Source: Lacinutrix venerupis
GTDB taxonomy: Bacteria; Bacteroidota; Bacteroidia; Flavobacteriales; Flavobacteriaceae
Length of the DNA stretch: 64,000 nucleotides
Assembly: GCF_003663945.1 (NCBI RefSeq)
Contig: NZ_RCCH01000003.1
Location: forward strand, 1-64,000
Reading direction: 5' to 3'
The notes under the pieces were generated by a model. That model searched no databases and was not told the DNA's origin. It saw nothing but the letters and a program-made list of their open reading frames with translations. Both the position numbers and the translations under genes were made by a program. Shown in pieces: positions 1-64,000 of the stretch; position 1 is the first letter of the stretch; each line of letters begins with the position of its first letter.

Positions 1-3000
1 TAATTCGTCTTCTCGTAAACTTTTACTCCATTTCTATTAAATATAGTTAAGCTTTGAACATCGAAACTACTTAAATCAAACGTGTCATTCTTCTGGTCTC
101 CGTTTGGTGAAATACCTTGTGGAATTATACATGATTCTAGTTCATCTACAAAAATATCTTCGCTTGCTGTACAACCTGTTTCGTTAAACATTACTTCAAT
201 TGTATATGTTCCAGATGTTAATACATTATCTATAGTTAAATCTGTTTGTCCAGAAACTAATACACCTTCATTATACCAAGTAATTGTTACTTCAGATTCC
301 GAATAATTATCTGCTATTGCTGTTACAGTGATTGGAACTGTAGCGTTAGGGCATACTTCGTAGTTAATAGCAGAATCAAAAGTTGTTACTGGTGATATGC
401 CAAATGCTAAATTAAACGTTGTTGTTTCAAAACAACCGCTTGAAGCATCTTCTACTCTTACATATATAGTTTGAGCTCCTCCATCAAAATCAGATGGGTT
501 AGTAATAGCATTTGTACTTGCTTCAGCATCTGCTAAATTAGTATGATACGAGAAGTTGAATCCTGTTTGGTTATTAATTATTACTGCTTCGTTAGAGGTT
601 AAATCGTAATTAGAAATACCATCTTCGTCATCATCACAACCAAGAATGTCTTCAGCTTGAACAAGAACAGGTTTTGGTGCTAATGCTAAGTTAAAAGTAC
701 CAACCTTAAAACAACCAGTGGTATCATTCTCTATTCTATAATAAATTATAGTTGGAGGAGTGCTTTGGTAAGCTGTTGGGTTAGCTATTGCATTTGTTTC
801 AGCTTCAGCATCGGCTTGAGTTTCGTAATAAGTTACGGATACATCGGTTTGAGTACCAATAATTGATGCTTCGTTTTCGGTAATATCAAAGAAAGCCTGA
901 CCTGTATTATCTGTGTCACAACCAAGAACGTCTGGTAACGAATCTGGTGACTCAGGACTTGGGAAGAATTCTACAATAATATTATCTATAACAAAACAAG
1001 AAGCATTCTGGTTTAAAACTATTTCTACTTGATAAGTGTTAGTTTCTGTAACTTCTAGTGTTAATCCATCTTCAGGAAGCCCAGTAGTTTCATTTATAAT
1101 AGGCTCTTGAATCATAAATTCATCAATTGTGTACCAAGTAATAGTTGCATTATCACCAACAGGTACTCCAATATCTAAAGTTACACTTTCACCTTCACAA
1201 TTTGCGTTTCCGTTTGCTAGAAGAATATCTTCTCCTAAGTCTACTTCACCAATTTCAAAACTAGAAGCTTTTAGGAATACTGCTGAGTCGTAAGCAGTAT
1301 CTCCATCGTCGGCAATAACTAATTTAATATGGTAAGTTCTATTTGGTACTACTGTAGATTGTGCTACTAACGGTACTGTTCTACCAATAAAGTTAGTTGG
1401 GTTAGAGATTGGTGGTAAGCCACCTGCTCCATAGTAAGCATCAAATAATGTCTCGTTAGCTGAAGGGCAACTTGCGTTGTAGGTATTATCTCTAATTGTA
1501 AATACAGAAACTGGTGTTGTTGTTCCTGGTACTACTGCAAGGTTGGTAGTAGTACCTGTTACAGTATCTGTTAATAAGAAAGCAAACGCATCTGAGAATC
1601 CACATTGGAAAGTTCCATACTCTTCGGCAGCAAAAATAAATTCAAAAGACATGTCTTCTATAAATGGAACAAAGTCAAACTCAATAATTGAGGCATTGTT
1701 AGTTGTTCCTTCCATTATCTCTGCTTCTAAGTCGGTATCACCTGGCCAGTTAAAATCACCATCACTTAAATTACCTGTTTCTGGTCCTGGTGCATTTGCA
1801 GCATTACCTGTTGTCATTACAATTCCACTTTCAAAAGGGAATCCAGATCCATTAGCTTCAAAATAACCAATTCCATTATCTGAACCAAAATCTGTTCCTG
1901 TAGAAGAGGTAATATTTGATATTGTAGAACATGGAGAGTTTACTAATACATCTTCAACTAAACCTTGTACAGAATAAATATCATCATTATCATCGTTATC
2001 TCCATTAACATTGTCTGATAATGTTACATAAATTGGAGGTGGAACTGTAAATACACATAAGTCGAAAGTTGTTGTTGTTGGTGTTGAGCCATTAGAGAAT
2101 ACTCTAATATAATATGTATTACCAACAGTAAGGCCATTAACTATATTTTCGTTTGCTGTACTACAGCTTATATTGGTTAAGTTGTTACAATCGGTACCTT
2201 CATATACTCCATGAGATAAAAATGTTGTAGAACCTACAATGTTACTTAAGTTAATTGCATGATCTGTAGATACGGCAACAAAAGAGAACCAAACATCATC
2301 ATTTGGTGTTCCATTACAAGGATTTGCTTGTGTCGACTGTGTAGCTCCATATAAAGAACCACTTGTAAAGTTTGTACAGTTTCCATCAGCATTTGCTGTA
2401 AACATTATTGCTCCATCACATTCATCATTAGCAGGTAATGTTGAAAAAGTTATAGGACCTGTCCAATCGCTAAATCCATCACCAGAAGCACTACAATCTG
2501 ATCTTATATAAATTTCGTATGTTGTTCCAGCTGTAAGTCCATTTTCTGTAACGGTTGTACTTGTTGTAGCTGTACCGTTAGCTGTTGGTATTCCTGTTCC
2601 AACAGGTTGTACAACATATTCCCATGCCGTTTCTCCTGCACCTGGTAACCATGAAATGTCTACAGATGTTTCTGTTATATTAGCTGTTGTTATATTGTTA
2701 GGGAATAAACAAGGAGGTAACTCGTCTATTGTTACATCATCAATCGCAATATCATCATAGAAATCTGTAGGATTTATAACTTCAGAGAATATAAATTGAA
2801 CTTGTATATCTCCTGTAATTGTTAATGTGCTAATATTAATTATAATATATTCCCAGCCATTGGTATTTGTATTGTATGTTGCAACAGGATTCCATGCTGC
2901 TCCATCCCAAACTTCAACGTCTAATTGAGAATTAGCATTTCCTTCATTATCACTTAATAGATAAAAAGATAGAGCTGGTGCTGTTAAAGCAGTTACATCT

Positions 3001-5609
3001 ATAAGAGGAGACACTAATGTTGCTGGAGCATCAGATCCAGAAGAATCTACCCAAGCAAAATAACCATTTGTTGCGGTTGTTCCAGTTATAGTACCGTTAT
3101 TACCTATATGATCGAATCCACCATTATCAGCAAATTCCCAGTTTTCACCACCAAACATTGTCCAACAATCTGGAATAGTACCAGCGTTTTCAAAACCTTC
3201 TGTATAAGGAGCAGTAAATGTTGCGCATTCTGTTGTAAATGTAAATGGACCAATCCAGTCACTAAATTCTGTTCCACAGTCTGCTCTTATATAATATTCG
3301 TAGTCTGTAATAGCTGTTAAACCTGTTGTTGTATATGGATTAGTTGTTGCAGCATCTCCGGCTCCAGTAGGAGTTCCTGTTCCAGGAGCTTGAACAACAA
3401 CTTCCCATGCTGTTTCAATACCATTAGAAACCCAAGATAATGTAGCTGTAGTATCAGTTGTACTGTCAACAGCTAAGTTAGATGGGTTAGCGCATGTTGG
3501 TAACTCATCGAAAGTAACATCATCAATTGCGATATCATCATAAAAATCGGTTGGTGTAATAACTTCAGAAAAAATGAATCGTGCTTGAACATCTCCTGTA
3601 ATTGTAAGTGTACTTAAATTTATTATTTTTTCTTCCCAACCGCTTGTGTTTGTATTATATGTGCCCATTAAATTCCAAGCGGCACCATCCCAAACCTCTA
3701 CATCTAATTGAGAATTATCATTTCCTTCATTATCACTTATTTCGTAAAATGATAATGCTGGAGTAGTTAAGCCAGATACATCTACAAAAGGAGTGGTTAA
3801 TGTTGCTGGAGCACTAGATCCAGAAGAATCTACCCATGCAAAATAATTATTTGTTGCAGTTGTTCCAGTAATTGTACCATTATCTCCAATGTGGTTAAAA
3901 CCAGGATCATCATCAAAGAGCCAGTCTTCTCCACCATCCATTGTCCAACATAATGGAATAACTCCTCCGTTTTCAAATCCTTCTGTGTAAGGAGCTACAA
4001 ATGTTGTACATTCTGTATCAAAAGTTAATGGTCCAATCCAATCACTAAAATCACCTCCACCACAATCTGCTCTAACATAATATTCGTATGTTGTTGCTGG
4101 TGTTAATGCTGTTGCTGTATATGGATTAGTTGTTGCAGCATCTCCAGCTCCAGTAGGAATTCCTGTTCCAGGAGCTTGTATTGCTACTTCCCAAGCTGTT
4201 TCTGTACCGTTAGAAACCCATGATAATGTTGCAGTAGTTGCTGCTGTAGCGTCTACAGCTAAGTTTGATGGGTTAACACATGATGGTAATTCATCAAAAG
4301 TAACATCATCTATTGCAATATCATCATAAAAATCTAATGGCGTAATAACTTCAGAAAAAATAAATCTTGCTTGTACATCTCCAGTAATATTAAGAGTACT
4401 AATGTTAATTGTACGTTGTTCCCAACCACTTGTGTTTGTGTTATATGTTGCCATTAAATTCCAAGCGGCTCCATCCCAAACTTCTACATCTAGTTGTGAA
4501 TTATCATTTCCTTCATTATCACTAATTTCATAAAATGTAATAGCTGGAGTTGTTAGTCCAGAAACATCTACTAAAGGAGTAGTTAATGTTCTTGCACCAA
4601 GATCTCCTGAAGAATCTGCCCATGCAAAATATCCGTTTGTAGCTGTATTACCAGTTATTGTTCCATTGTCTCCAATGTGGTTAAAACCTGGAGCATCATC
4701 AAAGAACCAATCTTGACCTCCATCCATCGACCAACATAAAGGTATTGCACCTCCGTTATCGAAACCTTCTGTATATGGTGCTATAAAAGTTGTACATTCT
4801 GTTGTGAAATTTATTGGACCAATCCAAATACTGTAATCACCACCACCACAATCTGCTCTTACAAAAGCTTCATAATTTGTAGCTGGTGTTAAACCTGATG
4901 CTAAATATGGATTGTTTGTTGATGTTGCAGTGCCAGATCCGGTAGGAAAACCTGTTCCTTGAGGCTGCACAGCAACTTCCCAAGCCGTTTCAGTTCCTCC
5001 TGCTGTCCAAGAAAAATTTGCTTCTGTTGCAGTTGTATTAATAAGAGTTAAGTTATCTGGATTAGGACAAGTAGCATTGTAAATAATAACATTATCAATT
5101 AACCAATACCAAGCCCAAATATTGTTGTCATCATACACAAAACGAACTTGCATTGCACTGTTAGAATATGCTGTAAGATCAATGTGTTGTTCATCTGGTG
5201 TTGCAAAAGTACCAGCATCTGCCGATTGTGTTAAAACAGCAACCCAAGCACTACCATCCCAAACTTCTACAGTGGCAGTATCTGTACTACCATTATTAAA
5301 GTATTGAGTGAAATCTAAAAAAATAGCAGTGGCTCCTGTTGTATCAAAAGTTGGAGAGGTTAATGTTTCGAATAACAGTGTACCATTTCCATTTGCATCA
5401 CTATCTACAATAGCAGCATTTGTACCATCAAGGCTGTTGTTTGCAAATCCTTGTTGTCCAGAAATCCAGGAATCTCCAGTGGCATCACCACCATCATCTA
5501 TAGTCCAAGATGCTGGAATTTCTGTGTCAAAATTTTCGGTTAAATAAGTTTGAGCATTTATTGATAAACTTATTAAAAGTAAAATCAACAATAAAGTAAT
5601 CTTTTTCAT
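1..5609 (-). CDS. Giant modular secreted adhesin, T9SS type B cargo (3' end outside window)
   Basis: The frame is open from ATG at 5609 to the window edge (1869 codons). A signal peptide ends in ...LSINAQ (residues 1-20). Next come a MAM/choice-of-anchor-J-like module (about 25-175), then alternating fibronectin-III-like modules (starting near 177, 440, 701, 964) and MAM-like modules (starting near 270, 531, 793); the last three MAM/FN3 pairs are near copies with a DNA period of about 785 bp. A PPC-like domain (about 1057-1190) is followed by a choice-of-anchor L domain (about 1215-1450, with the FAAEEYGTF core), Ig-like sequence and two LGCD-type repeats (about 1553-1730). The visible end has PQGISPNGDQKNDTF and the IFNRNG strand typical of the gliding-motility-associated C-terminal domain, which directs type IX secretion (type B). 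Known of the family: surface-attached or released adhesins. The ligand is unknown. The last few residues lie upstream of position 1. Confidence 0.9.
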   Translation of the reverse strand, partial: MKKITLLLILLLISLSINAQTYLTENFDTEIPASWTIDDGGDATGDSWISGQQGFANNSLDGTNAAIVDSDANGNGTLLFETLTSPTFDTTGATAIFLDFTQYFNNGSTDTATVEVWDGSAWVAVLTQSADAGTFATPDEQHIDLTAYSNSAMQVRFVYDDNNIWAWYWLIDNVIIYNATCPNPDNLTLINTTATEANFSWTAGGTETAWEVAVQPQGTGFPTGSGTATSTNNPYLASGLTPATNYEAFVRADCGGGDYSIWIGPINFTTECTTFIAPYTEGFDNGGAIPLCWSMDGGQDWFFDDAPGFNHIGDNGTITGNTATNGYFAWADSSGDLGARTLTTPLVDVSGLTTPAITFYEISDNEGNDNSQLDVEVWDGAAWNLMATYNTNTSGWEQRTINISTLNITGDVQARFIFSEVITPLDFYDDIAIDDVTFDELPSCVNPSNLAVDATAATTATLSWVSNGTETAWEVAIQAPGTGIPTGAGDAATTNPYTATALTPATTYEYYVRADCGGGDFSDWIGPLTFDTECTTFVAPYTEGFENGGVIPLCWTMDGGEDWLFDDDPGFNHIGDNGTITGTTATNNYFAWVDSSGSSAPATLTTPFVDVSGLTTPALSFYEISDNEGNDNSQLDVEVWDGAAWNLMGTYNTNTSGWEEKIINLSTLTITGDVQARFIFSEVITPTDFYDDIAIDDVTFDELPTCANPSNLAVDSTTDTTATLSWVSNGIETAWEVVVQAPGTGTPTGAGDAATTNPYTTTGLTAITDYEYYIRADCGTEFSDWIGPFTFTTECATFTAPYTEGFENAGTIPDCWTMFGGENWEFADNGGFDHIGNNGTITGTTATNGYFAWVDSSGSDAPATLVSPLIDVTALTAPALSFYLLSDNEGNANSQLDVEVWDGAAWNPVATYNTNTNGWEYIIINISTLTITGDIQVQFIFSEVINPTDFYDDIAIDDVTIDELPPCLFPNNITTANITETSVDISWLPGAGETAWEYVVQPVGTGIPTANGTATTSTTVTENGLTAGTTYEIYIRSDCSASGDGFSDWTGPITFSTLPANDECDGAIMFTANADGNCTNFTSGSLYGATQSTQANPCNGTPNDDVWFSFVAVSTDHAINLSNIVGSTTFLSHGVYEGTDCNNLTNISCSTANENIVNGLTVGNTYYIRVFSNGSTPTTTTFDLCVFTVPPPIYVTLSDNVNGDNDDNDDIYSVQGLVEDVLVNSPCSTISNITSSTGTDFGSDNGIGYFEANGSGFPFESGIVMTTGNAANAPGPETGNLSDGDFNWPGDTDLEAEIMEGTTNNASIIEFDFVPFIEDMSFEFIFAAEEYGTFQCGFSDAFAFLLTDTVTGTTTNLAVVPGTTTPVSVFTIRDNTYNASCPSANETLFDAYYGAGGLPPISNPTNFIGRTVPLVAQSTVVPNRTYHIKLVIADDGDTAYDSAVFLKASSFEIGEVDLGEDILLANGNANCEGESVTLDIGVPVGDNATITWYTIDEFMIQEPIINETTGLPEDGLTLEVTETNTYQVEIVLNQNASCFVIDNIIVEFFPSPESPDSLPDVLGCDTDNTGQAFFDITENEASIIGTQTDVSVTYYETQADAEAETNAIANPTAYQSTPPTIIYYRIENDTTGCFKVGTFNLALAPKPVLVQAEDILGCDDDEDGISNYDLTSNEAVIINNQTGFNFSYHTNLADAEASTNAITNPSDFDGGAQTIYVRVEDASSGCFETTTFNLAFGISPVTTFDSAINYEVCPNATVPITVTAIADNYSESEVTITWYNEGVLVSGQTDLTIDNVLTSGTYTIEVMFNETGCTASEDIFVDELESCIIPQGISPNGDQKNDTFDLSSFDVQSLTIFNRNGVKVYEKTN

Positions 5610-5767
5610 TATATGATCAGTGTTAGTATGTTATTAAAACAAGAATTGATTGTTAAATATATGCTAATTTATTACATATCTTGTTACAGATAGACGTAAT
5701 GCATTCTTTTTCGATGAAGTGATACATTATGAACTAAAATTTTCAAGTATTCAATATTATTCTAAAA

Positions 5768-8119
5768 TTATTGACTAATCTCTAAGTTTATTCGGGATTC
5801 ATTGCCAACTTGATCTATGGCGGTAATGGTGTGTTTACCTTCTAAAGGCTTGATTGCAATATCGTGAATTTCAGTGGTTTTTCCTATGTATTTATTGTCA
5901 ATATACCAATAAACAGTGCTCATTTTTTTTGAATGTGCAATCTTTAAAATGAGCTCGTTAGTTTCTTCGTTAAAATCCTTAGGAAGGAAAATTTTTGCAT
6001 TGTTTTTTGGGTATATAAATTGCATTTTTTCATCTTCTATAGCAATACAATCATTTCTAAATCGAGGAAGTGTTTTGTAAAATGGATTTTTACTCCTATA
6101 ATAATATTCCATTAAAGGAGGAAGCACAAACCATGAGGTGTTTTTTATGTTGTTTATTGTTTCGCATGAAGTGTTTACTTGATAGCTTTTAGAATTGTCT
6201 AAGTGAATTAATTTATGGTACGGACATGGTTTGGTTTTAAGTCCGCTATTTTGAACAAATGTTTTTAAGCTGTGTTCGCAATATTGTCCGGCTCTATAAC
6301 CACTTTGTTTACATATATTTATTTCTGTCATTTCATCAAAAGGTTTGGCAAACCATTCGCTATTTGGTAACAAATCGAAAACATCAAACAAGATGGGAGC
6401 AGCAGCTTCTACGCCAACTAAACCAGGTCGTCCTTCGCCATCTGCATTACCAACCCAAACACCAACCACATAATCTTTTGTAGTGCCAATTGCCCAAGCG
6501 TCTCGAAAACCAAAACTGGTTCCTGTTTTCCATGCTATTTGTTTTGAATCATCAAAAAACTCCCAATTTTCGTCACCTTCAGGCCTGTTTACTTGCTTTA
6601 AACTTTCGTAAGTAAGGTAAATTGATGCAGCGTCAAATAATGTTTTTTCTGTAGATTTTTTTCCGAAGTCCATATTTTCCGAAGCTAAAAAAGTAGGTTC
6701 ACAAAATTCATTTGAAAAATATTCGCTTGATGTTTCGTTAAAATGATTTAAAGTTGAAGAAAAACTAGCGTAGCTTTTACACAAATCCCACAAATTACTT
6801 TCGGCACCACCAAGAATTAAAGATAAACCGTAGTGGTTTGCATTGTATTTTATGTCTTTCAGTTTTAAATCTTTTAAATAATGATGAAATCTATCTAACC
6901 CAAAATCTTTAAGCATTCTTACTGCGGGAACGTTTAAAGAGCGCGACAATGCGCGGCTTGCAGGAACTGCACCATCAAATTCTTTATTGTAGTTTTCTGG
7001 CACATAACTTCCAAATTGAGTAGGAACATCTGCCACAAGAGTGTTTGGTAATAAATCACCTGCATCTAGCATGGCGGCATAAAGAAATGGTTTTAAAATA
7101 CTACCTGTACTTCTGGGTTTAGTAATAACATCCACATCTTTCTGGTTTTTTTTATCTGTTGGTGCATTACCAATGTAAGTTAATACTTGGCGTGTTTTTA
7201 CATCTAAAACTAGAACTGAAATATTATGAATTTCATTTTGTTTTAATAAGTTATAATGGTTGTGAACCACATTATTTGCTTGTTGCTGTAGTTTGTAATT
7301 TATTGTTGTTTTTATGCGTTCTCCAGAATTAGATTTTACTATTTTTTGAAGTAAATGTGGTGCGATTTGCGGTAATGGATACGGTTTTTGAGGTAAACCT
7401 TCTGCAATAGACAAATTATAAGTTAGAGAATCTATTATTTTATTTTGAAGGAGTTTTTGTAATAATCTGTTTCTTTTTTTTAATAATCTCTCTTGATTTT
7501 TCCCAGGATAAATTAAGCTTGGTGCATTAGGTAAAACAGCTAAAGTTGCACTTTCTGCCCACGATAATTCGTGCGGATTTCTATTAAAATAGCGCCAAGA
7601 TGCAGCATCAACGCCAACTACATTGCCTCCAAAAGGAGCGTAGCTAGAATAGTATGCTAAAATCTCATCTTTGCTTTCGCGAATTTCTAAACGTGTAGCA
7701 AGAATAATTTCTTTAATTTTTTCTAAATAAGTTCGCGATTGTCCTTTTCGTGATAAGCGAATAACTTGTTGAGTTAATGTGCTTCCGCCTCGTTTTATTG
7801 CTCCAGAATTAATGTTTTGTTTTAGTGCTTTAAATATTGAAACAGGATTAAAACCAGGATGTTTGTAGAAATACTCATCTTCAAAATTAATAATACAGGT
7901 TTTAAATTTTTCTGGCACACTATCGTTTTTAGGAAATCGCCATTGGCCATCTTTGGCAATTTGTGCGCCTAATAATGTGTTGTTGCTACTTGTAATTACC
8001 GTTGCTGTTGGATCTTTAAAGAGTTGCTTTGGTAAACAAAAGTAATAGACAAGCAAAAGTATAACGATAATTACCGACTTGATTTTGTGCTTTTTTATGT
8101 AGGCAAATGCTTTATTCAT
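5768..8119 (-). CDS. pbpC: Penicillin-binding protein 1C (bifunctional transglycosylase/transpeptidase)
   Basis: This is a peptidoglycan synthase anchored by one N-terminal membrane helix (about residues 13-29). The GT51 transglycosylase domain shows the EDEYFYKHPG motif with catalytic Glu80, and GGSTLTQQ at 111-118. The transpeptidase domain has the three serine-acyltransferase motifs: SILK (Ser340-Lys343), SLN (394-396) and KTG (531-533). The last ~85 residues match the BiPBP C-terminal domain specific to PBP1C. The 783-aa length is normal. The start lies 2 bp after the preceding gene's stop, so translation is probably coupled in one transcript with the A2M block upstream. In enterobacteria pbpC also neighbours the alpha-2-macroglobulin gene yfhM, so the pairing supports both calls. 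PBP1C binds few beta-lactams in E. coli and is thought to act in wall repair. Confidence 0.95.
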   Translation of the reverse strand: MNKAFAYIKKHKIKSVIIVILLLVYYFCLPKQLFKDPTATVITSSNNTLLGAQIAKDGQWRFPKNDSVPEKFKTCIINFEDEYFYKHPGFNPVSIFKALKQNINSGAIKRGGSTLTQQVIRLSRKGQSRTYLEKIKEIILATRLEIRESKDEILAYYSSYAPFGGNVVGVDAASWRYFNRNPHELSWAESATLAVLPNAPSLIYPGKNQERLLKKRNRLLQKLLQNKIIDSLTYNLSIAEGLPQKPYPLPQIAPHLLQKIVKSNSGERIKTTINYKLQQQANNVVHNHYNLLKQNEIHNISVLVLDVKTRQVLTYIGNAPTDKKNQKDVDVITKPRSTGSILKPFLYAAMLDAGDLLPNTLVADVPTQFGSYVPENYNKEFDGAVPASRALSRSLNVPAVRMLKDFGLDRFHHYLKDLKLKDIKYNANHYGLSLILGGAESNLWDLCKSYASFSSTLNHFNETSSEYFSNEFCEPTFLASENMDFGKKSTEKTLFDAASIYLTYESLKQVNRPEGDENWEFFDDSKQIAWKTGTSFGFRDAWAIGTTKDYVVGVWVGNADGEGRPGLVGVEAAAPILFDVFDLLPNSEWFAKPFDEMTEINICKQSGYRAGQYCEHSLKTFVQNSGLKTKPCPYHKLIHLDNSKSYQVNTSCETINNIKNTSWFVLPPLMEYYYRSKNPFYKTLPRFRNDCIAIEDEKMQFIYPKNNAKIFLPKDFNEETNELILKIAHSKKMSTVYWYIDNKYIGKTTEIHDIAIKPLEGKHTITAIDQVGNESRINLEISQ

Positions 8120-8121
8120 TT

Positions 8122-8439
8122 TTATTCTTGCATGCGCTTGAAAGTGTATTCACGCTCCACTTTACAAATTTTTACATTGTACCAAGAGTACCAATCTTTA
8201 ATCCCTTTTTGTTGTGCAATTACATGATCTGTTTGTTGTTTCCAGAGTTGTATTGCTTCTAAGTTTTCCCAATAACTAACAGTGATTCCTACCTTGTTTC
8301 TTGCAGAATCTATGCTAATAAAACCAGTTTGTGTTTTAGCTAAAGTTTCCATTAATTCTGCCATTTCACTGTAACCGTTGTCGCCTTCAGTTCTAGTAGA
8401 AGTAAAAATCACTGCGTAGTATGGTTTAAAGTTTTTCAT
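8122..8439 (-). CDS. Antibiotic biosynthesis monooxygenase (ABM)-fold protein
   Basis: 105-aa cytosolic protein with no signal peptide. The pattern YAVIFTSTR...M..LA..Q.GF..I.SAR...GITVSYW.N.EAI..WK is that of the dimeric alpha/beta-barrel ABM family: a beta strand, an amphipathic helix, a second strand with the SYW motif, then a helix ending in ...W. Such proteins are stand-alone monooxygenases or haem-degrading-like folds, and many have no known substrate. The conserved catalytic Asn/His/Trp set of IsdG-type enzymes cannot be assigned here. It lies between the SH3 protein and pbpC on the same strand and stops 2 bp before the pbpC start, so it is co-transcribed, although no functional link to the cell wall is evident. 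A short inverted repeat (8444-8466) lies just upstream of its start. Confidence 0.75.
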   Translation of the reverse strand: MKNFKPYYAVIFTSTRTEGDNGYSEMAELMETLAKTQTGFISIDSARNKVGITVSYWENLEAIQLWKQQTDHVIAQQKGIKDWYSWYNVKICKVEREYTFKRMQE

Positions 8440-8443
8440 CTTT

Positions 8444-8466
8444 AGTTTCCGAGAAAGCGGAAATCT
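8444..8466. repeat. Short inverted repeat, TTTCCG/CGGAAA type
   Basis: Arms TTTCCG (8446-8451) and CGGAAA (8458-8463) flank a 6-nt spacer in the gap between the SH3 gene and the ABM gene. Similar elements occur at 9467-9488 and 51338-51360, always between genes. They resemble the small GGAAAT/ATTTCC palindromes I remember from flavobacterial intergenic regions. No T-run follows directly on the minus strand, so it is not a convincing terminator. Confidence 0.5.
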
Positions 8467-8473
8467 TTTTTAA

Positions 8474-9337
8474 TTAATTTTCGTGTTTTGGTACTGTAAA
8501 TGTTACTGTTTTTTCAGTAATATTATCGTCGAAACCTGTTAATACAAATTTTAAAAATACTTGATTTGTTGACACGCTAATAGGAAACTGATGGGTATTA
8601 CTTATATTTTCGATGTTTTTCATCCAGCTTTCTCCACATTTTTCTGCAACAATAGTTTTTAAATCTTCAATGGTAAAAGGCACAAATTGTTTTGTGTCTG
8701 CTTCGGTGTAAGTTAATGTTTCGAACCTTGTTTTGTTTATTTTTTTAATTGGTTTCCAGTCCGATTGAAATTGTTTCCACTCACTTAAATCGCAAAGAGA
8801 ATCTTCATCTAAGATATTTATTGTGTTTTGATAGCGCTGTAAAATTTTTACACTTTTATAATTGTTATTTTTAACTTCAATGGTTTTTTTACCAGGAGTA
8901 TTTTTAACATGTATATCTATGTTAAGATTGTTTTTTGTTGTTAAATCTTGCAATTCGTCGTCGTTATAAATAGCTAAATTTTTAATATGAATATCTGCTT
9001 CGGTGAGTTTAATATTCACAATTTTAGCCATTTTATTTTCAGATAAAAAACCATTAAAAACATAGCCTTTTAAATCTTGATAGCCATTCATTTTTATTTT
9101 TACCCATTCGCCTTCAACTTTTTTGCCTTGGTCTAGAATTACCAGTTTTTTATCTGTTTTTTCTACAACCTCAACAGCTTCGTTATACATTAATTTCCCT
9201 AGTTTAGAAGCACCAATATCCGGAAGCTCTCTAACCGTTAAACCGCTGTCTGCTGTTACGTAAGCATAGTCTTGACTGTAGCCAAGTGTTACAAATAATA
9301 ATACAATTGCTGTGATAAAATGTTTTGTCGTTTTCAT
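8474..9337 (-). CDS. Secreted SH3-domain protein of unknown function
   Basis: 287 aa. The N-terminus MKTTKHFITAIVLLFVTLGYSQ is a signal peptide, so the protein is periplasmic or exported. Residues about 24-95 (AYVTADSGLTVRELPD...KLGKLMYNEAVEVVEK...GEWVKIKMNG...GYVFNGFLS) form a bacterial SH3 domain, a fold that often binds cell-wall peptides. The remainder, about 100-287, is lysine/asparagine-rich and matches nothing I recognise. The gene sits between the alpha-2-macroglobulin gene (153 bp upstream) and the ABM gene (34 bp downstream), in the same direction as pbpC. Being encoded with A2M and PBP1C suggests, by inference only, an envelope or wall-surveillance role. Confidence 0.7.
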   Translation of the reverse strand: MKTTKHFITAIVLLFVTLGYSQDYAYVTADSGLTVRELPDIGASKLGKLMYNEAVEVVEKTDKKLVILDQGKKVEGEWVKIKMNGYQDLKGYVFNGFLSENKMAKIVNIKLTEADIHIKNLAIYNDDELQDLTTKNNLNIDIHVKNTPGKKTIEVKNNNYKSVKILQRYQNTINILDEDSLCDLSEWKQFQSDWKPIKKINKTRFETLTYTEADTKQFVPFTIEDLKTIVAEKCGESWMKNIENISNTHQFPISVSTNQVFLKFVLTGFDDNITEKTVTFTVPKHEN

Positions 9338-9466
9338 AATGTTTTGTTTTTAAATTAATATGACAGTTAAACATTTTAGTTGGTTTGTTATCACCTGAAA
9401 GCGGTTTAATAAAGCGTCCTTTATTGTCTTCAATTTCAAATCATAGTGGTTTTTTTTTGTTTTTTA

Positions 9467-9488
9467 GATTCCTGCTTGCGCAGGAATT
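9467..9488. repeat. Palindrome ATTCCTGC-TTGC-GCAGGAAT
   Basis: A perfect 8-bp inverted repeat (9468-9475 and 9480-9487) with a 4-nt loop lies just downstream of the A2M stop. It could serve as a weak hairpin terminator, but the minus-strand continuation is A-rich rather than T-rich. It belongs with the related repeats at 8444 and 51338; short palindromes of this kind are frequent in flavobacterial intergenic DNA as I recall. Confidence 0.55.
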
Positions 9489-9490
9489 TG

Positions 9491-12400
9491 TTATTTTTCT
9501 ACGGTTACCCATTGTCCTTTTGTGCGTACTAAAAACTCATTATCGTACATGGCTTCCGCTTGAACACCTGGTAAATAATAGGTACCTAAGTATGATGCGT
9601 TAAGCATAACATTAAAGGTATTTGTACCGTATTTTCCTTTTTTATTTAAATCGAAATAAAAGTTTACACGATCGTCTCGAATATCTGTAAATCGTGCTTG
9701 GCTTGTGGTATTACTTCCAAAGGCAGTAAAACGCGTATTTACAATTTCCCAACCAGAAGGAAATATTTGTGTTAAAGCAACATCTGTAACACGTTCGTTT
9801 TTAAGGTTAGATACGGTAACAGTTGCCACAAAATCTTGACCTTGTTTTAAGTTTGTTATATCTATTGTATTTCCTTTTAAATCTTTATAAACAACACTAG
9901 TGCTTAAACCTCTTTGTTCGGTTAACTCTTCGCCTAAAGGTAATTTTCCAGAATTTAATACACGAATGTAAACCACATTGCCTTGTTTGTTTTTAAAGCT
10001 TAATTTATTGTTTCCGTTTATTACTTTTAACTCGCGTTGTGCGATTGCACTTTTGGTATTTATAGTTTCGGTTTTACCATTAATGGTGTATTGTAAATCA
10101 AGAGATTTTCCACCGGTTGCTTTAACCATTTTAGCCATTGCTAATAAGCTGTAAGCTGTTGTTTGTGTACTCATCCAGCGGTTGCTTGACAACTCTTTTG
10201 CCAATGTTTTTGCTAATTCTTGCATTCTAGAATCTTTGGTAAGTACCATAGTTTCTAATGCCATTGCACGATTTCTATCTATAGAACCGTAAGTGTAATA
10301 ATTATATTTAGGTGCTTTAAATTCTATATTTGCAGTTTTAGAAATGGCGTTACTAGCCTCGTTTTGTCCTGCTAAGGCATAAGCGGCAGCCAATCTCCAT
10401 TTTGCTTCGTTAGAAATTTCGCTAAACTCTTTAAGCCTGTTCATAGCACCTAAATCTGGACTTCCTGCTAAGGCTAAAGTGTACAATCTGTATGCTTGTG
10501 CTAAATCACTATTGTATATTTTGTAGCTTGGTCTCCAGCTTCTTGCTGCTTCTTTTTGATATTTAATCCAATTACTTTTAAAGGTTAATGGTAATACGAA
10601 TCCTAGTTTTTCGGCTTCAAGCATAAAATGACCTGCGTAACTGGTTCCCCAATCATTAGCAGTGTTTTCTCCCATCCAATAACTCATGCCTCCATTTGGT
10701 CTTTGGAAATTTCCAAGACGCTTAATGCCATTTTCTATATTAGATTGAATTTCTTGTTTTTTCTTTAACGGAATATCAAAAATTTCATTTAAATATAACT
10801 GCGGAAACACTCCTGACGTCGTTTGCTCTACACAACCATGAGGATATTGTACAAGATATTGCAGTCTTCGAGAGAAATCCATTGGTGGCATTGTTGAAAA
10901 TTCAATCATTGCACTATTAGAACCTTCAACACCAAAAGTTGTAAAATCGAGACTAGCTGAAGCCGATTTTTCTAACGTTTGATCGAGCGCTTTAGAGGTT
11001 ATCGGATTCACATTCTCAACATCAAGTTCTACTTTGTAAGTCGATTTTTCGCCATTTCCACTCGCAATAACCTCTACAGTATTTATACCATTTGCTTTGC
11101 TAACGTCTAACTCAAAATAAGCCATTTGCTCGTCTGGTTTTGCAAAAGATAATCTTTTAGATTGCTCACCAACAACAGAAATGCCGTTGCTTAATTTTAA
11201 TTTAATATCTACATTTTTAACCTTTGGTTCCATAGCAAAAACAGTAACAGGAAGTGTAACTTTTTCACCAGGACTTAGTTTTCTAGGTAGCGTTGCTAAA
11301 ACCATTAAAGGTTTTTTAACTTCAACAGATTTGTCTGTGCTTCCATAAGCTTCAGTCTCTGTGTTTCCGGCAATAACCATTGTTCGTACAGCACCAATAT
11401 AATTAGGCATTTTAATTTTGTGTTCTGTTCTTCCGCCAGGTTCTAATGTAAACGGACCTAAAACTTTAACAACAGGTTTAAAACGGTTTGCTTTTTTGTT
11501 TTTTCCTTCGGCAGCACTTCCGTCTCCACCAATAGCAAATATTTGATCGATACTGCCAGAGTACGCTCCAACAACATCATCAAAAATATCCCAAGTTTTT
11601 ACACCTAAAGCTTCGCGAGCATAAAATGAAGACCACGCATTAGGTGTTTTAAATCGTGTTAAATCTAATAAACCTTCTTCAACCATTGCCACAGTATACG
11701 TCATAGGTTTGTTGTTTTTTTCTGAAACAATAACAGTAAATTCTTCTTCTGGTTTTAAAACGCTAGGCATTCTAATTTCAGGTTCTAATTTGGTGTTTGG
11801 GTCTTCAACTAAAATTGGAATAACTCCATAAAGACGTAACGGTAAGTCGTTAGCAGTTGTAGCATGCGGTTGTAATAATGAAATGTTTACAAACACATTT
11901 GGCGCCATTGCTTTAGTAATAGGAATATCTACAACCGTTTCACCTGCTTTTGTTTTTAACCATTTATGTTCTATAACTTCTGTACCATTTTCTATAGAAA
12001 TTAAAGCGCGACCTTCGGTTCCTGACGGAAACGTAATTTTAGCAGTTTCACCAACATTATAATTTTCTTTATCTGCTGAGAAAACTAACATTTTTGCTGC
12101 CTCTTTATCGCCTGTTGGTTGCTTTTTCCACCAATTTTTATAGAAGTATGCTGTGCGACCGGTTGCGTGACCACTTTTAGGATCGTAAACACGAATTAAA
12201 TAGCGTCCGCCATCTTTTTCAGGAACATTAATATTGAAGCTGGCTTTACCATTAGCATCAGTATTAATTTTACTATTCATATATGGTTTATGAAAAGAAC
12301 TTGAGGTGTATTTTGATAAATTATCGTAAGATGAATTCCACCACCAACGCCATTCAACTTTATAAACTTTTACCTCTAATCCCTTTCTTTTTATAGGATT

Positions 12401-15073
12401 GCCTTGGTCGTCTACAACTACAATATCAAAGGATTGATTTTCGTCTGTAAAAAACGAGCCATAAGCTCTTCCTTTAGGCGAACGTAATCCAACAAACGAT
12501 TTGTAAGGTGCATATTGTTTTGTAAAAGCATCCATAGAAAAATCGCCACCATTTTCGAAAGCACGTACTAAAAATTGTACGTTTAACATACCAGGAGCAT
12601 TTTGCCCAACGCTTAGTTTGTTTTTAATTTCGGTAAAACCTTCTTCGTTTACATTGCCTTCAAAAACGTTTAGTTCTTCTTGAGAAAACGAGCGTGAAGG
12701 ATCTCTAAACGTATAGTCTTTAAAATTTTTAAAAGGAGCATATGCATTACTGAATTTCGCTTTAATTTCAGTTTTTACATTTTTTGCAGGTGCTCCATGT
12801 AACCAGTTTACATTTAGTGTTCCGTTTAAGGCTTCGCTACCGGAAAGCACTTCATTTTTAAAATCGACTTTAATTTTTAAGCGGTTTGGTTTTACTGTTT
12901 CTACTTTTAAACCTTTGTAAAACGTAGCACCACCAACACTAACTTTTGCATTCCAGTTTCCTGTTTTGTTTTCGGTTGAAGTAGGTACTGTAAACGTGTA
13001 AAAATTATTTATGTTTTCGCTTGTAATTTTTTTGTAGGCTAATTTTCCATTAGGATCTGTAACTTCCATTTTTATTGGATGACCTTTTGGTAATTTATTA
13101 CCATTATCGTCTAAAATAAAAGTAAGATGTAGTGAATCTCCAGGTCGCCAAACGCCACGTTCTCCATAAATATAACCTTTTAAGCCACGTTGTAAATGGT
13201 TTCCAGAAACATCGAATTTACTTAGTGATAGTGCTTGTCCATCTCGTAACTTTATATAAGTTTTATTTTTGCCTTTACTTACAATTGCAAAAGAAGCGTG
13301 ATTGTTGGTTTCTATTTTAGCTAAACCTTCTTGGTCTGTTCTAGTGCTAGAAATTTCCTGTTGTTGGTAGTTGTAAAGCGTTATTTTTGCTGCAGCTTCA
13401 ACATTAGTATTTAAGATATTTGTAACTGCAAAATAGTAGTTGTTATTTGCTCCTTTTTTTACAATAACGCCAAGGTTTGATGCTAATAAATTTTGTGAAA
13501 TTTCACGATCTTGGTTGTAGTACGCGTCATGACATGGGTTGTCGCGTTCTCTCCAATTGTAGTTGTAATTTCTGTATCTGTACGTTACATTATCCCAGTA
13601 TTCTTCTTCTCTGCGGTCTTCATCTTCGGTTGTACTTTCGCTGTATTCGTCGTAGTAATAATCGTCTTCGTAGTACTCATCTTCATAATAATCATCGTTG
13701 TTTTCAGAATTTGTAATATTTCTATTTACAGAACAATCGTACAAGGAATATTCTTTCTTAAAACTTACTTCTACACGATAAATAGCACCTGAATCTACAG
13801 TTAAAAATTTAGATAAATCTGCACTGTAGGTTTTCCATTTTCCGTCATTTTCAATACCATCGTTTACTAAGGTAATGGTTTGCTTTGCAATGCGTCTTCC
13901 TACTTGTCTAATACTATTATCATTACCTCCTTGAAGATTATTGTCTTGCAAAAACTGAAGTATATTATCTTGATATATTTTTATAATTTTTAAGTCTACT
14001 TTTTTAAGATTTACGGCTTCAAAATTGAATTTTAATTCTTGAGAATTAGGAAGAATAACACCACTGTTTACTAAACGAACTTGAGGTTTTACTTCTTCGA
14101 AAGAAATGGTTTCAGAAAATGGTTTTTTAAGTTTATAGCCTTCGGTGTTTTTAATACCTTGAAATACATCAACCTGTACGTTTCCTGTGATTTTAGAATC
14201 TGGGTATGCTTTTAAAACATTACCATCGACCACGTATTTTGAATTTTTGGTATTTTGAATGGTTACCAATCCATCAAAATTTTGTTGTTTTTTAATAGGA
14301 TCGGAAAAATTTATAGAAAGGTATTGCTCTGGGTTTTGTACAACATCAATTTTTGTAATAGTAAAATTGTTTTTTCCAGGAATTACAACCGTGTTTTCAC
14401 CAGAATTATCTGCTTTAATGGCTTTTCCGTTCCATTTTACGAGTATTTTGCTATCTTCAATTTTTCGGTTTATACTATCTATTTTAAATTCAAATTGTCT
14501 AGATGGTAATCTATTTTCATTCCATTCAATTTTTAAATCTTTTCCGCTTTGCGAAGCCTCAACTAATTGTTTTGCTTGATCTATTGTAATATTATCTGCA
14601 GATTTTACTACACCTAATAAATATTGCCATTCTTTGCTATACGATTGTAACTCGTTAGTAACAATGTTAAAGTTTGGTGTTATGGTTTTAAATTGAAATG
14701 TATAGTTTGAAAATTCCGATGGGATATCTGGATATATTTCTTTTAATTTTACAGTAACAGCATATTCTGTGTCACTTTCTAAAGCTTCATTTGGTGTAAA
14801 GGTTAGCGCATGTTTGTTGGCAACAATTAAATTTCCAGAAACGTGAGGTGTAATGCTAATTAAATCGTCTTCAATTATATTATCTATTTCCCAACCTTCG
14901 ACTTCTTTAGCTAAACTAATTTGAATATTACTAGAGGTAGAAACACGTCCAGAAGTAGTATAGCTAATATAGTCTCTAAACTTAAAAAGGTTATCGGTTT
15001 CGGTTGATTTTTTCTTACAAGACTGTGCCAAGAAGATACAGAGAATCAAGGCAAAAAATGATTTTATTTGCAT
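9491..15073 (-). CDS. Alpha-2-macroglobulin family lipoprotein with thioester motif
   Basis: 1860 aa from the ATG at 15073. This start is preferred over an in-frame ATG at 15151 because it gives a clean lipoprotein signal, MQIKSFFALILCIFLAQSC, with the lipid-bearing Cys at residue 19. Bacterial A2Ms are periplasmic protease traps: MG domains surround a bait region, and a Cys-Gln thioester captures the attacking protease. Here YPHGCVEQT supplies the thioester (Cys1414, Gln1417), followed by the helical complement-like TED domain with GGMSYWMG. MG2-type sequence GYIYGERGVWRPGD lies mid-protein. Residues about 452-525 are an unusual Asp/Glu/Tyr-rich tract. The gene is upstream of and co-directional with pbpC, the classical bacterial A2M partner; the pair is proposed to guard and repair a breached envelope. 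The length fits the large Bacteroidota A2Ms. Confidence 0.93.
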   Translation of the reverse strand: MQIKSFFALILCIFLAQSCKKKSTETDNLFKFRDYISYTTSGRVSTSSNIQISLAKEVEGWEIDNIIEDDLISITPHVSGNLIVANKHALTFTPNEALESDTEYAVTVKLKEIYPDIPSEFSNYTFQFKTITPNFNIVTNELQSYSKEWQYLLGVVKSADNITIDQAKQLVEASQSGKDLKIEWNENRLPSRQFEFKIDSINRKIEDSKILVKWNGKAIKADNSGENTVVIPGKNNFTITKIDVVQNPEQYLSINFSDPIKKQQNFDGLVTIQNTKNSKYVVDGNVLKAYPDSKITGNVQVDVFQGIKNTEGYKLKKPFSETISFEEVKPQVRLVNSGVILPNSQELKFNFEAVNLKKVDLKIIKIYQDNILQFLQDNNLQGGNDNSIRQVGRRIAKQTITLVNDGIENDGKWKTYSADLSKFLTVDSGAIYRVEVSFKKEYSLYDCSVNRNITNSENNDDYYEDEYYEDDYYYDEYSESTTEDEDRREEEYWDNVTYRYRNYNYNWRERDNPCHDAYYNQDREISQNLLASNLGVIVKKGANNNYYFAVTNILNTNVEAAAKITLYNYQQQEISSTRTDQEGLAKIETNNHASFAIVSKGKNKTYIKLRDGQALSLSKFDVSGNHLQRGLKGYIYGERGVWRPGDSLHLTFILDDNGNKLPKGHPIKMEVTDPNGKLAYKKITSENINNFYTFTVPTSTENKTGNWNAKVSVGGATFYKGLKVETVKPNRLKIKVDFKNEVLSGSEALNGTLNVNWLHGAPAKNVKTEIKAKFSNAYAPFKNFKDYTFRDPSRSFSQEELNVFEGNVNEEGFTEIKNKLSVGQNAPGMLNVQFLVRAFENGGDFSMDAFTKQYAPYKSFVGLRSPKGRAYGSFFTDENQSFDIVVVDDQGNPIKRKGLEVKVYKVEWRWWWNSSYDNLSKYTSSSFHKPYMNSKINTDANGKASFNINVPEKDGGRYLIRVYDPKSGHATGRTAYFYKNWWKKQPTGDKEAAKMLVFSADKENYNVGETAKITFPSGTEGRALISIENGTEVIEHKWLKTKAGETVVDIPITKAMAPNVFVNISLLQPHATTANDLPLRLYGVIPILVEDPNTKLEPEIRMPSVLKPEEEFTVIVSEKNNKPMTYTVAMVEEGLLDLTRFKTPNAWSSFYAREALGVKTWDIFDDVVGAYSGSIDQIFAIGGDGSAAEGKNKKANRFKPVVKVLGPFTLEPGGRTEHKIKMPNYIGAVRTMVIAGNTETEAYGSTDKSVEVKKPLMVLATLPRKLSPGEKVTLPVTVFAMEPKVKNVDIKLKLSNGISVVGEQSKRLSFAKPDEQMAYFELDVSKANGINTVEVIASGNGEKSTYKVELDVENVNPITSKALDQTLEKSASASLDFTTFGVEGSNSAMIEFSTMPPMDFSRRLQYLVQYPHGCVEQTTSGVFPQLYLNEIFDIPLKKKQEIQSNIENGIKRLGNFQRPNGGMSYWMGENTANDWGTSYAGHFMLEAEKLGFVLPLTFKSNWIKYQKEAARSWRPSYKIYNSDLAQAYRLYTLALAGSPDLGAMNRLKEFSEISNEAKWRLAAAYALAGQNEASNAISKTANIEFKAPKYNYYTYGSIDRNRAMALETMVLTKDSRMQELAKTLAKELSSNRWMSTQTTAYSLLAMAKMVKATGGKSLDLQYTINGKTETINTKSAIAQRELKVINGNNKLSFKNKQGNVVYIRVLNSGKLPLGEELTEQRGLSTSVVYKDLKGNTIDITNLKQGQDFVATVTVSNLKNERVTDVALTQIFPSGWEIVNTRFTAFGSNTTSQARFTDIRDDRVNFYFDLNKKGKYGTNTFNVMLNASYLGTYYLPGVQAEAMYDNEFLVRTKGQWVTVEK

Positions 15074-15198
15074 AGTTGCTGGTTTAAAAAGTGAATTACA
15101 GTGATAAGAAAAATCTGGTGAGAGTATTCTTGTTAATATAATTACGCTCAATTATTTAAGTTTAGATTATAGTTGGTTGTTAGATTTTTGTTAAAGTT

Positions 15199-16284
15199 TT
15201 ATTTAGAATAGATTTTCACAATTAATTCGCCTTTATCATCCATACTAGCGCGATACATTCCTGCGGTGTTAAAATCCATGACCATATTGCCGTTTTTATC
15301 TACTGCAATAATACCACCATTTCCACCTAAATTCGGCACCTTTTTTTGTATTACTTCTTTAGCAGCTGCTTTTAAGCTTAAACCTTTGTATTCCATTAGT
15401 GCAGAAATATCGTGAGCAACGGTTGCGCGAATAAAAAATTCTCCCCAACCTGTTCCAGAAACCGCACACGTTGCATTATTAGCGTAATTTCCAGCGCCAA
15501 TAATTGGCACATCTCCAACGCGACCATATCGTTTATTTGTCATGCCTCCGGTTGAAGTACCAGCGGCTAAATTGCCGTTTTTATCTAAGGCAACGCAACC
15601 AACGGTTCCAAATTTACTGTCTTTAATATCTGCATCGTAAAAAGCCGATTTATTTTCAATAGTATTTTCTTGTTCTTTTTTAATTACTCGTTTTAAAGTT
15701 TTAAGTCTGTTTTCAGTTTTAAAATAATTTGGAGAAACAAGTTCTAGATTCTGTTCTTTTGCAAACTTTTCTGCACCTTCACCAGCCATCATTACATGAG
15801 GTGATTTTTCCATAATTGCTCTAGCAAGATTAATTGGGTTTTTTACGGTTTTTGTTCCTGCGGAAGCGCCTGCATTTAGGGTTTTGCCATCCATTATTGA
15901 TGCATCTAGCTCGTTGGTTTCGGCATTTGTGAAAACAGCGCCTTTTCCCGCATTAAAGAGAGGAGAATCTTCTAAAACATTTATGGTTTTTTCAACGGCA
16001 TCAAGGCTACTTCCGCCATTTTTTAAAATAGTATAACCAGTTCTAATAGCTTCTTCTAATTTGGCTTTGTATTCGGCTTCTTTTTCATCTGTCATGTTCT
16101 TTTTTAAAATAGTACCTGCACCACCATGTATAACAATTGCAAAATCGTTTACTTTTTTAGATGTGTTTTCTGTATTTGTATTTTCTCTTGTAATATTTTC
16201 AGGATTTTTATCTGGATTTGGTACGAGCTCGCCACAGCTATATGCTAATAAACAAAGTGTGATGTAGAAGATAATTTTTTTCAT
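15199..16284 (-). CDS. Isoaspartyl peptidase/L-asparaginase (plant-type Ntn hydrolase) lipoprotein
   Basis: 361 aa from the ATG at 16284, which gives the lipoprotein signal MKKIIFYITLCLLAYSC; an in-frame ATG at 16308 would add eight residues before it. The enzyme hydrolyses isoaspartyl dipeptides and asparagine after autocleavage into alpha and beta subunits. The motif GTVGCVALD with Thr227 marks the cleavage site and N-terminal nucleophile, and GTSTGGMTNKRYGRVGD and GTGWGEFFIR line the active site. The alpha part carries AIVIHGGAGTI near the mature N-terminus. The lipobox implies a periplasmic or outer-membrane location, as in several Bacteroidota homologues. The gap to the A2M gene is 125 bp with no terminator seen, so partial read-through into the A2M operon is possible. 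A TAACTTTA -7-like box lies on the minus strand at 16309-16316. Confidence 0.93.
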   Translation of the reverse strand: MKKIIFYITLCLLAYSCGELVPNPDKNPENITRENTNTENTSKKVNDFAIVIHGGAGTILKKNMTDEKEAEYKAKLEEAIRTGYTILKNGGSSLDAVEKTINVLEDSPLFNAGKGAVFTNAETNELDASIMDGKTLNAGASAGTKTVKNPINLARAIMEKSPHVMMAGEGAEKFAKEQNLELVSPNYFKTENRLKTLKRVIKKEQENTIENKSAFYDADIKDSKFGTVGCVALDKNGNLAAGTSTGGMTNKRYGRVGDVPIIGAGNYANNATCAVSGTGWGEFFIRATVAHDISALMEYKGLSLKAAAKEVIQKKVPNLGGNGGIIAVDKNGNMVMDFNTAGMYRASMDDKGELIVKIYSK

Positions 16285-16361
16285 TTTTTTGGTGGTTTTT
16301 ATTAGCATTAAAGTTACATTTTTTTAAGAAAGCTATAACTGTAAAACCACATAATTATTAG

Positions 16362-16369
16362 TATATTCG
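16362..16369 (+). promoter_or_regulatory. Candidate -7 box for the ALDH gene
   Basis: TATATTCG, one mismatch from the Bacteroidota -7 consensus TAnnTTTG, lies 36 bp before the ATG at 16406. The -33 region (ACTG at 16338-16341) is weak. The same TATATTCG box precedes the moxR gene. Confidence 0.4.
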
Positions 16370-16405
16370 CTTCAAAATTTAATAATTCGTAAAAAATAGA
16401 GATAT

Positions 16406-17959
16406 ATGCAAGCAGTTTCAACTGATTTCGGAATAAAAGAAGCCTTAGAGCAATTAGGCATAAAAGATGTAAACCATGGAACTTCTACTGGTTCAAATAA
16501 CTTTGGAAGTGGAGAAGAGATTTCTTCGTATTCACCAACAGATGGTTCTTTAATTGCTAAAGTTTCTACAACAACAAAAGAAGATTACGAGAAAGTAATG
16601 GAAGCAGCAACTTCTGCTTTTACAACTTTTAGAGCGATGCCAGCACCACAAAGAGGTGAAATTGTAAGACAATTTGGTAATAAACTTAGAGAATTAAAAG
16701 AGCCTTTAGGTAAGTTAGTGTCTTACGAAATGGGTAAATCGCTTCAAGAAGGTTATGGTGAAGTTCAGGAGATGATAGACATTTGTGATTTTGCTGTTGG
16801 TTTATCAAGACAGTTAAACGGACAAACAATTCCATCTGAGCGTCCAGGACATGTAATGCGTGAGCAGTGGCATTCGTTAGGAGTTGTAGGTATAATTTCA
16901 GCTTTTAACTTTCCAGTAGCCGTTTGGGCTTGGAACACAGCTTTAGCTTGGGTTTGTGGAGACGTTTGTGTTTGGAAAGCATCAGAAAAAACACCACTTT
17001 GCTCAGTAGCTTGCCAAAATATAATTGCAGGAATTTTAAAAGAAAATAATTTGCCAGAAGGTATTTCTTGTATCATTAATGGAGACTATAAGGTAGGAGA
17101 AATGATGACTACAGATTCTAGAATTCCATTAATATCTGCTACAGGTTCTACTAGAATGGGACGTATTGTTGGTGCAACAGTTGCAGAACGTTTTGGAAAA
17201 TCTCTATTAGAATTAGGAGGAAACAATGCTATTATTATTACACCAACTGCAGATTTAAAAGTTGTAGTTCCAGGAGCAGTATTTGGTGCAGTAGGAACTT
17301 GTGGACAACGTTGTACATCTACAAGACGATTAATTATTCATGAAAGTGTTTACGATAAAGTACGCGATGCTATTGTTGGTGCTTATGGACAATTAACAAT
17401 TGGAAATCCTTTAGATGAAAAAAATCACATCGGACCATTAATAGATAAAGATTCTGTAAATACTTACTTAACAGCAATTGAAAAAGCAAAAGCCGAAGGC
17501 GGAAACGTTTTAGTTGAAGGTGGCGTTTTAGAAGGTGAAGGTTATGAGTCTGGTTGTTATGTAAAGCCAGCAATTATTGAAGCAGAAAATGATTTTGAAA
17601 TTGTACAAACTGAAACTTTTGCACCTATTTTATATTTAATGAAATATTCTGGAGATGTTGAAAATGCTATTGATACTCAAAATGGAGTAGCACAAGGATT
17701 ATCGTCTGCTATTATGACTAATGAAATGAAAGAGGCAGAAAAATTCTTATCGTTTGCAGGATCAGATTGTGGAATTGCAAATGTAAATATAGGAACATCT
17801 GGAGCTGAAATTGGAGGTGCTTTTGGAGGTGAAAAAGAAACAGGTGGCGGACGTGAGTCTGGATCTGATGCTTGGAAAGTTTACATGAGACGCCAAACAA
17901 ATACAGTAAATTATTCAGACGAGTTACCTTTAGCTCAAGGTATAAAGTTTGATTTGTAA
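16406..17959 (+). CDS. amaB: ALDH7-type aldehyde dehydrogenase (alpha-aminoadipic semialdehyde/P6C dehydrogenase)
   Basis: 517-aa cytosolic NAD(P)+-dependent dehydrogenase. Closest family by eye is ALDH7 (antiquitin), which oxidises alpha-aminoadipic semialdehyde, in equilibrium with piperideine-6-carboxylate, in lysine catabolism. Diagnostic segments: WHSLGVVGIISAFNFPVAVW, the cofactor loop GSTRMGR, LELGGNNA with the general-base Glu, and GTCGQRCTSTRR with catalytic Cys303 (a second Cys at 299). ALDH7 enzymes usually end with a conserved ...YMRRxTNTVNYS...LPLAQGIKF block, which is present at the C-terminus. It is monocistronic: its own promoter box lies upstream and a strong terminator at 17981. 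No other lysine-degradation gene is in the window. Substrate is inferred from family. Confidence 0.85.
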   Translation: MQAVSTDFGIKEALEQLGIKDVNHGTSTGSNNFGSGEEISSYSPTDGSLIAKVSTTTKEDYEKVMEAATSAFTTFRAMPAPQRGEIVRQFGNKLRELKEPLGKLVSYEMGKSLQEGYGEVQEMIDICDFAVGLSRQLNGQTIPSERPGHVMREQWHSLGVVGIISAFNFPVAVWAWNTALAWVCGDVCVWKASEKTPLCSVACQNIIAGILKENNLPEGISCIINGDYKVGEMMTTDSRIPLISATGSTRMGRIVGATVAERFGKSLLELGGNNAIIITPTADLKVVVPGAVFGAVGTCGQRCTSTRRLIIHESVYDKVRDAIVGAYGQLTIGNPLDEKNHIGPLIDKDSVNTYLTAIEKAKAEGGNVLVEGGVLEGEGYESGCYVKPAIIEAENDFEIVQTETFAPILYLMKYSGDVENAIDTQNGVAQGLSSAIMTNEMKEAEKFLSFAGSDCGIANVNIGTSGAEIGGAFGGEKETGGGRESGSDAWKVYMRRQTNTVNYSDELPLAQGIKFDL

Positions 17960-17980
17960 AATATAACTATTTGTTAGTTA

Positions 17981-18011
17981 AAAGCCACATCGAGAGATGT
18001 GGCTTTTTTTT
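17981..18011 (+). terminator. Rho-independent terminator after the ALDH gene
   Basis: Perfect 11-bp stem (AAAGCCACATC at 17981-17991 with GATGTGGCTTT at 17996-18006), GAGA tetraloop, then a T-run. It starts 21 bp after the stop codon. Confidence 0.9.
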
Positions 18012-18166
18012 ATGAAAAACACTTATAATTACACAATGTAAGTTAATCGCTTATTTTGGTAATTTTACCGAATTTTAACTATTTGATTTCTATTTTGTTA
18101 CAAAAAAAGTTAAAAATTAACACTTTTTTAATAACTTAAGGCTCACTAACACTAAATCAAAATATA

Positions 18167-19099
18167 ATGAGTAAAAAAACCAGTTATCTTCTTGGTATTT
18201 TGCTAACCATTATTATCGGCACTATTCTGTATTATTTTTTCTGTTGTAAACCTTGTTTAGAAGCAGCAAATAAAGAAGCGGAAGTCGAAAATATCGTTAG
18301 AGAACCAGAAGTAAAAATTGCAACAAAAAATGTTTTTTCTGCAATAGATTCTAAAAGTAGTTTAGAATTTAATAGTAGTGATAATTTTAATTTTAAAGGT
18401 TCGGCCTTTTCTCTGTTAGAGCCCGTTTCAGATGATTTAAAAGTAGAAATAGAAAAAATGTCTACATATTTAAATGATAATCCTGGAAAAGCTATAGATA
18501 TTACTGGATATTATACAAGTGAAGAAAATAATACTTCTGCATTTCCAAATCTTGGATTGGCAAGAGCAAATGCAATAAAAAATTATTTTGTGTCTCACGG
18601 GATGTCTTCTAAAATGATAAATACTTATGGTAAATTAAATGATAATTTAACTCCTGATGACTCAAATATATATTACGGACCAGTATCTTATAGCATAATT
18701 ACTAAAGACGAGAATGATACAAGCGAGGCAGATGCTTTAAAAGAACTGCACGATGAGATTATTGCAGATCCTTTAGTGCTATATTTTAATACAGCTTCTG
18801 CATCTATAAACCTTGATGTTAAGCAACGTGAAAAAATATTTAAAATGGTGAAATATGTTGATAAGTTAGATAGTGCTTCTATAAAAATTATTGGGCATAC
18901 GGATAATACTGGAAATAGAGAGAACAATATAAGATTAGGTTTGGATAGAGCAGAATTTGCTAAAAATTATTTGGTAAGTAATGGTGTTTCTTCAAGTAAA
19001 ATTAAAACATCTTCAGAAGGTCCAGATAAACCAATTGCAGATAATAATACTGATGAAGGAAAAGCAAAAAACCGAAGAGTAGTAGTAACATTAAACTAA
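18167..19099 (+). CDS. OmpA family protein with N-terminal membrane anchor
   Basis: 310 aa. Residues about 6-24 form one hydrophobic helix followed directly by FCCKPC, so the protein is probably an inner-membrane anchored or lipid-modified periplasmic protein. The C-terminal ~100 residues form an OmpA/MotB peptidoglycan-binding domain: FNTASASINLD..., KIIGHTDNTGNRENN..LGLDRAEFAKNYLVSNGV and EGKAKNRRVVVTLN. The region about 75-185 looks like a second, degenerate copy of the same fold (ITGYYTSEEN.....LGLARANAIKNYFVSHG). Eighteen bases separate it from the next gene, so the two are likely one transcript. A role in tethering the envelope to the wall is inferred from the domain; no specific function is known. 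Confidence 0.85.
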   Translation: MSKKTSYLLGILLTIIIGTILYYFFCCKPCLEAANKEAEVENIVREPEVKIATKNVFSAIDSKSSLEFNSSDNFNFKGSAFSLLEPVSDDLKVEIEKMSTYLNDNPGKAIDITGYYTSEENNTSAFPNLGLARANAIKNYFVSHGMSSKMINTYGKLNDNLTPDDSNIYYGPVSYSIITKDENDTSEADALKELHDEIIADPLVLYFNTASASINLDVKQREKIFKMVKYVDKLDSASIKIIGHTDNTGNRENNIRLGLDRAEFAKNYLVSNGVSSSKIKTSSEGPDKPIADNNTDEGKAKNRRVVVTLN

Positions 19100-19117
19100 C
19101 ATTAAAAACATATAATT

Positions 19118-19711
19118 ATGACTTTATTATTAATATCAAACATTCCATGCTGGCTAATACCATTATTAGTTGGTGTTATTTGCGCAATTTTAGGTTATCT
19201 ATTAGGAAAGCTTTTAGGTGGAGGAAATAACGAAACCTCTAATGAAATAGACGTCGATGTTTATAAAAATAGAATTTCTAAGCTTGAAGCAGATTTAGAG
19301 GCTTGTAAAGCAAATAAGAAATCTACATTCTCTGGAGGAAACTCTTCTGGAGGAGCAGCTGCTGCAAGTTTAACTGCTGTAGCTCCAAAACAATCAAGTG
19401 GAACAGTGGCAGTGGCTTTTGATGCGGCATCTGCAAAATTATTTTTTGGAAAAACAATAAAACAGGACGACTTAACTGTGGTAGAAGGTATTGGGCCAAA
19501 AATAAAAGAGTTATTTCATAATCATGATATTACAACTTGGGCAGGATTAGCAGATTGTACTGTAGAAAAATGTCTAGAAGTTTTAAAAAGTGGTGGTAAA
19601 CGTTTTGAAATTCATAAACCAGGAACTTGGCCAGAACAAGCTAAAATGGCTGCTCTAGGACAGTGGCAAAAATTAAAAGAATGGCAAGACTCTTTAGATG
19701 GAGGGAAATAG
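19118..19711 (+). CDS. Membrane-anchored protein with helix-hairpin-helix (H3TH-like) domain
   Basis: 197 aa. Residues about 6-34 are a hydrophobic segment ending in GKLLGGG, a single membrane anchor. Residues 45-67 look like a short coiled coil (VYKNRISKLEADLEACKANK), followed by a Gly/Ser/Ala linker to about 100. The C-terminal part contains DLTVVEGIGPKIKELFHNHDI....LAD...EKCLEVL, a helix-hairpin-helix of the type found in 5' nuclease-like predicted proteins and in ribosomal or DNA-repair proteins. No catalytic acidic cluster is visible, so nuclease activity should not be assumed. It follows the OmpA gene by 18 bp and ends at a terminator. An HhH fold on a membrane-tethered protein beside an OmpA protein is unusual; whether the domain binds DNA, RNA or protein is open. 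Confidence 0.7.
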   Translation: MTLLLISNIPCWLIPLLVGVICAILGYLLGKLLGGGNNETSNEIDVDVYKNRISKLEADLEACKANKKSTFSGGNSSGGAAAASLTAVAPKQSSGTVAVAFDAASAKLFFGKTIKQDDLTVVEGIGPKIKELFHNHDITTWAGLADCTVEKCLEVLKSGGKRFEIHKPGTWPEQAKMAALGQWQKLKEWQDSLDGGK

Positions 19712-19735
19712 ATAAAATTCCGAATTAAAAATTCA

Positions 19736-19782
19736 AAAACCGTTTCTTCTGAAAGTTTCAGAATGAGACGGTTTTTTTTTTT
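19736..19782 (+). terminator. Terminator after the OmpA/HhH gene pair
   Basis: Imperfect hairpin with arms AAAACCGTTTCTTCTGAAA and TTTCAGAATGAGACGGTTTT followed by a run of ten or more T. It lies 25 bp after the stop at 19711. Confidence 0.85.
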
Positions 19783-19933
19783 GAACAACCTTATTTCAAT
19801 GCCATTGCTGTAATGGGAGAAATAAGGTCTATAGAATTGATTAATAGCATTGTAAAGATATGGGAACATTTTATTTTATATGTTACTAAATGTATAATTG
19901 GTAGTTAATTTTGTGTAAGTGGTTAATTTGTAA

Positions 19934-21067
19934 TTAATTGTATTTTACTTTGCGTAATATTCTTATAGATTCTTTATATCTTTTATATACTTTATTGCTA
20001 TGTTTTTTTAAAAAAGGTTTAGAGCTGTTAAGTTTATCTATAGCTTCATTAAAACCATTTAAATAACAAATTAGGTAAGTTGCAGGTAGGTTGTAGAGGT
20101 CTATTTCTTGAGAAGGTGTTAGCCTTATTCCTTTTTGTATCTGCTCGATTAAAGAATTATTGCTGTTATAGATGTGGTGTAATATTTTTTTATCAAATTG
20201 TGGAGGCTGAAAAACTAAAGTACTATTTATACTATAGTTTGCATTATCATGAAATTTAATTATTGTTTCTTCTAACGGATAATATTTATAATTACTATGA
20301 AGACCTAATGATACATATTCAATTACTTTAAAGCTGTCTTTATCAAAAGAAATTGCAACTTCGTCTAAAGTAGAATAAAATAAACGAACTTGTTCATTAA
20401 TTAATTCAATATCAACACGTGAGAAAAAAACTTCATCTTTTACTTCCTTTTTTTGTCCAGCCCAACACACCACGAAATATTCTTTAAAAACTTTATATTG
20501 AGGCTTGAAGTCTTTGCGCTTGTTCATAAAATTAAAAGTGCTATCAAGCGTATGTTCTATGTTATTATGAGAATGGTTTTCTATATCTGCAACAATTTTA
20601 GAATTTACATCCTTAATGTCGCTTTTAAAAACCTTAGGCATACTCATGCTTCCATCTCTAAAAAAAACAGAACCACCATAGTATTTCCATATGTTTTTTC
20701 TTAAAGATGTTAAGCCATCAATAGCGCGAATGGTTACTAAGCCTACAACCTTGTCATCTGGTAAATGTGGAAATGGTATATTTTCATATTGTACAATTGG
20801 AGGATTGTTAAGGTAGGCGTTTATTAGGTTTTGTATTTTAGAATCGTCGAAAAAATCTACTCCAATAATAGAATTATCTTCATCTTTTACACCAATTACT
20901 ATAAAAGAATTGTTTTTAGGATTGCTATTAGATAAAGCACAAACATGTTTTAAAAACTTTGCTTTTCCTTCTTTTTGTCCAATATCAATTTTACGCTTTT
21001 TGTCATAAAAACTGTTCTCGTCGTTATGTGCGAGTAAGTTTTTTATTAAAAGGCGTTTATTAATCAT
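19934..21067 (-). CDS. AlbA_2 (Schlafen-like) domain protein
   Basis: 377 aa, cytosolic. Residues about 15-130 match the AlbA_2/Schlafen AAA_4 fold: ...KEGKAKFLKHVCALSNSNPKNNSFIVIGVKDEDNSIIGVDFFDD...NLINAYLNNPPI, followed by VGLVTIRA and VFFRDGS. These domains occur in putative DNA-binding or regulatory proteins, some in defence contexts. The C-terminal 240 residues have no recognised domain, and a CxxH-type or winged-helix tail is not seen. It is the last gene of a probable three-gene unit (aldo/keto reductase, SDR, this gene), 31 bp after the SDR gene. No toxin, restriction or mobile gene is next to it, so a defence role has no contextual support. The function is unknown. Confidence 0.7.
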   Translation of the reverse strand: MINKRLLIKNLLAHNDENSFYDKKRKIDIGQKEGKAKFLKHVCALSNSNPKNNSFIVIGVKDEDNSIIGVDFFDDSKIQNLINAYLNNPPIVQYENIPFPHLPDDKVVGLVTIRAIDGLTSLRKNIWKYYGGSVFFRDGSMSMPKVFKSDIKDVNSKIVADIENHSHNNIEHTLDSTFNFMNKRKDFKPQYKVFKEYFVVCWAGQKKEVKDEVFFSRVDIELINEQVRLFYSTLDEVAISFDKDSFKVIEYVSLGLHSNYKYYPLEETIIKFHDNANYSINSTLVFQPPQFDKKILHHIYNSNNSLIEQIQKGIRLTPSQEIDLYNLPATYLICYLNGFNEAIDKLNSSKPFLKKHSNKVYKRYKESIRILRKVKYN

Positions 21068-21098
21068 GAGTATTTATTGAGAGTATTTAGTGTTCAAT

Positions 21099-21860
21099 TT
21101 ATGTTTTTTCCTTTTTAACAATAGTGCTACTGGCTTGTGCGGTACAAAACATTAACACATCGGCAATGTTAACGTGTGGAGGTCTTGAAATGGCAAAGTA
21201 AATTACATCGGCGACATCTTCTGGTTGTAAAGCTTTGTAGCCTTTGTACACATTATCTGCTATTGTTTCGCCTTTAAAACGAACTTGGGAAAATTCGGTT
21301 TCTACTAAACCAGGATTTATAGCTGCTACTTTAATACCGTATGGGTTTAAGTCTATTCTCATACCTTCAGTTAATGCAACAACAGCGTGTTTGCTGGCGC
21401 AATAAACATTACCTTTTGGGTACACTTCTTTTCCTGCCGATGATCCAATATTTATAATATGCCCAGATTTACGTTCTGTCATTTGTGGAATTACGGCCTT
21501 GCTTACGTAAAGTAAACCTTTAACATTAATATCCATCATGGCATCCCAGTCTTCTATATCGCCTTTGTTTATTGGGTCTAAACCATGTGCGTTTCCGGCA
21601 TTGTTAATTAATATGTCTATTTGGTTGAAGCTTTCTGGTAAAGATTCTATTGCTGAAAAAACTGCTTTTTTATCCCGAACATCAAAATTTAAAATATGTA
21701 CTTCGGTTTGTTTTTCTAAAGCTTCTTTTATTGTCAATAATCGCTCTTTTCTTCTACCACAAATAATTAATCTAATATTATGTTGTGCCAATTTATAAGC
21801 AGTTGCTCTACCAATTCCGCTTGTAACTCCTGTTATTAATGCTGTTTTTTTATTATTCAT
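21099..21860 (-). CDS. SDR family NAD(P)-dependent oxidoreductase (YdfG-like)
   Basis: 253 aa, the classical short-chain dehydrogenase length. The Rossmann cofactor motif TGVTSGIG is at 10-17, with CGRRKER at 34-40 suggesting NADP(H) preference. NNAG is at 86-89, the catalytic Ser at 140/141, and YCASK gives Tyr153 and Lys157. The C-terminal PPHVNIADVLMFCTAQAS matches the YdfG/serine-3-dehydrogenase subgroup, which reduces or oxidises small hydroxy acids such as L-allo-threonine and 3-hydroxypropionate. The actual substrate is not evident. It starts 23 bp downstream of the aldo/keto reductase gene and is probably co-transcribed with it. Confidence 0.88.
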   Translation of the reverse strand: MNNKKTALITGVTSGIGRATAYKLAQHNIRLIICGRRKERLLTIKEALEKQTEVHILNFDVRDKKAVFSAIESLPESFNQIDILINNAGNAHGLDPINKGDIEDWDAMMDINVKGLLYVSKAVIPQMTERKSGHIINIGSSAGKEVYPKGNVYCASKHAVVALTEGMRIDLNPYGIKVAAINPGLVETEFSQVRFKGETIADNVYKGYKALQPEDVADVIYFAISRPPHVNIADVLMFCTAQASSTIVKKEKT

Positions 21861-21882
21861 AATTTTTATTTCGCTATTTACT

Positions 21883-22758
21883 TTATGGTACTTTGTGTCC
21901 TTGAGCGGCTACTAATATTAAAAACCAATCTTCTAATTCTAAATCTATATTTAATGCTTTTGTAGCATTTGTTATTCTATTTAAATTGGTGGTGCCAATA
22001 ACAGGATGAATGTTTGCTGGATGTTTTAAAATCCATGCTAAAAGTAATTGATCCTCGGTAGCATTATATTTTTCTAATAACTTACCTAATTGTTTGTGTA
22101 TGCGTCTTGTTTGTTCTGTGTCTTCTTTAAATACATTGCCTAATGGAGACCACGCCATAGCTTTTATATTATTTATTTGCATATAATCAAGAATACCATC
22201 GTGCATGGCGCTATGCTGAGTTAAAGAAAATTCTATTTGATTAGCGGAAACTTCAACATGTTTTGAAATTAATTCAATTTGAGAGGTTTTAAAGTTAGAC
22301 ACGCCAAAATGTTTTACTTTGCCAGATTTCTTAAGTGTTTCAAACGCTTCGGCTATAACCTCGGGTTGCATTAATGGACTTGGTCTGTGTAATAAAAGCA
22401 AATCCAAATAGTCTGTTTTTAAGTTTTCTAGGGATTTTTCTGCGGAAGCAATAATATATTCTTTTGTGTAATTATAATGTTTAACTTTAAGTTCTGGTCT
22501 CGATTTGCCAAGATACTGTATACCGCATTTAGATATAAATTGAATGTTTTCTCTGTTTATGTTACTTTTAGAAAAAGCATTTCCAAATTCTTTTTCTGTG
22601 GTATAATCTCCATAAATATCTGCATGGTCAAAAGTGGTAACTCCATGCTCTATGCAGTGATTTATACGTTTTATAAATTCGGGTTGAGAAAGTGAGTTTC
22701 CCCAAGCTCCCCAAGTCATTGTACCGGCAATAATTTTTGAATAATTTTTGTTCGCCAT
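21883..22758 (-). CDS. Aldo/keto reductase (YdhF-like)
   Basis: 291 aa, a TIM-barrel NADPH-dependent oxidoreductase. The catalytic tetrad is visible: Asp44 in FDHADIYG, Tyr49, Lys77 in ISKCG and His124 in LLLHRPSP. ANQIEFSL and AWSPLG follow, and the cofactor-binding segment HPVIGTTNLNRI lies near the C-terminus. This matches the YdhF group of AKRs, whose substrates are poorly defined. It is the first gene of the leftward unit. The 194 bp separating it from the divergent moxR operon holds promoter signals for moxR; a minus-strand promoter was not confidently found. Confidence 0.9.
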   Translation of the reverse strand: MANKNYSKIIAGTMTWGAWGNSLSQPEFIKRINHCIEHGVTTFDHADIYGDYTTEKEFGNAFSKSNINRENIQFISKCGIQYLGKSRPELKVKHYNYTKEYIIASAEKSLENLKTDYLDLLLLHRPSPLMQPEVIAEAFETLKKSGKVKHFGVSNFKTSQIELISKHVEVSANQIEFSLTQHSAMHDGILDYMQINNIKAMAWSPLGNVFKEDTEQTRRIHKQLGKLLEKYNATEDQLLLAWILKHPANIHPVIGTTNLNRITNATKALNIDLELEDWFLILVAAQGHKVP

Positions 22759-22902
22759 TTGCTTATTTACTTTTTTGCTTTATGCTATTTTTAATGATAA
22801 TTAATTTAAGCATTAAAAATACCAAACATATTGTTAATACTTCCTTTATATGCTTGAATTTTTAACCAATTGTTAACACGATTGCATTAAAAAAATTAAC
22901 AA

Positions 22903-22934
22903 TTTGCAAATCGTAATTTCGGATAGTATATTCG
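22903..22934 (+). promoter_or_regulatory. Promoter of the moxR-bat operon
   Basis: TTTG at 22903-22906, 20-bp spacer, then TATATTCG at 22927-22934 fit the Bacteroidota -33/-7 pattern (TTTG ... TAnnTTTG) with a single mismatch. The predicted start of transcription is about 12-15 bases before the moxR ATG at 22953. Confidence 0.65.
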
Positions 22935-22952
22935 GCTTTTAAAATTTATATA

Positions 22953-23957
22953 ATGATGGAAGAAACAAGTACAATTGATATAAAATCAATTAACGAAAAA
23001 ATTGAAAAAGAAAGTGCTTTTGTCGATTTATTGACACTTGAAATGAATAAAGTAATTGTTGGTCAAAAACACATGGTTGAACGATTACTAATTGGACTTT
23101 TAGGCCGTGGACACATTTTACTTGAAGGTGTTCCTGGTTTAGCAAAAACATTAGCTATTAATACGCTTTCTAAAGCAGTAGATGGTAGTTTTAGCCGTAT
23201 TCAATTTACTCCAGATTTGTTACCAGCAGATGTTGTTGGTACGCTTATATATAATATGAAAGAGAATGATTTCTCTATTAAAAAAGGTCCAATATTTGCC
23301 AATTTTGTTTTAGCTGATGAAATTAACAGAGCGCCAGCAAAAGTGCAATCTGCTTTGTTAGAAGCGATGCAAGAGAAACAAGTTACCATTGGAGACGAAA
23401 CTTTTGTTTTAGATAAGCCTTTTTTAGTAATGGCAACAATGAATCCTGTAGAGCAGGAAGGAACGTATCCGTTACCAGAAGCACAAGTAGATAGATTTAT
23501 GCTTAAAACGGTAATAGATTATCCTAAAAAAGATGAAGAGCAATTAATTATGCGTGCTAACTTAAAAGGTTCTTGGGATAAAGTAAATCCTGTAGTTTCT
23601 GTTTCGCAAATTTTAAGAGCACAAGAAGTTGTTAGAGAAGTATATATGGACGATAAGATTGAGAAATATATACTAGATATAATATTTGCTACACGTTATC
23701 CAGAACAATATAAATTACAAGATTTAAAACCATTAATATCTTTTGGAGCTTCGCCACGTGGAAGTATTAACTTAGCAACAGCCGCTAAATGTTATGCTTT
23801 TATTAAGCGTCGTGGCTATGTAATACCAGAAGATGTTCGAGCTGTAGTACACGATGTTTTAAGACATAGAATTGGAATTACTTACGAAGCTGAAGCCGAA
23901 AATATTACTAGCGAAGATATTATTGATAAGATTGTTAATGTTGTTGAGGTACCTTAA
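22953..23957 (+). CDS. MoxR family AAA+ ATPase of the bat operon
   Basis: 334-aa AAA+ chaperone-like ATPase. The Walker A is GVPGLAKT (59-66) and Walker B LADE (120-123) followed by INRAPAKVQSALLEAMQE, the MoxR signature; sensor 1 lies in VMATMNPVEQEGTYPLPEAQVDRF. MoxR ATPases act with VWA proteins encoded alongside them, which fits the BatA/BatB genes downstream. Either of two adjacent ATG codons (22953, 22956) could start it. It opens a run of nine co-directional genes reaching 32444 (DUF58, BatD-like protein, BatA-E), known in Bacteroidota as the bat aerotolerance operon. The gap to the next gene is 129 bp. Confidence 0.93.
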   Translation: MMEETSTIDIKSINEKIEKESAFVDLLTLEMNKVIVGQKHMVERLLIGLLGRGHILLEGVPGLAKTLAINTLSKAVDGSFSRIQFTPDLLPADVVGTLIYNMKENDFSIKKGPIFANFVLADEINRAPAKVQSALLEAMQEKQVTIGDETFVLDKPFLVMATMNPVEQEGTYPLPEAQVDRFMLKTVIDYPKKDEEQLIMRANLKGSWDKVNPVVSVSQILRAQEVVREVYMDDKIEKYILDIIFATRYPEQYKLQDLKPLISFGASPRGSINLATAAKCYAFIKRRGYVIPEDVRAVVHDVLRHRIGITYEAEAENITSEDIIDKIVNVVEVP

Positions 23958-24086
23958 ACGAGTATTCAATAATCAGTATTCAATTATTTATTAGAATCCT
24001 GATTTATTACAATAAATTAATAAAATATAACAATTTCACATTTTCGGACTGCATACTGCATGCTGATGATTGCTTATTAAAAGAAA

Positions 24087-24950
24087 ATGGATACTAAAGA
24101 ATTACTAAAAAAAGTACGTAAAATCGAGATTAAGACACGTCGTTTGTCTGATCATATTTTTGGAGGCGAATACCATTCGACCTTTAAAGGGCGTGGTATG
24201 ACTTTTTCTGAAGTAAGACAGTATCAATACGGAGACGATATTAGAAATATAGATTGGAACGTTACCGCTAGAACAAATCAGCCGCATGTAAAAGTTTTTG
24301 AAGAAGAGCGAGAATTAACCATGTTATTAATGGTGGATATTTCTGGTTCAGAATTGTTTGGTACAGACCAGCAATTTAAAAATGAAATAATAACCGAAAT
24401 CTCTGCTACATTAGCCTTTTCGGCAACACAAAACAACGATAAAATAGGTCTTATATTATTTTCAGATGAAGTAGAGTTGTACATTCCTCCTAAAAAAGGT
24501 CGCTCGCATGTTCTTAGAATTATTAGAGAATTAATAGAATTTGAACCTAAAAGTAAAGGAACAAACGTTGCAGAAGCATTAAAATTTATGCGTAACGTCA
24601 TGAAGAAAAAAGCTATTGTTTTTTTACTTAGCGATTTTATTGCCGACGAATATAAACAAACACTTAAAATTGCTGCGGGAAAGCATGATATTACTGGAAT
24701 TAGAGTGTATGATAAAAGTGAGGAAACTATACCTAACTTAGGCGTTGTACAAATGCAAGATGGAGAATCTGGAGAAATGATGCTAGTAAACACTTCGTCA
24801 AAAAAAGTAAGACAAAATTACAGTAAGTTTTATAATGAAAAAGTAGAATATTATAAAGATAGCTTTGCTAAATCTGGAGCAGGAACCATAGATTGTCGAG
24901 TAGACGAAAGTTATGTAAAAAAATTACTAGGCTATTTTAAAAGAAGATAA
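24087..24950 (+). CDS. DUF58 domain protein of the bat operon
   Basis: 287 aa with no membrane segment or signal. The DUF58 core is GGEYHSTFKGRGMTFSEVR followed by YGDDIRNIDWNVTARTNQPHVKVFEEERE (residues about 27-75). A von Willebrand A-like half follows, with MVDISGSE (Asp84, Ser86, Ser88) as a MIDAS-type metal site. DUF58 proteins almost always lie between MoxR and VWA genes, as here, and are taken to be part of the MoxR-VWA metal-dependent chaperone or assembly module. The 129-bp leader is AT-rich and contains ACTGCATACTGCATGCTGATG, similar to repeats near 61201. Confidence 0.9.
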   Translation: MDTKELLKKVRKIEIKTRRLSDHIFGGEYHSTFKGRGMTFSEVRQYQYGDDIRNIDWNVTARTNQPHVKVFEEERELTMLLMVDISGSELFGTDQQFKNEIITEISATLAFSATQNNDKIGLILFSDEVELYIPPKKGRSHVLRIIRELIEFEPKSKGTNVAEALKFMRNVMKKKAIVFLLSDFIADEYKQTLKIAAGKHDITGIRVYDKSEETIPNLGVVQMQDGESGEMMLVNTSSKKVRQNYSKFYNEKVEYYKDSFAKSGAGTIDCRVDESYVKKLLGYFKRR

Positions 24951-24994
24951 ATTGAATCTTTGATTTAGTTTAAATCTAAGCCCTAATTATAAAA

Positions 24995-26677
24995 ATGAAA
25001 AAAAAACAATTAAATATAAAAATGAGAACAGAGCAAAATAAAACTATTGTTTTATCTCTTTTCTTTGCTCTTTTTTCACTGTTTTCATTTAGTCAAGTTA
25101 AATCATCCATAGACTCTACTTCAATAAAAATTGGTGCACAGGTTACTTATAAAATAGAAGTAGATACAGATACAACATCTTTAGTTATTTTTCCAGAAGG
25201 CCAAACATTTTCTCCTATGGAAATGATTGAGTCTTACACAATAGATACAACAAAGCAAAACAATAGATATAATCTTATTAAAAAATACGGATTAACACAA
25301 TTCGATTCTGGAAAGTATACTATACCAAGACAAAAAGTATTAATAGGTACTAAAACATTTTTTACAGATTCTTTAAATGTAGAAATTAGAGAAGTTGTTG
25401 TAGATACAACAAAACAAGGTTTGTACGACATTAAACCAATTATAGAAGTAGAAAAAAGTGTTGGAAATTGGTGGAAATATCTACTATTAACAATTTTTAT
25501 TATTGCCTTAATAGCTTTTTTACTATGGTGGTTTATATGGAGAGTAAAACCATTAACCAAAGAAGAAGAAATTGCATTATTACCACCTTACGACCGTGCA
25601 AAATTAGCATTAAAACAGTTAGATGAAAGTAATTATCTTCAAAATGAAAACTTAAAAGGTTATTATTCAGATTTAACATTCATTATTAGAAAATATCTTG
25701 ACGAGAAAGTGTATGATCGTGCGCTGGAAAGTACAACAGACGAGTTAATTACTAGATTAAATTTATTAAAAGAAGGCAATCAAATAGAATTAAGCAAAGA
25801 CGATATTAATAATATTGAAACCATTTTAAAGCGTGCCGATCTAGTAAAATTTGCAAAAGGAACACCAGATATTGCATTAGCAGAAATAGATAGAAAAACA
25901 ATAGATTTAGAAATCGACCACGTTAAGGAAGCATTGCCAGAACCAACCGAAGAAGAAAAACTTTTAGATAAACAATATAAAGAAGACCAAGAACGTAGAA
26001 AGAAAACTAAAAAAATCGTGCTAACTGTTGGTATTGTTGCATTTTTGTTATTAGGGACATTGGTGGGTTTTGGTTACAAATATGGTTTTGGTTATGTAAA
26101 AGACACTATTTTAGGTCATGAAAGTAAAGAACTTTTAGAAGGAGAATGGGTAACAAGCGAGTATGGTTTTCCACCAATTACCATTTCAACACCAAAAGTT
26201 TTAAAACGAATTGAAATTCCAGTAGCTCAAGATCAAGAGAACCAACCAAAATCTAGTAGTTTTTCTTATGGCACAATGTTAGATGTGTTTAATGTAACTG
26301 TAAATACAATACAGTTTCCTAAGCAAATGCGAAATGCAGAAACTCAAGAACAAGCAAATACTCCAGAAGTGGATTTAGTTGCATTGTCTGAAAAAGCACT
26401 GCAAGGTATGGAAGCTAAAGGAGCAAAAAACATTATAGCTTTAAAAGATAAATTTAAAACTCCAAATGGAGCCGAAGGATTAAAATCTCACGGAACCATG
26501 AATATTCCAACGGTAGGAAGCGATAAATTAAGAGAAGCAAAATTTAGTTTTGTGTTATTTACTGCAGAAAACGTATTGCAACAAGTGGTTATTATTTACC
26601 CAGATAACGATACTTATGCAAACGATATGGTAGAACGTATATTAAACTCAATAGAGTTAAATCCAAAAACAAAATAA
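24995..26677 (+). CDS. BatD-like envelope protein with two membrane segments, bat operon
   Basis: 560 aa from ATG at 24995; the in-frame ATG at 25022 gives a tidier signal peptide (MRTEQNKTIVLSLFFALFSLFSFSQ) and may be the true start. An extracytoplasmic beta-rich domain (about 36-155) is followed by a membrane helix at about 158-180 (YLLLTIFIIALIAFLLWWFIW). A cytosolic helical part of DUF4381 type has LPPYDRAKLALKQLDE and KGYYSDLTFIIRKYLDEK. A second membrane helix at about 348-368 leads to a C-terminal external domain. It holds the position between DUF58 and BatA typical in Flavobacteriia. The stop overlaps the next start (TAATG), so translation is coupled to BatA. Its biochemical role is unknown. 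Confidence 0.75.
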   Translation: MKKKQLNIKMRTEQNKTIVLSLFFALFSLFSFSQVKSSIDSTSIKIGAQVTYKIEVDTDTTSLVIFPEGQTFSPMEMIESYTIDTTKQNNRYNLIKKYGLTQFDSGKYTIPRQKVLIGTKTFFTDSLNVEIREVVVDTTKQGLYDIKPIIEVEKSVGNWWKYLLLTIFIIALIAFLLWWFIWRVKPLTKEEEIALLPPYDRAKLALKQLDESNYLQNENLKGYYSDLTFIIRKYLDEKVYDRALESTTDELITRLNLLKEGNQIELSKDDINNIETILKRADLVKFAKGTPDIALAEIDRKTIDLEIDHVKEALPEPTEEEKLLDKQYKEDQERRKKTKKIVLTVGIVAFLLLGTLVGFGYKYGFGYVKDTILGHESKELLEGEWVTSEYGFPPITISTPKVLKRIEIPVAQDQENQPKSSSFSYGTMLDVFNVTVNTIQFPKQMRNAETQEQANTPEVDLVALSEKALQGMEAKGAKNIIALKDKFKTPNGAEGLKSHGTMNIPTVGSDKLREAKFSFVLFTAENVLQQVVIIYPDNDTYANDMVERILNSIELNPKTK

Positions 26678-27681
26678 TGTTTGAAGGTATAGAATTTTTA
26701 AATAAAGGTTTTTTCTGGTTGTTATTACTACTACCAGTAGCGATACTATGGTATTATTTTAAAAATAAGCATCAAACAGCCGAGTTAAAAATATCAAGTT
26801 TAAAAGGCTTTAAAGTTACTAATTCATGGTTGCCTAAATTAAAACACCTTTTATTTGGGTTAAGGTTAATAGCATTAACAGCTTTAATTATTGCAATGGC
26901 AAGGCCAAGAACTGTAGATGTTTCAACAAAAACAAAAACAACTCGAGGAATAGATATTGTTATGGCAATAGATGTTTCTGCGAGTATGTTAGCAAAAGAC
27001 TTAAAACCAAATAGATTACAAGCCCTAAAAAAAGTAGCTGCAGAGTTTATTAAAGGTAGACCTAACGACCGTATAGGTATTGTAGAATATGCGGGAGAAA
27101 GTTATACAAAAACGCCAATAACAAGCGATAAAAGTATTGTTTTAAATTCTCTTAACGATATTAAATATAATACAATAATAGAAGGAGGAACAGCTATAGG
27201 TATGGGATTAGGTACTGCTGTAAACCGATTAAAAGATAGTAAAGCAAAAAGTAAAGTAATTATTTTACTAACAGATGGTGTAAATAATTCTGGAGCTATG
27301 AATCCTAAAATAGCAAGTGAATTAGCTGTAGAATTTGGAATAAAAACATACACTATTGGAATAGGTACAAATGGTATGGCGCTTTCACCATATGCAACAA
27401 AGCCTAATGGGCAATTTCATTATCAGAGAGTTAAGGTTGAAATAGATGAAGCTTTGCTTAAGGAAATTGCACAAGTTACAGGAGGAAAATACTTTAGAGC
27501 TACAAATAACAAGAAGCTAGAAGAAATTTACGACGAGATTAATAAACTTGAAAAAACAGAAATAGAAGAATTTAAATTTTATAATTACGAAGAAAAATTT
27601 AGATGGTTTGTTTGGGTTGCGGGAATTTTACTATTATTTGAGTTGTTATTACGAATCACTATTTTTAGAAGTTTTGTATAA
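26677..27681 (+). CDS. batA: BatA, VWA-domain membrane protein
   Basis: 334 aa. Two N-terminal membrane helices (about 9-27 and 58-75) and a C-terminal one (about 306-328) flank a von Willebrand A domain. The MIDAS residues are complete: DVSAS (99-103), the GTAIGMG Thr and LLTDG with the second Asp. This is the aerotolerance BatA type, named from Bacteroides fragilis, where bat mutants are oxygen sensitive. The MoxR ATPase encoded upstream is the likely partner. The start overlaps the stop of the previous gene by one base. A 139-bp AT-rich gap follows before batB with no terminator. Confidence 0.92.
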   Translation: MFEGIEFLNKGFFWLLLLLPVAILWYYFKNKHQTAELKISSLKGFKVTNSWLPKLKHLLFGLRLIALTALIIAMARPRTVDVSTKTKTTRGIDIVMAIDVSASMLAKDLKPNRLQALKKVAAEFIKGRPNDRIGIVEYAGESYTKTPITSDKSIVLNSLNDIKYNTIIEGGTAIGMGLGTAVNRLKDSKAKSKVIILLTDGVNNSGAMNPKIASELAVEFGIKTYTIGIGTNGMALSPYATKPNGQFHYQRVKVEIDEALLKEIAQVTGGKYFRATNNKKLEEIYDEINKLEKTEIEEFKFYNYEEKFRWFVWVAGILLLFELLLRITIFRSFV

Positions 27682-27820
27682 AATCTAAAAAAAATAATCA
27701 CTAGCAAAGCAGTTGTAAAAAGTAAAAAAATATATTGTATTTAGTTATAAATAAAACAGTTAAATAAAATTTTGAGTAAACATTAATACATTGTTTACTT
27801 ATATAGAATACTAATAAAAA

Positions 27821-28855
27821 ATGCAGTTAGAAGAAAAAATATGGTTTTGGGCATTACTAGTTATTCCTATAATTTTAGTCCTTTTTTTAGTGCTTCAAAT
27901 TTGGAAAAGGCACACGCAAAATAAATTTGCTAATCAAGCTATTTTAAAACGGTTAAGTCCTAATAAATCAGTATTTAAATCGGTACTTAAAATTGTAGTT
28001 CTTTGTTTAGCATTTGCTAGTTTAACAATCGCTTTAGTAAACCCAAAAATTGGTTCAAAATTAGAAACAGTTAAACGCGAAGGTGTAGATATTGTTTTTG
28101 CTGTAGATGTTTCTAAAAGTATGCTTGCCGAAGATATTGCACCAAACCGTTTAGATAAATCTAAACAATTAGTAACACAAATAATTAATAATTTAGCTAG
28201 TGATCGTGTGGGTATTATTGCATATGCAGGTAAAGCATTTCCGCAATTACCAATTACTACAGACTATGGTTCTGCAAAAATGTTTTTGCAAAACATGAAT
28301 ACAGATATGTTATCTTCTCAAGGAACAGCAATTAACGAGGCTATAGAACTTGCAAAAACATATTACGACGACGACCAGCAAACCAATAGAGTTTTAGTTA
28401 TAATTTCGGATGGAGAAGACCACAGTGAAGCCTCTGCAAACGTAGCAGAAGAAGCTAGCGAAGCTGGAATTAGAATTTTTACTATTGGTGTAGGTAGTGA
28501 AAAAGGAGGTCCAATACCTATAAAGCGAAATGGAATTGTTTTAAACTACAAAAAAGACAGGCAAGGAGAAACCGTAATTACTAGGTTAAACGAAGAAACT
28601 TTAAAAAATATAGCCACAGAAGCTAACGGTGTTTATATAAATGGTAATAACACCAATAATGTGGTAGAGCAAATTAGAGATATTTTAAATAAAATGGATA
28701 AAACCGAATTTGAATCTAAACAATTTGCAGCTTACGAATCTCAATTTCAATGGTTTTTAGGCTTAGGAATATTACTTTTATTTTTAGATATTTTCTTTTT
28801 AGAACGAAAAACAGCTTGGCTAAAAAAGTTGAATTTGTTTAACGAGAATTTTTAA
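27821..28855 (+). CDS. batB: BatB, VWA-domain membrane protein
   Basis: 344 aa, a paralogue of BatA with the same layout: N-terminal helices at about 8-27 and 56-74, a VWA domain and a C-terminal helix at about 310-328. MIDAS residues are DVSKS (96-100), the SSQGTAINEA Thr and ISDGEDHSE. A second helix-rich pair, LNEETLKNIATEANGVYI and NNVVEQIRDILNKM, follows as in other BatB proteins. Tandem batA-batB is the normal arrangement of the operon. The 127-bp gap to batC shows no hairpin. Confidence 0.92.
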   Translation: MQLEEKIWFWALLVIPIILVLFLVLQIWKRHTQNKFANQAILKRLSPNKSVFKSVLKIVVLCLAFASLTIALVNPKIGSKLETVKREGVDIVFAVDVSKSMLAEDIAPNRLDKSKQLVTQIINNLASDRVGIIAYAGKAFPQLPITTDYGSAKMFLQNMNTDMLSSQGTAINEAIELAKTYYDDDQQTNRVLVIISDGEDHSEASANVAEEASEAGIRIFTIGVGSEKGGPIPIKRNGIVLNYKKDRQGETVITRLNEETLKNIATEANGVYINGNNTNNVVEQIRDILNKMDKTEFESKQFAAYESQFQWFLGLGILLLFLDIFFLERKTAWLKKLNLFNENF

Positions 28856-28982
28856 TACAATAAACTGAAAAAAGTTTCAATTTAATTTTTATAAAATCCT
28901 TAACACTAGACAATTCAAAGCTTTTATATATTTATACGCTAAATAATTTTAAAAGAGACTCCTGTTTTTACAACAGCAAAAG

Positions 28983-29828
28983 ATGAAAAATATAATAACC
29001 TACATATTAATTTTTACTATTTCATTAGCTTTCGCACAGCAAGAGGATAAAGAAAAAGAACGTCAAAAATTAAATCAAAAAGTAAATAATTTAATTAGCG
29101 ACGCTAATGATTTAGCTAGTAATAACGAGTTTGTAACAGCAGAAATGGAATATAGAAAAGCTATTTCTGGAAAACCAACAAGTGTTGCTGGAACATATAA
29201 CTTAGGGCATTCATACTACAAAAAAGGAAATTATGATGAAGCGTTATATCGTAATCAACAAGCAGCTAAAAATGCTACAGATAAACTAGAAAAACATCGA
29301 GCATACCATAATATTGGAAACATATTAATGCAAGAAGATAAATGTAGTGAAGCTGCAGAAGCGTTTAAAAATGCACTTAGAAATAATCCATTAGACGAGG
29401 AAACACGTTATAATTTTGCTTTAGCAAAAGAATGCGCTAAAAACCAAGAACCTCCACAAGAAGAAGATAATAAAGACGATAAGGATAAAGATAAAAAAGA
29501 AAACGAAGACCAGAAAGAACAAGATAAAAAAGAGCAAGAAGATGAAGGAGAGAATAAAGAAGATAATAAGGATCAAGGAGACGATGATAAAAAAGAAGGC
29601 GACCAAAACGAAGACGAAGGTAAGCCTGATGAAGAAAAAGATAAAGATGGTGAAGGTAACGATGAGAAAAAAGAACAACCCAAACCACAACAACAACCAG
29701 GAAAATTATCGCCTCAACAAATCCAAAACTTATTAGAAGCAATGGATAATCAAGAACAAAAGGTCCAAGATAAAATGAATGCCGAAAAAGCAAAAGGAGC
29801 TAAAGTTCAAACAGAAAAAGATTGGTAA
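28983..29828 (+). CDS. batC: BatC, TPR protein with highly charged tail
   Basis: 281 aa. The signal peptide MKNIITYILIFTISLAFAQ puts it in the periplasm. About three TPR units lie between residues 40 and 150 (GTYNLGHSYYKKGNYDEALYR and AYHNIGNILMQEDKCSEAAEAF are clear). Residues about 155-235 are a long alternating Glu/Asp/Lys tract, then PKPQQQPGKLSPQQIQNLLEAMDNQEQKVQDKM, a helix conserved in BatC proteins that probably binds partners. BatC and BatE are TPR proteins thought to scaffold the BatA/BatB/BatD complex in B. fragilis and Leptospira studies. The charged tract varies in length among relatives and is probably a flexible linker. Confidence 0.88.
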   Translation: MKNIITYILIFTISLAFAQQEDKEKERQKLNQKVNNLISDANDLASNNEFVTAEMEYRKAISGKPTSVAGTYNLGHSYYKKGNYDEALYRNQQAAKNATDKLEKHRAYHNIGNILMQEDKCSEAAEAFKNALRNNPLDEETRYNFALAKECAKNQEPPQEEDNKDDKDKDKKENEDQKEQDKKEQEDEGENKEDNKDQGDDDKKEGDQNEDEGKPDEEKDKDGEGNDEKKEQPKPQQQPGKLSPQQIQNLLEAMDNQEQKVQDKMNAEKAKGAKVQTEKDW

Positions 29829-29896
29829 TAAAGTTTAAAACAAAGAGTTTTAACTAAGAAAACACTTATTTAAAATCGAGTTTTTTAACATTATAA

Positions 29897-31663
29897 ATGA
29901 AAACAATAAAACACATAGCAATTTTACTATTTATACTTTCATCAAGTATATTAAGTGCCCAAGTGCAATTTCAAACTAGAGTAAGTAAAAAAACTTTAGG
30001 TTTAAACGAGCGTTTGCGTGTTGATTTTTCTATGAATAAAGATGGAGACAACTTCAATGCTCCAACCTTTGATGGTTTTGATATTGTTGGAGGTCCTAAT
30101 CAATCTGTTAGTAATTCTTGGATAAACGGAAAACGTTCTTTCGAGAAAACATACAGTTATTTCTTAGCACCAAAAAGAAAAGGCAGTTTAATGATTGAGT
30201 CTGCTAGTATAGAAATAGATGGTGTTACCTATAAAACTAATTCTATTGTAATTACTGTAACTAAAGAAATACAAAAACCTAAAGACCCAAATAGTGTAAT
30301 AGCAAGTGATAATATTCACTTAGTTGCAGAAATATCTAAAACAAACCCATATTTAAACGAAGCTATAACAGTAGTTTATAAACTCTATGTAGCGCCAAAT
30401 ACAGGCGTAAGTAATTGGAGAGAAACAGACGATCCTGAATATGACGATTTTTGGAGCCAACACATAAACCCAAAAGGTCTTAAAATAGAAAGAGGGCAGT
30501 ATAATGGAGAAGACTACCAATATGTTGTATTACGTAGAACCGTTTTATATCCTCAAAAAACAGGAAAATTAACAATAGAACCTTTACGTTTAAATGTTAC
30601 AGCAGAAGTTCCAACGAAAAGACGAGATATTTTTGGACAGCGTTTAATGAGTAAAGTTAATGTTCCTGTAGCTGCAGGAAAACATGTAATTAATGTAAAA
30701 CCACTTCCAGAAGCAGGAAAACCACTAGATTTTTCTGGAGCAGTTGGAGACTTTAAATTTACATTAAGCACATCTAAAAAAGAATTGAATGCCAACGAAT
30801 CTTTACAAGCAAAAGTTTCGGTATCTGGTAAAGGAAATTTAAAACTATTATCCTTACCTAAATTAACCTTACCAAACTCATTAGAAGTTTACGAACCAGA
30901 ACACAGCGAAAATGTGCGTACTAGTTTAGCAGGTATGCAAGGTGAAGTTTCAGATAGTTACACTATTGTACCACAATACAAAGGAAAATATCCTATACCA
31001 ACAATTTCCTTTTCTTATTTCGATTTAAAAACAGAAACCTATAAGCGTATATCTTCTAACGAAAACATTATTAACGTGTTAGAAGGTCCTGTTTATGGTG
31101 CTTCAGATAATAATTTAACAGCAGAAGGAGCTCCAAAACAAAATGTTATTTTAAATAACGATCAATTTGCATTTATTAAAACAGAAGCGAATTTAGTTTC
31201 AAAAAATAAAGCTCAGTTTTTTAAATCAACAGCTTTCTGGACTTGCTTATTAACTCCATTTTTAGCCATTCCTCTTGCTATTGTTTTTAGAAGAAAAAGA
31301 GAAAAGCGTGCTGGAGATGTTGTAGGTAATAGATTAAGAAAAGCAGATAGATTGTCTAAAAAATATTTAAGTGAAGCTAAAAAAGCATTAGGACAAAAAG
31401 AAGCATTTTACGTCTCATTAGAAAAAGCTTTACATAATTATTTAAAAGCAAAATTAAATATTGAAACAAGCGACTTAAGTAAAGAAAAAATAAGAACACT
31501 TTTAGCAGAGCGTGAAGTTGAAAATACCGTTGTTTTAGATTTTGAAAACATACTTGAAAATTGTGAATTAGCAAGATACACGCCTATAACAACAGTAACA
31601 ATGCAGCAAGATTATGATAAAGCAGCTAGCACAATTAACTTAATAGATAAGCAAATTAGATAG
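29897..31663 (+). CDS. batD: BatD family protein
   Basis: 588 aa. The signal peptide ends at ...LSSSILSAQ (about residue 22). The extracytoplasmic part has repeated beta domains: VSKKTLGLNERLRVDF near the start, GGPNQSVSNSWINGKRSFEKTYSYFLAPKRKG, and KFTLSTSKKELNANESLQAKVSVSGKGNL, all typical of BatD. One membrane helix lies at about 447-464 (FWTCLLTPFLAIPLAIVF), then a cytosolic helical domain to the end. The family is defined by its position in bat operons and was linked to oxygen tolerance. It lies 68 bp after batC and 25 bp before batE. Confidence 0.9.
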   Translation: MKTIKHIAILLFILSSSILSAQVQFQTRVSKKTLGLNERLRVDFSMNKDGDNFNAPTFDGFDIVGGPNQSVSNSWINGKRSFEKTYSYFLAPKRKGSLMIESASIEIDGVTYKTNSIVITVTKEIQKPKDPNSVIASDNIHLVAEISKTNPYLNEAITVVYKLYVAPNTGVSNWRETDDPEYDDFWSQHINPKGLKIERGQYNGEDYQYVVLRRTVLYPQKTGKLTIEPLRLNVTAEVPTKRRDIFGQRLMSKVNVPVAAGKHVINVKPLPEAGKPLDFSGAVGDFKFTLSTSKKELNANESLQAKVSVSGKGNLKLLSLPKLTLPNSLEVYEPEHSENVRTSLAGMQGEVSDSYTIVPQYKGKYPIPTISFSYFDLKTETYKRISSNENIINVLEGPVYGASDNNLTAEGAPKQNVILNNDQFAFIKTEANLVSKNKAQFFKSTAFWTCLLTPFLAIPLAIVFRRKREKRAGDVVGNRLRKADRLSKKYLSEAKKALGQKEAFYVSLEKALHNYLKAKLNIETSDLSKEKIRTLLAEREVENTVVLDFENILENCELARYTPITTVTMQQDYDKAASTINLIDKQIR

Positions 31664-31688
31664 ACTTTAGTTTTTACGAAAAGTAAAT

Positions 31689-32444
31689 ATGAAAAACATA
31701 TTCTACATATTATTATTTTTCTTCGTAAGTGTTTCGGCACAAAACGAAAAAATATTTGAGCAAGCAAATACCTTATACAATACAGGTAGTTTTGCTGAAG
31801 CATTAGATAGATATAAAGTAATATTAGAAACAGATAAACATTCTGCAGAGTTATATTTTAATATTGCTAATGCCCATTACAAGCTTAATCATATTGCTCC
31901 TTCAATATATTATTATGAAAAAGCCTTATTATTAAATCCTAACGATGAGGATATAAAAAACAACTTAGCTTTTGCTAACAATATGCGTATTGATGCTATA
32001 GATACGCTACCAGAAGTAGGTTTAAAGCGATTTGTAAAAAAAGCAGCAAATAGTTTAACTGTTGATAGTTGGGCAAAATTATCGGTGTTTTTAGTAGTTC
32101 TTTTTGTGTTGTTTTATTTATTATATTATTTTACCTTTAAAACTGGAAAAAAACGATTTTACTTTATAAGCAGTTTTACATTAATTGTTTTAGCTTTTAT
32201 TGCTTTAGCATTTACATTTTACACTTATAATTTATCTAAAAAATATAGTCCAGCAATAGTGTTTGCTAAAGAATCACAAGTTAAAAGCGAACCAAATTTG
32301 CGAAGTGATGAAGCATTTGTTCTTCATGAAGGAACCAAAGTTCAAGTTTTAGATACGGTTAAGAATTGGAAAAAAATTCAATTAAGTGACGGTAAAACAG
32401 GATGGCTTAAAAATGAAGACATTAAACTGTTAAATGTTTTTTAG
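31689..32444 (+). CDS. batE: BatE, TPR and SH3 protein
   Basis: 251 aa. The signal peptide MKNIFYILLFFFVSVSAQ is followed by TPR units between about 20 and 105 (ANTLYNTGSFAEALDRYKVIL, ELYFNIANAHYKLNHIAPSIYYYEKALLLNPNDED). Two membrane helices follow at about 132-151 and 158-182, and a C-terminal bacterial SH3 domain covers about 190-250 (AKESQVKSEPNLRSDEAFVLHEGTKVQVLD...WKKIQLSDGKTGWLKNEDI). This is the usual last gene of the bat operon and the probable membrane scaffold. No terminator hairpin follows; the next small gene begins 63 bp on in the same direction. Confidence 0.88.
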   Translation: MKNIFYILLFFFVSVSAQNEKIFEQANTLYNTGSFAEALDRYKVILETDKHSAELYFNIANAHYKLNHIAPSIYYYEKALLLNPNDEDIKNNLAFANNMRIDAIDTLPEVGLKRFVKKAANSLTVDSWAKLSVFLVVLFVLFYLLYYFTFKTGKKRFYFISSFTLIVLAFIALAFTFYTYNLSKKYSPAIVFAKESQVKSEPNLRSDEAFVLHEGTKVQVLDTVKNWKKIQLSDGKTGWLKNEDIKLLNVF

Positions 32445-32507
32445 ACTTTATTTAACAAATAAATGATCGTTTAGATTTATATTTGCAACTTCAATAAATT
32501 GCTGAGC

Positions 32508-32792
32508 ATGCAGAGAAAAAAGATATCGATATTTTTAACTATATTATTTATGGCTATTATTACAGCGCCATCAATAATTATGGTTGTAGACGATTCTTTA
32601 GATATATCTGTTTTCTATAGTCTTTCAGAAGAGGAAGAAGAAACTACACATTTAAAAATAGTTTTTCCTAAAAACGACAATACAGAAAGCTTATTTAGCG
32701 ATTTATATAATATTGATGAGCTAGATTATTTTTTTAAAAAATACGCAAAGCCTCATTTAAGCTTTACCTCTCCACCGCCAGATTTTATTTAA
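32508..32792 (+). CDS. Small single-pass membrane protein of unknown function
   Basis: 94 aa from ATG at 32508; a TTG nine bases upstream is possible but less likely. Residues about 4-25 form one hydrophobic helix (ISIFLTILFMAIITAPSIIMVV), either an uncleaved anchor or a signal peptide. The remainder is acidic, with an SLSEEEEETTHLK stretch, and ends in HLSFTSPPPDFI. I recognise no domain. Similar small proteins precede SulP/carbonic anhydrase genes in related genomes as far as I recall, so it could belong to the transporter cluster starting 94 bp downstream rather than to the bat operon. Confidence 0.6.
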   Translation: MQRKKISIFLTILFMAIITAPSIIMVVDDSLDISVFYSLSEEEEETTHLKIVFPKNDNTESLFSDLYNIDELDYFFKKYAKPHLSFTSPPPDFI

Positions 32793-32844
32793 TATTTTTT
32801 CGTTAGACATTTAATTGTCCCCAATAAAAAAAAATATTAAAATC

Positions 32845-32867
32845 ACTACTGAAAAAACTTCAGTAGT
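32845..32867 (+). promoter_or_regulatory. Hairpin in the leader of the first sulP gene
   Basis: Perfect 9-bp inverted repeat (ACTACTGAA at 32845-32853, TTCAGTAGT at 32859-32867) with an AAAAC loop, ending 18 bases before the sulP ATG. No T-run follows on the plus strand. It could be an mRNA structure controlling initiation or an operator; the function is not established. Confidence 0.45.
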
Positions 32868-32885
32868 ATAAAATCATTATATCAA

Positions 32886-34478
32886 ATGTTTAAAACATTA
32901 AAAAGCGACTTGCCTGCAAGTGTCGTAGTATTTTTTGTCGCGTTACCTTTATGTTTAGGTATTGCTTTAGCCAGTGGAGCACCTCTTTTCTCTGGTTTAA
33001 TTGCCGGAATTATTGGAGGTATTGTAGTAGGAGCTTTAAGTGGCTCTAAAATTGGAGTTAGTGGGCCTGCAGCAGGTTTAGCTGCTATTGTATTAACAGC
33101 TATAGGAACTTTAGGTGGTTATGAAAACTTTTTAGTTGCTGTGGTACTTGGTGGAGTAATTCAATTACTTTTTGGTGTTTTAAAAGCCGGAATTATTGGA
33201 TATTATTTTCCATCATCTGTTATAAAAGGAATGCTTACCGGAATAGGAATTATTATTATCTTAAAACAAATTCCTCACTTTTTTGGTTACGATGCAGAAC
33301 CAGAAGGAGCAGATAGCTTTGTAGAAGCTTCTGGAGAAAACACATTTTCTGCTTTATTTAATATTTTCGATAACTTAATAATAGGCTCAATGGTAGTTGG
33401 CTTTATAGCATTAGGTATTTTACTATTATGGAGCAATGTGTTAGTTAAAAAAGGAAAGTTTTTTGAAATTATACAAGGACCATTAGTAGCAGTTGTAGTT
33501 GGTATTATTTTTTATATGGTTACACAATCTAACGAGACTCTTGCAATTGCAGATTCTCATTTAGTTAGTGTTCCTGTTCCAGATAGTATAGATTCTTTTC
33601 TTGGTCAATTTAGCTTCCCTAATTTTGCAGCAATAACAAATCCAGAAATTTGGGTTGTAGCTTTCACCATAGCACTTGTAGCAAGTTTAGAAACTTTATT
33701 ATGTGTAGAGGCGACAGATAAGTTGGATCCAGACAAAAATGTAACACCAACAAATAGAGAATTATTAGCACAAGGTGCAGGTAATATATTATCTGGATTA
33801 GTAGGTGGACTTCCAATTACACAAGTAATTGTAAGAAGTTCTGCTAATATTCAATCTGGAGGAAAAAGTAAATTATCTACTATTTTTCATGGTTTCTTAT
33901 TATTAATTTCGGTTATTTTAATACCATCTTTATTAAATAAAATTCCGTTATCTGTATTGGCAGCAATTTTATTAATTGTTGGTTATAAGTTAGCAAAACC
34001 AGCATTATTCTTAAAAATGTATAAGTTAGGTTGGAAACAATATGTACCATTTTTTGTAACTGTAGCCGGAATTGTTTTTACAGATTTATTAGTAGGTATT
34101 GGTTTAGGTTTAGCAGTTGGTATTGTAGTTATTTTATTAAAAAGCTACCAAAACTCTCACTTCTTACACATAAAAGATAAGAGTAATGGTAAACATAAAA
34201 TTACTATGGAACTTGCCGAAGAAGTAACATTTTTTAACAAAGGAGCCATTTTAAAAGAATTAGATAGTTTACCAAGAGATACTTATTTAGAATTTGACAT
34301 TACAAAAACTAGATATCTTGATTATGACATTGTTGAAATTCTTGAAGATTTTGCATTTAAAGCAAAAGAAAGAAATATCGATATTAAATTAATTTCTAAA
34401 CGTGGTGTTGTAGAAAACCCACTAAGTTTTATAGAATTCTTCCAGCTTAGACCAAAATCTAGTATTAGTTTAAGCTAA
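32886..34478 (+). CDS. SulP family anion transporter (candidate bicarbonate transporter)
   Basis: 530-aa SLC26/SulP membrane protein with about 12-14 helices. It opens with LPASVVVFFVALPLCLGIALASGAPLFSG-type sequence and has the SGPAAGLAA loop after TM3, both hallmarks of the family. A STAS-like domain occupies about 435-530 but replaces the usual DxSG phospho-site by LDYDIVE, so it is degenerate. SulP proteins carry sulfate, bicarbonate or other anions; the carbonic anhydrase two genes downstream argues for bicarbonate/CO2 (inference). Next gene starts 6 bp later, so translation is coupled. A hairpin lies in the leader. Confidence 0.85.
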   Translation: MFKTLKSDLPASVVVFFVALPLCLGIALASGAPLFSGLIAGIIGGIVVGALSGSKIGVSGPAAGLAAIVLTAIGTLGGYENFLVAVVLGGVIQLLFGVLKAGIIGYYFPSSVIKGMLTGIGIIIILKQIPHFFGYDAEPEGADSFVEASGENTFSALFNIFDNLIIGSMVVGFIALGILLLWSNVLVKKGKFFEIIQGPLVAVVVGIIFYMVTQSNETLAIADSHLVSVPVPDSIDSFLGQFSFPNFAAITNPEIWVVAFTIALVASLETLLCVEATDKLDPDKNVTPTNRELLAQGAGNILSGLVGGLPITQVIVRSSANIQSGGKSKLSTIFHGFLLLISVILIPSLLNKIPLSVLAAILLIVGYKLAKPALFLKMYKLGWKQYVPFFVTVAGIVFTDLLVGIGLGLAVGIVVILLKSYQNSHFLHIKDKSNGKHKITMELAEEVTFFNKGAILKELDSLPRDTYLEFDITKTRYLDYDIVEILEDFAFKAKERNIDIKLISKRGVVENPLSFIEFFQLRPKSSISLS

Positions 34479-34483
34479 GCGCT

Positions 34484-35284
34484 ATGAAAAACAATAGATA
34501 CAAAATATTAGTACTTTCCGATTTTAAAAAACCGGAAAGTACTTTATTAAAAAGTAGCGTTGGCTTAGCTAAAATTATTGGAGGAGAAATAAACTTATTT
34601 CACGTTAAAAAACACACAGATATTGTTAAGAGAGATAATCAATTCTCTGCAATGAGAAGTTTAAACGAAGAACATAACAATACTATAAAACGAATAGATA
34701 ACTTAGTAAACAAATTTTCAAAAGCACATAATTTAAAAATTAGTGGAGATTATGCTTTTGGAAATATTAAAGAAGAGATAAAGAAACAAATTAAGCTTTA
34801 TAATCCAGATATTATTGTTTTAGGACAACGAGATGCTTCAACATTTAAGTTAATTGGAGATAGCATAACACGTTTTGTATTAAAATCTTTTAATGGAATT
34901 ATAATGATTACTTCAAATAAAAATGCGTTAGAACCAGATAAAAAAATAACTTTAGGTGTTTTAAATGATTCTAATAAAATTTTTAATACTAATTTTTCTA
35001 AAGATTTAATAACACATACAACAACACCTTTAAAATCTTTTAAAATTATAAACAGTCATATTGAAGAAGAAAATATCTCAAGTTTAATTGAAGAAAAAGT
35101 AATAGAGTATAAGTTCGAAAAAAATGATAATGCTTTAACTACACTATCTTCTTATCTTTTAAAAAATAACATAAATTTACTGTGTGTAGATAGAAATAAA
35201 AAACAAAATAAAAGCACACAAAACATACCACTAAATGATGTGGTAAATAATATAAACGTTTCATTATTAGTTTCTGAAGCATAA
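34484..35284 (+). CDS. Universal stress protein (UspA)-like protein
   Basis: 266-aa cytosolic protein. The N-terminal half has the Usp pattern: KILVLSDFKKPESTLLKSSVGLAKIIGGEINLFHV, then GDYAFGNIKEEI, and IIVLGQRDAS...IGDSITRFVLKSFNGIIMIT. The ATP-binding GxxG(9x)G(S/T) loop is imperfect, so nucleotide binding is uncertain. The C-terminal half (about 150-266) is a second, diverged Usp-like unit without a clear motif. Usp partners often regulate transporters. Here the gene lies 6 bp after sulP and 30 bp before the carbonic anhydrase, which suggests a regulator of the transporter cluster. Confidence 0.72.
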   Translation: MKNNRYKILVLSDFKKPESTLLKSSVGLAKIIGGEINLFHVKKHTDIVKRDNQFSAMRSLNEEHNNTIKRIDNLVNKFSKAHNLKISGDYAFGNIKEEIKKQIKLYNPDIIVLGQRDASTFKLIGDSITRFVLKSFNGIIMITSNKNALEPDKKITLGVLNDSNKIFNTNFSKDLITHTTTPLKSFKIINSHIEEENISSLIEEKVIEYKFEKNDNALTTLSSYLLKNNINLLCVDRNKKQNKSTQNIPLNDVVNNINVSLLVSEA

Positions 35285-35314
35285 TAACAATTAAATAAAA
35301 AATAACATATACAT

Positions 35315-35941
35315 ATGAAAGCGCATACAAAAGAAACACAAGCTACAATGACACCAGAAAAGTCATTACAGTACTTAAAAGAAGGAAATAAAAGATTTCA
35401 AGATAATTTAAAAGCTAATCGTAACCTTTTAGAGCAAGTTAACGATACTAGTGATGGCCAGTTTCCATTTGCAACTATTTTAAGTTGTATAGATTCAAGA
35501 GTCTCAGCAGAATTGGTTTTTGATCAAGGTTTAGGTGATATTTTTAGTGTACGTATTGCAGGTAACTTTGTAAACGAAGATATTTTAGGAAGTATGGAGT
35601 TTGCTTGTAAATTAGCAGGAACAAAACTTATAGTAGTGCTTGGCCACACAAGTTGTGGTGCAGTAAAAGGAGCTTGTGATCACGCAGAAATGGGTAATTT
35701 AACAAAGTTAATAGAAAAAATTACACCGGCAGTAAATGCTGTTTCAGAGCCTAAAGACGAAAGCTTAAGAACTTCTAAAAATTTAGATTTTGTTGATGAG
35801 GTTTCTAAGAAAAACGTAGAATTAACAATAGATAGAATTCACGCAGAAAGTCCAATATTAACAGAGATGGAAAAGAATGGTGAAATAAAAATTGTTGGTG
35901 CTATGTATAATATTAATAGTGGTGCTGTAGAGTTTTACTAA
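35315..35941 (+). CDS. can: Beta-class carbonic anhydrase
   Basis: 208 aa, cytosolic. Zinc ligands and catalytic dyad are all visible: Cys58, Asp60 and Arg62 in SCIDSRVSAE, then His111 and Cys114 in GHTSCGAVKGA. It interconverts CO2 and bicarbonate. Placed between two SulP transporters and a Usp-like gene, it is likely to trap bicarbonate imported by them or to supply it to anaplerotic carboxylases. No carboxysome or Calvin-cycle gene is present, so a CO2-fixing concentrating mechanism is not implied. The gene starts 30 bp after the Usp-like gene and the next begins 17 bp on. Confidence 0.95.
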   Translation: MKAHTKETQATMTPEKSLQYLKEGNKRFQDNLKANRNLLEQVNDTSDGQFPFATILSCIDSRVSAELVFDQGLGDIFSVRIAGNFVNEDILGSMEFACKLAGTKLIVVLGHTSCGAVKGACDHAEMGNLTKLIEKITPAVNAVSEPKDESLRTSKNLDFVDEVSKKNVELTIDRIHAESPILTEMEKNGEIKIVGAMYNINSGAVEFY

Positions 35942-35958
35942 AATTAACATACATATAA

Positions 35959-36642
35959 ATGAGTCGATTTAATTTAAAAAAGACTAGTAAAATAGCAACA
36001 CTAATCATTTTATTAGTGTTGCCTTTTTTTGCAATGAGTCAAGATAGTAATTTAGGAAATTGGTTAATTTACATTGGTAATAAAAAATTAAATTCTAAAT
36101 GGAATATCCATAATGAAGTTCAATATAGAAATTACGATGCCGTTGGAGACTTAGAGCAGTTACTACTTAGAACAGGAGTAGGTTATAATTTATCTGATAA
36201 TAACGATAATATTTTATTAGGATATGGATATATTTTATCTGAAAATTACATAGGTGATACAGATGAAAAAGTCTCTGTAAATGAACATCGAATTTTCCAG
36301 CAATTTACTACAAAACAAAAAGTAGGTAAAGTTGGTTTAAGTCATAGATATAGGTTTGAACAACGTTTTGTTGAAGATGATTTTAAAATGCGTTTTAGAT
36401 ATTTTTTAGGAATAAAAATACCGCTTCAGTATAAAGAAGAAGGTAAAAATCCTTTGTACATGTCTTTGTATAACGAAATATTTTTAAACACAGAGTCTTC
36501 TGTTTTTGATAGAAACAGAGTATTTGGTGGTTTAGGTTATACCTTTTCAGATAATTTAAGACTAGAATTAGGTTATATGAATCAGTTTTATGAAAACTCA
36601 GGAAGAGATCAAATTAATATTATTGCTTTTGTAAATTTCTAA
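35959..36642 (+). CDS. DUF2490 outer-membrane protein
   Basis: 227 aa. The N-terminus (KIATLIILLVLPFFAMSQ) is a signal peptide. The mature part alternates short beta strands ending in aromatic residues: GNWLIYIGNKKLNSKWNIHNEVQYRNY, LRTGVGYNLSDNNDNILLGYGYI, LSHRYRFEQRF, FRYFLGIKIPL, and a final LELGYMNQFYE...INIIAFVNF ending in Phe. This is the DUF2490 pattern, a small beta-barrel family of unknown function. A barrel coded between a carbonic anhydrase and a SulP gene may provide an outer-membrane route for the same anion (inference). Confidence 0.85.
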   Translation: MSRFNLKKTSKIATLIILLVLPFFAMSQDSNLGNWLIYIGNKKLNSKWNIHNEVQYRNYDAVGDLEQLLLRTGVGYNLSDNNDNILLGYGYILSENYIGDTDEKVSVNEHRIFQQFTTKQKVGKVGLSHRYRFEQRFVEDDFKMRFRYFLGIKIPLQYKEEGKNPLYMSLYNEIFLNTESSVFDRNRVFGGLGYTFSDNLRLELGYMNQFYENSGRDQINIIAFVNF

Positions 36643-36711
36643 ACAAAACTTTGCTCAAACGTTTCTGTTTATGTAAAAATTAGACTATTTTAATACAAAT
36701 ATTAATAAACT

Positions 36712-38574
36712 ATGAAGAATTTATTTTCAAATATTAAAGGTGATGCATTTGGCGGTATTACTGCAGGTATAGTTGCCTTACCATTAGCTTTAGCATTTGG
36801 TGTTTCTTCAGGTTTAGGTCCAGAAGCAGGACTATATGGAGCAATATTTATAAGTTTTTTTGCTGCACTTTTTGGCGGTACTGCAACTCAAATTTCTGGA
36901 CCAACAGCACCAATGACAGCTGTTAGTATGGTAATTATTGCAGGTATTGTAGCTGCTAACGATGGTAGTGTAGAGCAAGCATTACCAGCAATATTAACCG
37001 TATTTCTTTTAGCAGGCCTTATACAAATTGGGCTTGGATTTTTAGGTTTAGGAAAATATATAAGATACATACCTTATCCTGTAGTGTCAGGTTTCATGAC
37101 GGCAATTGGAGTAATAATATTATTAACACAAATTTTACCTTCAATTGGCTATTACCCTAAAGAAGATATAGAGTTTGTAGCACAATTTAAACCACAAGCC
37201 GAAGAGGTTATATTAGAGAATATTCTTAAAGAAGAAGCAGGAGAAGGAATTTTAGTACTTGAAGATTTTAAAGAAACCATTAATCGAGCACAAAAAATAA
37301 CACCAGAACAAATTTTAAATGAATCAAAAACTTTAGCAGCTAAAGAAGCATCTGGTACTGTAGGAGCCATAAAAGTGTTACCAAGAGCATTAAAAAATAT
37401 TAACTGGTTGGAGCTCATGTTAGCATTAGGTACCATATTTATAATTTATGGTTTTAAGCGTATTACAACTGCAATACCAAGTACATTGGTAGCCTTAGTT
37501 ATAGTATCGGGAATTGCTTATGGATTTAATTTAGGTTATCGTCCTATTTCAGAAATTCCTGGAGGAATACCAATTCCAAGACTAGAAATGTTTACAAATT
37601 TTAGTCTAGGAAGCATTACTCCATACATTTTTACAGCACTTACATTATCCTTATTAGGTGCAATAGATTCATTATTAACTAGTGTAGTGGCAGATAATAT
37701 GACCAAAACTAAACACAAACCTAATAAAGAATTAATTGGTCAAGGTATTGGTAATAGTATTGCTGCTGTTTTTGGAGGAATTCCAGGAGCTGGTGCAACC
37801 ATTAGAACCGTTGTAAATATTAATGCCGGAGGAAAAACTAAATTATCTGGTATGATTGCAGGTGTAATGTTATTATTAATAATGTTAGCATTAAGTGATG
37901 TTGCATCAAAAATTCCAGCAGCTGTTTTGGCAGGAATTTTAATAACCGTAGGTATTGGTGTTATGGATTATAAAGGACTTAAAGCCATACCAAGTTTACC
38001 TAAAGATATCAAACTAGGACCTGTTAAACTAAGCTCTGAAGTTTTAATAATGCTTTTAGTTTTATTTCTCTCTACATTTTGGGATTTAATTTATGCTGTT
38101 GGTATAGGTTTAATTATAGCATCTCTTATGTTTATGAAAAAAATAGGTGATTTAACTGCAGAGCGTTCCGATGTAAAATCACTAAAAGAAGAAGCATGGG
38201 ACGATGAAGATAATTTTCCTTCAGCATTAAAAGAAGAGGTTTTTATAAAGCATCTTAAAGGACCTTTGTTTTTTGGGTCTACAAGCGATTTTCAAGCATT
38301 AACAGAACAAATTCCAGAAACGGCAAAAACAGTTATTTTAAGGTTAGGCCGTATGCAATATATGGATCAATCTGGTTTATATGCTATGGAAGATATGCTT
38401 CAAGATTTAAAAAAGAAGGGCGTAAGAGTTTTATTTGTTGGCTTGCTTAGGCAACCACGTTATATGATGGAGCGAATAGGTATTATTCCAGAATTTATTC
38501 CAAACGAGCATATTTTTAAAGATTTTAAATCATGCTTGAAATGGATTAAATCTAATGTAAAAGATGTGTATTAA
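36712..38574 (+). CDS. SulP family anion transporter with STAS domain
   Basis: 620 aa. The family core includes DAFGGITAGIVALPLALAFG and QISGPTAPMTA, with about 12 helices to residue ~475. A complete STAS domain covers about 525-615, with YMDQSGLYAMEDML retaining the conserved Ser after Asp, unlike the first SulP protein. Residues about 150-230 form a hydrophilic insertion between helices, rich in Glu/Lys and probably periplasmic or cytosolic helices. It is the second SulP gene of the cluster, 69 bp after the DUF2490 gene, and by context transports bicarbonate or another anion. No clear terminator follows: the 97-bp convergent gap has only A/T tracts. Confidence 0.88.
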   Translation: MKNLFSNIKGDAFGGITAGIVALPLALAFGVSSGLGPEAGLYGAIFISFFAALFGGTATQISGPTAPMTAVSMVIIAGIVAANDGSVEQALPAILTVFLLAGLIQIGLGFLGLGKYIRYIPYPVVSGFMTAIGVIILLTQILPSIGYYPKEDIEFVAQFKPQAEEVILENILKEEAGEGILVLEDFKETINRAQKITPEQILNESKTLAAKEASGTVGAIKVLPRALKNINWLELMLALGTIFIIYGFKRITTAIPSTLVALVIVSGIAYGFNLGYRPISEIPGGIPIPRLEMFTNFSLGSITPYIFTALTLSLLGAIDSLLTSVVADNMTKTKHKPNKELIGQGIGNSIAAVFGGIPGAGATIRTVVNINAGGKTKLSGMIAGVMLLLIMLALSDVASKIPAAVLAGILITVGIGVMDYKGLKAIPSLPKDIKLGPVKLSSEVLIMLLVLFLSTFWDLIYAVGIGLIIASLMFMKKIGDLTAERSDVKSLKEEAWDDEDNFPSALKEEVFIKHLKGPLFFGSTSDFQALTEQIPETAKTVILRLGRMQYMDQSGLYAMEDMLQDLKKKGVRVLFVGLLRQPRYMMERIGIIPEFIPNEHIFKDFKSCLKWIKSNVKDVY

Positions 38575-38671
38575 ATTTATTTTTTTTAGATAATATTTTT
38601 TTAAAAAAAAGAGATAAAATCCAGCATAATATCAAAACCTAGACTAGACTTAATAGTATTATATAAGTTTT

Positions 38672-39199
38672 TTACACCTTATTTTCATCTTCTGCATTAA
38701 TATCATTTTCATCATTTTCAGACTTGATAATAGTAGGAAAAATAATAGGAGCTATAGATTTAACAGGTTCGTAAAGTATAGAACCCTCAATATGCTCTTC
38801 GTCTACAAAAGTAATTGTGTTATTCATTTTATTAAAAACAATTAATAAAACACTTAATATTAAACCTATTTTAAGAGCGCCAAAGACGCCTCCAAGTAGT
38901 TTATTTAAAATGCCAAGAGAAGCAAAATCTGCTAGTTTGGTAAATGCTTTTCCTGCTAAAGAAATAACAAGAATAATAATAACAAAAGTAATTGCAAAAG
39001 CTGTAATATTAATAGTTTTTTCGGCCCATTCTGTTCTACTTTGTAAAAAATCGGCAACAAAATAGCTAAAATGAATAGCACCATAAACACCAGCAACTAG
39101 CGAAACTAAAGATGCTACTTCAACAAAAAGACCTTTTAAAAAACCACGAACCAAGCCAAAAAGCAGTAAAGCTCCTAAAACAATATCAATAACAGCCAT
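38672..39199 (-). CDS. cvpA: CvpA family membrane protein
   Basis: 175 aa with four hydrophobic helices (about 2-20, 28-46, 62-82 and 98-120) and a charged C-terminal tail rich in Asp/Glu/Asn. The opening MAVIDIVLGALLLFGLVRGFLKGLFVE is characteristic of CvpA, named for colicin V production in E. coli and more broadly associated with envelope stress and membrane homeostasis. It is a single leftward gene whose promoter overlaps that of the divergent rightward gene at 39267. Confidence 0.9.
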   Translation of the reverse strand: MAVIDIVLGALLLFGLVRGFLKGLFVEVASLVSLVAGVYGAIHFSYFVADFLQSRTEWAEKTINITAFAITFVIIILVISLAGKAFTKLADFASLGILNKLLGGVFGALKIGLILSVLLIVFNKMNNTITFVDEEHIEGSILYEPVKSIAPIIFPTIIKSENDENDINAEDENKV

Positions 39200-39215
39200 A
39201 ATATTATATTTTTAG

Positions 39216-39245
39216 CAAATATAACCTAACTTTGCAACTTTCAAA
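39216..39245 (-). promoter_or_regulatory. cvpA promoter
   Basis: On the minus strand a perfect -7 box TATATTTG (39223-39216) lies 17 bases before the cvpA ATG, with TTTG at 39245-39242 as -33 and an 18-bp spacer. Confidence 0.6.
39227..39234 (+). promoter_or_regulatory. -7 box for the 39267 gene
   Basis: A perfect TAACTTTG (TAnnTTTG) lies 32 bases before the ATG at 39267. It is embedded in the cvpA promoter spacer, so the two divergent promoters overlap and probably compete. The -33 region is weak. Confidence 0.5.
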
Positions 39246-39266
39246 CCTTATACTTTTAACAAGAAC

Positions 39267-39623
39267 ATGTCAAGAGATCAAGAATTAAAAGAACGATGGG
39301 AGTTGGTAGTAGAAAAACTGTCTAACCAATTTGCAGATGGAGAGCAACTTGATTTAGATGCTATAATTTATTTAATAGGAATTCAAGAATTAGGACAATT
39401 AGATCGCAAATTTAAAAAAGACCATAAACTAGATTTAATGCATATTGCCATTTGTAAACTATTAGTACCATATGGTTATTACGAATTAGATTTTGTAGAT
39501 GAAGATGGTTGGCCACACTACCTAATTAAAGAGCAATTACCAAGCCTAAAAGCAGGAGAACAAAGCGTTTTAATGAAAGAAGCTATTGTTAACTATTTTG
39601 TTGAAACAGAATATATAAATTAA
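39267..39623 (+). CDS. Conserved hypothetical protein between cvpA and pheS
   Basis: 118-aa soluble acidic protein. I do not recognise a named domain. Features: a helical start (RDQELKERWELVVEKLSNQFADG), a likely conserved core LDAIIYLIGIQELGQLDRKFKKDHKLDLMHIAICKLLVPYGYYELDFVDEDGWPHY, and no signal or membrane segment. The combination of well-kept Trp/Pro/His residues and position beside cvpA and pheS suggests a conserved Bacteroidota protein rather than a chance frame. It has its own TAACTTTG promoter box. Confidence 0.7.
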   Translation: MSRDQELKERWELVVEKLSNQFADGEQLDLDAIIYLIGIQELGQLDRKFKKDHKLDLMHIAICKLLVPYGYYELDFVDEDGWPHYLIKEQLPSLKAGEQSVLMKEAIVNYFVETEYIN

Positions 39624-39742
39624 ACTATAGTAATTTTTAAAACGATACGTTTTATTTTAAATATACAGATGCAGAAGAAATGCATTAATTTGTTTTTAAT
39701 AGACAATAAATACAATAAGGCATTTAATAGAGATAAAATTTA

Positions 39743-39750
39743 TAAATTTG
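39743..39750 (+). promoter_or_regulatory. -7 box for pheS
   Basis: TAAATTTG, a perfect TAnnTTTG match, lies 22 bases before the pheS ATG at 39772. No convincing -33 TTTG is at the right distance. Confidence 0.45.
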
Positions 39751-39771
39751 CCATCATTTTATAATGACGTT

Positions 39772-40791
39772 ATGATAGATAAAATAAAAGAACTTATTGC
39801 TGAAGCAGAAAGTTTTAAAGCTCAATCTAAAGAAGAAGTAGAAGCTTTTAGAATAAAATATTTAGGAAAGAAAGGTTTACTTAACGATTATTTTGCCGAG
39901 TTTAAAAATGTTGCTAACGAGCAAAAAAAAGAGTTCGGTCAAGTAATAAACCAATTAAAAAATACTGCTCAAAATAAAGTTAATACTTTAAAAGAAGAGT
40001 TAGAGAATACTAGTACCGATAGTTTAGGCAATTTAGATTTATCAAGACCTGGAGAACCTATTACATTAGGAGCAAGGCATCCTATATCTATTGTTAAAAA
40101 CGATATTATAGATATTTTTTCTCGTATTGGTTTTAATGTAAGTGAAGGACCAGAAATTGAAGATGATTGGCATAACTTTACAGCATTAAATCTTCCAGAA
40201 TATCATCCAGCAAGAGACATGCAGGATACCTTTTTTATACAAACTAATCCAGATATTTTATTACGTACACATACAAGCTCTGTTCAAGTGCGTTATATGG
40301 AAAATAATCAACCTCCAATTCGAACAATATCGCCAGGTAGAGTATATAGAAACGAAGCAATTTCGGCTAGATCACATTGCTTTTTTCACCAATTAGAAGG
40401 ATTATATATAGATAAAGATGTAAGTTTTGCAGACTTAAAACAAACATTACAATATTTTACAACCGAACTGTTTGGTAAAGCTAAAATTAGATTACGTCCA
40501 TCGTATTTTCCTTTTACAGAGCCAAGTGCAGAGGTAGATGTTTATTGGGGACTTGAAACAGAAACAGATTATAAAATTACCAAAGGAACCGGTTGGTTAG
40601 AAATTGGTGGTTGTGGTATGGTAGATCCTAATGTATTAACCAATTGTGGAATAGATGCTAACGAATATTCTGGTTTTGCTTTTGGTGTTGGTATAGATCG
40701 TATTGCTATGTTACTTCATCAAATAAGTGATATAAGATTGTTAAGTGAAAATGATATTAGATTTTTAGATCAATTTAAATCTGCTTTATAA
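39772..40791 (+). CDS. pheS: Phenylalanine--tRNA ligase alpha subunit
   Basis: 339-aa class II synthetase alpha subunit. The start is ATG at 39772 (MIDKIKELIAEAE); a longer frame from a TTG at 39748 would overlap the -7 box. The N-terminal coiled coil covers about 1-85. The catalytic core has the PheS signatures RHPISIVKNDI, GPEIEDDWHNF, QDTFFI, motif 2 RVYRNEAISARSHCFFHQLEGL and motif 3 GFAFGVGIDRIAMLLH. With PheT, which is not in the window, it charges tRNA-Phe. It is followed by a strong bidirectional terminator. Confidence 0.97.
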   Translation: MIDKIKELIAEAESFKAQSKEEVEAFRIKYLGKKGLLNDYFAEFKNVANEQKKEFGQVINQLKNTAQNKVNTLKEELENTSTDSLGNLDLSRPGEPITLGARHPISIVKNDIIDIFSRIGFNVSEGPEIEDDWHNFTALNLPEYHPARDMQDTFFIQTNPDILLRTHTSSVQVRYMENNQPPIRTISPGRVYRNEAISARSHCFFHQLEGLYIDKDVSFADLKQTLQYFTTELFGKAKIRLRPSYFPFTEPSAEVDVYWGLETETDYKITKGTGWLEIGGCGMVDPNVLTNCGIDANEYSGFAFGVGIDRIAMLLHQISDIRLLSENDIRFLDQFKSAL

Positions 40792-40814
40792 AATTTAAAA
40801 AAATATTATAAATT

Positions 40815-40850
40815 AAAAATCCCAATGATATCTACATCATTGGGATTTTT
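40815..40850. terminator. Bidirectional terminator between pheS and hmuY-like gene
   Basis: Perfect 15-bp stem (AAAAATCCCAATGAT at 40815-40829 with ATCATTGGGATTTTT at 40836-40850), 6-nt loop. The A/T arms give a U-run on both strands, which suits the convergent genes. Confidence 0.9.
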
Positions 40851-40915
40851 AATTTGTTATTGTAATCTTTTAATAATCTGTATTGAATATTTAAAGATTA
40901 GCTTTTGTGTTTTAA

Positions 40916-42022
40916 TTACTGTAATAAGCTATATACAAATTCTGGGTAACCACGCTCTCCCGCTTCATTAAATAAAGCTAAAAACTTAAGTTTATATAGG
41001 TTTCCATCTGTATCGCTAACAATGTAAAATACATTATCTTTTAAAGATGGAGAAGAATTTGGTCCTCCGCTATTTCTCCAGCTACTTCCAATACTTCTTT
41101 GGTCTAAAGAAAATAATGTATTGTCAATATCTGCTAGAGTAAAGTTATCATAAGATAAATCTGTTTCTACTTCAGTATCTATCATGTAAACTTTTGTATC
41201 TTCTTTAATATTGCTTAAAACAAAATCAGAATAAAAATAAGGTCCATAACTATCTGCACCAATAAAAACTTCATCAGTAAACGTTGTAAAATTTAAATCC
41301 CAATCTTCTTTTGCTGGTTCTATAACAATTTCACTATTAGTATTAAAACTAAAAAAAGTATAGTTGTAATTAGCATTTTTAAAAATAGTAACTTCTTGGT
41401 GAGTTGTAGCATCTAAATCTGCATATTGTAAAATGTAGTTTGCTCCATCTTGAAGCACTCTAATTTTTTTCCAACCTCTTGGGTCATCAGAAGTATCAAT
41501 ACTACCTGTAGCTGGAGTTTCTGTACCAACTTCTTTCCCTAAGTTTACTAAATAAACATTGTTATTGCTATCTGTAGCAGAAATTTCTGAAATAGCAGTA
41601 GCATTTAAATCTCCAGAAGGGTCATCAACATATTGCATACTAACTTCATTATAAGTATTTGTTCTTACCATAGGTTGTAAATCCTGTATTTCTTGGTCGC
41701 TAGAAGTTACTGCATCAATATCTGTTGCAGTTAATTGTGCAGCAGCCATAGCTATAGATCCATTAATTACAACTCTAAATTCTGTACCAGAGTAAAAGCC
41801 TAAATCCCAAGAATCGCGTTGCACACTTGTTGTTGTATTTGTGCTTAAATCTACATATACTTGGTTTTGTTGGTTTGGTCCTCCTACAGATGGTGCTATT
41901 GCAGCTCCTTCAATAATAATATTTAATGGTCCTGCAACAGTATTGTTATCATCATCACTACTACAATTAGTAAATACTAATGCAGTTAAGCAAAGTGCTA
42001 GAGTAAAAAATTTGTTTTTCAT
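40916..42022 (-). CDS. hmuY: HmuY family haem-binding lipoprotein
   Basis: 368 aa. The lipoprotein signal MKNKFFTLALCLTALVFTNC has its lipobox at FTNC, followed by an Asp/Ser/Asn-rich export signal. The HmuY-type beta domain shows RDSWDLGFYSGTEFRVVINGS early and EDWDLNFTTFTDE late, two related half-repeats. HmuY of Porphyromonas gingivalis captures haem from host proteins and hands it to the TonB-dependent receptor HmuR. Here the receptor gene lies directly upstream on the same strand (11 bp gap), the canonical hmuR-hmuY order. The axial haem ligands (paired His in P. gingivalis) cannot be assigned from sequence, and many marine homologues use other residues, so the ligand may be haem or another metal complex. 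Confidence 0.85.
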   Translation of the reverse strand: MKNKFFTLALCLTALVFTNCSSDDDNNTVAGPLNIIIEGAAIAPSVGGPNQQNQVYVDLSTNTTTSVQRDSWDLGFYSGTEFRVVINGSIAMAAAQLTATDIDAVTSSDQEIQDLQPMVRTNTYNEVSMQYVDDPSGDLNATAISEISATDSNNNVYLVNLGKEVGTETPATGSIDTSDDPRGWKKIRVLQDGANYILQYADLDATTHQEVTIFKNANYNYTFFSFNTNSEIVIEPAKEDWDLNFTTFTDEVFIGADSYGPYFYSDFVLSNIKEDTKVYMIDTEVETDLSYDNFTLADIDNTLFSLDQRSIGSSWRNSGGPNSSPSLKDNVFYIVSDTDGNLYKLKFLALFNEAGERGYPEFVYSLLQ

Positions 42023-42033
42023 GTTATTGTTGT

Positions 42034-44175
42034 TTAAAAGTTTAAATTATATAATAGTTTTAGGTAAAAAGATCGTCCGTAGCCTAATAAAAGACTGCTA
42101 TTACTAGCGCTGTGTGCTCCAGTTGTTGAAGCACCATTAATATCTACACTTGTAACATCTAATAAGTTTCTAATTCCTGCTGTAGCTTGAAGTTTATTGT
42201 TAAAAAAAGATTTCTTAACAGAAGCATCCATCCAGCTATAAGCATTGGTATTGTATTTTTTAAAGGTGCTGTTTCCGTTAGCATCGCTAACTTCTGCAAT
42301 GTATTTTTGTTGTTTTCCGTTGTGCTTAAAAAGTACAGTTAAAGCAGTGTCCCATTTTTCTATTAGATAGCTTGCACTTGTATTAAGCTGGAAAGCATAT
42401 AAAAAGTCGTTTTCGGCATTAACTTCGTCATTGATAACTCTAGAAATACCTTGTACGGTTGCACCTAAATTAAACGTCCAATTATTTTGTTTTATAACGT
42501 TTTCAGATGTGAAACCAATTAACCTATAGGCATCAATATTTATGTATTGGTATTGTAAAGGTGTTGGATTAACAATGGCTAGTTCAATTTTATCTTCTAA
42601 ATTTATATAGCTTAGTTTTAAATTGTTAACCATAGACGTGTTGTTAAACCAACTACGTTTTTTAAAGTTTAAAAATGCTGAAAAACCAGCTTCTGGATTT
42701 AAATTTTCATTACCTCTAACATCGTGATTAGAATCTACAAAGTAGTAGTATAATTCTTCGAAGTTTGGCGTTCTGTACGATGAGCCAATACTAGCGCGAA
42801 GCTCGTAACCTTTATTGAATAAATATCTGGCACTAAACGACCCTAATAGTTTTGATTTAAATTTAGAATTATATTCGTATCTAAGTCCTGGACGCAGTGA
42901 GAGTTTGTTGGTTAATTCAAGTTCAGAAGAAGAGAATACTGCAAAATTATTCTGTTTTAATTTTTTATCTTGTTGTGTAACATCTCCAGATGCTTGCGTA
43001 TCAAAACCAGTTATAAACCTAGTTTCGTAACCTAATTGATAATTAAAATTATCACTGTTAGAAAGATTATTTATAGTTCCTTTAGAGAAAAAGACATCGC
43101 TAGATTGGTATTCCTCATCGGTTTCATCAGATTTTTCTTTAGTAACTATATAGTAGTTATATTCGTTTAAATCTCTTTTTTGCGTTTGGTAAGATAATGA
43201 AGCATTATAATTAGCACCAGAATTTAAGCGCCCACTTAAATTTAAATTATTTACAAATCTATTTGTAGTATAAACTCTATCGGTAGCAGATGGATTACTA
43301 GTTTGGTTAGCAACATCTATATTAGGCCTTACTGCAGCATCATAAAAATTTAGCTCTTCGTTAAAATATTCAAACTTGTAAAATAGCTTAAAATTATCTG
43401 TATTATAATTTAGGTTTGCTTTAGTGGTTAGTTGTGTTTTTGGTAACCAATCATAACCGCGTAAACCATCATTTAAATAGTAATCTTCACCTTGTCTTTC
43501 GTTAAAAAAACCAGCAAATTGATTACGGTTAAAACCAATTTTAGCAGCCCATTTTTCGTTAAAATTATGACCAATATTTAATGCTTGTATATGTCTTCCT
43601 TCATCAAACCAAGCGTATTCATCACTTACTGTTTCTTCTTGTACAAAGGTTTGTATTTGCCAATCGTGATCAATATTTTTTTTAGTTATTATATTAATAA
43701 CACCAGATACTGCATTGGCTCCATAATCTACTCCCATTGCGCCTTCTACAATTTCTATACGCTCTATGTCATCTAGATTTATTTGTGTTAAATCTATATT
43801 ATTACCTAATCCATTATCACTAACTAAAGGAATATTATCTAATAGAATATTAAAGTATTGTGCATCTAAACCAAAAAATGAAATGGTCGAGCGACCAGTA
43901 GACGCACTTGGTATAATGTTTAAATTTAGGTTAAAGTTTAGTAAGTCTGCCAGATTATTTGCAGCTTGCTGATCTATTTTTTTTCTATCAATAACAATAA
44001 CGTTATGTACAGATTTTTTAATAGACTGTGGGTTGTATTGTCCAGTAATAATAACTTCTTCAAGATCTGTTACGCGTGTAGAATCTACAATTGCAGTATT
44101 TTTTTGTTGCGCAAATAAGCTCGCAACTAAAAAAAAAGAAAAATAAACCGTTAAATAGTTTTTATTTAGAATCAT
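42034..44175 (-). CDS. TonB-dependent outer-membrane receptor (HmuR-like)
   Basis: 713 aa. The signal peptide ends near ...VASLFAQ. The plug domain (about 35-160) has LEEVIITGQYNPQSIKKSVHNVIVI, the TonB-box region, and ERIEIVEGAMGVDYGANAVSGVINIITK. A 22-strand barrel follows and ends in aromatic YLKLLYNLNF. A YRTP motif at 467-470, His484 and NLNPE resemble the FRAP-His-NPNL signature of haem receptors, though close variants occur in other TonB receptors. It imports a ligand across the outer membrane with energy from TonB/ExbBD. First gene of the leftward arm, followed by the HmuY gene, and divergent from the DUF6607 operon across 92 bp that hold a promoter and an inverted repeat. Confidence 0.93.
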   Translation of the reverse strand: MILNKNYLTVYFSFFLVASLFAQQKNTAIVDSTRVTDLEEVIITGQYNPQSIKKSVHNVIVIDRKKIDQQAANNLADLLNFNLNLNIIPSASTGRSTISFFGLDAQYFNILLDNIPLVSDNGLGNNIDLTQINLDDIERIEIVEGAMGVDYGANAVSGVINIITKKNIDHDWQIQTFVQEETVSDEYAWFDEGRHIQALNIGHNFNEKWAAKIGFNRNQFAGFFNERQGEDYYLNDGLRGYDWLPKTQLTTKANLNYNTDNFKLFYKFEYFNEELNFYDAAVRPNIDVANQTSNPSATDRVYTTNRFVNNLNLSGRLNSGANYNASLSYQTQKRDLNEYNYYIVTKEKSDETDEEYQSSDVFFSKGTINNLSNSDNFNYQLGYETRFITGFDTQASGDVTQQDKKLKQNNFAVFSSSELELTNKLSLRPGLRYEYNSKFKSKLLGSFSARYLFNKGYELRASIGSSYRTPNFEELYYYFVDSNHDVRGNENLNPEAGFSAFLNFKKRSWFNNTSMVNNLKLSYINLEDKIELAIVNPTPLQYQYINIDAYRLIGFTSENVIKQNNWTFNLGATVQGISRVINDEVNAENDFLYAFQLNTSASYLIEKWDTALTVLFKHNGKQQKYIAEVSDANGNSTFKKYNTNAYSWMDASVKKSFFNNKLQATAGIRNLLDVTSVDINGASTTGAHSASNSSLLLGYGRSFYLKLLYNLNF

Positions 44176-44193
44176 TCTTGATTAAATTCGCTG

Positions 44194-44201
44194 CAAATAT
44201 A
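44194..44201 (-). promoter_or_regulatory. -7 box of the TonB receptor gene
   Basis: A perfect TATATTTG on the minus strand (44201-44194), 18 bases before the ATG at 44175. The 25-bp inverted repeat begins three bases upstream of it, so a bound repressor would block the promoter. Confidence 0.55.
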
Positions 44202-44204
44202 TAT

Positions 44205-44229
44205 CTTATTTTAATTCAGTCTAAATAAG
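44205..44229. promoter_or_regulatory. Inverted-repeat operator candidate in the haem locus
   Basis: Perfect 7-bp arms CTTATTT (44205-44211) and AAATAAG (44223-44229) around an 11-bp AT-rich centre, in the 92-bp region between the divergent TonB-receptor and DUF6607 genes. It overlaps the spacer and -33 region of the leftward promoter. Position, size and AT-richness fit an iron-responsive (Fur-type) operator, but the match to the Fur consensus is only partial. Confidence 0.5.
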
Positions 44230-44267
44230 AATGACGTTTTTTACAATAAAATTATAAACATCTAAAA

Positions 44268-45176
44268 ATGAAAAGATTAACAGTTTTGCCATTATTATTA
44301 ATAGTGTTTTCGCTATCTCTAACAGCTCAAAGCAAGAAGAAAAAAGACCAAGAAGCTATAAAGAGCATGTGTGGTTGTTATGAGGTGACGTTTAATTTCA
44401 CCGAAACATTTAATTACAGTCAAGATTCTTTATATAAACCTTCAGACACTAAGATTGCTTCAGGTTTAGAATGGGCACAATTAGTAGAAGATGATGATAA
44501 TAAAATTTCAATTCAGCATCTATTACAAGTAGGTAGTCCAGATGCACCACATATTGTTAAGCATTGGAGACAAGATTGGTTATTTGAGAATACAGATTTT
44601 TATATGTTTAATGGCGACAATAAATGGACGTACCAATCTAAGCCTAAAAAAGAAGTTAAAAACCAATGGACGCAAAAAGTATATCAAGTAGACGATAGTC
44701 CTCGTTATGAAGGTTCTGCAACATGGGTGCATGTAGATGGTAAAAGTTTTTGGGAAAATACAACAACAGCACCATTGCCAAGACGTGAGTACACAAAAAG
44801 AAGCGATTATAATGTAACTGTAAGAGGAAATAGACATGAGATTACTAAATACGGTTGGTTACATGACCAGGATAACGAAAAAGTAATTAGAGAAACAGGA
44901 AAAGAAGACGTAATTTTGGCAAAAGAAAAAGGATATAATACTTATGTTAAAGTAGACGATAGTCGTTGTAAAGCATCACAAGATTGGTGGAAAAATAGTC
45001 AAGAAAAATGGGCTAAAGTACGTGCCAAATGGGATGAGGTTTTTGCAAGAAATCAAAACCTAGAATTACACGCTAAAGTAGATAATAAAGTATTATTTAA
45101 ATACTTATTTGATGACGAAAATTACGCAACAAAAGAACAAATAAACCCATTAATTGAAAGCTTTATAGTAAAATAA
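44268..45176 (+). CDS. DUF6607 family secreted protein
   Basis: 302 aa. The signal peptide MKRLTVLPLLLIVFSLSLTAQ is followed by a basic stretch (SKKKKDQEA). The body has CGCYEVTFNFTETF, a QHLLQVG and a HIVKHWRQDWLFE motif, many conserved Trp residues, and SRCKASQDWWKNSQEKWAKVRAKWDEVF near the end. I assign it to DUF6607, a family with no known function. The gene opens the rightward arm of the haem locus and its stop (45174-45176) is directly followed by the next ATG (45177), so translation is coupled. Being exported and co-regulated with haem receptor genes suggests a periplasmic or surface role in haem or iron handling (inference). Confidence 0.8.
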   Translation: MKRLTVLPLLLIVFSLSLTAQSKKKKDQEAIKSMCGCYEVTFNFTETFNYSQDSLYKPSDTKIASGLEWAQLVEDDDNKISIQHLLQVGSPDAPHIVKHWRQDWLFENTDFYMFNGDNKWTYQSKPKKEVKNQWTQKVYQVDDSPRYEGSATWVHVDGKSFWENTTTAPLPRREYTKRSDYNVTVRGNRHEITKYGWLHDQDNEKVIRETGKEDVILAKEKGYNTYVKVDDSRCKASQDWWKNSQEKWAKVRAKWDEVFARNQNLELHAKVDNKVLFKYLFDDENYATKEQINPLIESFIVK

Positions 45177-46640
45177 ATGAAAAATTTAATCAGAGTAGCT
45201 ATACTTTTTATAAGTATACAAATTACAGCACAAGACAACGCATTATTAAACAGAAAATTTTGGAGCCCAACAGTTTCTATTGAAACCGTAAAAAAGGCAA
45301 TTGCAGAAGGTAATAATCCATCGCAATTAAACAATAATAACTTCGATCCATTGGTGTATGCAATATTGCAATCTGCACCAAACGACGTTTTAAAATTTAT
45401 GTTATCTATAGAAGGAAACGATGTGAATAAATTAACACATGACGGACGTACGTATATCTTTTGGGCAGCCTATGCCGGTAACGATACTATAATGCAGTAC
45501 CTTATTAGCAAAGGCGCAAAAACAGATATTTTAGACGACCATGGTTATACTATATTAAATTTCGCAGCAAACGCAGGACAAGCCAATACAGAGGTTTATA
45601 ATATTTGTTTAGAAAATGGAGCCAATTTAAAAAACGATGTTAATCACAATGGAGCTAATGCTTTATTATTAGCAGCAACAAGTAACTTTGAATTGGTAGA
45701 GTATTTTCAAGATAAAGGCTTAGACATTAAGAGTACAGATAAAGATGGTAACGGTATATTTAATTACGTTGCAAAAAACGGAAACATTGAAGTTTTAAAA
45801 AGTTTAGAAGCAAAAGGCTTAAAAGGAAACGACCAAGCATTTATTTTTGCAAGCCAAGGTACACGAGGTAACACAAACGGTATAGAGGTTTACGAGTATT
45901 TAGAAAGTATTGGTTTAAACCCTAATACAAGAACTAGTGATGAGGTTTCACCATTACATAATGTTGCTACAAGAAATAAAGATCTTAAAGTAATAAACTA
46001 CTTTATTGAAAGAGGAAATAATGTAAATACTGCCGATAAAAATGGAAACACACCATTTTTAAATGCAGTGAGAAGTAACTCGGTTGAGGTAATAGAAAGC
46101 CTTTTAAGCCAAGTTAAAAATATTGAACAAGCCAATAAAAAAGGAGAAACAGCTTTAATGCTTGCTGTACAAAACAACAGTGCAGAAGTTGTAGAGTTAT
46201 TATTATCTAAGGACGCTAATATTGAAGTAAAAGACTCAAAAGGAAATAATTTAGCGTATTACTTAATAGAATCTTATAATCCAAGAAACGAGAAAGGTTT
46301 TGAAAATAAATTACAACTATTACAAAAAAGTGGGTTAGAATTTACAAAACCTCAAGATAATGGTAATACATTAATACATTTAGCTTTAGATAAAAACAAC
46401 GTTAAATTTTTAAAGCAAATAGCACAATTTGAAGTTGATGTAAATGCGGTTAATAAAGACGGCTATACAGCACTACATTTAGCAGCAATGAAAGCTACAA
46501 ACGACAAATTATTAAAGCATTTATTAGCGATTGGAGCCAAAAAAGATGCTAAAACAACTTTTGATGAAACAGCTTTTGATTTAGCATCAGAAAACGAAAT
46601 GTTATCTCAAAAAGACATCTCAATAAACTTTTTAAAATAA
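45177..46640 (+). CDS. Secreted ankyrin-repeat protein
   Basis: 487 aa. The signal peptide is MKNLIRVAILFISIQITAQ. About 12 ankyrin repeats cover residues 25-480; clear ones are LTHDGRTYIFWAAYAGNDTIMQYLISKGA, DHGYTILNFAANAG, TSDEVSPLHNVATRNKDLKVINYF, KNGNTPFLNAVRSNSVEVIESLL, KKGETALMLAVQNNSAEVVELLL and KDGYTALHLAAMKA. Periplasmic ankyrin proteins such as Pseudomonas AnkB are linked to protection of haem enzymes. It lies immediately after DUF6607 with no gap and 10 bp before DUF2271, so it is a member of the haem-locus operon. A scaffold or haem-protein chaperone role is inferred. Confidence 0.88.
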   Translation: MKNLIRVAILFISIQITAQDNALLNRKFWSPTVSIETVKKAIAEGNNPSQLNNNNFDPLVYAILQSAPNDVLKFMLSIEGNDVNKLTHDGRTYIFWAAYAGNDTIMQYLISKGAKTDILDDHGYTILNFAANAGQANTEVYNICLENGANLKNDVNHNGANALLLAATSNFELVEYFQDKGLDIKSTDKDGNGIFNYVAKNGNIEVLKSLEAKGLKGNDQAFIFASQGTRGNTNGIEVYEYLESIGLNPNTRTSDEVSPLHNVATRNKDLKVINYFIERGNNVNTADKNGNTPFLNAVRSNSVEVIESLLSQVKNIEQANKKGETALMLAVQNNSAEVVELLLSKDANIEVKDSKGNNLAYYLIESYNPRNEKGFENKLQLLQKSGLEFTKPQDNGNTLIHLALDKNNVKFLKQIAQFEVDVNAVNKDGYTALHLAAMKATNDKLLKHLLAIGAKKDAKTTFDETAFDLASENEMLSQKDISINFLK

Positions 46641-46650
46641 ATATTACAAA

Positions 46651-47136
46651 ATGAAAAATTTTAAACTAATTTTTAGCCTAGCTGTACTTAGTCTGGTTAT
46701 GTTTTCTTTTTCAAAAATTGCGCCTTCAACTAAATACAAGTGCATGGTGCAAATGACTAATTATACTGGTGAAGGCGCATATATTGCAATTTCATTAATT
46801 AATCCAGAAGGTGAGTACGAAAAAACACTTTACGTGCAAGGTGATGATGAAGAATGGTATCATGACATTACACAATGGTGGAAATTTCAAGGTAAAGTAC
46901 GCACAAATATTGATGCTTTAACAGGAGCAACAATTTCTGGTGGCGAGCGTGCTATTAGCGTTATAGAAATAGAAGATTCTAAAATAGATTCTGGTTACAG
47001 TATACGTTTTGAAACAGCAGTAGAGGATCAAGAATATTACACAAAAGACGTTGAGTTTTTACTAACATCAGAGAGTGTAAAAAGCAAAAAGGAAGGCACA
47101 GGATTTATACGTTATATACGTTTAATGCCTAACTAA
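46651..47136 (+). CDS. DUF2271 protein with flavinylation motif
   Basis: 161 aa. The N-terminus (about 1-24) is a signal peptide or anchor, so the protein is periplasmic. The DUF2271 pattern is YIAISLINPEGEYEKTLYV, WYHDITQWWKF and the motif DALTGATISGG. DALTGAT (Asp88 to Thr94) matches the Dxx(S/T)GA(T/S) sequence in which the flavin transferase ApbE attaches FMN to the final Thr/Ser (as in NqrC and RnfG), so Thr94 is the predicted FMN site. DUF2271 proteins have been reported among ApbE-linked flavinylated proteins beside PepSY reductases, exactly the arrangement here: the reductase gene begins 10 bp downstream. No apbE gene lies in the window. Confidence 0.85.
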   Translation: MKNFKLIFSLAVLSLVMFSFSKIAPSTKYKCMVQMTNYTGEGAYIAISLINPEGEYEKTLYVQGDDEEWYHDITQWWKFQGKVRTNIDALTGATISGGERAISVIEIEDSKIDSGYSIRFETAVEDQEYYTKDVEFLLTSESVKSKKEGTGFIRYIRLMPN

Positions 47137-47146
47137 ACACGTATCT

Positions 47147-49339
47147 ATGATCATTTCTATTTGGAGGTATAGTCACTTAGCATTAGCTATAACTTCTTTT
47201 GTATTTGTTTTTTTAGCAACAGTTACAGGAATTGTGTTGGCTTTTCAACCAATTTCAGAACAAATACAACCTTTTAAAATAGATGGTATAGAGCATTTAA
47301 ATGTAGAGCAAACAGTTGCTACATTTAAAAAACAATATCCAGAAATTATTACAATAGAAGTAGATGCAAATCAATTTGTGTCTGCTTCTGTAATAACTAA
47401 AGATGGTAAATCTTTAAACGGTTATTTTAATCCTAAAAACGCTTCTTTTTTAGGCGAAAAGCCCGAAGTTTCAAACCTCTTTAAGTTTACAACCAATTTA
47501 CACCGCTCCTTGTTTTTAAAAGGCGTTGGTCGTTTTTTTGTAGGCTTAGGTTCTTTTTTACTATTCTTAATTGCCGTTACAGGTTCTATTTTAATTATTA
47601 AGCGCCAAAGCGGCATTAAAAAGTTTTTTGCAAAAGTTGTAAATGAAGATTTTGCCCAATATTGGCATGTTATTTTAGGTAGACTATCTTTAATACCAAT
47701 ACTAATAATCACGCTTACAGGTGTGTATTTATCTTTATTAAAGTTTGATGTAATTGAAGAAAAAAAAGAAAAACACACTATAGATTTTCAAACTACAGCC
47801 GAAGTAGAAATCAAGCCTGAAACTTCAGTGTTTAAAACCACTACTTTAGATCATGTTGAGACTTTAGAGTTTCCGTTTTCTACAGATGAAGAAGATTATT
47901 TTACTCTAAAATTAAAAAATAAAGAACTTCTTGTACACCAATATTCTGGTCAAGTTTTAAGCGAAGTAAAAAACCCAATAGTAACTTTTTTATCTAATTG
48001 GAGTTTAGTTTTACACACGGGAAAAGGTAGTATACTGTGGTCTATCATACTATTAATTGCGTGTATAAACATTTTGTTTTTTATCTATTCTGGTTTTAAA
48101 ATGACTATAGATAGACGTAAAAAAACAGTATTCCCAAAAAATAAATTCACTAAGGATAATGCAGATATTGTTATTCTTGTAGGATCTGAAACTGGTAGCA
48201 CTTACCATTTAGCAACAGCCTTTTTTAAAGCTTTGTTAGATAAAGGTAATCGTGTTTTTATTTCAGATTTAAACAGTTATACCAGTTATAAAAGTGCTTC
48301 GCAATTAATTGTATTAACATCAACTTATGGTGAAGGTGAAGCACCAATAAATGCTAAAAAGTTTTTAACGTTATTAAACACTGTAAAACAAGAGCGCTTA
48401 ATACATTATGCCGTTGTAGGATTTGGGTCTCTACAATACCCAGAATATTGTAAATACGCACAATTAGTAGATGCTAATTTACAAGTGCATAAGCAGTTTC
48501 AGCCCAATATGGAGTTGTTTAAAATTCATAACCAATCTGAAACCGAATTTAAAAATTGGGCTACAAAATGGAATAATATTGTTGCATCTGGTTTAGATAT
48601 AGCAAACTTAAAAGTATCTAATAAACCAAGAAAAGAGCAGTTATTTACGGTTGTAAATAAAACAGAAACTAATATAGATAACACTTTTTTAATTACTTTA
48701 AAACCTAATAAAAAACTTAAGTTTAAGTCTGGAGATTTACTATCTGTAATTCCTAAAAAGGATAAAATAGAGCGTTTATATTCTATTGGAAAAATAGATG
48801 GTAATATTGTTATAAGTGTAAAAAAACATGAGTTTGGTGTATGCTCAAATTATTTTTATAATTTAAAAAAGAATGCACAAATAAAAGCTGTAATTAACAA
48901 GAACTCAAATTTTAATGTGCCTAAAAAAGCACAAAGTTTTATTTTTATTTCAAACGGTACAGGAATTGGCCCTTTTTTAGGTATGATACAGCAGTATAAA
49001 CCTATTACAAAGCATCTTTTTTGGGGAGGCAGAACACAACAGTCGTTAAAACTTTATAAAAACACTATAGATAGTAGTTTAAAAAATAACACATTAACTA
49101 GTTTTAATGTGGCTTTATCTCAAGAAACTAGTGATAAAGTTTATGTGCAAGATATTCTTGAAAAACAATATACAATTATTGCAGATGTTTTAAATACAAA
49201 AGGTGTAATAATGATTTGTGGTTCTATTGCTATGCAAAACCAAGTGTTAGAAGTATTAAATAAAATTACAACTGAAAAATTACAGCAACCATTAAGTGTT
49301 TTCGAGCAGAACAAACAAATATTAACCGACTGTTATTAA
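47147..49339 (+). CDS. PepSY-TM / flavodoxin / FAD-NAD(P)H reductase fusion
   Basis: 730 aa. The N-terminal PepSY-associated transmembrane part has helices near 9-31, 127-150, 175-197 and 292-315, with the WRYSHLALAI motif at the start and periplasmic segments between. A cytosolic flavodoxin domain begins at GSETGST (346-352). The FAD-binding domain has RLYSI (543-547) and a NAD(P)-binding part with GTGIGPF (604-610) and FWGGR, as in sulfite reductase alpha and cytochrome P450 reductases. The protein can pass electrons from cytosolic NAD(P)H through FAD and FMN, then across the membrane through PepSY helix haem or His residues. The adjacent flavinylated DUF2271 protein is the probable periplasmic acceptor. 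The final target (haem iron or ferric iron) is inferred. Confidence 0.88.
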   Translation: MIISIWRYSHLALAITSFVFVFLATVTGIVLAFQPISEQIQPFKIDGIEHLNVEQTVATFKKQYPEIITIEVDANQFVSASVITKDGKSLNGYFNPKNASFLGEKPEVSNLFKFTTNLHRSLFLKGVGRFFVGLGSFLLFLIAVTGSILIIKRQSGIKKFFAKVVNEDFAQYWHVILGRLSLIPILIITLTGVYLSLLKFDVIEEKKEKHTIDFQTTAEVEIKPETSVFKTTTLDHVETLEFPFSTDEEDYFTLKLKNKELLVHQYSGQVLSEVKNPIVTFLSNWSLVLHTGKGSILWSIILLIACINILFFIYSGFKMTIDRRKKTVFPKNKFTKDNADIVILVGSETGSTYHLATAFFKALLDKGNRVFISDLNSYTSYKSASQLIVLTSTYGEGEAPINAKKFLTLLNTVKQERLIHYAVVGFGSLQYPEYCKYAQLVDANLQVHKQFQPNMELFKIHNQSETEFKNWATKWNNIVASGLDIANLKVSNKPRKEQLFTVVNKTETNIDNTFLITLKPNKKLKFKSGDLLSVIPKKDKIERLYSIGKIDGNIVISVKKHEFGVCSNYFYNLKKNAQIKAVINKNSNFNVPKKAQSFIFISNGTGIGPFLGMIQQYKPITKHLFWGGRTQQSLKLYKNTIDSSLKNNTLTSFNVALSQETSDKVYVQDILEKQYTIIADVLNTKGVIMICGSIAMQNQVLEVLNKITTEKLQQPLSVFEQNKQILTDCY

Positions 49340-49355
49340 TCTATAAAACAATATT

Positions 49356-49712
49356 ATGTGTAAAGGAATACAAGCGATTAATAAAACATCTAAAGGCGAA
49401 TTAAATTTTTGTGGAAACTGCCAGCGGTTTCATTTAGAATTTAATAATATTTATTTTGAGTTTACGCCTGTAGAGTATAAGCAGTTTAGAAAATATGTAC
49501 TTTTAATTGAATCAGAATTTTGGGAAAGAAAGTACTCTAACATTAATGTTAGACGTAGAATTCCAATTCCAACCTTACAAGAAAATTTAGTTTTAATGTT
49601 TAATAGGCAGGAAGTAGCAGAGCTTAAAGCATTAATTACTAATAAAAAGGAAGCTGTTTTTAATACAATTTTAAATGTAGATGATATAGATTATACGTTT
49701 ATTATTAATTAA
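49356..49712 (+). CDS. DUF6686 family small protein
   Basis: 118 aa, soluble. It has Cys residues near the start (MCKGIQ) and a CGNCQRFHLEFNNIYFEF core, then EFWERKYSNINVRRRIPIPTLQENLVLMFNRQEV. I assign it to DUF6686, function unknown. A Cys pair CxxC could bind metal or be redox active. The gene follows the PepSY reductase by 16 bp and is the last gene of the haem-locus arm. Its Cys-bearing start hints at a metal-binding role in iron handling (inference). Confidence 0.72.
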   Translation: MCKGIQAINKTSKGELNFCGNCQRFHLEFNNIYFEFTPVEYKQFRKYVLLIESEFWERKYSNINVRRRIPIPTLQENLVLMFNRQEVAELKALITNKKEAVFNTILNVDDIDYTFIIN

Positions 49713-49774
49713 AGATAAGAGACTTTTTTATTGTTTAAATTTGCACAAAATTAAGTTTTAAGAGATTTAAATAA

Positions 49775-50170
49775 ATGAAAAAAGACATTACTATACCTGA
49801 GGTAAAAGATATACATGTTGCTGTTGTCCAGGAAGAACATATAGAATATAAAACGTTAGACTGGAATGCTTATATTATAAATAATAGCGATCAAGATTTA
49901 GATACAGTAATTATAGTGTCTCAAGGTTATAACGATACTAAAATGACGCCACCAATGCGCCATACTATAGCTAAGCTACCAGCAAGAAGTTATGCTAAAA
50001 TAGAATACTTACAAACTAAAGTATTGGCCTTAAATAATACTTTTAAAATTACTTTTTTTGAAGGCAATACAATGTACGACAAAACATATTTGTTTAGAAA
50101 AAATACAATTAACGATAAGGCTTTACAAAGCGTACCATTAATGCAATTAAAAGGTATTTTGGTTAAGTAA
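49775..50170 (+). CDS. Conserved hypothetical protein (Flavobacteriia)
   Basis: 131 aa, cytosolic, no signal peptide. An N-terminal KDITIPEVKDIHVAVVQEEH is followed by a beta-rich core (WNAYIINNSDQDLDTVIIVSQGYNDTKMTPPMRHTIAKLPARSYAKIEYLQTKVLALNNTFKITFFE). I know no domain for it. It starts 62 bp after the DUF6686 gene and is preceded by AT-rich sequence. It ends near a structured intergenic element. Its conservation and lack of motifs give no functional hint. Confidence 0.7.
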   Translation: MKKDITIPEVKDIHVAVVQEEHIEYKTLDWNAYIINNSDQDLDTVIIVSQGYNDTKMTPPMRHTIAKLPARSYAKIEYLQTKVLALNNTFKITFFEGNTMYDKTYLFRKNTINDKALQSVPLMQLKGILVK

Positions 50171-50190
50171 TTAATCTCATTTGGTTGTGT

Positions 50191-50270
50191 TAGCGATTGC
50201 AGTAGAAATCCTTTTTATGAGGCACGATTAAAAAGATTGTAACGTAAAGCGCGACCTTTAGGTAACGCCC
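50191..50270. repeat. Structured intergenic element (candidate dispersed repeat or small RNA)
   Basis: An ~80-bp G/C-richer island in AT-rich surroundings: TAGCGATTGCAG..., an inverted repeat CTTTTTA (50211-50217)/TAAAAAG (50229-50235) around GAGGCACGA, then AAAGCGCGACC TTTA GGTAACGCCC with its own ACC/GGT palindrome. It looks like a motif I recall from other flavobacterial intergenic regions, but I cannot check copy number here. Confidence 0.5.
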
Positions 50271-50287
50271 AAAAAAATATATAAATT

Positions 50288-50319
50288 AAAAAATCCCTTT
50301 AACTAAAGGGATTTTTTTT
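50288..50319. terminator. Bidirectional terminator, gpsA / 49775 gene
   Basis: Inverted repeat AAATCCCTTTA/TAAAGGGATTT followed by eight T on the plus strand and preceded by an A-run that becomes a U-run on the minus strand. It lies at the end of gpsA (stop at 50318-50320) and 118 bp after the rightward gene, so it serves both convergent units. Confidence 0.85.
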
Positions 50320-51319
50320 AATCTAATTTATCGGTTAATTTTTTAAATACTTTTTTAGCATCTTTACCTTCGTAAAGTACAGCATGAACGGCATTTATTA
50401 TGGGTAACCTTGTTTTCTTTTTGTTTTTTTCGTTTAGTAAATAGGCGCTTTTTGTGGCATAATAACCTTCGGCAACCATTTTCATTTCCATTTGTGCAGA
50501 TTTTACGGTGTAACCTTTACCAATCATGTTTCCAAACATGCGGTTTCTAGAAAATACAGAGTAACCTGTTACAAGTAAATCTCCTAAATATGCCGAGTTG
50601 TTAATGTTACGTTTCATTTTATGCATTTTTTTAATAAAACGCTTCATTTCGCGTATGGCATTACTCATTAAAACACTCTGGAAATTATCGCCATAACCTA
50701 AACCATGTGCAATTCCTGCTGCTACTGCATATACGTTTTTAAGCATTACGGCATATTCTGTACCTATAACATCATCACTGGTTTTTGTTTTTATATAGTC
50801 GCTAGATAAGGCATCTGCAATAGATTGTGCCTTTTCGGCATCTGCACAAGAAATAGTTAGATAAGAGAGTCTTTCTAGCGCAACTTCTTCGGCGTGACAA
50901 GGTCCAGCAATAACACCAATGTTTTCAAAAGGCACATTATAATTTTTATGAAAATGTTCTCCTAATAGCAAACCTGTTTCTGGAATAATACCTTTTACAG
51001 CACTCACTACAATTTTATTTGTAAGTTCTAAATGAAGTTTTTTTAATTCATCTGCAATAAAAGCAGATGGTATTACAAATATTAAAACATCTGCATAAGC
51101 AACCATTTCGTTAATATCGTTACTTAATTTAAGTTGTTCTAAATGAAATTCTACCGAACTTAAATATGTTGGGTTATGCTGCTCTTTTAGTAAATGCTCC
51201 TTTGTGTAAACGCTGCGCATATACCATCCTATTTCTTGTTTGTTTTCGGATAACATTTTAACTATTGCCGTAGCCCAGCTTCCAGATCCAAAAACAGCGT
51301 ATTTTAATTCTTTACTCAT
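50318..51319 (-). CDS. gpsA: NAD(P)H-dependent glycerol-3-phosphate dehydrogenase
   Basis: 333 aa, cytosolic. The nucleotide motif GSGSWATAIV starts at residue 11. KGIIPETGLLLGEHF, IAGPCHAEEVA and AVMLKNVYAVAAGIAHGLGYGDN carry the conserved catalytic Lys and G3P-binding residues, followed by LGDLLVTGYSVFSRNRMFG. The enzyme reduces dihydroxyacetone phosphate to sn-glycerol-3-phosphate for phospholipid synthesis. Single-gene unit with a short inverted repeat (51338) in its leader and a bidirectional terminator at its end. Length is normal. Confidence 0.95.
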   Translation of the reverse strand: MSKELKYAVFGSGSWATAIVKMLSENKQEIGWYMRSVYTKEHLLKEQHNPTYLSSVEFHLEQLKLSNDINEMVAYADVLIFVIPSAFIADELKKLHLELTNKIVVSAVKGIIPETGLLLGEHFHKNYNVPFENIGVIAGPCHAEEVALERLSYLTISCADAEKAQSIADALSSDYIKTKTSDDVIGTEYAVMLKNVYAVAAGIAHGLGYGDNFQSVLMSNAIREMKRFIKKMHKMKRNINNSAYLGDLLVTGYSVFSRNRMFGNMIGKGYTVKSAQMEMKMVAEGYYATKSAYLLNEKNKKKTRLPIINAVHAVLYEGKDAKKVFKKLTDKLD

Positions 51320-51337
51320 TGAAAATAGTTTCTTTTA

Positions 51338-51360
51338 ATTTCCTGATAAGGCGGAAATCT
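51338..51360. repeat. Short inverted repeat, ATTTCC/GGAAAT type
   Basis: Arms ATTTCC (51338-51343) and GGAAAT (51353-51358) around TGATAAGGC, 19 bases upstream of the gpsA start. Same class as the elements at 8444 and 9467. Confidence 0.45.
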
Positions 51361-51485
51361 CACTTCTTTAATAATTCAAAATTACGCATTTATAAATTGT
51401 TTTTAAGATACTGAAAATCATTAACATAATTTTTTGGCATGCCTTTTGAAATTAGATTTATATCAATCTTTAAAACGAAACGATT

Positions 51486-52442
51486 ATGAAGACATTAAAA
51501 TTACTTTCAGTTTTTGCTTTAATGGCAACATTATTTACTTCTTGTTATACAGAAGTTTTGGTAGAAGACGATTATATTAATAATACAGCACCAGGAATAT
51601 CTGTAAATCAGTTATTAAATTCTTATGAGTTGTGGTATGTAGATATTAATGAAACTATTGGTTATGGAGAATCACCGTTTTTGCAAATTGCTTTTACAGT
51701 ATCTTTTAGAAATGGAGTATTATATGCTAATAATAATTTAGTTGGTATAGGAAACCAAGGAAATGGTTTCGGAATTCCAATAGGTTATTACGATGCTTAT
51801 AACATGATTTTAGATATTGATCATGATATTGATGGATATGATAGTTTTGATGTTTACCAAATAGATAGTAACACAATAGAATTGTATAATCCATTTAACG
51901 ATACATCATATTTTTTAAACGGTTACCAACGTTCTAATTTTGATTACGACTATGTTTTTTATGATAACATCCATTATTTTGTTCAAGAATATGAAGCTTG
52001 GGAAAAAACATATACTAGTAACTACGGTGCATTAAACGAGTTTGATAACGAAAACTGGTTACAATTTTTATCTGGCGGAAACGATTCTACTTTTAGAAGT
52101 TCTCAAGATCCATCAGGTATAAATCCAAATAATATTTATTGGGATTTTACAGGAGATTATGGAGTACAAAATATAAGCGGTAATTTTTATTTAAAAAACT
52201 TAACTCTAGATTACGATTACTTTGATAATGAATATTTTGAATTAAGCGTAATAAACGATCAAAGAATTGAACTGTTACATGTCGATTCTGGAACCGTGTA
52301 TGAGTTTACTGGCCGTGGTTATATTGAATATTTAAAAGAAGGTAATACTGTCGATAAATCTAAAACATCAGGGCAGAAAAAGCGTGTTCAAAGAAGCGCA
52401 AAGAAAGACAATGTAAGAGAGAATACACGAGAAGACGTATAA
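51486..52442 (+). CDS. Hypothetical lipoprotein with basic C-terminal tail
   Basis: 318 aa. Lipoprotein signal MKTLKLLSVFALMATLFTSC; lipid Cys at residue 20. The mature part is rich in Tyr, Asp and Asn with beta-like repeats (FDYDYVFYDNIHYFVQEYEAWEKTYTSNYGAL, YYDAYNMILDIDHDIDGYDSFDVYQID) and no named domain. The last ~35 residues switch to a Lys/Arg-rich tail. It is likely an outer-membrane or periplasmic lipoprotein conserved in Flavobacteriia. The gene is alone between gpsA and the BON-LysM gene, with a terminator at 52457. Confidence 0.72.
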   Translation: MKTLKLLSVFALMATLFTSCYTEVLVEDDYINNTAPGISVNQLLNSYELWYVDINETIGYGESPFLQIAFTVSFRNGVLYANNNLVGIGNQGNGFGIPIGYYDAYNMILDIDHDIDGYDSFDVYQIDSNTIELYNPFNDTSYFLNGYQRSNFDYDYVFYDNIHYFVQEYEAWEKTYTSNYGALNEFDNENWLQFLSGGNDSTFRSSQDPSGINPNNIYWDFTGDYGVQNISGNFYLKNLTLDYDYFDNEYFELSVINDQRIELLHVDSGTVYEFTGRGYIEYLKEGNTVDKSKTSGQKKRVQRSAKKDNVRENTREDV

Positions 52443-52456
52443 ATAACACCAATATT

Positions 52457-52494
52457 AAAACTGCTTTAAAAAATAATGTTTAGAGCAGTTTTTT
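52457..52494 (+). terminator. Terminator after the 51486 lipoprotein gene
   Basis: 9-bp stem AAAACTGCT/AGCAGTTTT (52457-52465 and 52484-52492) with an inner TTTAAA/TTTAGA extension, then T-run. 15 bp after the stop. Confidence 0.8.
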
Positions 52495-52603
52495 ATGTTA
52501 TTCATCGAAATTTAAGAGAATAATAAGAGTGATAAGTTGCAATTGAAGTAGTTTTTCTCCAACTTTACAAGACTTAAAATTATTAACTAAATAAAATACA
52601 ATT

Positions 52604-53089
52604 ATGGGATTATTTTCATTTATTAAAAATGCAGGTGCTAAAGTATTTGGCATCGGAAAAACAGATAAAGAAGAAGCTGCAGAAGCTGCTGCCGCAGAAC
52701 TTAAAGAAGAAGCTGCTGCTGCAAGAAAACTAGAAGAAACAATTAGAGACTTAGATTTAAAAGTTGAAGGTTTAAGTGTGCATATAGATGATGATGCAGC
52801 TACAATTTCTGGTCAAGCATACGATCAAGCTACTCGTGAAAAAGCAATTTTAGTAGTAGGAAACAGTAACGGTATTGCAACTGTAGACGACCAAATGACG
52901 GTTGAACATAAAGAACCAGAAGCTCAATTTCATACTGTAGTAAGCGGAGATACTTTAGGTAAAATTGCTAAAAAATTCTATGGTAATGCCATGAAATATC
53001 CAGAAATTTTTGAAGCTAATAAGCCTATGCTTGAGCATCCAGATAAAATTTACCCAGGACAAGTTTTACGTATCCCTGAATTAGATTAA
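52604..53089 (+). CDS. kbp: Kbp-like BON-LysM protein
   Basis: 161 aa, no signal peptide. The N-terminus MGLFSFIKNAGAKVFGIG resembles E. coli Kbp/YgaU (MGLFxFxKxAGxK). An Ala/Glu-rich helix follows (20-45), then a BON domain (about 42-103: DLKVEGLSVHIDDDAATISGQAYDQATREKAI) and a LysM domain (109-158: FHTVVSGDTLGKIAKKFYGNAMKYPEIFEANKPML). E. coli Kbp is a cytoplasmic potassium-binding protein; the LysM domain otherwise binds peptidoglycan. The Ala/Glu helix makes it slightly longer than the 149-aa E. coli protein. Flanked by terminators, it is a single-gene unit. Confidence 0.88.
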   Translation: MGLFSFIKNAGAKVFGIGKTDKEEAAEAAAAELKEEAAAARKLEETIRDLDLKVEGLSVHIDDDAATISGQAYDQATREKAILVVGNSNGIATVDDQMTVEHKEPEAQFHTVVSGDTLGKIAKKFYGNAMKYPEIFEANKPMLEHPDKIYPGQVLRIPELD

Positions 53090-53130
53090 AATATTTTTTT
53101 CGTCTTTAAATAAGCCGATTATATTATAGA

Positions 53131-53163
53131 AAAACCAGAATGTTTAATACATTCTGGTTTTTT
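53131..53163. terminator. Convergent terminator between kbp and yraN
   Basis: 12-bp stem (AAAACCAGAATG at 53131-53142 with CATTCTGGTTTT at 53150-53161), 7-nt loop. A/T ends give U-runs on both strands. Confidence 0.88.
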
Positions 53164-53176
53164 GCTTTAAAAAACA

Positions 53177-53536
53177 CTAAAAATGATAAAAAGCATTTTC
53201 TAAATGTTCTATATTAAATTTTTTACTGTCTTTTACTATGGCAATAATATCAAACCTCACTTCTACGTCCAATTTGTTTTCAATAACATACTCGTTAACT
53301 GCTTTTACTAAACGTTGTATTTGTTTTGGCTTTACAAAATCTTGAGGGTTTCCAAAATTTGTAGTCGATCGTGTTTTAACTTCTATTATCGCTAAAATAT
53401 CTTCAAGTTTAGCAATAATATCAACTTCGGCTTTATCAAAACGGTAATTACGTTCTACAATTTCATAGCCTTTTTGTAATAAAAAATCTACTGCTAATTG
53501 TTCTCCTTTTTTACCTAATTCGTTATGTTTTGCCAT
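53177..53536 (-). CDS. yraN: YraN/UPF0102 family nuclease-like protein
   Basis: 119 aa. The restriction-endonuclease-like core is ...LGKKGEQLAVDFLLQKGYEIVERNYRFDKAEVDIIAKLEDILAIIEVKTRS, with the D-x(n)-EVK catalytic pattern (Asp in EVDIIA, Glu and Lys in EVKTR). The family is a predicted Holliday-junction-resolvase-like endonuclease; activity in Flavobacteriia has not been shown as far as I know. It is encoded leftward and terminates at the convergent terminator shared with kbp. The next leftward gene, the LD-carboxypeptidase, starts 59 bp beyond its own start. Confidence 0.9.
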   Translation of the reverse strand: MAKHNELGKKGEQLAVDFLLQKGYEIVERNYRFDKAEVDIIAKLEDILAIIEVKTRSTTNFGNPQDFVKPKQIQRLVKAVNEYVIENKLDVEVRFDIIAIVKDSKKFNIEHLENAFYHF

Positions 53537-53594
53537 GGATTAATAATTAGTTTTTTACTACGTAATTAGCAACATTTAGCACTTATAAAAATCA

Positions 53595-54599
53595 CTATTC
53601 AAAAGTGACTGTAGATTGCGAACTTTTTACTACTAACTCTATTGTTCTTCCTAAAATCATGGCTCTATTATCTTCTTCATGGCCAGCAGGCATATTAAAC
53701 GCTATAGGAAAATTATAGTCTTGCAATGCATCTAAAATTAATTGTTGTACACTGCTTCCCCAAAGTGTTGTGTTTTTTCTCATTCTACTCATATCTCCAA
53801 CAATTACACCTTTACAATTATCAAAATAACCAGCACGCTTCATACTTTGTAACATACGGTCTATATGGTATTTGTACTCACCAATTTCTTCAATAAATAA
53901 TATTTTTCCATCCACATCAATACTGGTGTTAGATCCTAACATAGTATGCAAAATAGTTAAATTGCCACCAACAAGCTTTCCTTTAGCGGTACCAACTCTA
54001 TTATATGTAGAACCTTTTAAAGTATATGCTAAAGGCGCTCCAAAAATTGCAGATTTAAACGTTTCTATACTCTCTTCAATTTTACTTAAATCATTAGGCA
54101 AACTCACACACATTATACCGTGAATTGTTTCTACTCCTATAGTATGTAATTGGTTATGCAAAGCTGTAATATCACTATATCCAATAATCCATTTTGGTTG
54201 CTCTAAAAATTTAGAATAATCAAGTTTATCTAATATTCTAACAGTACCATAACCGCCACGTGCACTCCAAATAGCTTTTATAGTTTTATCGTCTAATGCT
54301 TTCTGGAAATCTTCGCAGCGCTCTGCATCGGTTCCAGCAAAATGATTGTCTTTTTTAAAAACATTATTACCTATTACAACATTTAAATCCCAACTTTCTA
54401 GAAGCTTTTTAGCGCGAGCAACTTCATCATTTCTGTTTTTTAAAATTCCTGAAGGCGCAACAATAGCAACGGTATCGCCTGCTTTTAAATAAGGTGGTTG
54501 TATCAATTTATTTTCATTTTTATTTTGTGCAATTACATTGGTATTTCCAAATAGAAAAATAGCACTACACAAAAACAATATTATTCTAATTTTCGACAT
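53595..54599 (-). CDS. LD-carboxypeptidase, peptidase family S66
   Basis: 334 aa from ATG at 54599, which gives a clean signal peptide (MSKIRIILFLCSAIFLFGNTNVIAQ); an upstream ATG at 54614 would add five residues. The S66 motifs are VAPSG, WSARGGYGTVRIL, GYSDITAL with nucleophile Ser142, LFIEEIGEYKYHIDRML with Glu237, and PAGHEEDN with His307, giving the Ser-Glu-His triad of LD-carboxypeptidase A. It removes the terminal D-Ala from murein tetrapeptides; the signal peptide places it in the periplasm, unlike cytosolic E. coli LdcA. It is divergent from metG across 71 bp. Confidence 0.9.
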   Translation of the reverse strand: MSKIRIILFLCSAIFLFGNTNVIAQNKNENKLIQPPYLKAGDTVAIVAPSGILKNRNDEVARAKKLLESWDLNVVIGNNVFKKDNHFAGTDAERCEDFQKALDDKTIKAIWSARGGYGTVRILDKLDYSKFLEQPKWIIGYSDITALHNQLHTIGVETIHGIMCVSLPNDLSKIEESIETFKSAIFGAPLAYTLKGSTYNRVGTAKGKLVGGNLTILHTMLGSNTSIDVDGKILFIEEIGEYKYHIDRMLQSMKRAGYFDNCKGVIVGDMSRMRKNTTLWGSSVQQLILDALQDYNFPIAFNMPAGHEEDNRAMILGRTIELVVKSSQSTVTFE

Positions 54600-54642
54600 G
54601 TTGTAAATGTACATTTTTTTTCTAAATGGCTATCAAAATGTG

Positions 54643-54650
54643 TACTTTTA
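54643..54650 (+). promoter_or_regulatory. -7 box for metG
   Basis: TACTTTTA, one mismatch from TAnnTTTG, 20 bases before the metG ATG at 54671. The -33 position is only T-rich. Confidence 0.35.
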
Positions 54651-54670
54651 CGGCTTCAAAAGAAAAGAAG

Positions 54671-56731
54671 ATGTCAAAAAGATATACAATTACTGCTGCA
54701 TTACCATATACTAACGGACCAATACATATTGGACATTTAGCAGGTGTTTATGTGCCTGCAGATATTTATGCAAGATATAAGCGTTTAACTGGTAACGATG
54801 TTGCTTTTATTTGTGGAAGTGATGAGCATGGTGTACCAATTACTATTAAAGCAAAAAAAGAAGGCGTTACACCACAGCAAATTGTAGATAGATATCATAA
54901 AATAATTAAAGATTCTTTTGAAGTTTTTGGTATTACTTTCGATAATTATTCAAGAACTTCTGCAAAAATTCACCACGATACAGCATCAGAGTTTTTTAAA
55001 ACATTGTATGATAAAAATGAATTTGTAGAAGAAGTTTCAGAACAATTATATGATGCTGAAGCTAACCAGTTTTTAGCAGATAGATTTGTTGTTGGTACTT
55101 GTCCAAAATGTGGTAATGAAGAAAGTTATGGAGACCAATGCGAAAATTGCGGAACTAGCCATAATGCTACAGATTTAATTAACCCTAAATCTGCAATTAC
55201 AGGAAATGTTCCTACTTTAAAAGAAACAAAACATTGGTTTTTACCACTAAATAAGCACGAGCAGTTTTTAAAAGATTGGATTCTTGAAGGTCATAAAAAA
55301 GACTGGAAACCTAATGTTTACGGTCAAGTTAAATCATGGATAGACGATGGCTTAAGACCTAGAGCCGTAACACGTGACCTTGATTGGGGAATCCCAGTTC
55401 CGGTACCTGGTGGCGAAGGCAAAGTACTTTACGTTTGGTTCGACGCTCCAATAGGTTACATTTCTGCAACTAAAGAATGGGCTGCAAGAGAAGGTAAAGA
55501 TTGGGAACCGTATTGGAAAGATGAAGACACTAAACTAGTACACTTTATTGGTAAGGATAACATCGTATTCCATTGTATAATTTTTCCAGCTATGCTAAAA
55601 GCAGAAGGATCTTACATTTTACCAGATAATGTTCCTGCCAACGAGTTTTTAAATTTAGAAGGCAACAAATTATCAACATCTAAAAACTGGGCTGTTTGGT
55701 TACCAGAATATTTACAAGATTTCCCAGATAAGCAAGATGTATTACGTTATGCATTAACTGCAAATGCTCCAGAAACAAAAGATAACGATTTTACTTGGAA
55801 AGATTTTCAAGCAAGAAACAACAACGAGTTAGTTGCCATTTTTGGTAACTTTATAAACCGTGTAGTAGTATTAACAAATAAATATTATAACGGTATAGTA
55901 CCAACTCCAAGTGATTTTTCTACTATAGATGAAGAAACCTTGGCAGCAATTAAAGCGTATCCAAGTGTTCTAGAAAGTTCTATAGAACGCTACCGTTTTA
56001 GAGAAGCTTCTCAAGAATTAATGAATTTAGCAAGACTCGGAAATAAATATCTAGCAGATGAAGAGCCGTGGAAACTTGTTAAAACAGATGAAGACAGAAC
56101 TAAAACAATAATGTTTGTTGCATTACAAATTGCATCTGCTTTAGCGACATTATCAGAACCGTTTTTGCCGTTTACATCAACTAAACTAAAAAATATTCTT
56201 AATTTATCTTCAGAAGAATTACAAACATCTTGGAGTGAGATTACTTCTAAAGAAATTCTACTTCCAGCAAACCATACCATTGGAAAAGCAGAGTTGTTAT
56301 TCTCTAAAATTGAAGACAGCGAAATACAAGCACAGTTAGACAAATTAGAAGCAAGTAAAAAAGCTAACGAAGCAGCTAATAAAGTTGTTGAGCCACAAAA
56401 AGATACTATTACTTTCGACGATTTTACAAAATTAGATTTACGTGTTGGAACCATTCTAGAAGCCGAAAAAATGCCAAAAGCTAAAAAGCTTTTAGTATTA
56501 AAAGTAGATACAGGAATAGATGTTAGAACTATAGTTTCTGGAATTGCAGAAAGCTTTACAGCAGAAGAAGTTGTTGGTAAAAAAGTAACTGTTTTAGTAA
56601 ACTTAGCACCAAGAGCATTGCGTGGAGTAGAGAGTGAAGGCATGATTTTAATGACTGAAACACCAGAAGGTAAACTAGTGTTTGTAAATCCTGATGATAC
56701 TACTATTGGTAATGGGTTGCAAATAAGTTAA
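54671..56731 (+). CDS. metG: Methionine--tRNA ligase
   Basis: 686 aa from ATG at 54671 ([22 protein letters not shown]); a longer frame from 54626 would swallow the promoter region. The class I HIGH motif is HIGH at 19-22, the KMSKS loop appears as KLSTS, and a zinc knuckle of four Cys is CPKC...CENC (residues about 145-163). The C-terminal ~100 residues form the tRNA-binding EMAP/Trbp111 OB domain ([49 protein letters not shown]). It charges tRNA-Met and initiator tRNA. It stands alone; no terminator hairpin is obvious in the 127 bp after it. Confidence 0.97.
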
Positions 56732-56858
56732 TTATTTTTTAGAGTGAGATTTATAACACCTATTCGCACTTATAGTTAAATATTTATTAATTGTATTTTT
56801 TTTAATATTAATAAAAGTTTTAAATATTAATTTTAAATAAATCAAACTTATAACCAAA

Positions 56859-57332
56859 ATGAAAAAACTATTATTACTATTATTCACAGCAACTTTTTTA
56901 TGGTCTTGTGGAGGTACAAAAGTTGTAAGACAATCTAAAAAAACTATAAAAGGTGAGTGGGTTTTAAGTTCTGTAGATTATAGCAAGTCAGGAACTTATA
57001 ACGTCACGTTATTAGGTGATACTTCTAAAGAATGTTTCGAACAAAGTACATGGCAATTTATACCAAATAATAATACTGGAATTTACAGTATTACTAATGG
57101 AAGCTGTGCAACAGGCGACAGGAACTTTATCTTTACAATTCAGGAAACAGATGAAACTACAGGCTTATATCATTTTTTATTAAAGCCAACAGATGCTAAA
57201 GGCAAAAGTGAAACTAATCAAGGTTTTAGAATGAAATTGTCACAATTGTCAGATATAATTATGCAATGGCAACAAACGGTAAGTGTAGACGGAGAACCAT
57301 TTACAATTAATATGAACTTTTCAAAAATTTAA
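56859..57332 (+). CDS. Lipocalin-like lipoprotein
   Basis: 157 aa. The signal is MKKLLLLLFTATFLWSC with lipid Cys at residue 17, followed by GGTKVV. The pattern KTIKGEWVLSSVDYS..., CFEQSTWQFIPNNNTGIYSI, GSCATGDRNFIFTIQE and a final MQWQQTVSVDGEPFTINMNFSKI matches lipocalin-like proteins of Bacteroidota: a GxW motif at the first strand and eight short strands. It probably binds or carries a small hydrophobic ligand in the periplasm; the ligand is unknown. The OmpA gene begins 6 bp after it, so they share a transcript. Confidence 0.82.
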   Translation: MKKLLLLLFTATFLWSCGGTKVVRQSKKTIKGEWVLSSVDYSKSGTYNVTLLGDTSKECFEQSTWQFIPNNNTGIYSITNGSCATGDRNFIFTIQETDETTGLYHFLLKPTDAKGKSETNQGFRMKLSQLSDIIMQWQQTVSVDGEPFTINMNFSKI

Positions 57333-57338
57333 AAAACT

Positions 57339-58046
57339 ATGAAATTAAATATATATAAAATATCAAGTATTGCATTTGCTTTAATGTTAGCATTGACATT
57401 TACTAACTGTACAGCAACAAAAAATGCTAATAATAAACAAAAAGGTGGTGTTATAGGCGCTGCTGGTGGTGCTGTTTTAGGAGCCATTATTGGTAACAAT
57501 GTAGGTAAAGGTGGTAATGGAGAATTAGGAGCTGTTATTGGTGGTGTTATTGGTGGTGGAGCAGGTGTACTTATAGGAAATAAGATGGATAAACAAGCTC
57601 AAAAAATTGAAGAGGAAATTCCTGGAGCAGTTGTAGAGCGTGTAGATGATGGTATTGTTGTAACCTTCGATGAAAATAGTGGTGTATATTTTGATACCGC
57701 AAAATATAATGTAAACGCAGCATCTCAAGCTACTTTAGATAAGTTAGTTAACGTACTTAGAGAATATCAAGATACTAATATATTAGTTGTTGGGCATACA
57801 GATAGTGTTGGAAGCGAGGAGAACAACATGACGTTATCTAAAAACAGAGCTTATGCAGTAACAAATTATATTACTGGTCAAGGTATAAGCAATGGTAGAC
57901 TTACTACAAATTGGTTTGGAGAAGCACAACCAACAAACGATAATAGTACTGCAGAAGGTAGAGCAAAAAATAGACGTGTAAATATTGCTATTTTACCAAA
58001 CGAAAAAATGAAAAATGATGCTAAAAAAGAAGCAGGTGAAAACTAA
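57339..58046 (+). CDS. OmpA family lipoprotein with glycine zipper
   Basis: 235 aa. The signal ends in a lipobox, FTNC (Cys at residue 23). Residues about 34-92 carry glycine-zipper repeats (GGVIGAAGGAVLGAIIGNNVGKG, LGAVIGGVIGGGAGVLIGNKMDKQAQ), a membrane-inserting or packing helix. The OmpA domain covers about 112-225 with VYFDTAKYNVNAASQATLDKLVNVL, VVGHTDSVGSEENNMTLSKNRAYAVTNYI and EGRAKNRRVNIAI. This is the YiaD-type layout: an outer-membrane lipoprotein that binds peptidoglycan. Co-transcribed with the lipocalin gene. A terminator at 58097 follows. Confidence 0.9.
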   Translation: MKLNIYKISSIAFALMLALTFTNCTATKNANNKQKGGVIGAAGGAVLGAIIGNNVGKGGNGELGAVIGGVIGGGAGVLIGNKMDKQAQKIEEEIPGAVVERVDDGIVVTFDENSGVYFDTAKYNVNAASQATLDKLVNVLREYQDTNILVVGHTDSVGSEENNMTLSKNRAYAVTNYITGQGISNGRLTTNWFGEAQPTNDNSTAEGRAKNRRVNIAILPNEKMKNDAKKEAGEN

Positions 58047-58096
58047 AAAATCTTTTATTTTTTCTTCGGAAAATTAAGCAGAGTTAAATATATTAC

Positions 58097-58130
58097 AAGA
58101 CCTTATTTTTAAAATTTAAGGTCTTTTTTT
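58097..58130 (+). terminator. Terminator-like hairpin abutting the tex start codon
   Basis: 9-bp stem AAGACCTTA/TAAGGTCTT (58097-58105 and 58117-58125), 11-nt loop, then a T-run to 58130. The next base is the A of the tex ATG. It probably terminates the OmpA operon, leaving tex dependent on a promoter within or upstream of it. Confidence 0.75.
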
Positions 58131-60254
58131 ATGCTTTTAAAATATATTATATCTCACACTAAGTTAAATGAATCGTCTGTAAAAAACACGATTAAATTGT
58201 TAAACGAGGACTGTACAGTTCCTTTCATTTCGCGTTATCGAAAAGAGGCAACAGGTAATTTAGATGAGGTTCAAATAGGAGATATTGTTAAATATAAAGA
58301 ACAATTTGAAATTTTAGAAAAAAGAAAAATAGCCATTTTAAAAGCATTAGAAGAACAAAATGTTTTAACACAAGAATTAAAGCAAAAAATAGAAAGTTGT
58401 ATAGACTTAATTACGCTTGAAGACCTGTATTTACCTTACAAGAAAAAACGTAAAACTAAAGCAGAAACAGCTAGAAAAAATGGCTTAGAACCATTGGCTA
58501 AAATAATAATGTCTCAAAAAGCTAATGACATAGAATCTATAGCATATAAATATATAAATAAAGAAATAAAAAACGTCGATGATGCTTTAGAAGGAGCAAG
58601 ACATATTATTTCTGAATGGATTAATGAAAGAACAGATATTAGAAATGTACTTAGAAATCAATTAGAAAGACATGCTCAAATATCAACAAAAGTTGTAAAA
58701 GCAAAAGCTAAAGATGAAAAAGCACAAAAATTTCGTGATTATTTCGATTGGTCCGAAAGTTTGCAACGCATACCATCTCATAGATTACTTGCAATATTAA
58801 GAGCCGAAAAAGAAGGGTTTATAAGAGTTAAAATTAATATTGATGATGTTCGAGCTTTAGAACGCATAGATAATAGAATTATACGCAGTAATAATACGTG
58901 TGCAGATCAAATAGAGCTTGCCATTTCCGATGCATACAAACGTTTACTGTTTCCTTCGTTAAGTAATGAAGCTTTAAGTAAGGCTAAAGAAAAAGCAGAT
59001 GAAGCTGCAATTACCGTATTTGCTAAAAACTTAAAACAATTATTATTAGGTTCTCCCATTGGAGAAAAAAGAGTATTAGCCATTGATCCTGGTTTTAAAA
59101 CAGGATGTAAGTTAGTTTGTTTAAATGCTCAAGGAGGTTTAGAACACAACGAAACTATTTATCCACATCCACCAAAGAATGATAGTTTTGGTGCAATAAA
59201 AAAAATAGCGTCTTTAGCCGAAGCTTATAAAATTGAAGCAATAGCTATTGGAAACGGAACAGCTTCACGTGAAACAGAGGCTTTAGTAAAAAAAATTCAG
59301 TTTAAAAATAATATTCAAGTATTTGTAGTTAGCGAAGCAGGAGCAAGTATATATTCGGCATCAAAAATTGCAAGAGACGAGTTCCCAAATTATGATGTTA
59401 CAGTTCGTGGCTCGGTTTCTATTGGTCGTCGTTTGCAAGATCCTTTAGCAGAACTTGTTAAAATTGATGCAAAGTCCATTGGTGTTGGTCAATATCAACA
59501 CGATGTAGACCAGAATAAGCTTCAAAAAGAGTTAGATGTTGTAGTCGAAAATTGTGTAAATGCTGTTGGCGTAAACATAAATACAGCAAGTATTCCATTA
59601 TTAAGTTCTGTGTCTGGTATCGGACCAAAATTAGCCGAAAACATATTTAATTATAGAAACAAATATGGTGTTTTTAAATCTAGAAAAGATATAAAAAAAG
59701 TTCCACGTTTAGGCGATAAAGCTTTTGAGCAAGGAGCAGCTTTTTTAAGAATTAAAGATGCTAAAAACCCACTAGACGACTCTTCTGTACATCCAGAAAG
59801 TTATAAAGTTGTTGAAAAAATGGCTAAAGATGAAGATGTTACATTAGGAGAATTAATAGGTAATGAGAAGATTTTACAAAAAATTAATTTAAAAAAATAC
59901 GAAACACAAACCATTGGGCTATTAACATTACAAGATATTATTAAAGAATTAAAGAAACCTGGTTTAGATATTAGAGAAAGTGCTAAAGTATTTAGTTTTA
60001 ATCAAAATATTAAGTCTATAACAGATTTACATACCGGTCAATTATTACCAGGAATTGTAAATAATATAACAGCTTTTGGGTGTTTTGTAGATATAGGAAT
60101 TAAAGAAAGTGGTTTAATACACGTGTCCAATTTATCTAATGAGTTTGTAAAAGATGTAAATGAACATGTGCATTTACACGAACAAATTATAGTAAAAGTG
60201 TTAGAAGTAGATGTTTCTAGAAAGCGTATTCAATTAAAATTACATAAAAAATAA
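58131..60254 (+). CDS. tex: Tex-family RNA-binding transcription accessory protein
   Basis: 707 aa. Tex layout: an N-terminal helical domain with SVKNTIKLLNEDCTVPFISRYRKEATGNLDEVQ, a YqgF-like fold (about 315-440: RVLAIDPGFKTGCKLVCLN, IAIGNGTASRETE, VSEAGASIYSAS), two helix-hairpin-helix units (INTASIPLLSSVSGIGPKLAENI and KKVPRLGDKAFEQGAAFLRI) and a C-terminal S1 domain (LPGIVNNITAFGCFVDIGIKESGLIHVSNLS). Tex associates with RNA polymerase and RNA, and affects toxin or transcription regulation in Bordetella and Pneumococcus. The annotated start agrees with the family N-terminus. The start codon directly follows a terminator-like T-run, which is unusual. Confidence 0.95.
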   Translation: MLLKYIISHTKLNESSVKNTIKLLNEDCTVPFISRYRKEATGNLDEVQIGDIVKYKEQFEILEKRKIAILKALEEQNVLTQELKQKIESCIDLITLEDLYLPYKKKRKTKAETARKNGLEPLAKIIMSQKANDIESIAYKYINKEIKNVDDALEGARHIISEWINERTDIRNVLRNQLERHAQISTKVVKAKAKDEKAQKFRDYFDWSESLQRIPSHRLLAILRAEKEGFIRVKINIDDVRALERIDNRIIRSNNTCADQIELAISDAYKRLLFPSLSNEALSKAKEKADEAAITVFAKNLKQLLLGSPIGEKRVLAIDPGFKTGCKLVCLNAQGGLEHNETIYPHPPKNDSFGAIKKIASLAEAYKIEAIAIGNGTASRETEALVKKIQFKNNIQVFVVSEAGASIYSASKIARDEFPNYDVTVRGSVSIGRRLQDPLAELVKIDAKSIGVGQYQHDVDQNKLQKELDVVVENCVNAVGVNINTASIPLLSSVSGIGPKLAENIFNYRNKYGVFKSRKDIKKVPRLGDKAFEQGAAFLRIKDAKNPLDDSSVHPESYKVVEKMAKDEDVTLGELIGNEKILQKINLKKYETQTIGLLTLQDIIKELKKPGLDIRESAKVFSFNQNIKSITDLHTGQLLPGIVNNITAFGCFVDIGIKESGLIHVSNLSNEFVKDVNEHVHLHEQIIVKVLEVDVSRKRIQLKLHKK

Positions 60255-60388
60255 TTGTAGAACCATATCTTGATTAAAATTAAGTAATTGTATTTATAAC
60301 AGTTATGCCTATCTTTATGCAGTAGAATAAAATGTGTTAGCTTTTAAAATGTTTTATTTATATTTAAAATTATTAATTTAAACATACT

Positions 60389-60829
60389 ATGATAGCTCAT
60401 AAACAAGGTAATTTAACATTTTACACACCAGAAGTTGTAGATGGTTTAGCAGGACATTTTTTCGATACAGGAATTTCAGCTGGATTTCCTTCTCCTACAG
60501 AAGATTTTAATGAACAACATTTATCATTAGACGAGGAGCTAGTAAATAACAAAGAAACTACGTTTTATGCCAGAGTTAGTGGTCAATCTATGATTGGTGC
60601 AGGATTGGATGATAATGATTTGTTGGTAATTGATCGTAGTTTAGAACCAGAAAATAATAAAATAGCAGTTTGCTTTTTAGATGGAGAATTTACTGTAAAA
60701 CGTTTAAGAGTGACTAAAGACGAGGTTTGGTTACAACCAGAAAACCCTAATTATCCTATTATAAATATTACTGAAGAGAATAATTTTCTTATTTGGGGAA
60801 TCGTAACAAACGTTATTAAAAAGGTATAA
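60389..60829 (+). CDS. umuD: UmuD-like S24 peptidase / LexA-fold protein
   Basis: 146 aa. The UmuD alignment is SAGFPSPTEDFNEQHLSLDE (predicted autocleavage Ala31-Gly32, Cys-Gly in E. coli), nucleophile Ser67 in SGQSM and general base Lys104 in FTVKRL, then a UmuD-like tail WLQPENPNYPII. UmuD normally pairs with UmuC as DNA polymerase V for translesion synthesis in the SOS response, and is encoded upstream of umuC. Here no umuC gene follows: the next gene is atpC on the opposite strand. A LexA-type DNA-binding winged helix is absent, so it is a UmuD, not a LexA repressor. The 134-bp leader shows no SOS box I could recognise. Confidence 0.85.
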   Translation: MIAHKQGNLTFYTPEVVDGLAGHFFDTGISAGFPSPTEDFNEQHLSLDEELVNNKETTFYARVSGQSMIGAGLDDNDLLVIDRSLEPENNKIAVCFLDGEFTVKRLRVTKDEVWLQPENPNYPIINITEENNFLIWGIVTNVIKKV

Positions 60830-60847
60830 TATTTAAAATTTAAGCAT

Positions 60848-60882
60848 AAAAAAACGCGAAACTTTAGTTTCGCGTTTTTTTT
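60848..60882. terminator. Bidirectional terminator between umuD-like gene and atpC
   Basis: Stem AAAACGCGAAA/TTTCGCGTTTT (60851-60861 and 60868-60878) flanked by A and T runs, suited to both convergent genes. Confidence 0.9.
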
Positions 60883-60898
60883 GTATATTATTAATAAA

Positions 60899-61192
60899 TT
60901 AATCTGCTAAAATGATTGCTTTATTATCTTTCATTTCTAATGTTCCAGAATTAATTTTTACAGTTAAAACTTTATTATCATCTGGATGTGGCGTAACACT
61001 TCCATGTAAATCATCAAAAACAAGATGAGTTTGCGTGTGTGTGTTTATTTTTATAACACCTTCTTTTAAAACAGAAACAATAGCTGCGTGATTATTAAGC
61101 ATCTGAAACTCACCATCTATCCCTGGTACAGTAACAGCATCTACTTCACTACTAAATAAAGTTGCTTCTGGTGATACAATTTCTAAATACAT
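60899..61192 (-). CDS. atpC: ATP synthase F1 epsilon subunit
   Basis: 97 aa, the N-terminal beta-sandwich domain only: MYLEIVSPEATLFSSEVDAVTVPGIDGEFQMLNNHAAIVSVLKEGVIKI. The C-terminal helical hairpin that inhibits F1 in E. coli (138 aa) is absent, as usual in Bacteroidota. It links the c-ring/gamma rotor to F1. It lies 77 bp after atpD, and the gap holds a tandem repeat and a hairpin. atpD and atpC form a separate pair; other ATP synthase genes are not in this window. Confidence 0.93.
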   Translation of the reverse strand: MYLEIVSPEATLFSSEVDAVTVPGIDGEFQMLNNHAAIVSVLKEGVIKINTHTQTHLVFDDLHGSVTPHPDDNKVLTVKINSGTLEMKDNKAIILAD

Positions 61193-61200
61193 ATTCTTTT

Positions 61201-61231
61201 AGTTTGCAGTTTGCAGTTTGCAGTTTGCAGT
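61201..61231. repeat. Tandem AGTTTGC repeat in the atpD-atpC gap
   Basis: Four perfect copies of the heptamer AGTTTGC (61201-61228) and a partial fifth, starting 9 bases upstream of the atpC start. Directly beside it lies a 6-bp palindrome AGTCAC-ATTA-GTGACT (61229-61244). Confidence 0.85.
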
Positions 61232-61244
61232 CACATTAGTGACT
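61229..61244. promoter_or_regulatory. Hairpin in the atpD-atpC intercistronic region
   Basis: Perfect 6-bp inverted repeat AGTCAC/GTGACT with an ATTA loop, adjacent to the tandem heptamers. No T-run, so not a terminator. It could stabilise or process the atpDC mRNA or set the ratio of the two subunits (inference). Confidence 0.45.
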
Positions 61245-61269
61245 GAAATACTGAACACTGCTAACTAAT

Positions 61270-62781
<1,512 letters not shown>

Positions 62782-62838
62782 TTATCTATTTAATATTATG
62801 CGATTTAATTGTTTGAAAACACCTTCGGTTTTCGCGTG

Positions 62839-62846
62839 CAAAGATA
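62839..62846 (-). promoter_or_regulatory. -7 box of the atpDC operon
   Basis: TATCTTTG on the minus strand (62846-62839), a perfect TAnnTTTG, giving a leader of about 55 bases before the atpD ATG at 62778. The -33 region is only T-rich. Confidence 0.5.
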
Positions 62847-62895
62847 GGTGTTTTTATTTTAAAAAAAAGTTGTTTTTAAAGCTTTTTTAAGTATA

Positions 62896-62924
62896 AAAAA
62901 CGCCTCCATATTGAAGGCGTTTTT
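62896..62924 (-). terminator. Terminator after the SGNH hydrolase gene
   Basis: 10-bp stem AAAAACGCCT/AGGCGTTTTT with a 9-nt loop, then a U-run on the minus strand; 21 bases after the stop of the leftward gene. Confidence 0.88.
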
Positions 62925-62945
62925 AAATATTCTTTTTTTTACTAA

Positions 62946-64000
62946 TTATGGTAACAATGCAGAGTAGTTTACTCCAAAATCATCTGCTTTTGCAACATTT
63001 CCTGAAGCTCTAAAGTTAGAACCATATGTAGTGTCAATAGCGTCTAAGAATGAATTAGCCATTAATGCGTAGCCTCTTGCAGTTAAATGTACACCATCTA
63101 AACTTACTAATCCGCCAAATACTAATGATGTATTCATATTGTAATCATCAAATTGAATACCAGCTGAAGCCGCTTGATTTAATATAGTATTTAAATCTAC
63201 TAAAGCTAATCCGTTACTAGATACTATAGAAGAAATACTTGAATTATAAGCTGCAGTAGCAGTGGCAATTTCTTGTTGTTCTTGTGGTGTTAATGTCCAT
63301 TTGTCTGCTAATGGTAAAGTTACACCTTCTACTGAAAATTGTCCAGCTAATGCTTGTGGTAAACCTTGTCCCATAAGTATAGCTACATTTGCATTATTTA
63401 CAGTTCCTATTATTGAAGAACTTGGTAAAACAAATAAATCATTTTCTGTTGCTTGTCTTGTTTGTCCATAAGTACTACCCAAAAGAGCAGCTACTGTATC
63501 TGCAGCGGCTGGTGGTAATCCAAATTGTGCAATGAACGCAGGAAAAGTAGGGCTAGAACTTAATGCATTTGTTATTGTAGCTGATATATCTGCTAAATTT
63601 TCATCGAAGATAACTACTGGACTGTTTTCAGTCTCAGAAAAAACAATTGCTCTACTTGGGTCTACAGCATTAAATATTGGATTTAATGCTCCAAATATTG
63701 AATTTAATAATGGAATTTGAGGACCAAAATCTGGATTAGAAGGCTCTAATGGATTGTATGGCACTGTTGTAAAGTGAGCAAGGCTTGTAATATCTGGTAC
63801 GTTACCAACAGCTCCTTTAGTGTTTGGGTTTGAAGTTAATCCTGCAATTAAAGCATTTAATGCGTTGTCAAAAGTTGCAACAGGTGTAATTGGATCGTAA
63901 TTTTCTGCAGTAGGATCACTTTCTCCTCCTGATAGAGCGTATCCTAAAACATCGTTTCCTCCAACTTCACTTAAAGTAAAAAAGGTTGGGTTTTGTGCTA
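62946..64000 (-). CDS. SGNH/GDSL hydrolase (5' end outside window)
   Basis: The minus-strand frame is open from the window edge to the stop at 62946 (about 351 codons visible). An internal GTG at 63764 is not a real start, since coding runs on upstream with TFFTLSEVGGNDVLGYALSGGE, which contains the GGND block III of SGNH hydrolases (oxyanion Asn). VPDITSLAHFTTVPYNPL follows and the catalytic Asp-His pair is DGVHLTARGYALMAN near 63090-63100 (block V). The catalytic Ser block (GDS) is beyond position 64000. Such enzymes are secreted esterases, lipases or acetylesterases. The substrate cannot be inferred. The gene is monocistronic at this end, with a terminator at 62896. Confidence 0.88.
   Translation of the reverse strand, partial: AQNPTFFTLSEVGGNDVLGYALSGGESDPTAENYDPITPVATFDNALNALIAGLTSNPNTKGAVGNVPDITSLAHFTTVPYNPLEPSNPDFGPQIPLLNSIFGALNPIFNAVDPSRAIVFSETENSPVVIFDENLADISATITNALSSSPTFPAFIAQFGLPPAAADTVAALLGSTYGQTRQATENDLFVLPSSSIIGTVNNANVAILMGQGLPQALAGQFSVEGVTLPLADKWTLTPQEQQEIATATAAYNSSISSIVSSNGLALVDLNTILNQAASAGIQFDDYNMNTSLVFGGLVSLDGVHLTARGYALMANSFLDAIDTTYGSNFRASGNVAKADDFGVNYSALLP

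Follow-up and report, generated by a model that had tools for sequence, protein, structure and literature searches.

Introduction

Flavinylation systems in which a PepSY membrane protein is paired with a DUF2271 protein have been tied to iron reduction, and an NAD-binding domain was counted in 1077 PepSY-like genes (Meheust et al. 2021, PMC8238504). The flavinylation of DUF2271, its pairing with PepSY proteins and the links to iron are thus already in print (PMC8238504, PMC11334425, PMC7190382, PMC12004947). The DUF2271 protein of another species is flavinylated by its own ApbE at the recognition motif, where a change of the threonine abolished flavinylation (PMC8238504). Among PepSY reductases, FoxB holds two haems through four histidines (PMC11334425).

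Haem-uptake loci of Bacteroidota provide the second point of comparison. The haemophore RhuH of Riemerella anatipestifer has been solved (8xjc); His96 is its haem ligand, Arg143, Tyr144, Arg170, Arg183 and Gln198 contact the propionates, rhuH and rhuR-rhuA have a common bidirectional promoter with a Fur box, and the protein is reported to be exported from the cell in vesicles (PMC11967795). In Flavobacterium psychrophilum, the HmuY-type hfp operon lies within a 19-kb iron-responsive region together with putative 'transmembrane electron transfer' proteins, as described in a paper that cites Meheust et al. (PMC9331221). The Bacteroides de-chelatase HmuS releases iron from haem with a need for electrons from NADH, and the HmuS paper states that the reduction route for haem iron is not known (PMC12583661). 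The operon described below bears on how Bacteroidota extract iron from imported haem and on the source of the electrons.

Results

Organization of the locus

The window, a stretch of 64,000 nucleotides from Lacinutrix venerupis, contains the following features.

40916..42022, minus strand: HmuY-family lipoprotein with two HmuY stretches (PF14064, E 5.2e-30; lipoprotein signal judged by eye)
42034..44175, minus strand: TonB-dependent receptor with plug and barrel domains, predicted from its setting to be a haem receptor
44176..44267, no strand: divergent intergenic region of 92 bp between the receptor and DUF6607 genes
44206..44228, no strand: predicted Fur-box-like operator TTATTTTAATTCAGTCTAAATAA, from a genome pattern search
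44268..45176, plus strand: DUF6607 protein, RhuH-type haemophore homologue (PF20311; match to 8xjc)
45177..46640, plus strand: ankyrin-repeat protein (Ank families) whose N-terminus resembles a signal peptide; constant partner of DUF2271
46651..47136, plus strand: DUF2271 protein of 161 aa, predicted covalent FMN carrier (PF10029, E 7.1e-41)
46912..46932, plus strand: codons of D88-A-L-T-G-A-T94, with Thr94 the predicted FMN site (motif and alignment)
47147..49339, plus strand: reductase of 730 aa with a PepSY two-haem membrane part and flavodoxin, FAD and NADP(H) domains (Pfam)
49356..49712, plus strand: DUF6686 protein (PF20391), possible last gene of uncertain membership

Signal peptides were assigned by eye. 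The coordinates, strand and motif position reported in the initial annotation were all exact, as was the spacing of 10 bases between the DUF2271 and reductase genes. Coordinates and domains likewise confirmed that the HmuY and TonB receptor genes are divergent from the DUF2271/reductase unit, lying on the minus strand and reading away from the 92-bp gap. The extent of the transcription unit required revision. Its divergence stood, and its start had probably been placed too late; the closely spaced plus-strand series runs from DUF6607 through the ankyrin, DUF2271 and reductase genes to DUF6686, with DUF6607 the likely first gene and the ankyrin gene next.

Conservation was followed in 80 named loci, in 196 genomes of the order, from which 20 DUF2271 loci were fetched, and in a phylum-level sample. 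The 80 named loci were the nearest ones out of at least 578, a choice that favours near relatives; DUF6686 lies 3' of the reductase in 28 of them.

A haemophore homologue in a haem setting

The DUF6607 protein matches RhuH (8xjc) by sequence with an E-value of 1.6e-92, and a Foldseek search with its AlphaFold model (pLDDT 88.3) yielded a single strong match, to the same structure (E 3e-34, TM 0.84/0.91, 50% identity). His99 aligns with the haem ligand His96 of RhuH, while Arg146, Tyr147, Arg173, Arg186 and Gln201 align, in that order, with the propionate contacts listed above. Judged by these alignments, DUF6607 is homologous to the haemophore RhuH and retains the haem ligand. A literature search by the name DUF6607 found nothing, and the RhuH papers were reached through the fold match. 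The likeness to RhuH-RhuR-RhuA extends to the arrangement of a haemophore with its ligand histidine divergent from a TonB receptor over a Fur-box promoter (PMC11967795), predicted as such here. The difference is that an electron-transfer module lies 3' of the haemophore in the window, whereas neither 'reductase' nor 'operon' occurs in the available text of the RhuH report (PMC11967795).

On the other side of the gap, the HmuY assignment is clear (PF14064, 105.1 bits against a cut-off of 27, in two stretches), with no match among PDB sequences. By sequence, the receptor is a weak candidate for a haem receptor. It matches the NCBIfam TonB-hemin model with E 4.9e-25 and 88.1 bits against a cut-off of 316.85, and the TonB-B12 model more strongly (E 6.1e-29), again below the cut-off; its best PDB matches are the colicin I receptor and BtuB, with haem receptors weaker. 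HmuY lies within 5 kb of the DUF6607 gene in 27 of 32 cases among the 196 genomes of the order. With a threshold of 55 bits, HmuY occurs in at least 46 and a window-like receptor in at least 65 of the closest 80 loci, both counts being lower bounds since a similar-looking receptor and lipoprotein in one locus (L083) fall under that threshold. HmuY is encoded in 23 of the 33 DUF2271 genomes of the phylum sample and missing from the other 10. The haem neighbourhood claimed for the module was thus borne out by the locus survey as real and conserved among relatives, and it is reinforced by the homology of DUF6607 to RhuH. The hfp locus resembles it in having a TonB receptor and an HmuY-like haemophore near iron-responsive electron-transfer genes; it differs in that hfpR and hfpY are cotranscribed with a DoxX gene (PMC9331221).

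Candidates for the iron-release step were sought in the whole genome. Neither HmuS, by the CobN-family model PF02514, nor a heme oxygenase of the PF01126 fold was matched, and both were set aside as the release step; the absence of a CobN/HmuS-family match separates this genome from the Bacteroides HmuYRSTUV system. FeoB is present, and feoAB was found. In the phylum sample, CobN occurs in 3 of 33 DUF2271 genomes against 9 of 133 HmuY genomes, and the idea of a complementary distribution of CobN and DUF2271 was dropped as too entangled with ancestry and with B12 CobN.

The flavin site of DUF2271

The motif DALTGAT occupies residues 88-94 of the DUF2271 protein, and the pattern D..[ST]GA[ST] has no second occurrence in the window, where 69 stop-to-stop frames of 100 aa or more were scanned. 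DxxTGAT is present in 78 of the closest 80 loci and DxxTGET in the other 2; the nearest named DUF2271 protein, from Olleya sediminilitoris, is 93% identical. Across the order, [ST]GA[ST] is kept in 19 of 21 DUF2271 proteins, with TGET (L024) and VGET (L039) as exceptions, and Gly92 is invariant in all 21 rows of the alignment. The proposed ApbE recognition site is therefore supported by sequence, with an apbE gene in the genome. The longer D-x-x-T-G-A-T pattern fared less well in the same alignment and is only partly a family feature, because the 21 proteins are split at position 88 between Asp (11) and Ser (10). DUF2271 has no match among PDB sequences.

The genome yielded one DUF2271 match and one ApbE match (E 2.9e-82), the latter encoded on another contig beside an aldehyde dehydrogenase gene and so unlinked to the locus. 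A location of this gene at an NQR locus was considered and rejected, as Pfam gives aldehyde dehydrogenase, kynurenine-type genes and a nuclease there. In relatives, 11 of the 19 order-level loci that have the full module carry apbE immediately next to the reductase gene (cluster c3, one member of which was typed by Pfam), and an ApbE match adjoins the reductase in 9 of 12 further full-module loci. Of the traits of a PepSY/DUF2271 flavinylation system, the [ST]GA[ST] site, the adjacent PepSY protein and an ApbE in the genome are present, and we infer that FMN would be carried covalently on Thr94.

A two-haem membrane part joined to a diflavin reductase

Pfam places PepSY_TM (PF03929, E 5.4e-32), Flavodoxin_1 and NAD_binding_1 domains on the reductase. 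Its N-terminal part aligns with FoxB (7abw, E 2.9e-15), and His10, His119, His174 and His290 fall on FoxB histidines. The same four histidines are present in all 76 reductases taken from the closest 80 loci and in all 14 rows of a further alignment, three of which are stand-alone PepSY proteins. The AlphaFold model has a mean pLDDT of 85.4 and a pTM of 0.63, which leaves the placement of the domains uncertain. Residues 332-730 have the fold of a P450 reductase (Foldseek E ~1e-21; VIA Z 28-29), and as the VIA matches span only residues 333-730, the absence of FoxB from them is uninformative. The claimed combination of a PepSY membrane part with flavodoxin, FAD and NAD(P) domains is thus supported by sequence and can be given more precisely as a two-haem PepSY part that leads into an NADPH module resembling cytochrome P450 reductase.

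Four histidines and the PepSY membrane fold are held in common with FoxB (7abw) and the HiuB/VciB reductases. The window protein differs from these in that its membrane part continues into a diflavin NADPH reductase and that its partner is a predicted flavinylated carrier. Conversely, residues 332-730 resemble NADPH-cytochrome P450 reductase and the CysJ sulfite reductase flavoprotein, to which the window protein adds the membrane two-haem part. Kinship with P450 reductase points to NADPH rather than NADH as the cofactor. An electron line running, in the presumed direction, from NADPH to an FMN on DUF2271 is likely.

Evidence for iron control

The TTATTTTAATTCAGTCTAAATAA pattern is common to 55 of 59 divergent gaps between receptor and DUF6607 genes. 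A genome-wide search allowing up to 2 mismatches returned 8 matches at 7 places, with none for the reversed control. These places are the divergent gap itself, one 3 bp before feoA, one ahead of a DUF4856/imelysin gene run, two before TonB receptors, one before a small Cys-rich ORF and one at the start of a hemerythrin. With up to 3 mismatches, the operator precedes DUF6607 in 27 of the 30 order-level loci (control 2) and the ankyrin gene in 21 of 31 (control 0), the 31 regions including two (L040 and L182) that have haem genes upstream; the background at this stringency was 20 of 740 random stretches. TTATTTTAATTCAGTCTAAATAA and the Riemerella Fur box ATTTAGAATTATTCTAAAT have the half-site TCTAAAT in common (PMC5609570), and the operator is read here as a putative Fur box.

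Two separable modules and a constant ankyrin partner

The order DUF6607-ankyrin-DUF2271-reductase is found in 75 of the closest 80 loci. Three of the remainder have no DUF6607 in view, and two, from Capnocytophaga, keep the ankyrin and DUF2271 genes with this reductase not nearby. The ankyrin gene adjoins DUF2271 with a gap of at most 115 bp in all 80, and the DUF2271-reductase gap is at most 173 bp in all 75 of these loci in which it was measured. The gap between DUF6607 and the ankyrin gene does not exceed 158 bp in 63 of 75 loci; in the other 12 it is about 2.4 kb, and the insert is a TonB receptor.

At order level, the ankyrin-DUF2271-reductase set is present in 19 of 20 loci, one of them with an inserted methyltransferase ORF. 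The remaining locus is that of an additional DUF2271 copy in genome G133, which lies beside DUF6607, receptor and HmuY genes and has a VGET motif. DUF2271 occurs in 20 and DUF6607 in 32 of the 196 genomes, with both in 18, leaving 2 of the 20 DUF2271 genomes without DUF6607; Fisher values of 6e-15 in the order sample and 1e-5 in the phylum sample both ignore ancestry. As 18 genomes have both and only 3 of these 18 have them within 15 kb, with the genes apart in the other 15, the link between DUF6607 and DUF2271 is genomic, and physical in the Olleya-Winogradskyella-Tenacibaculum group, and the haemophore and reductase modules can occur apart.

Compared with the systems of Meheust et al., the locus has the same [ST]GA[ST] DUF2271 protein, PepSY membrane protein, NAD-binding domain and link to iron (PMC8238504). 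It differs in having a constant ankyrin partner and a haemophore gene first, and in the absence of apbE and DUF4198, both frequent and non-defining in PepSY/DUF2271 clusters, from the 8 locus proteins scanned. The terms 'ankyrin' and 'HmuY' are absent from the main text of that survey (PMC8238504). Placement in a haem locus had been offered as the new element, a claim weakened because PMC8238504 ties these systems to iron and PMC9331221 puts electron-transfer genes near hfp. What is new here is the common operon of known-type parts, with the haemophore first and ankyrin as constant partner, kept in many related bacteria. Outside subscription journals and supplements, a search found no literature that connects a flavinylated reductase with either the ankyrin protein or a RhuH/DUF6607 haemophore. 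DUF2271 systems thereby gain a constant, unstudied partner.

Proposed electron route and alternative explanations

The domains, motifs, gene order, common operator and genomic ApbE and FeoAB are established at the level of sequence. The reading we favour, and regard as reasonably probable, is that the locus is an iron-controlled unit for the acquisition of haem and ferric iron, in which the PepSY/DUF2271 flavinylation system reduces imported ferric compounds and feeds FeoAB. The TonB receptor and HmuY genes would face the RhuH-type haemophore gene across the Fur-box promoter. Electrons would pass from cytosolic NADPH through FAD to the FMN of the flavodoxin domain, traverse the inner membrane by way of two b-haems on His10, His119, His174 and His290, and reach an FMN that ApbE would have attached to Thr94 of DUF2271. 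In its reduced state, DUF2271 would then act on ferric compounds imported into the periplasm, haem by way of this locus and ferric siderophores in relatives, and the resulting ferrous iron would be taken up by FeoAB. The ankyrin protein probably serves as a docking scaffold. Since HmuS/CobN and PF01126 were not found and FeoAB is present, reductive iron release outside the cytoplasm would fill a gap. A Fur-controlled operon, as predicted, running from a haemophore homologue to a complete line from NADPH to the periplasm lets the idea be tested directly by genetics in a marine group of wide distribution.

That the module serves iron acquisition is very likely, and haem is probably among the ferric compounds reduced. 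The proposal that haem or ferric iron is the acceptor therefore stands as to iron; haem as the sole acceptor is unsupported, because the module also occurs apart from haem genes, beside other iron receptors. Haem as the physiological acceptor is possible, about even with ferric siderophores over all relatives and favoured in the arrangement of the window. A more specific version, which we consider doubtful, makes the ankyrin-DUF2271-reductase set a haem reductase of the periplasm that powers the freeing of iron from haem in Flavobacteriaceae without HmuS or a classical haem oxygenase, with the ankyrin protein docking the flavinylated DUF2271 onto the importer of haem. If true, it would supply the missing electron route from NADPH to imported haem. 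As RhuH is reportedly released in vesicles (PMC11967795), the haemophore might not come into contact with the reductase at all.

The strongest competitor, unlikely overall and still to be taken seriously, is a general ferric-siderophore reductase of the FoxB kind, for which adjacency to the haemophore reflects common iron control only. FoxB and Caulobacter HiuB are themselves siderophore reductases (PMC11334425, PMC12424826). A TonB receptor lies immediately 5' of the ankyrin gene in 14 of the closest 80 loci (the 12 inserts and 2 loci without DUF6607 in view), and the one that was searched (L112) has CntO, FoxA and FhuA as its best matches. In addition, a receptor family (c5) and a lipoprotein (c4) adjoin the module in five loci (L023, L024, L034, L035 and L178). 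Set against this, the haemophore gene is contiguous with the module or in the same run in 75 of the closest 80 loci, and domain, profile and PDB matches reveal no siderophore-type receptor in the window locus. The c4 lipoprotein had been considered as a relative of XusB, an idea abandoned as it has no Pfam match and no significant PDB match (E 0.68).

A respiratory or antioxidant line, in which DUF2271 would reduce some other periplasmic partner, for instance a peroxidase or a thiol system, and iron control would be secondary, appears improbable. Flavinylated proteins do serve many redox systems (PMC8238504) and no acceptor enzyme was identified within the operon, but the operator is common to feoAB, the imelysin operon and TonB receptors, and the neighbours are haem and iron-uptake genes. 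Least credible of all is a DUF2271 protein that works here as a plain binding protein without flavin, since the TGET and VGET variants (L024, L039 and 2 of the closest 80, the last with TGET) and the unlinked apbE of this genome are outweighed by a motif kept in the great majority of both samples and by the apbE genes that adjoin the module in 11 of 19 and 9 of 12 loci.

Variant arrangements of the module

Proteins of approximately 500 amino acids that match both DUF2271, the predicted FMN carrier, and the flavin transferase ApbE were detected in loci from other families of the class (L173:8681-10192, L174:9674-11191, L177:8739-10235 and L180:8654-10171), and these are apparent ApbE-DUF2271 fusions. 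In genome G133, a second DUF2271 copy (L039:9885-10376) adjoins DUF6607, the receptor and HmuY; VGET replaces its [ST]GA[ST] site, and flavinylation may have been lost in this copy.

Ankyrin and DUF2271 genes with the PepSY reductase absent from their vicinity were observed at L143:8483-10474 and, in a Capnocytophaga MAG, at L146:1504-5135. In the MAG, a ferrochelatase gene and a Flavodoxin_5 gene, the latter presumably HemG-like, lie immediately upstream of the pair, with TonB/HmuY genes residing approximately 4 kb downstream. A methyltransferase gene separates the DUF2271 and reductase genes at L026:9092-9778, and a ferritin-like gene immediately follows the reductase in a haem-locus arrangement in G074 (L040:12675-13205).

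Neighboring genes and related loci

A lipoprotein-like family of 424–460 amino acids (c4), with no match in Pfam and no significant match in PDB, is encoded beside a TonB receptor gene as a pair adjoining the module in L023 (5636-6910), L024, L034, L035 and L178. Genome G509 contains both systems: HmuY, TonB receptor and an HmuS-sized open reading frame (1473 amino acids) form a row (L169:5737-14364) approximately 17 kb from a divergent DUF2271 match on the same contig. Finally, elsewhere in the window genome (L195:2641-9368), a palindromic copy of the Fur-box-like operator precedes DUF4856, imelysin and TonB receptor genes, which likely constitute an iron-regulated operon.
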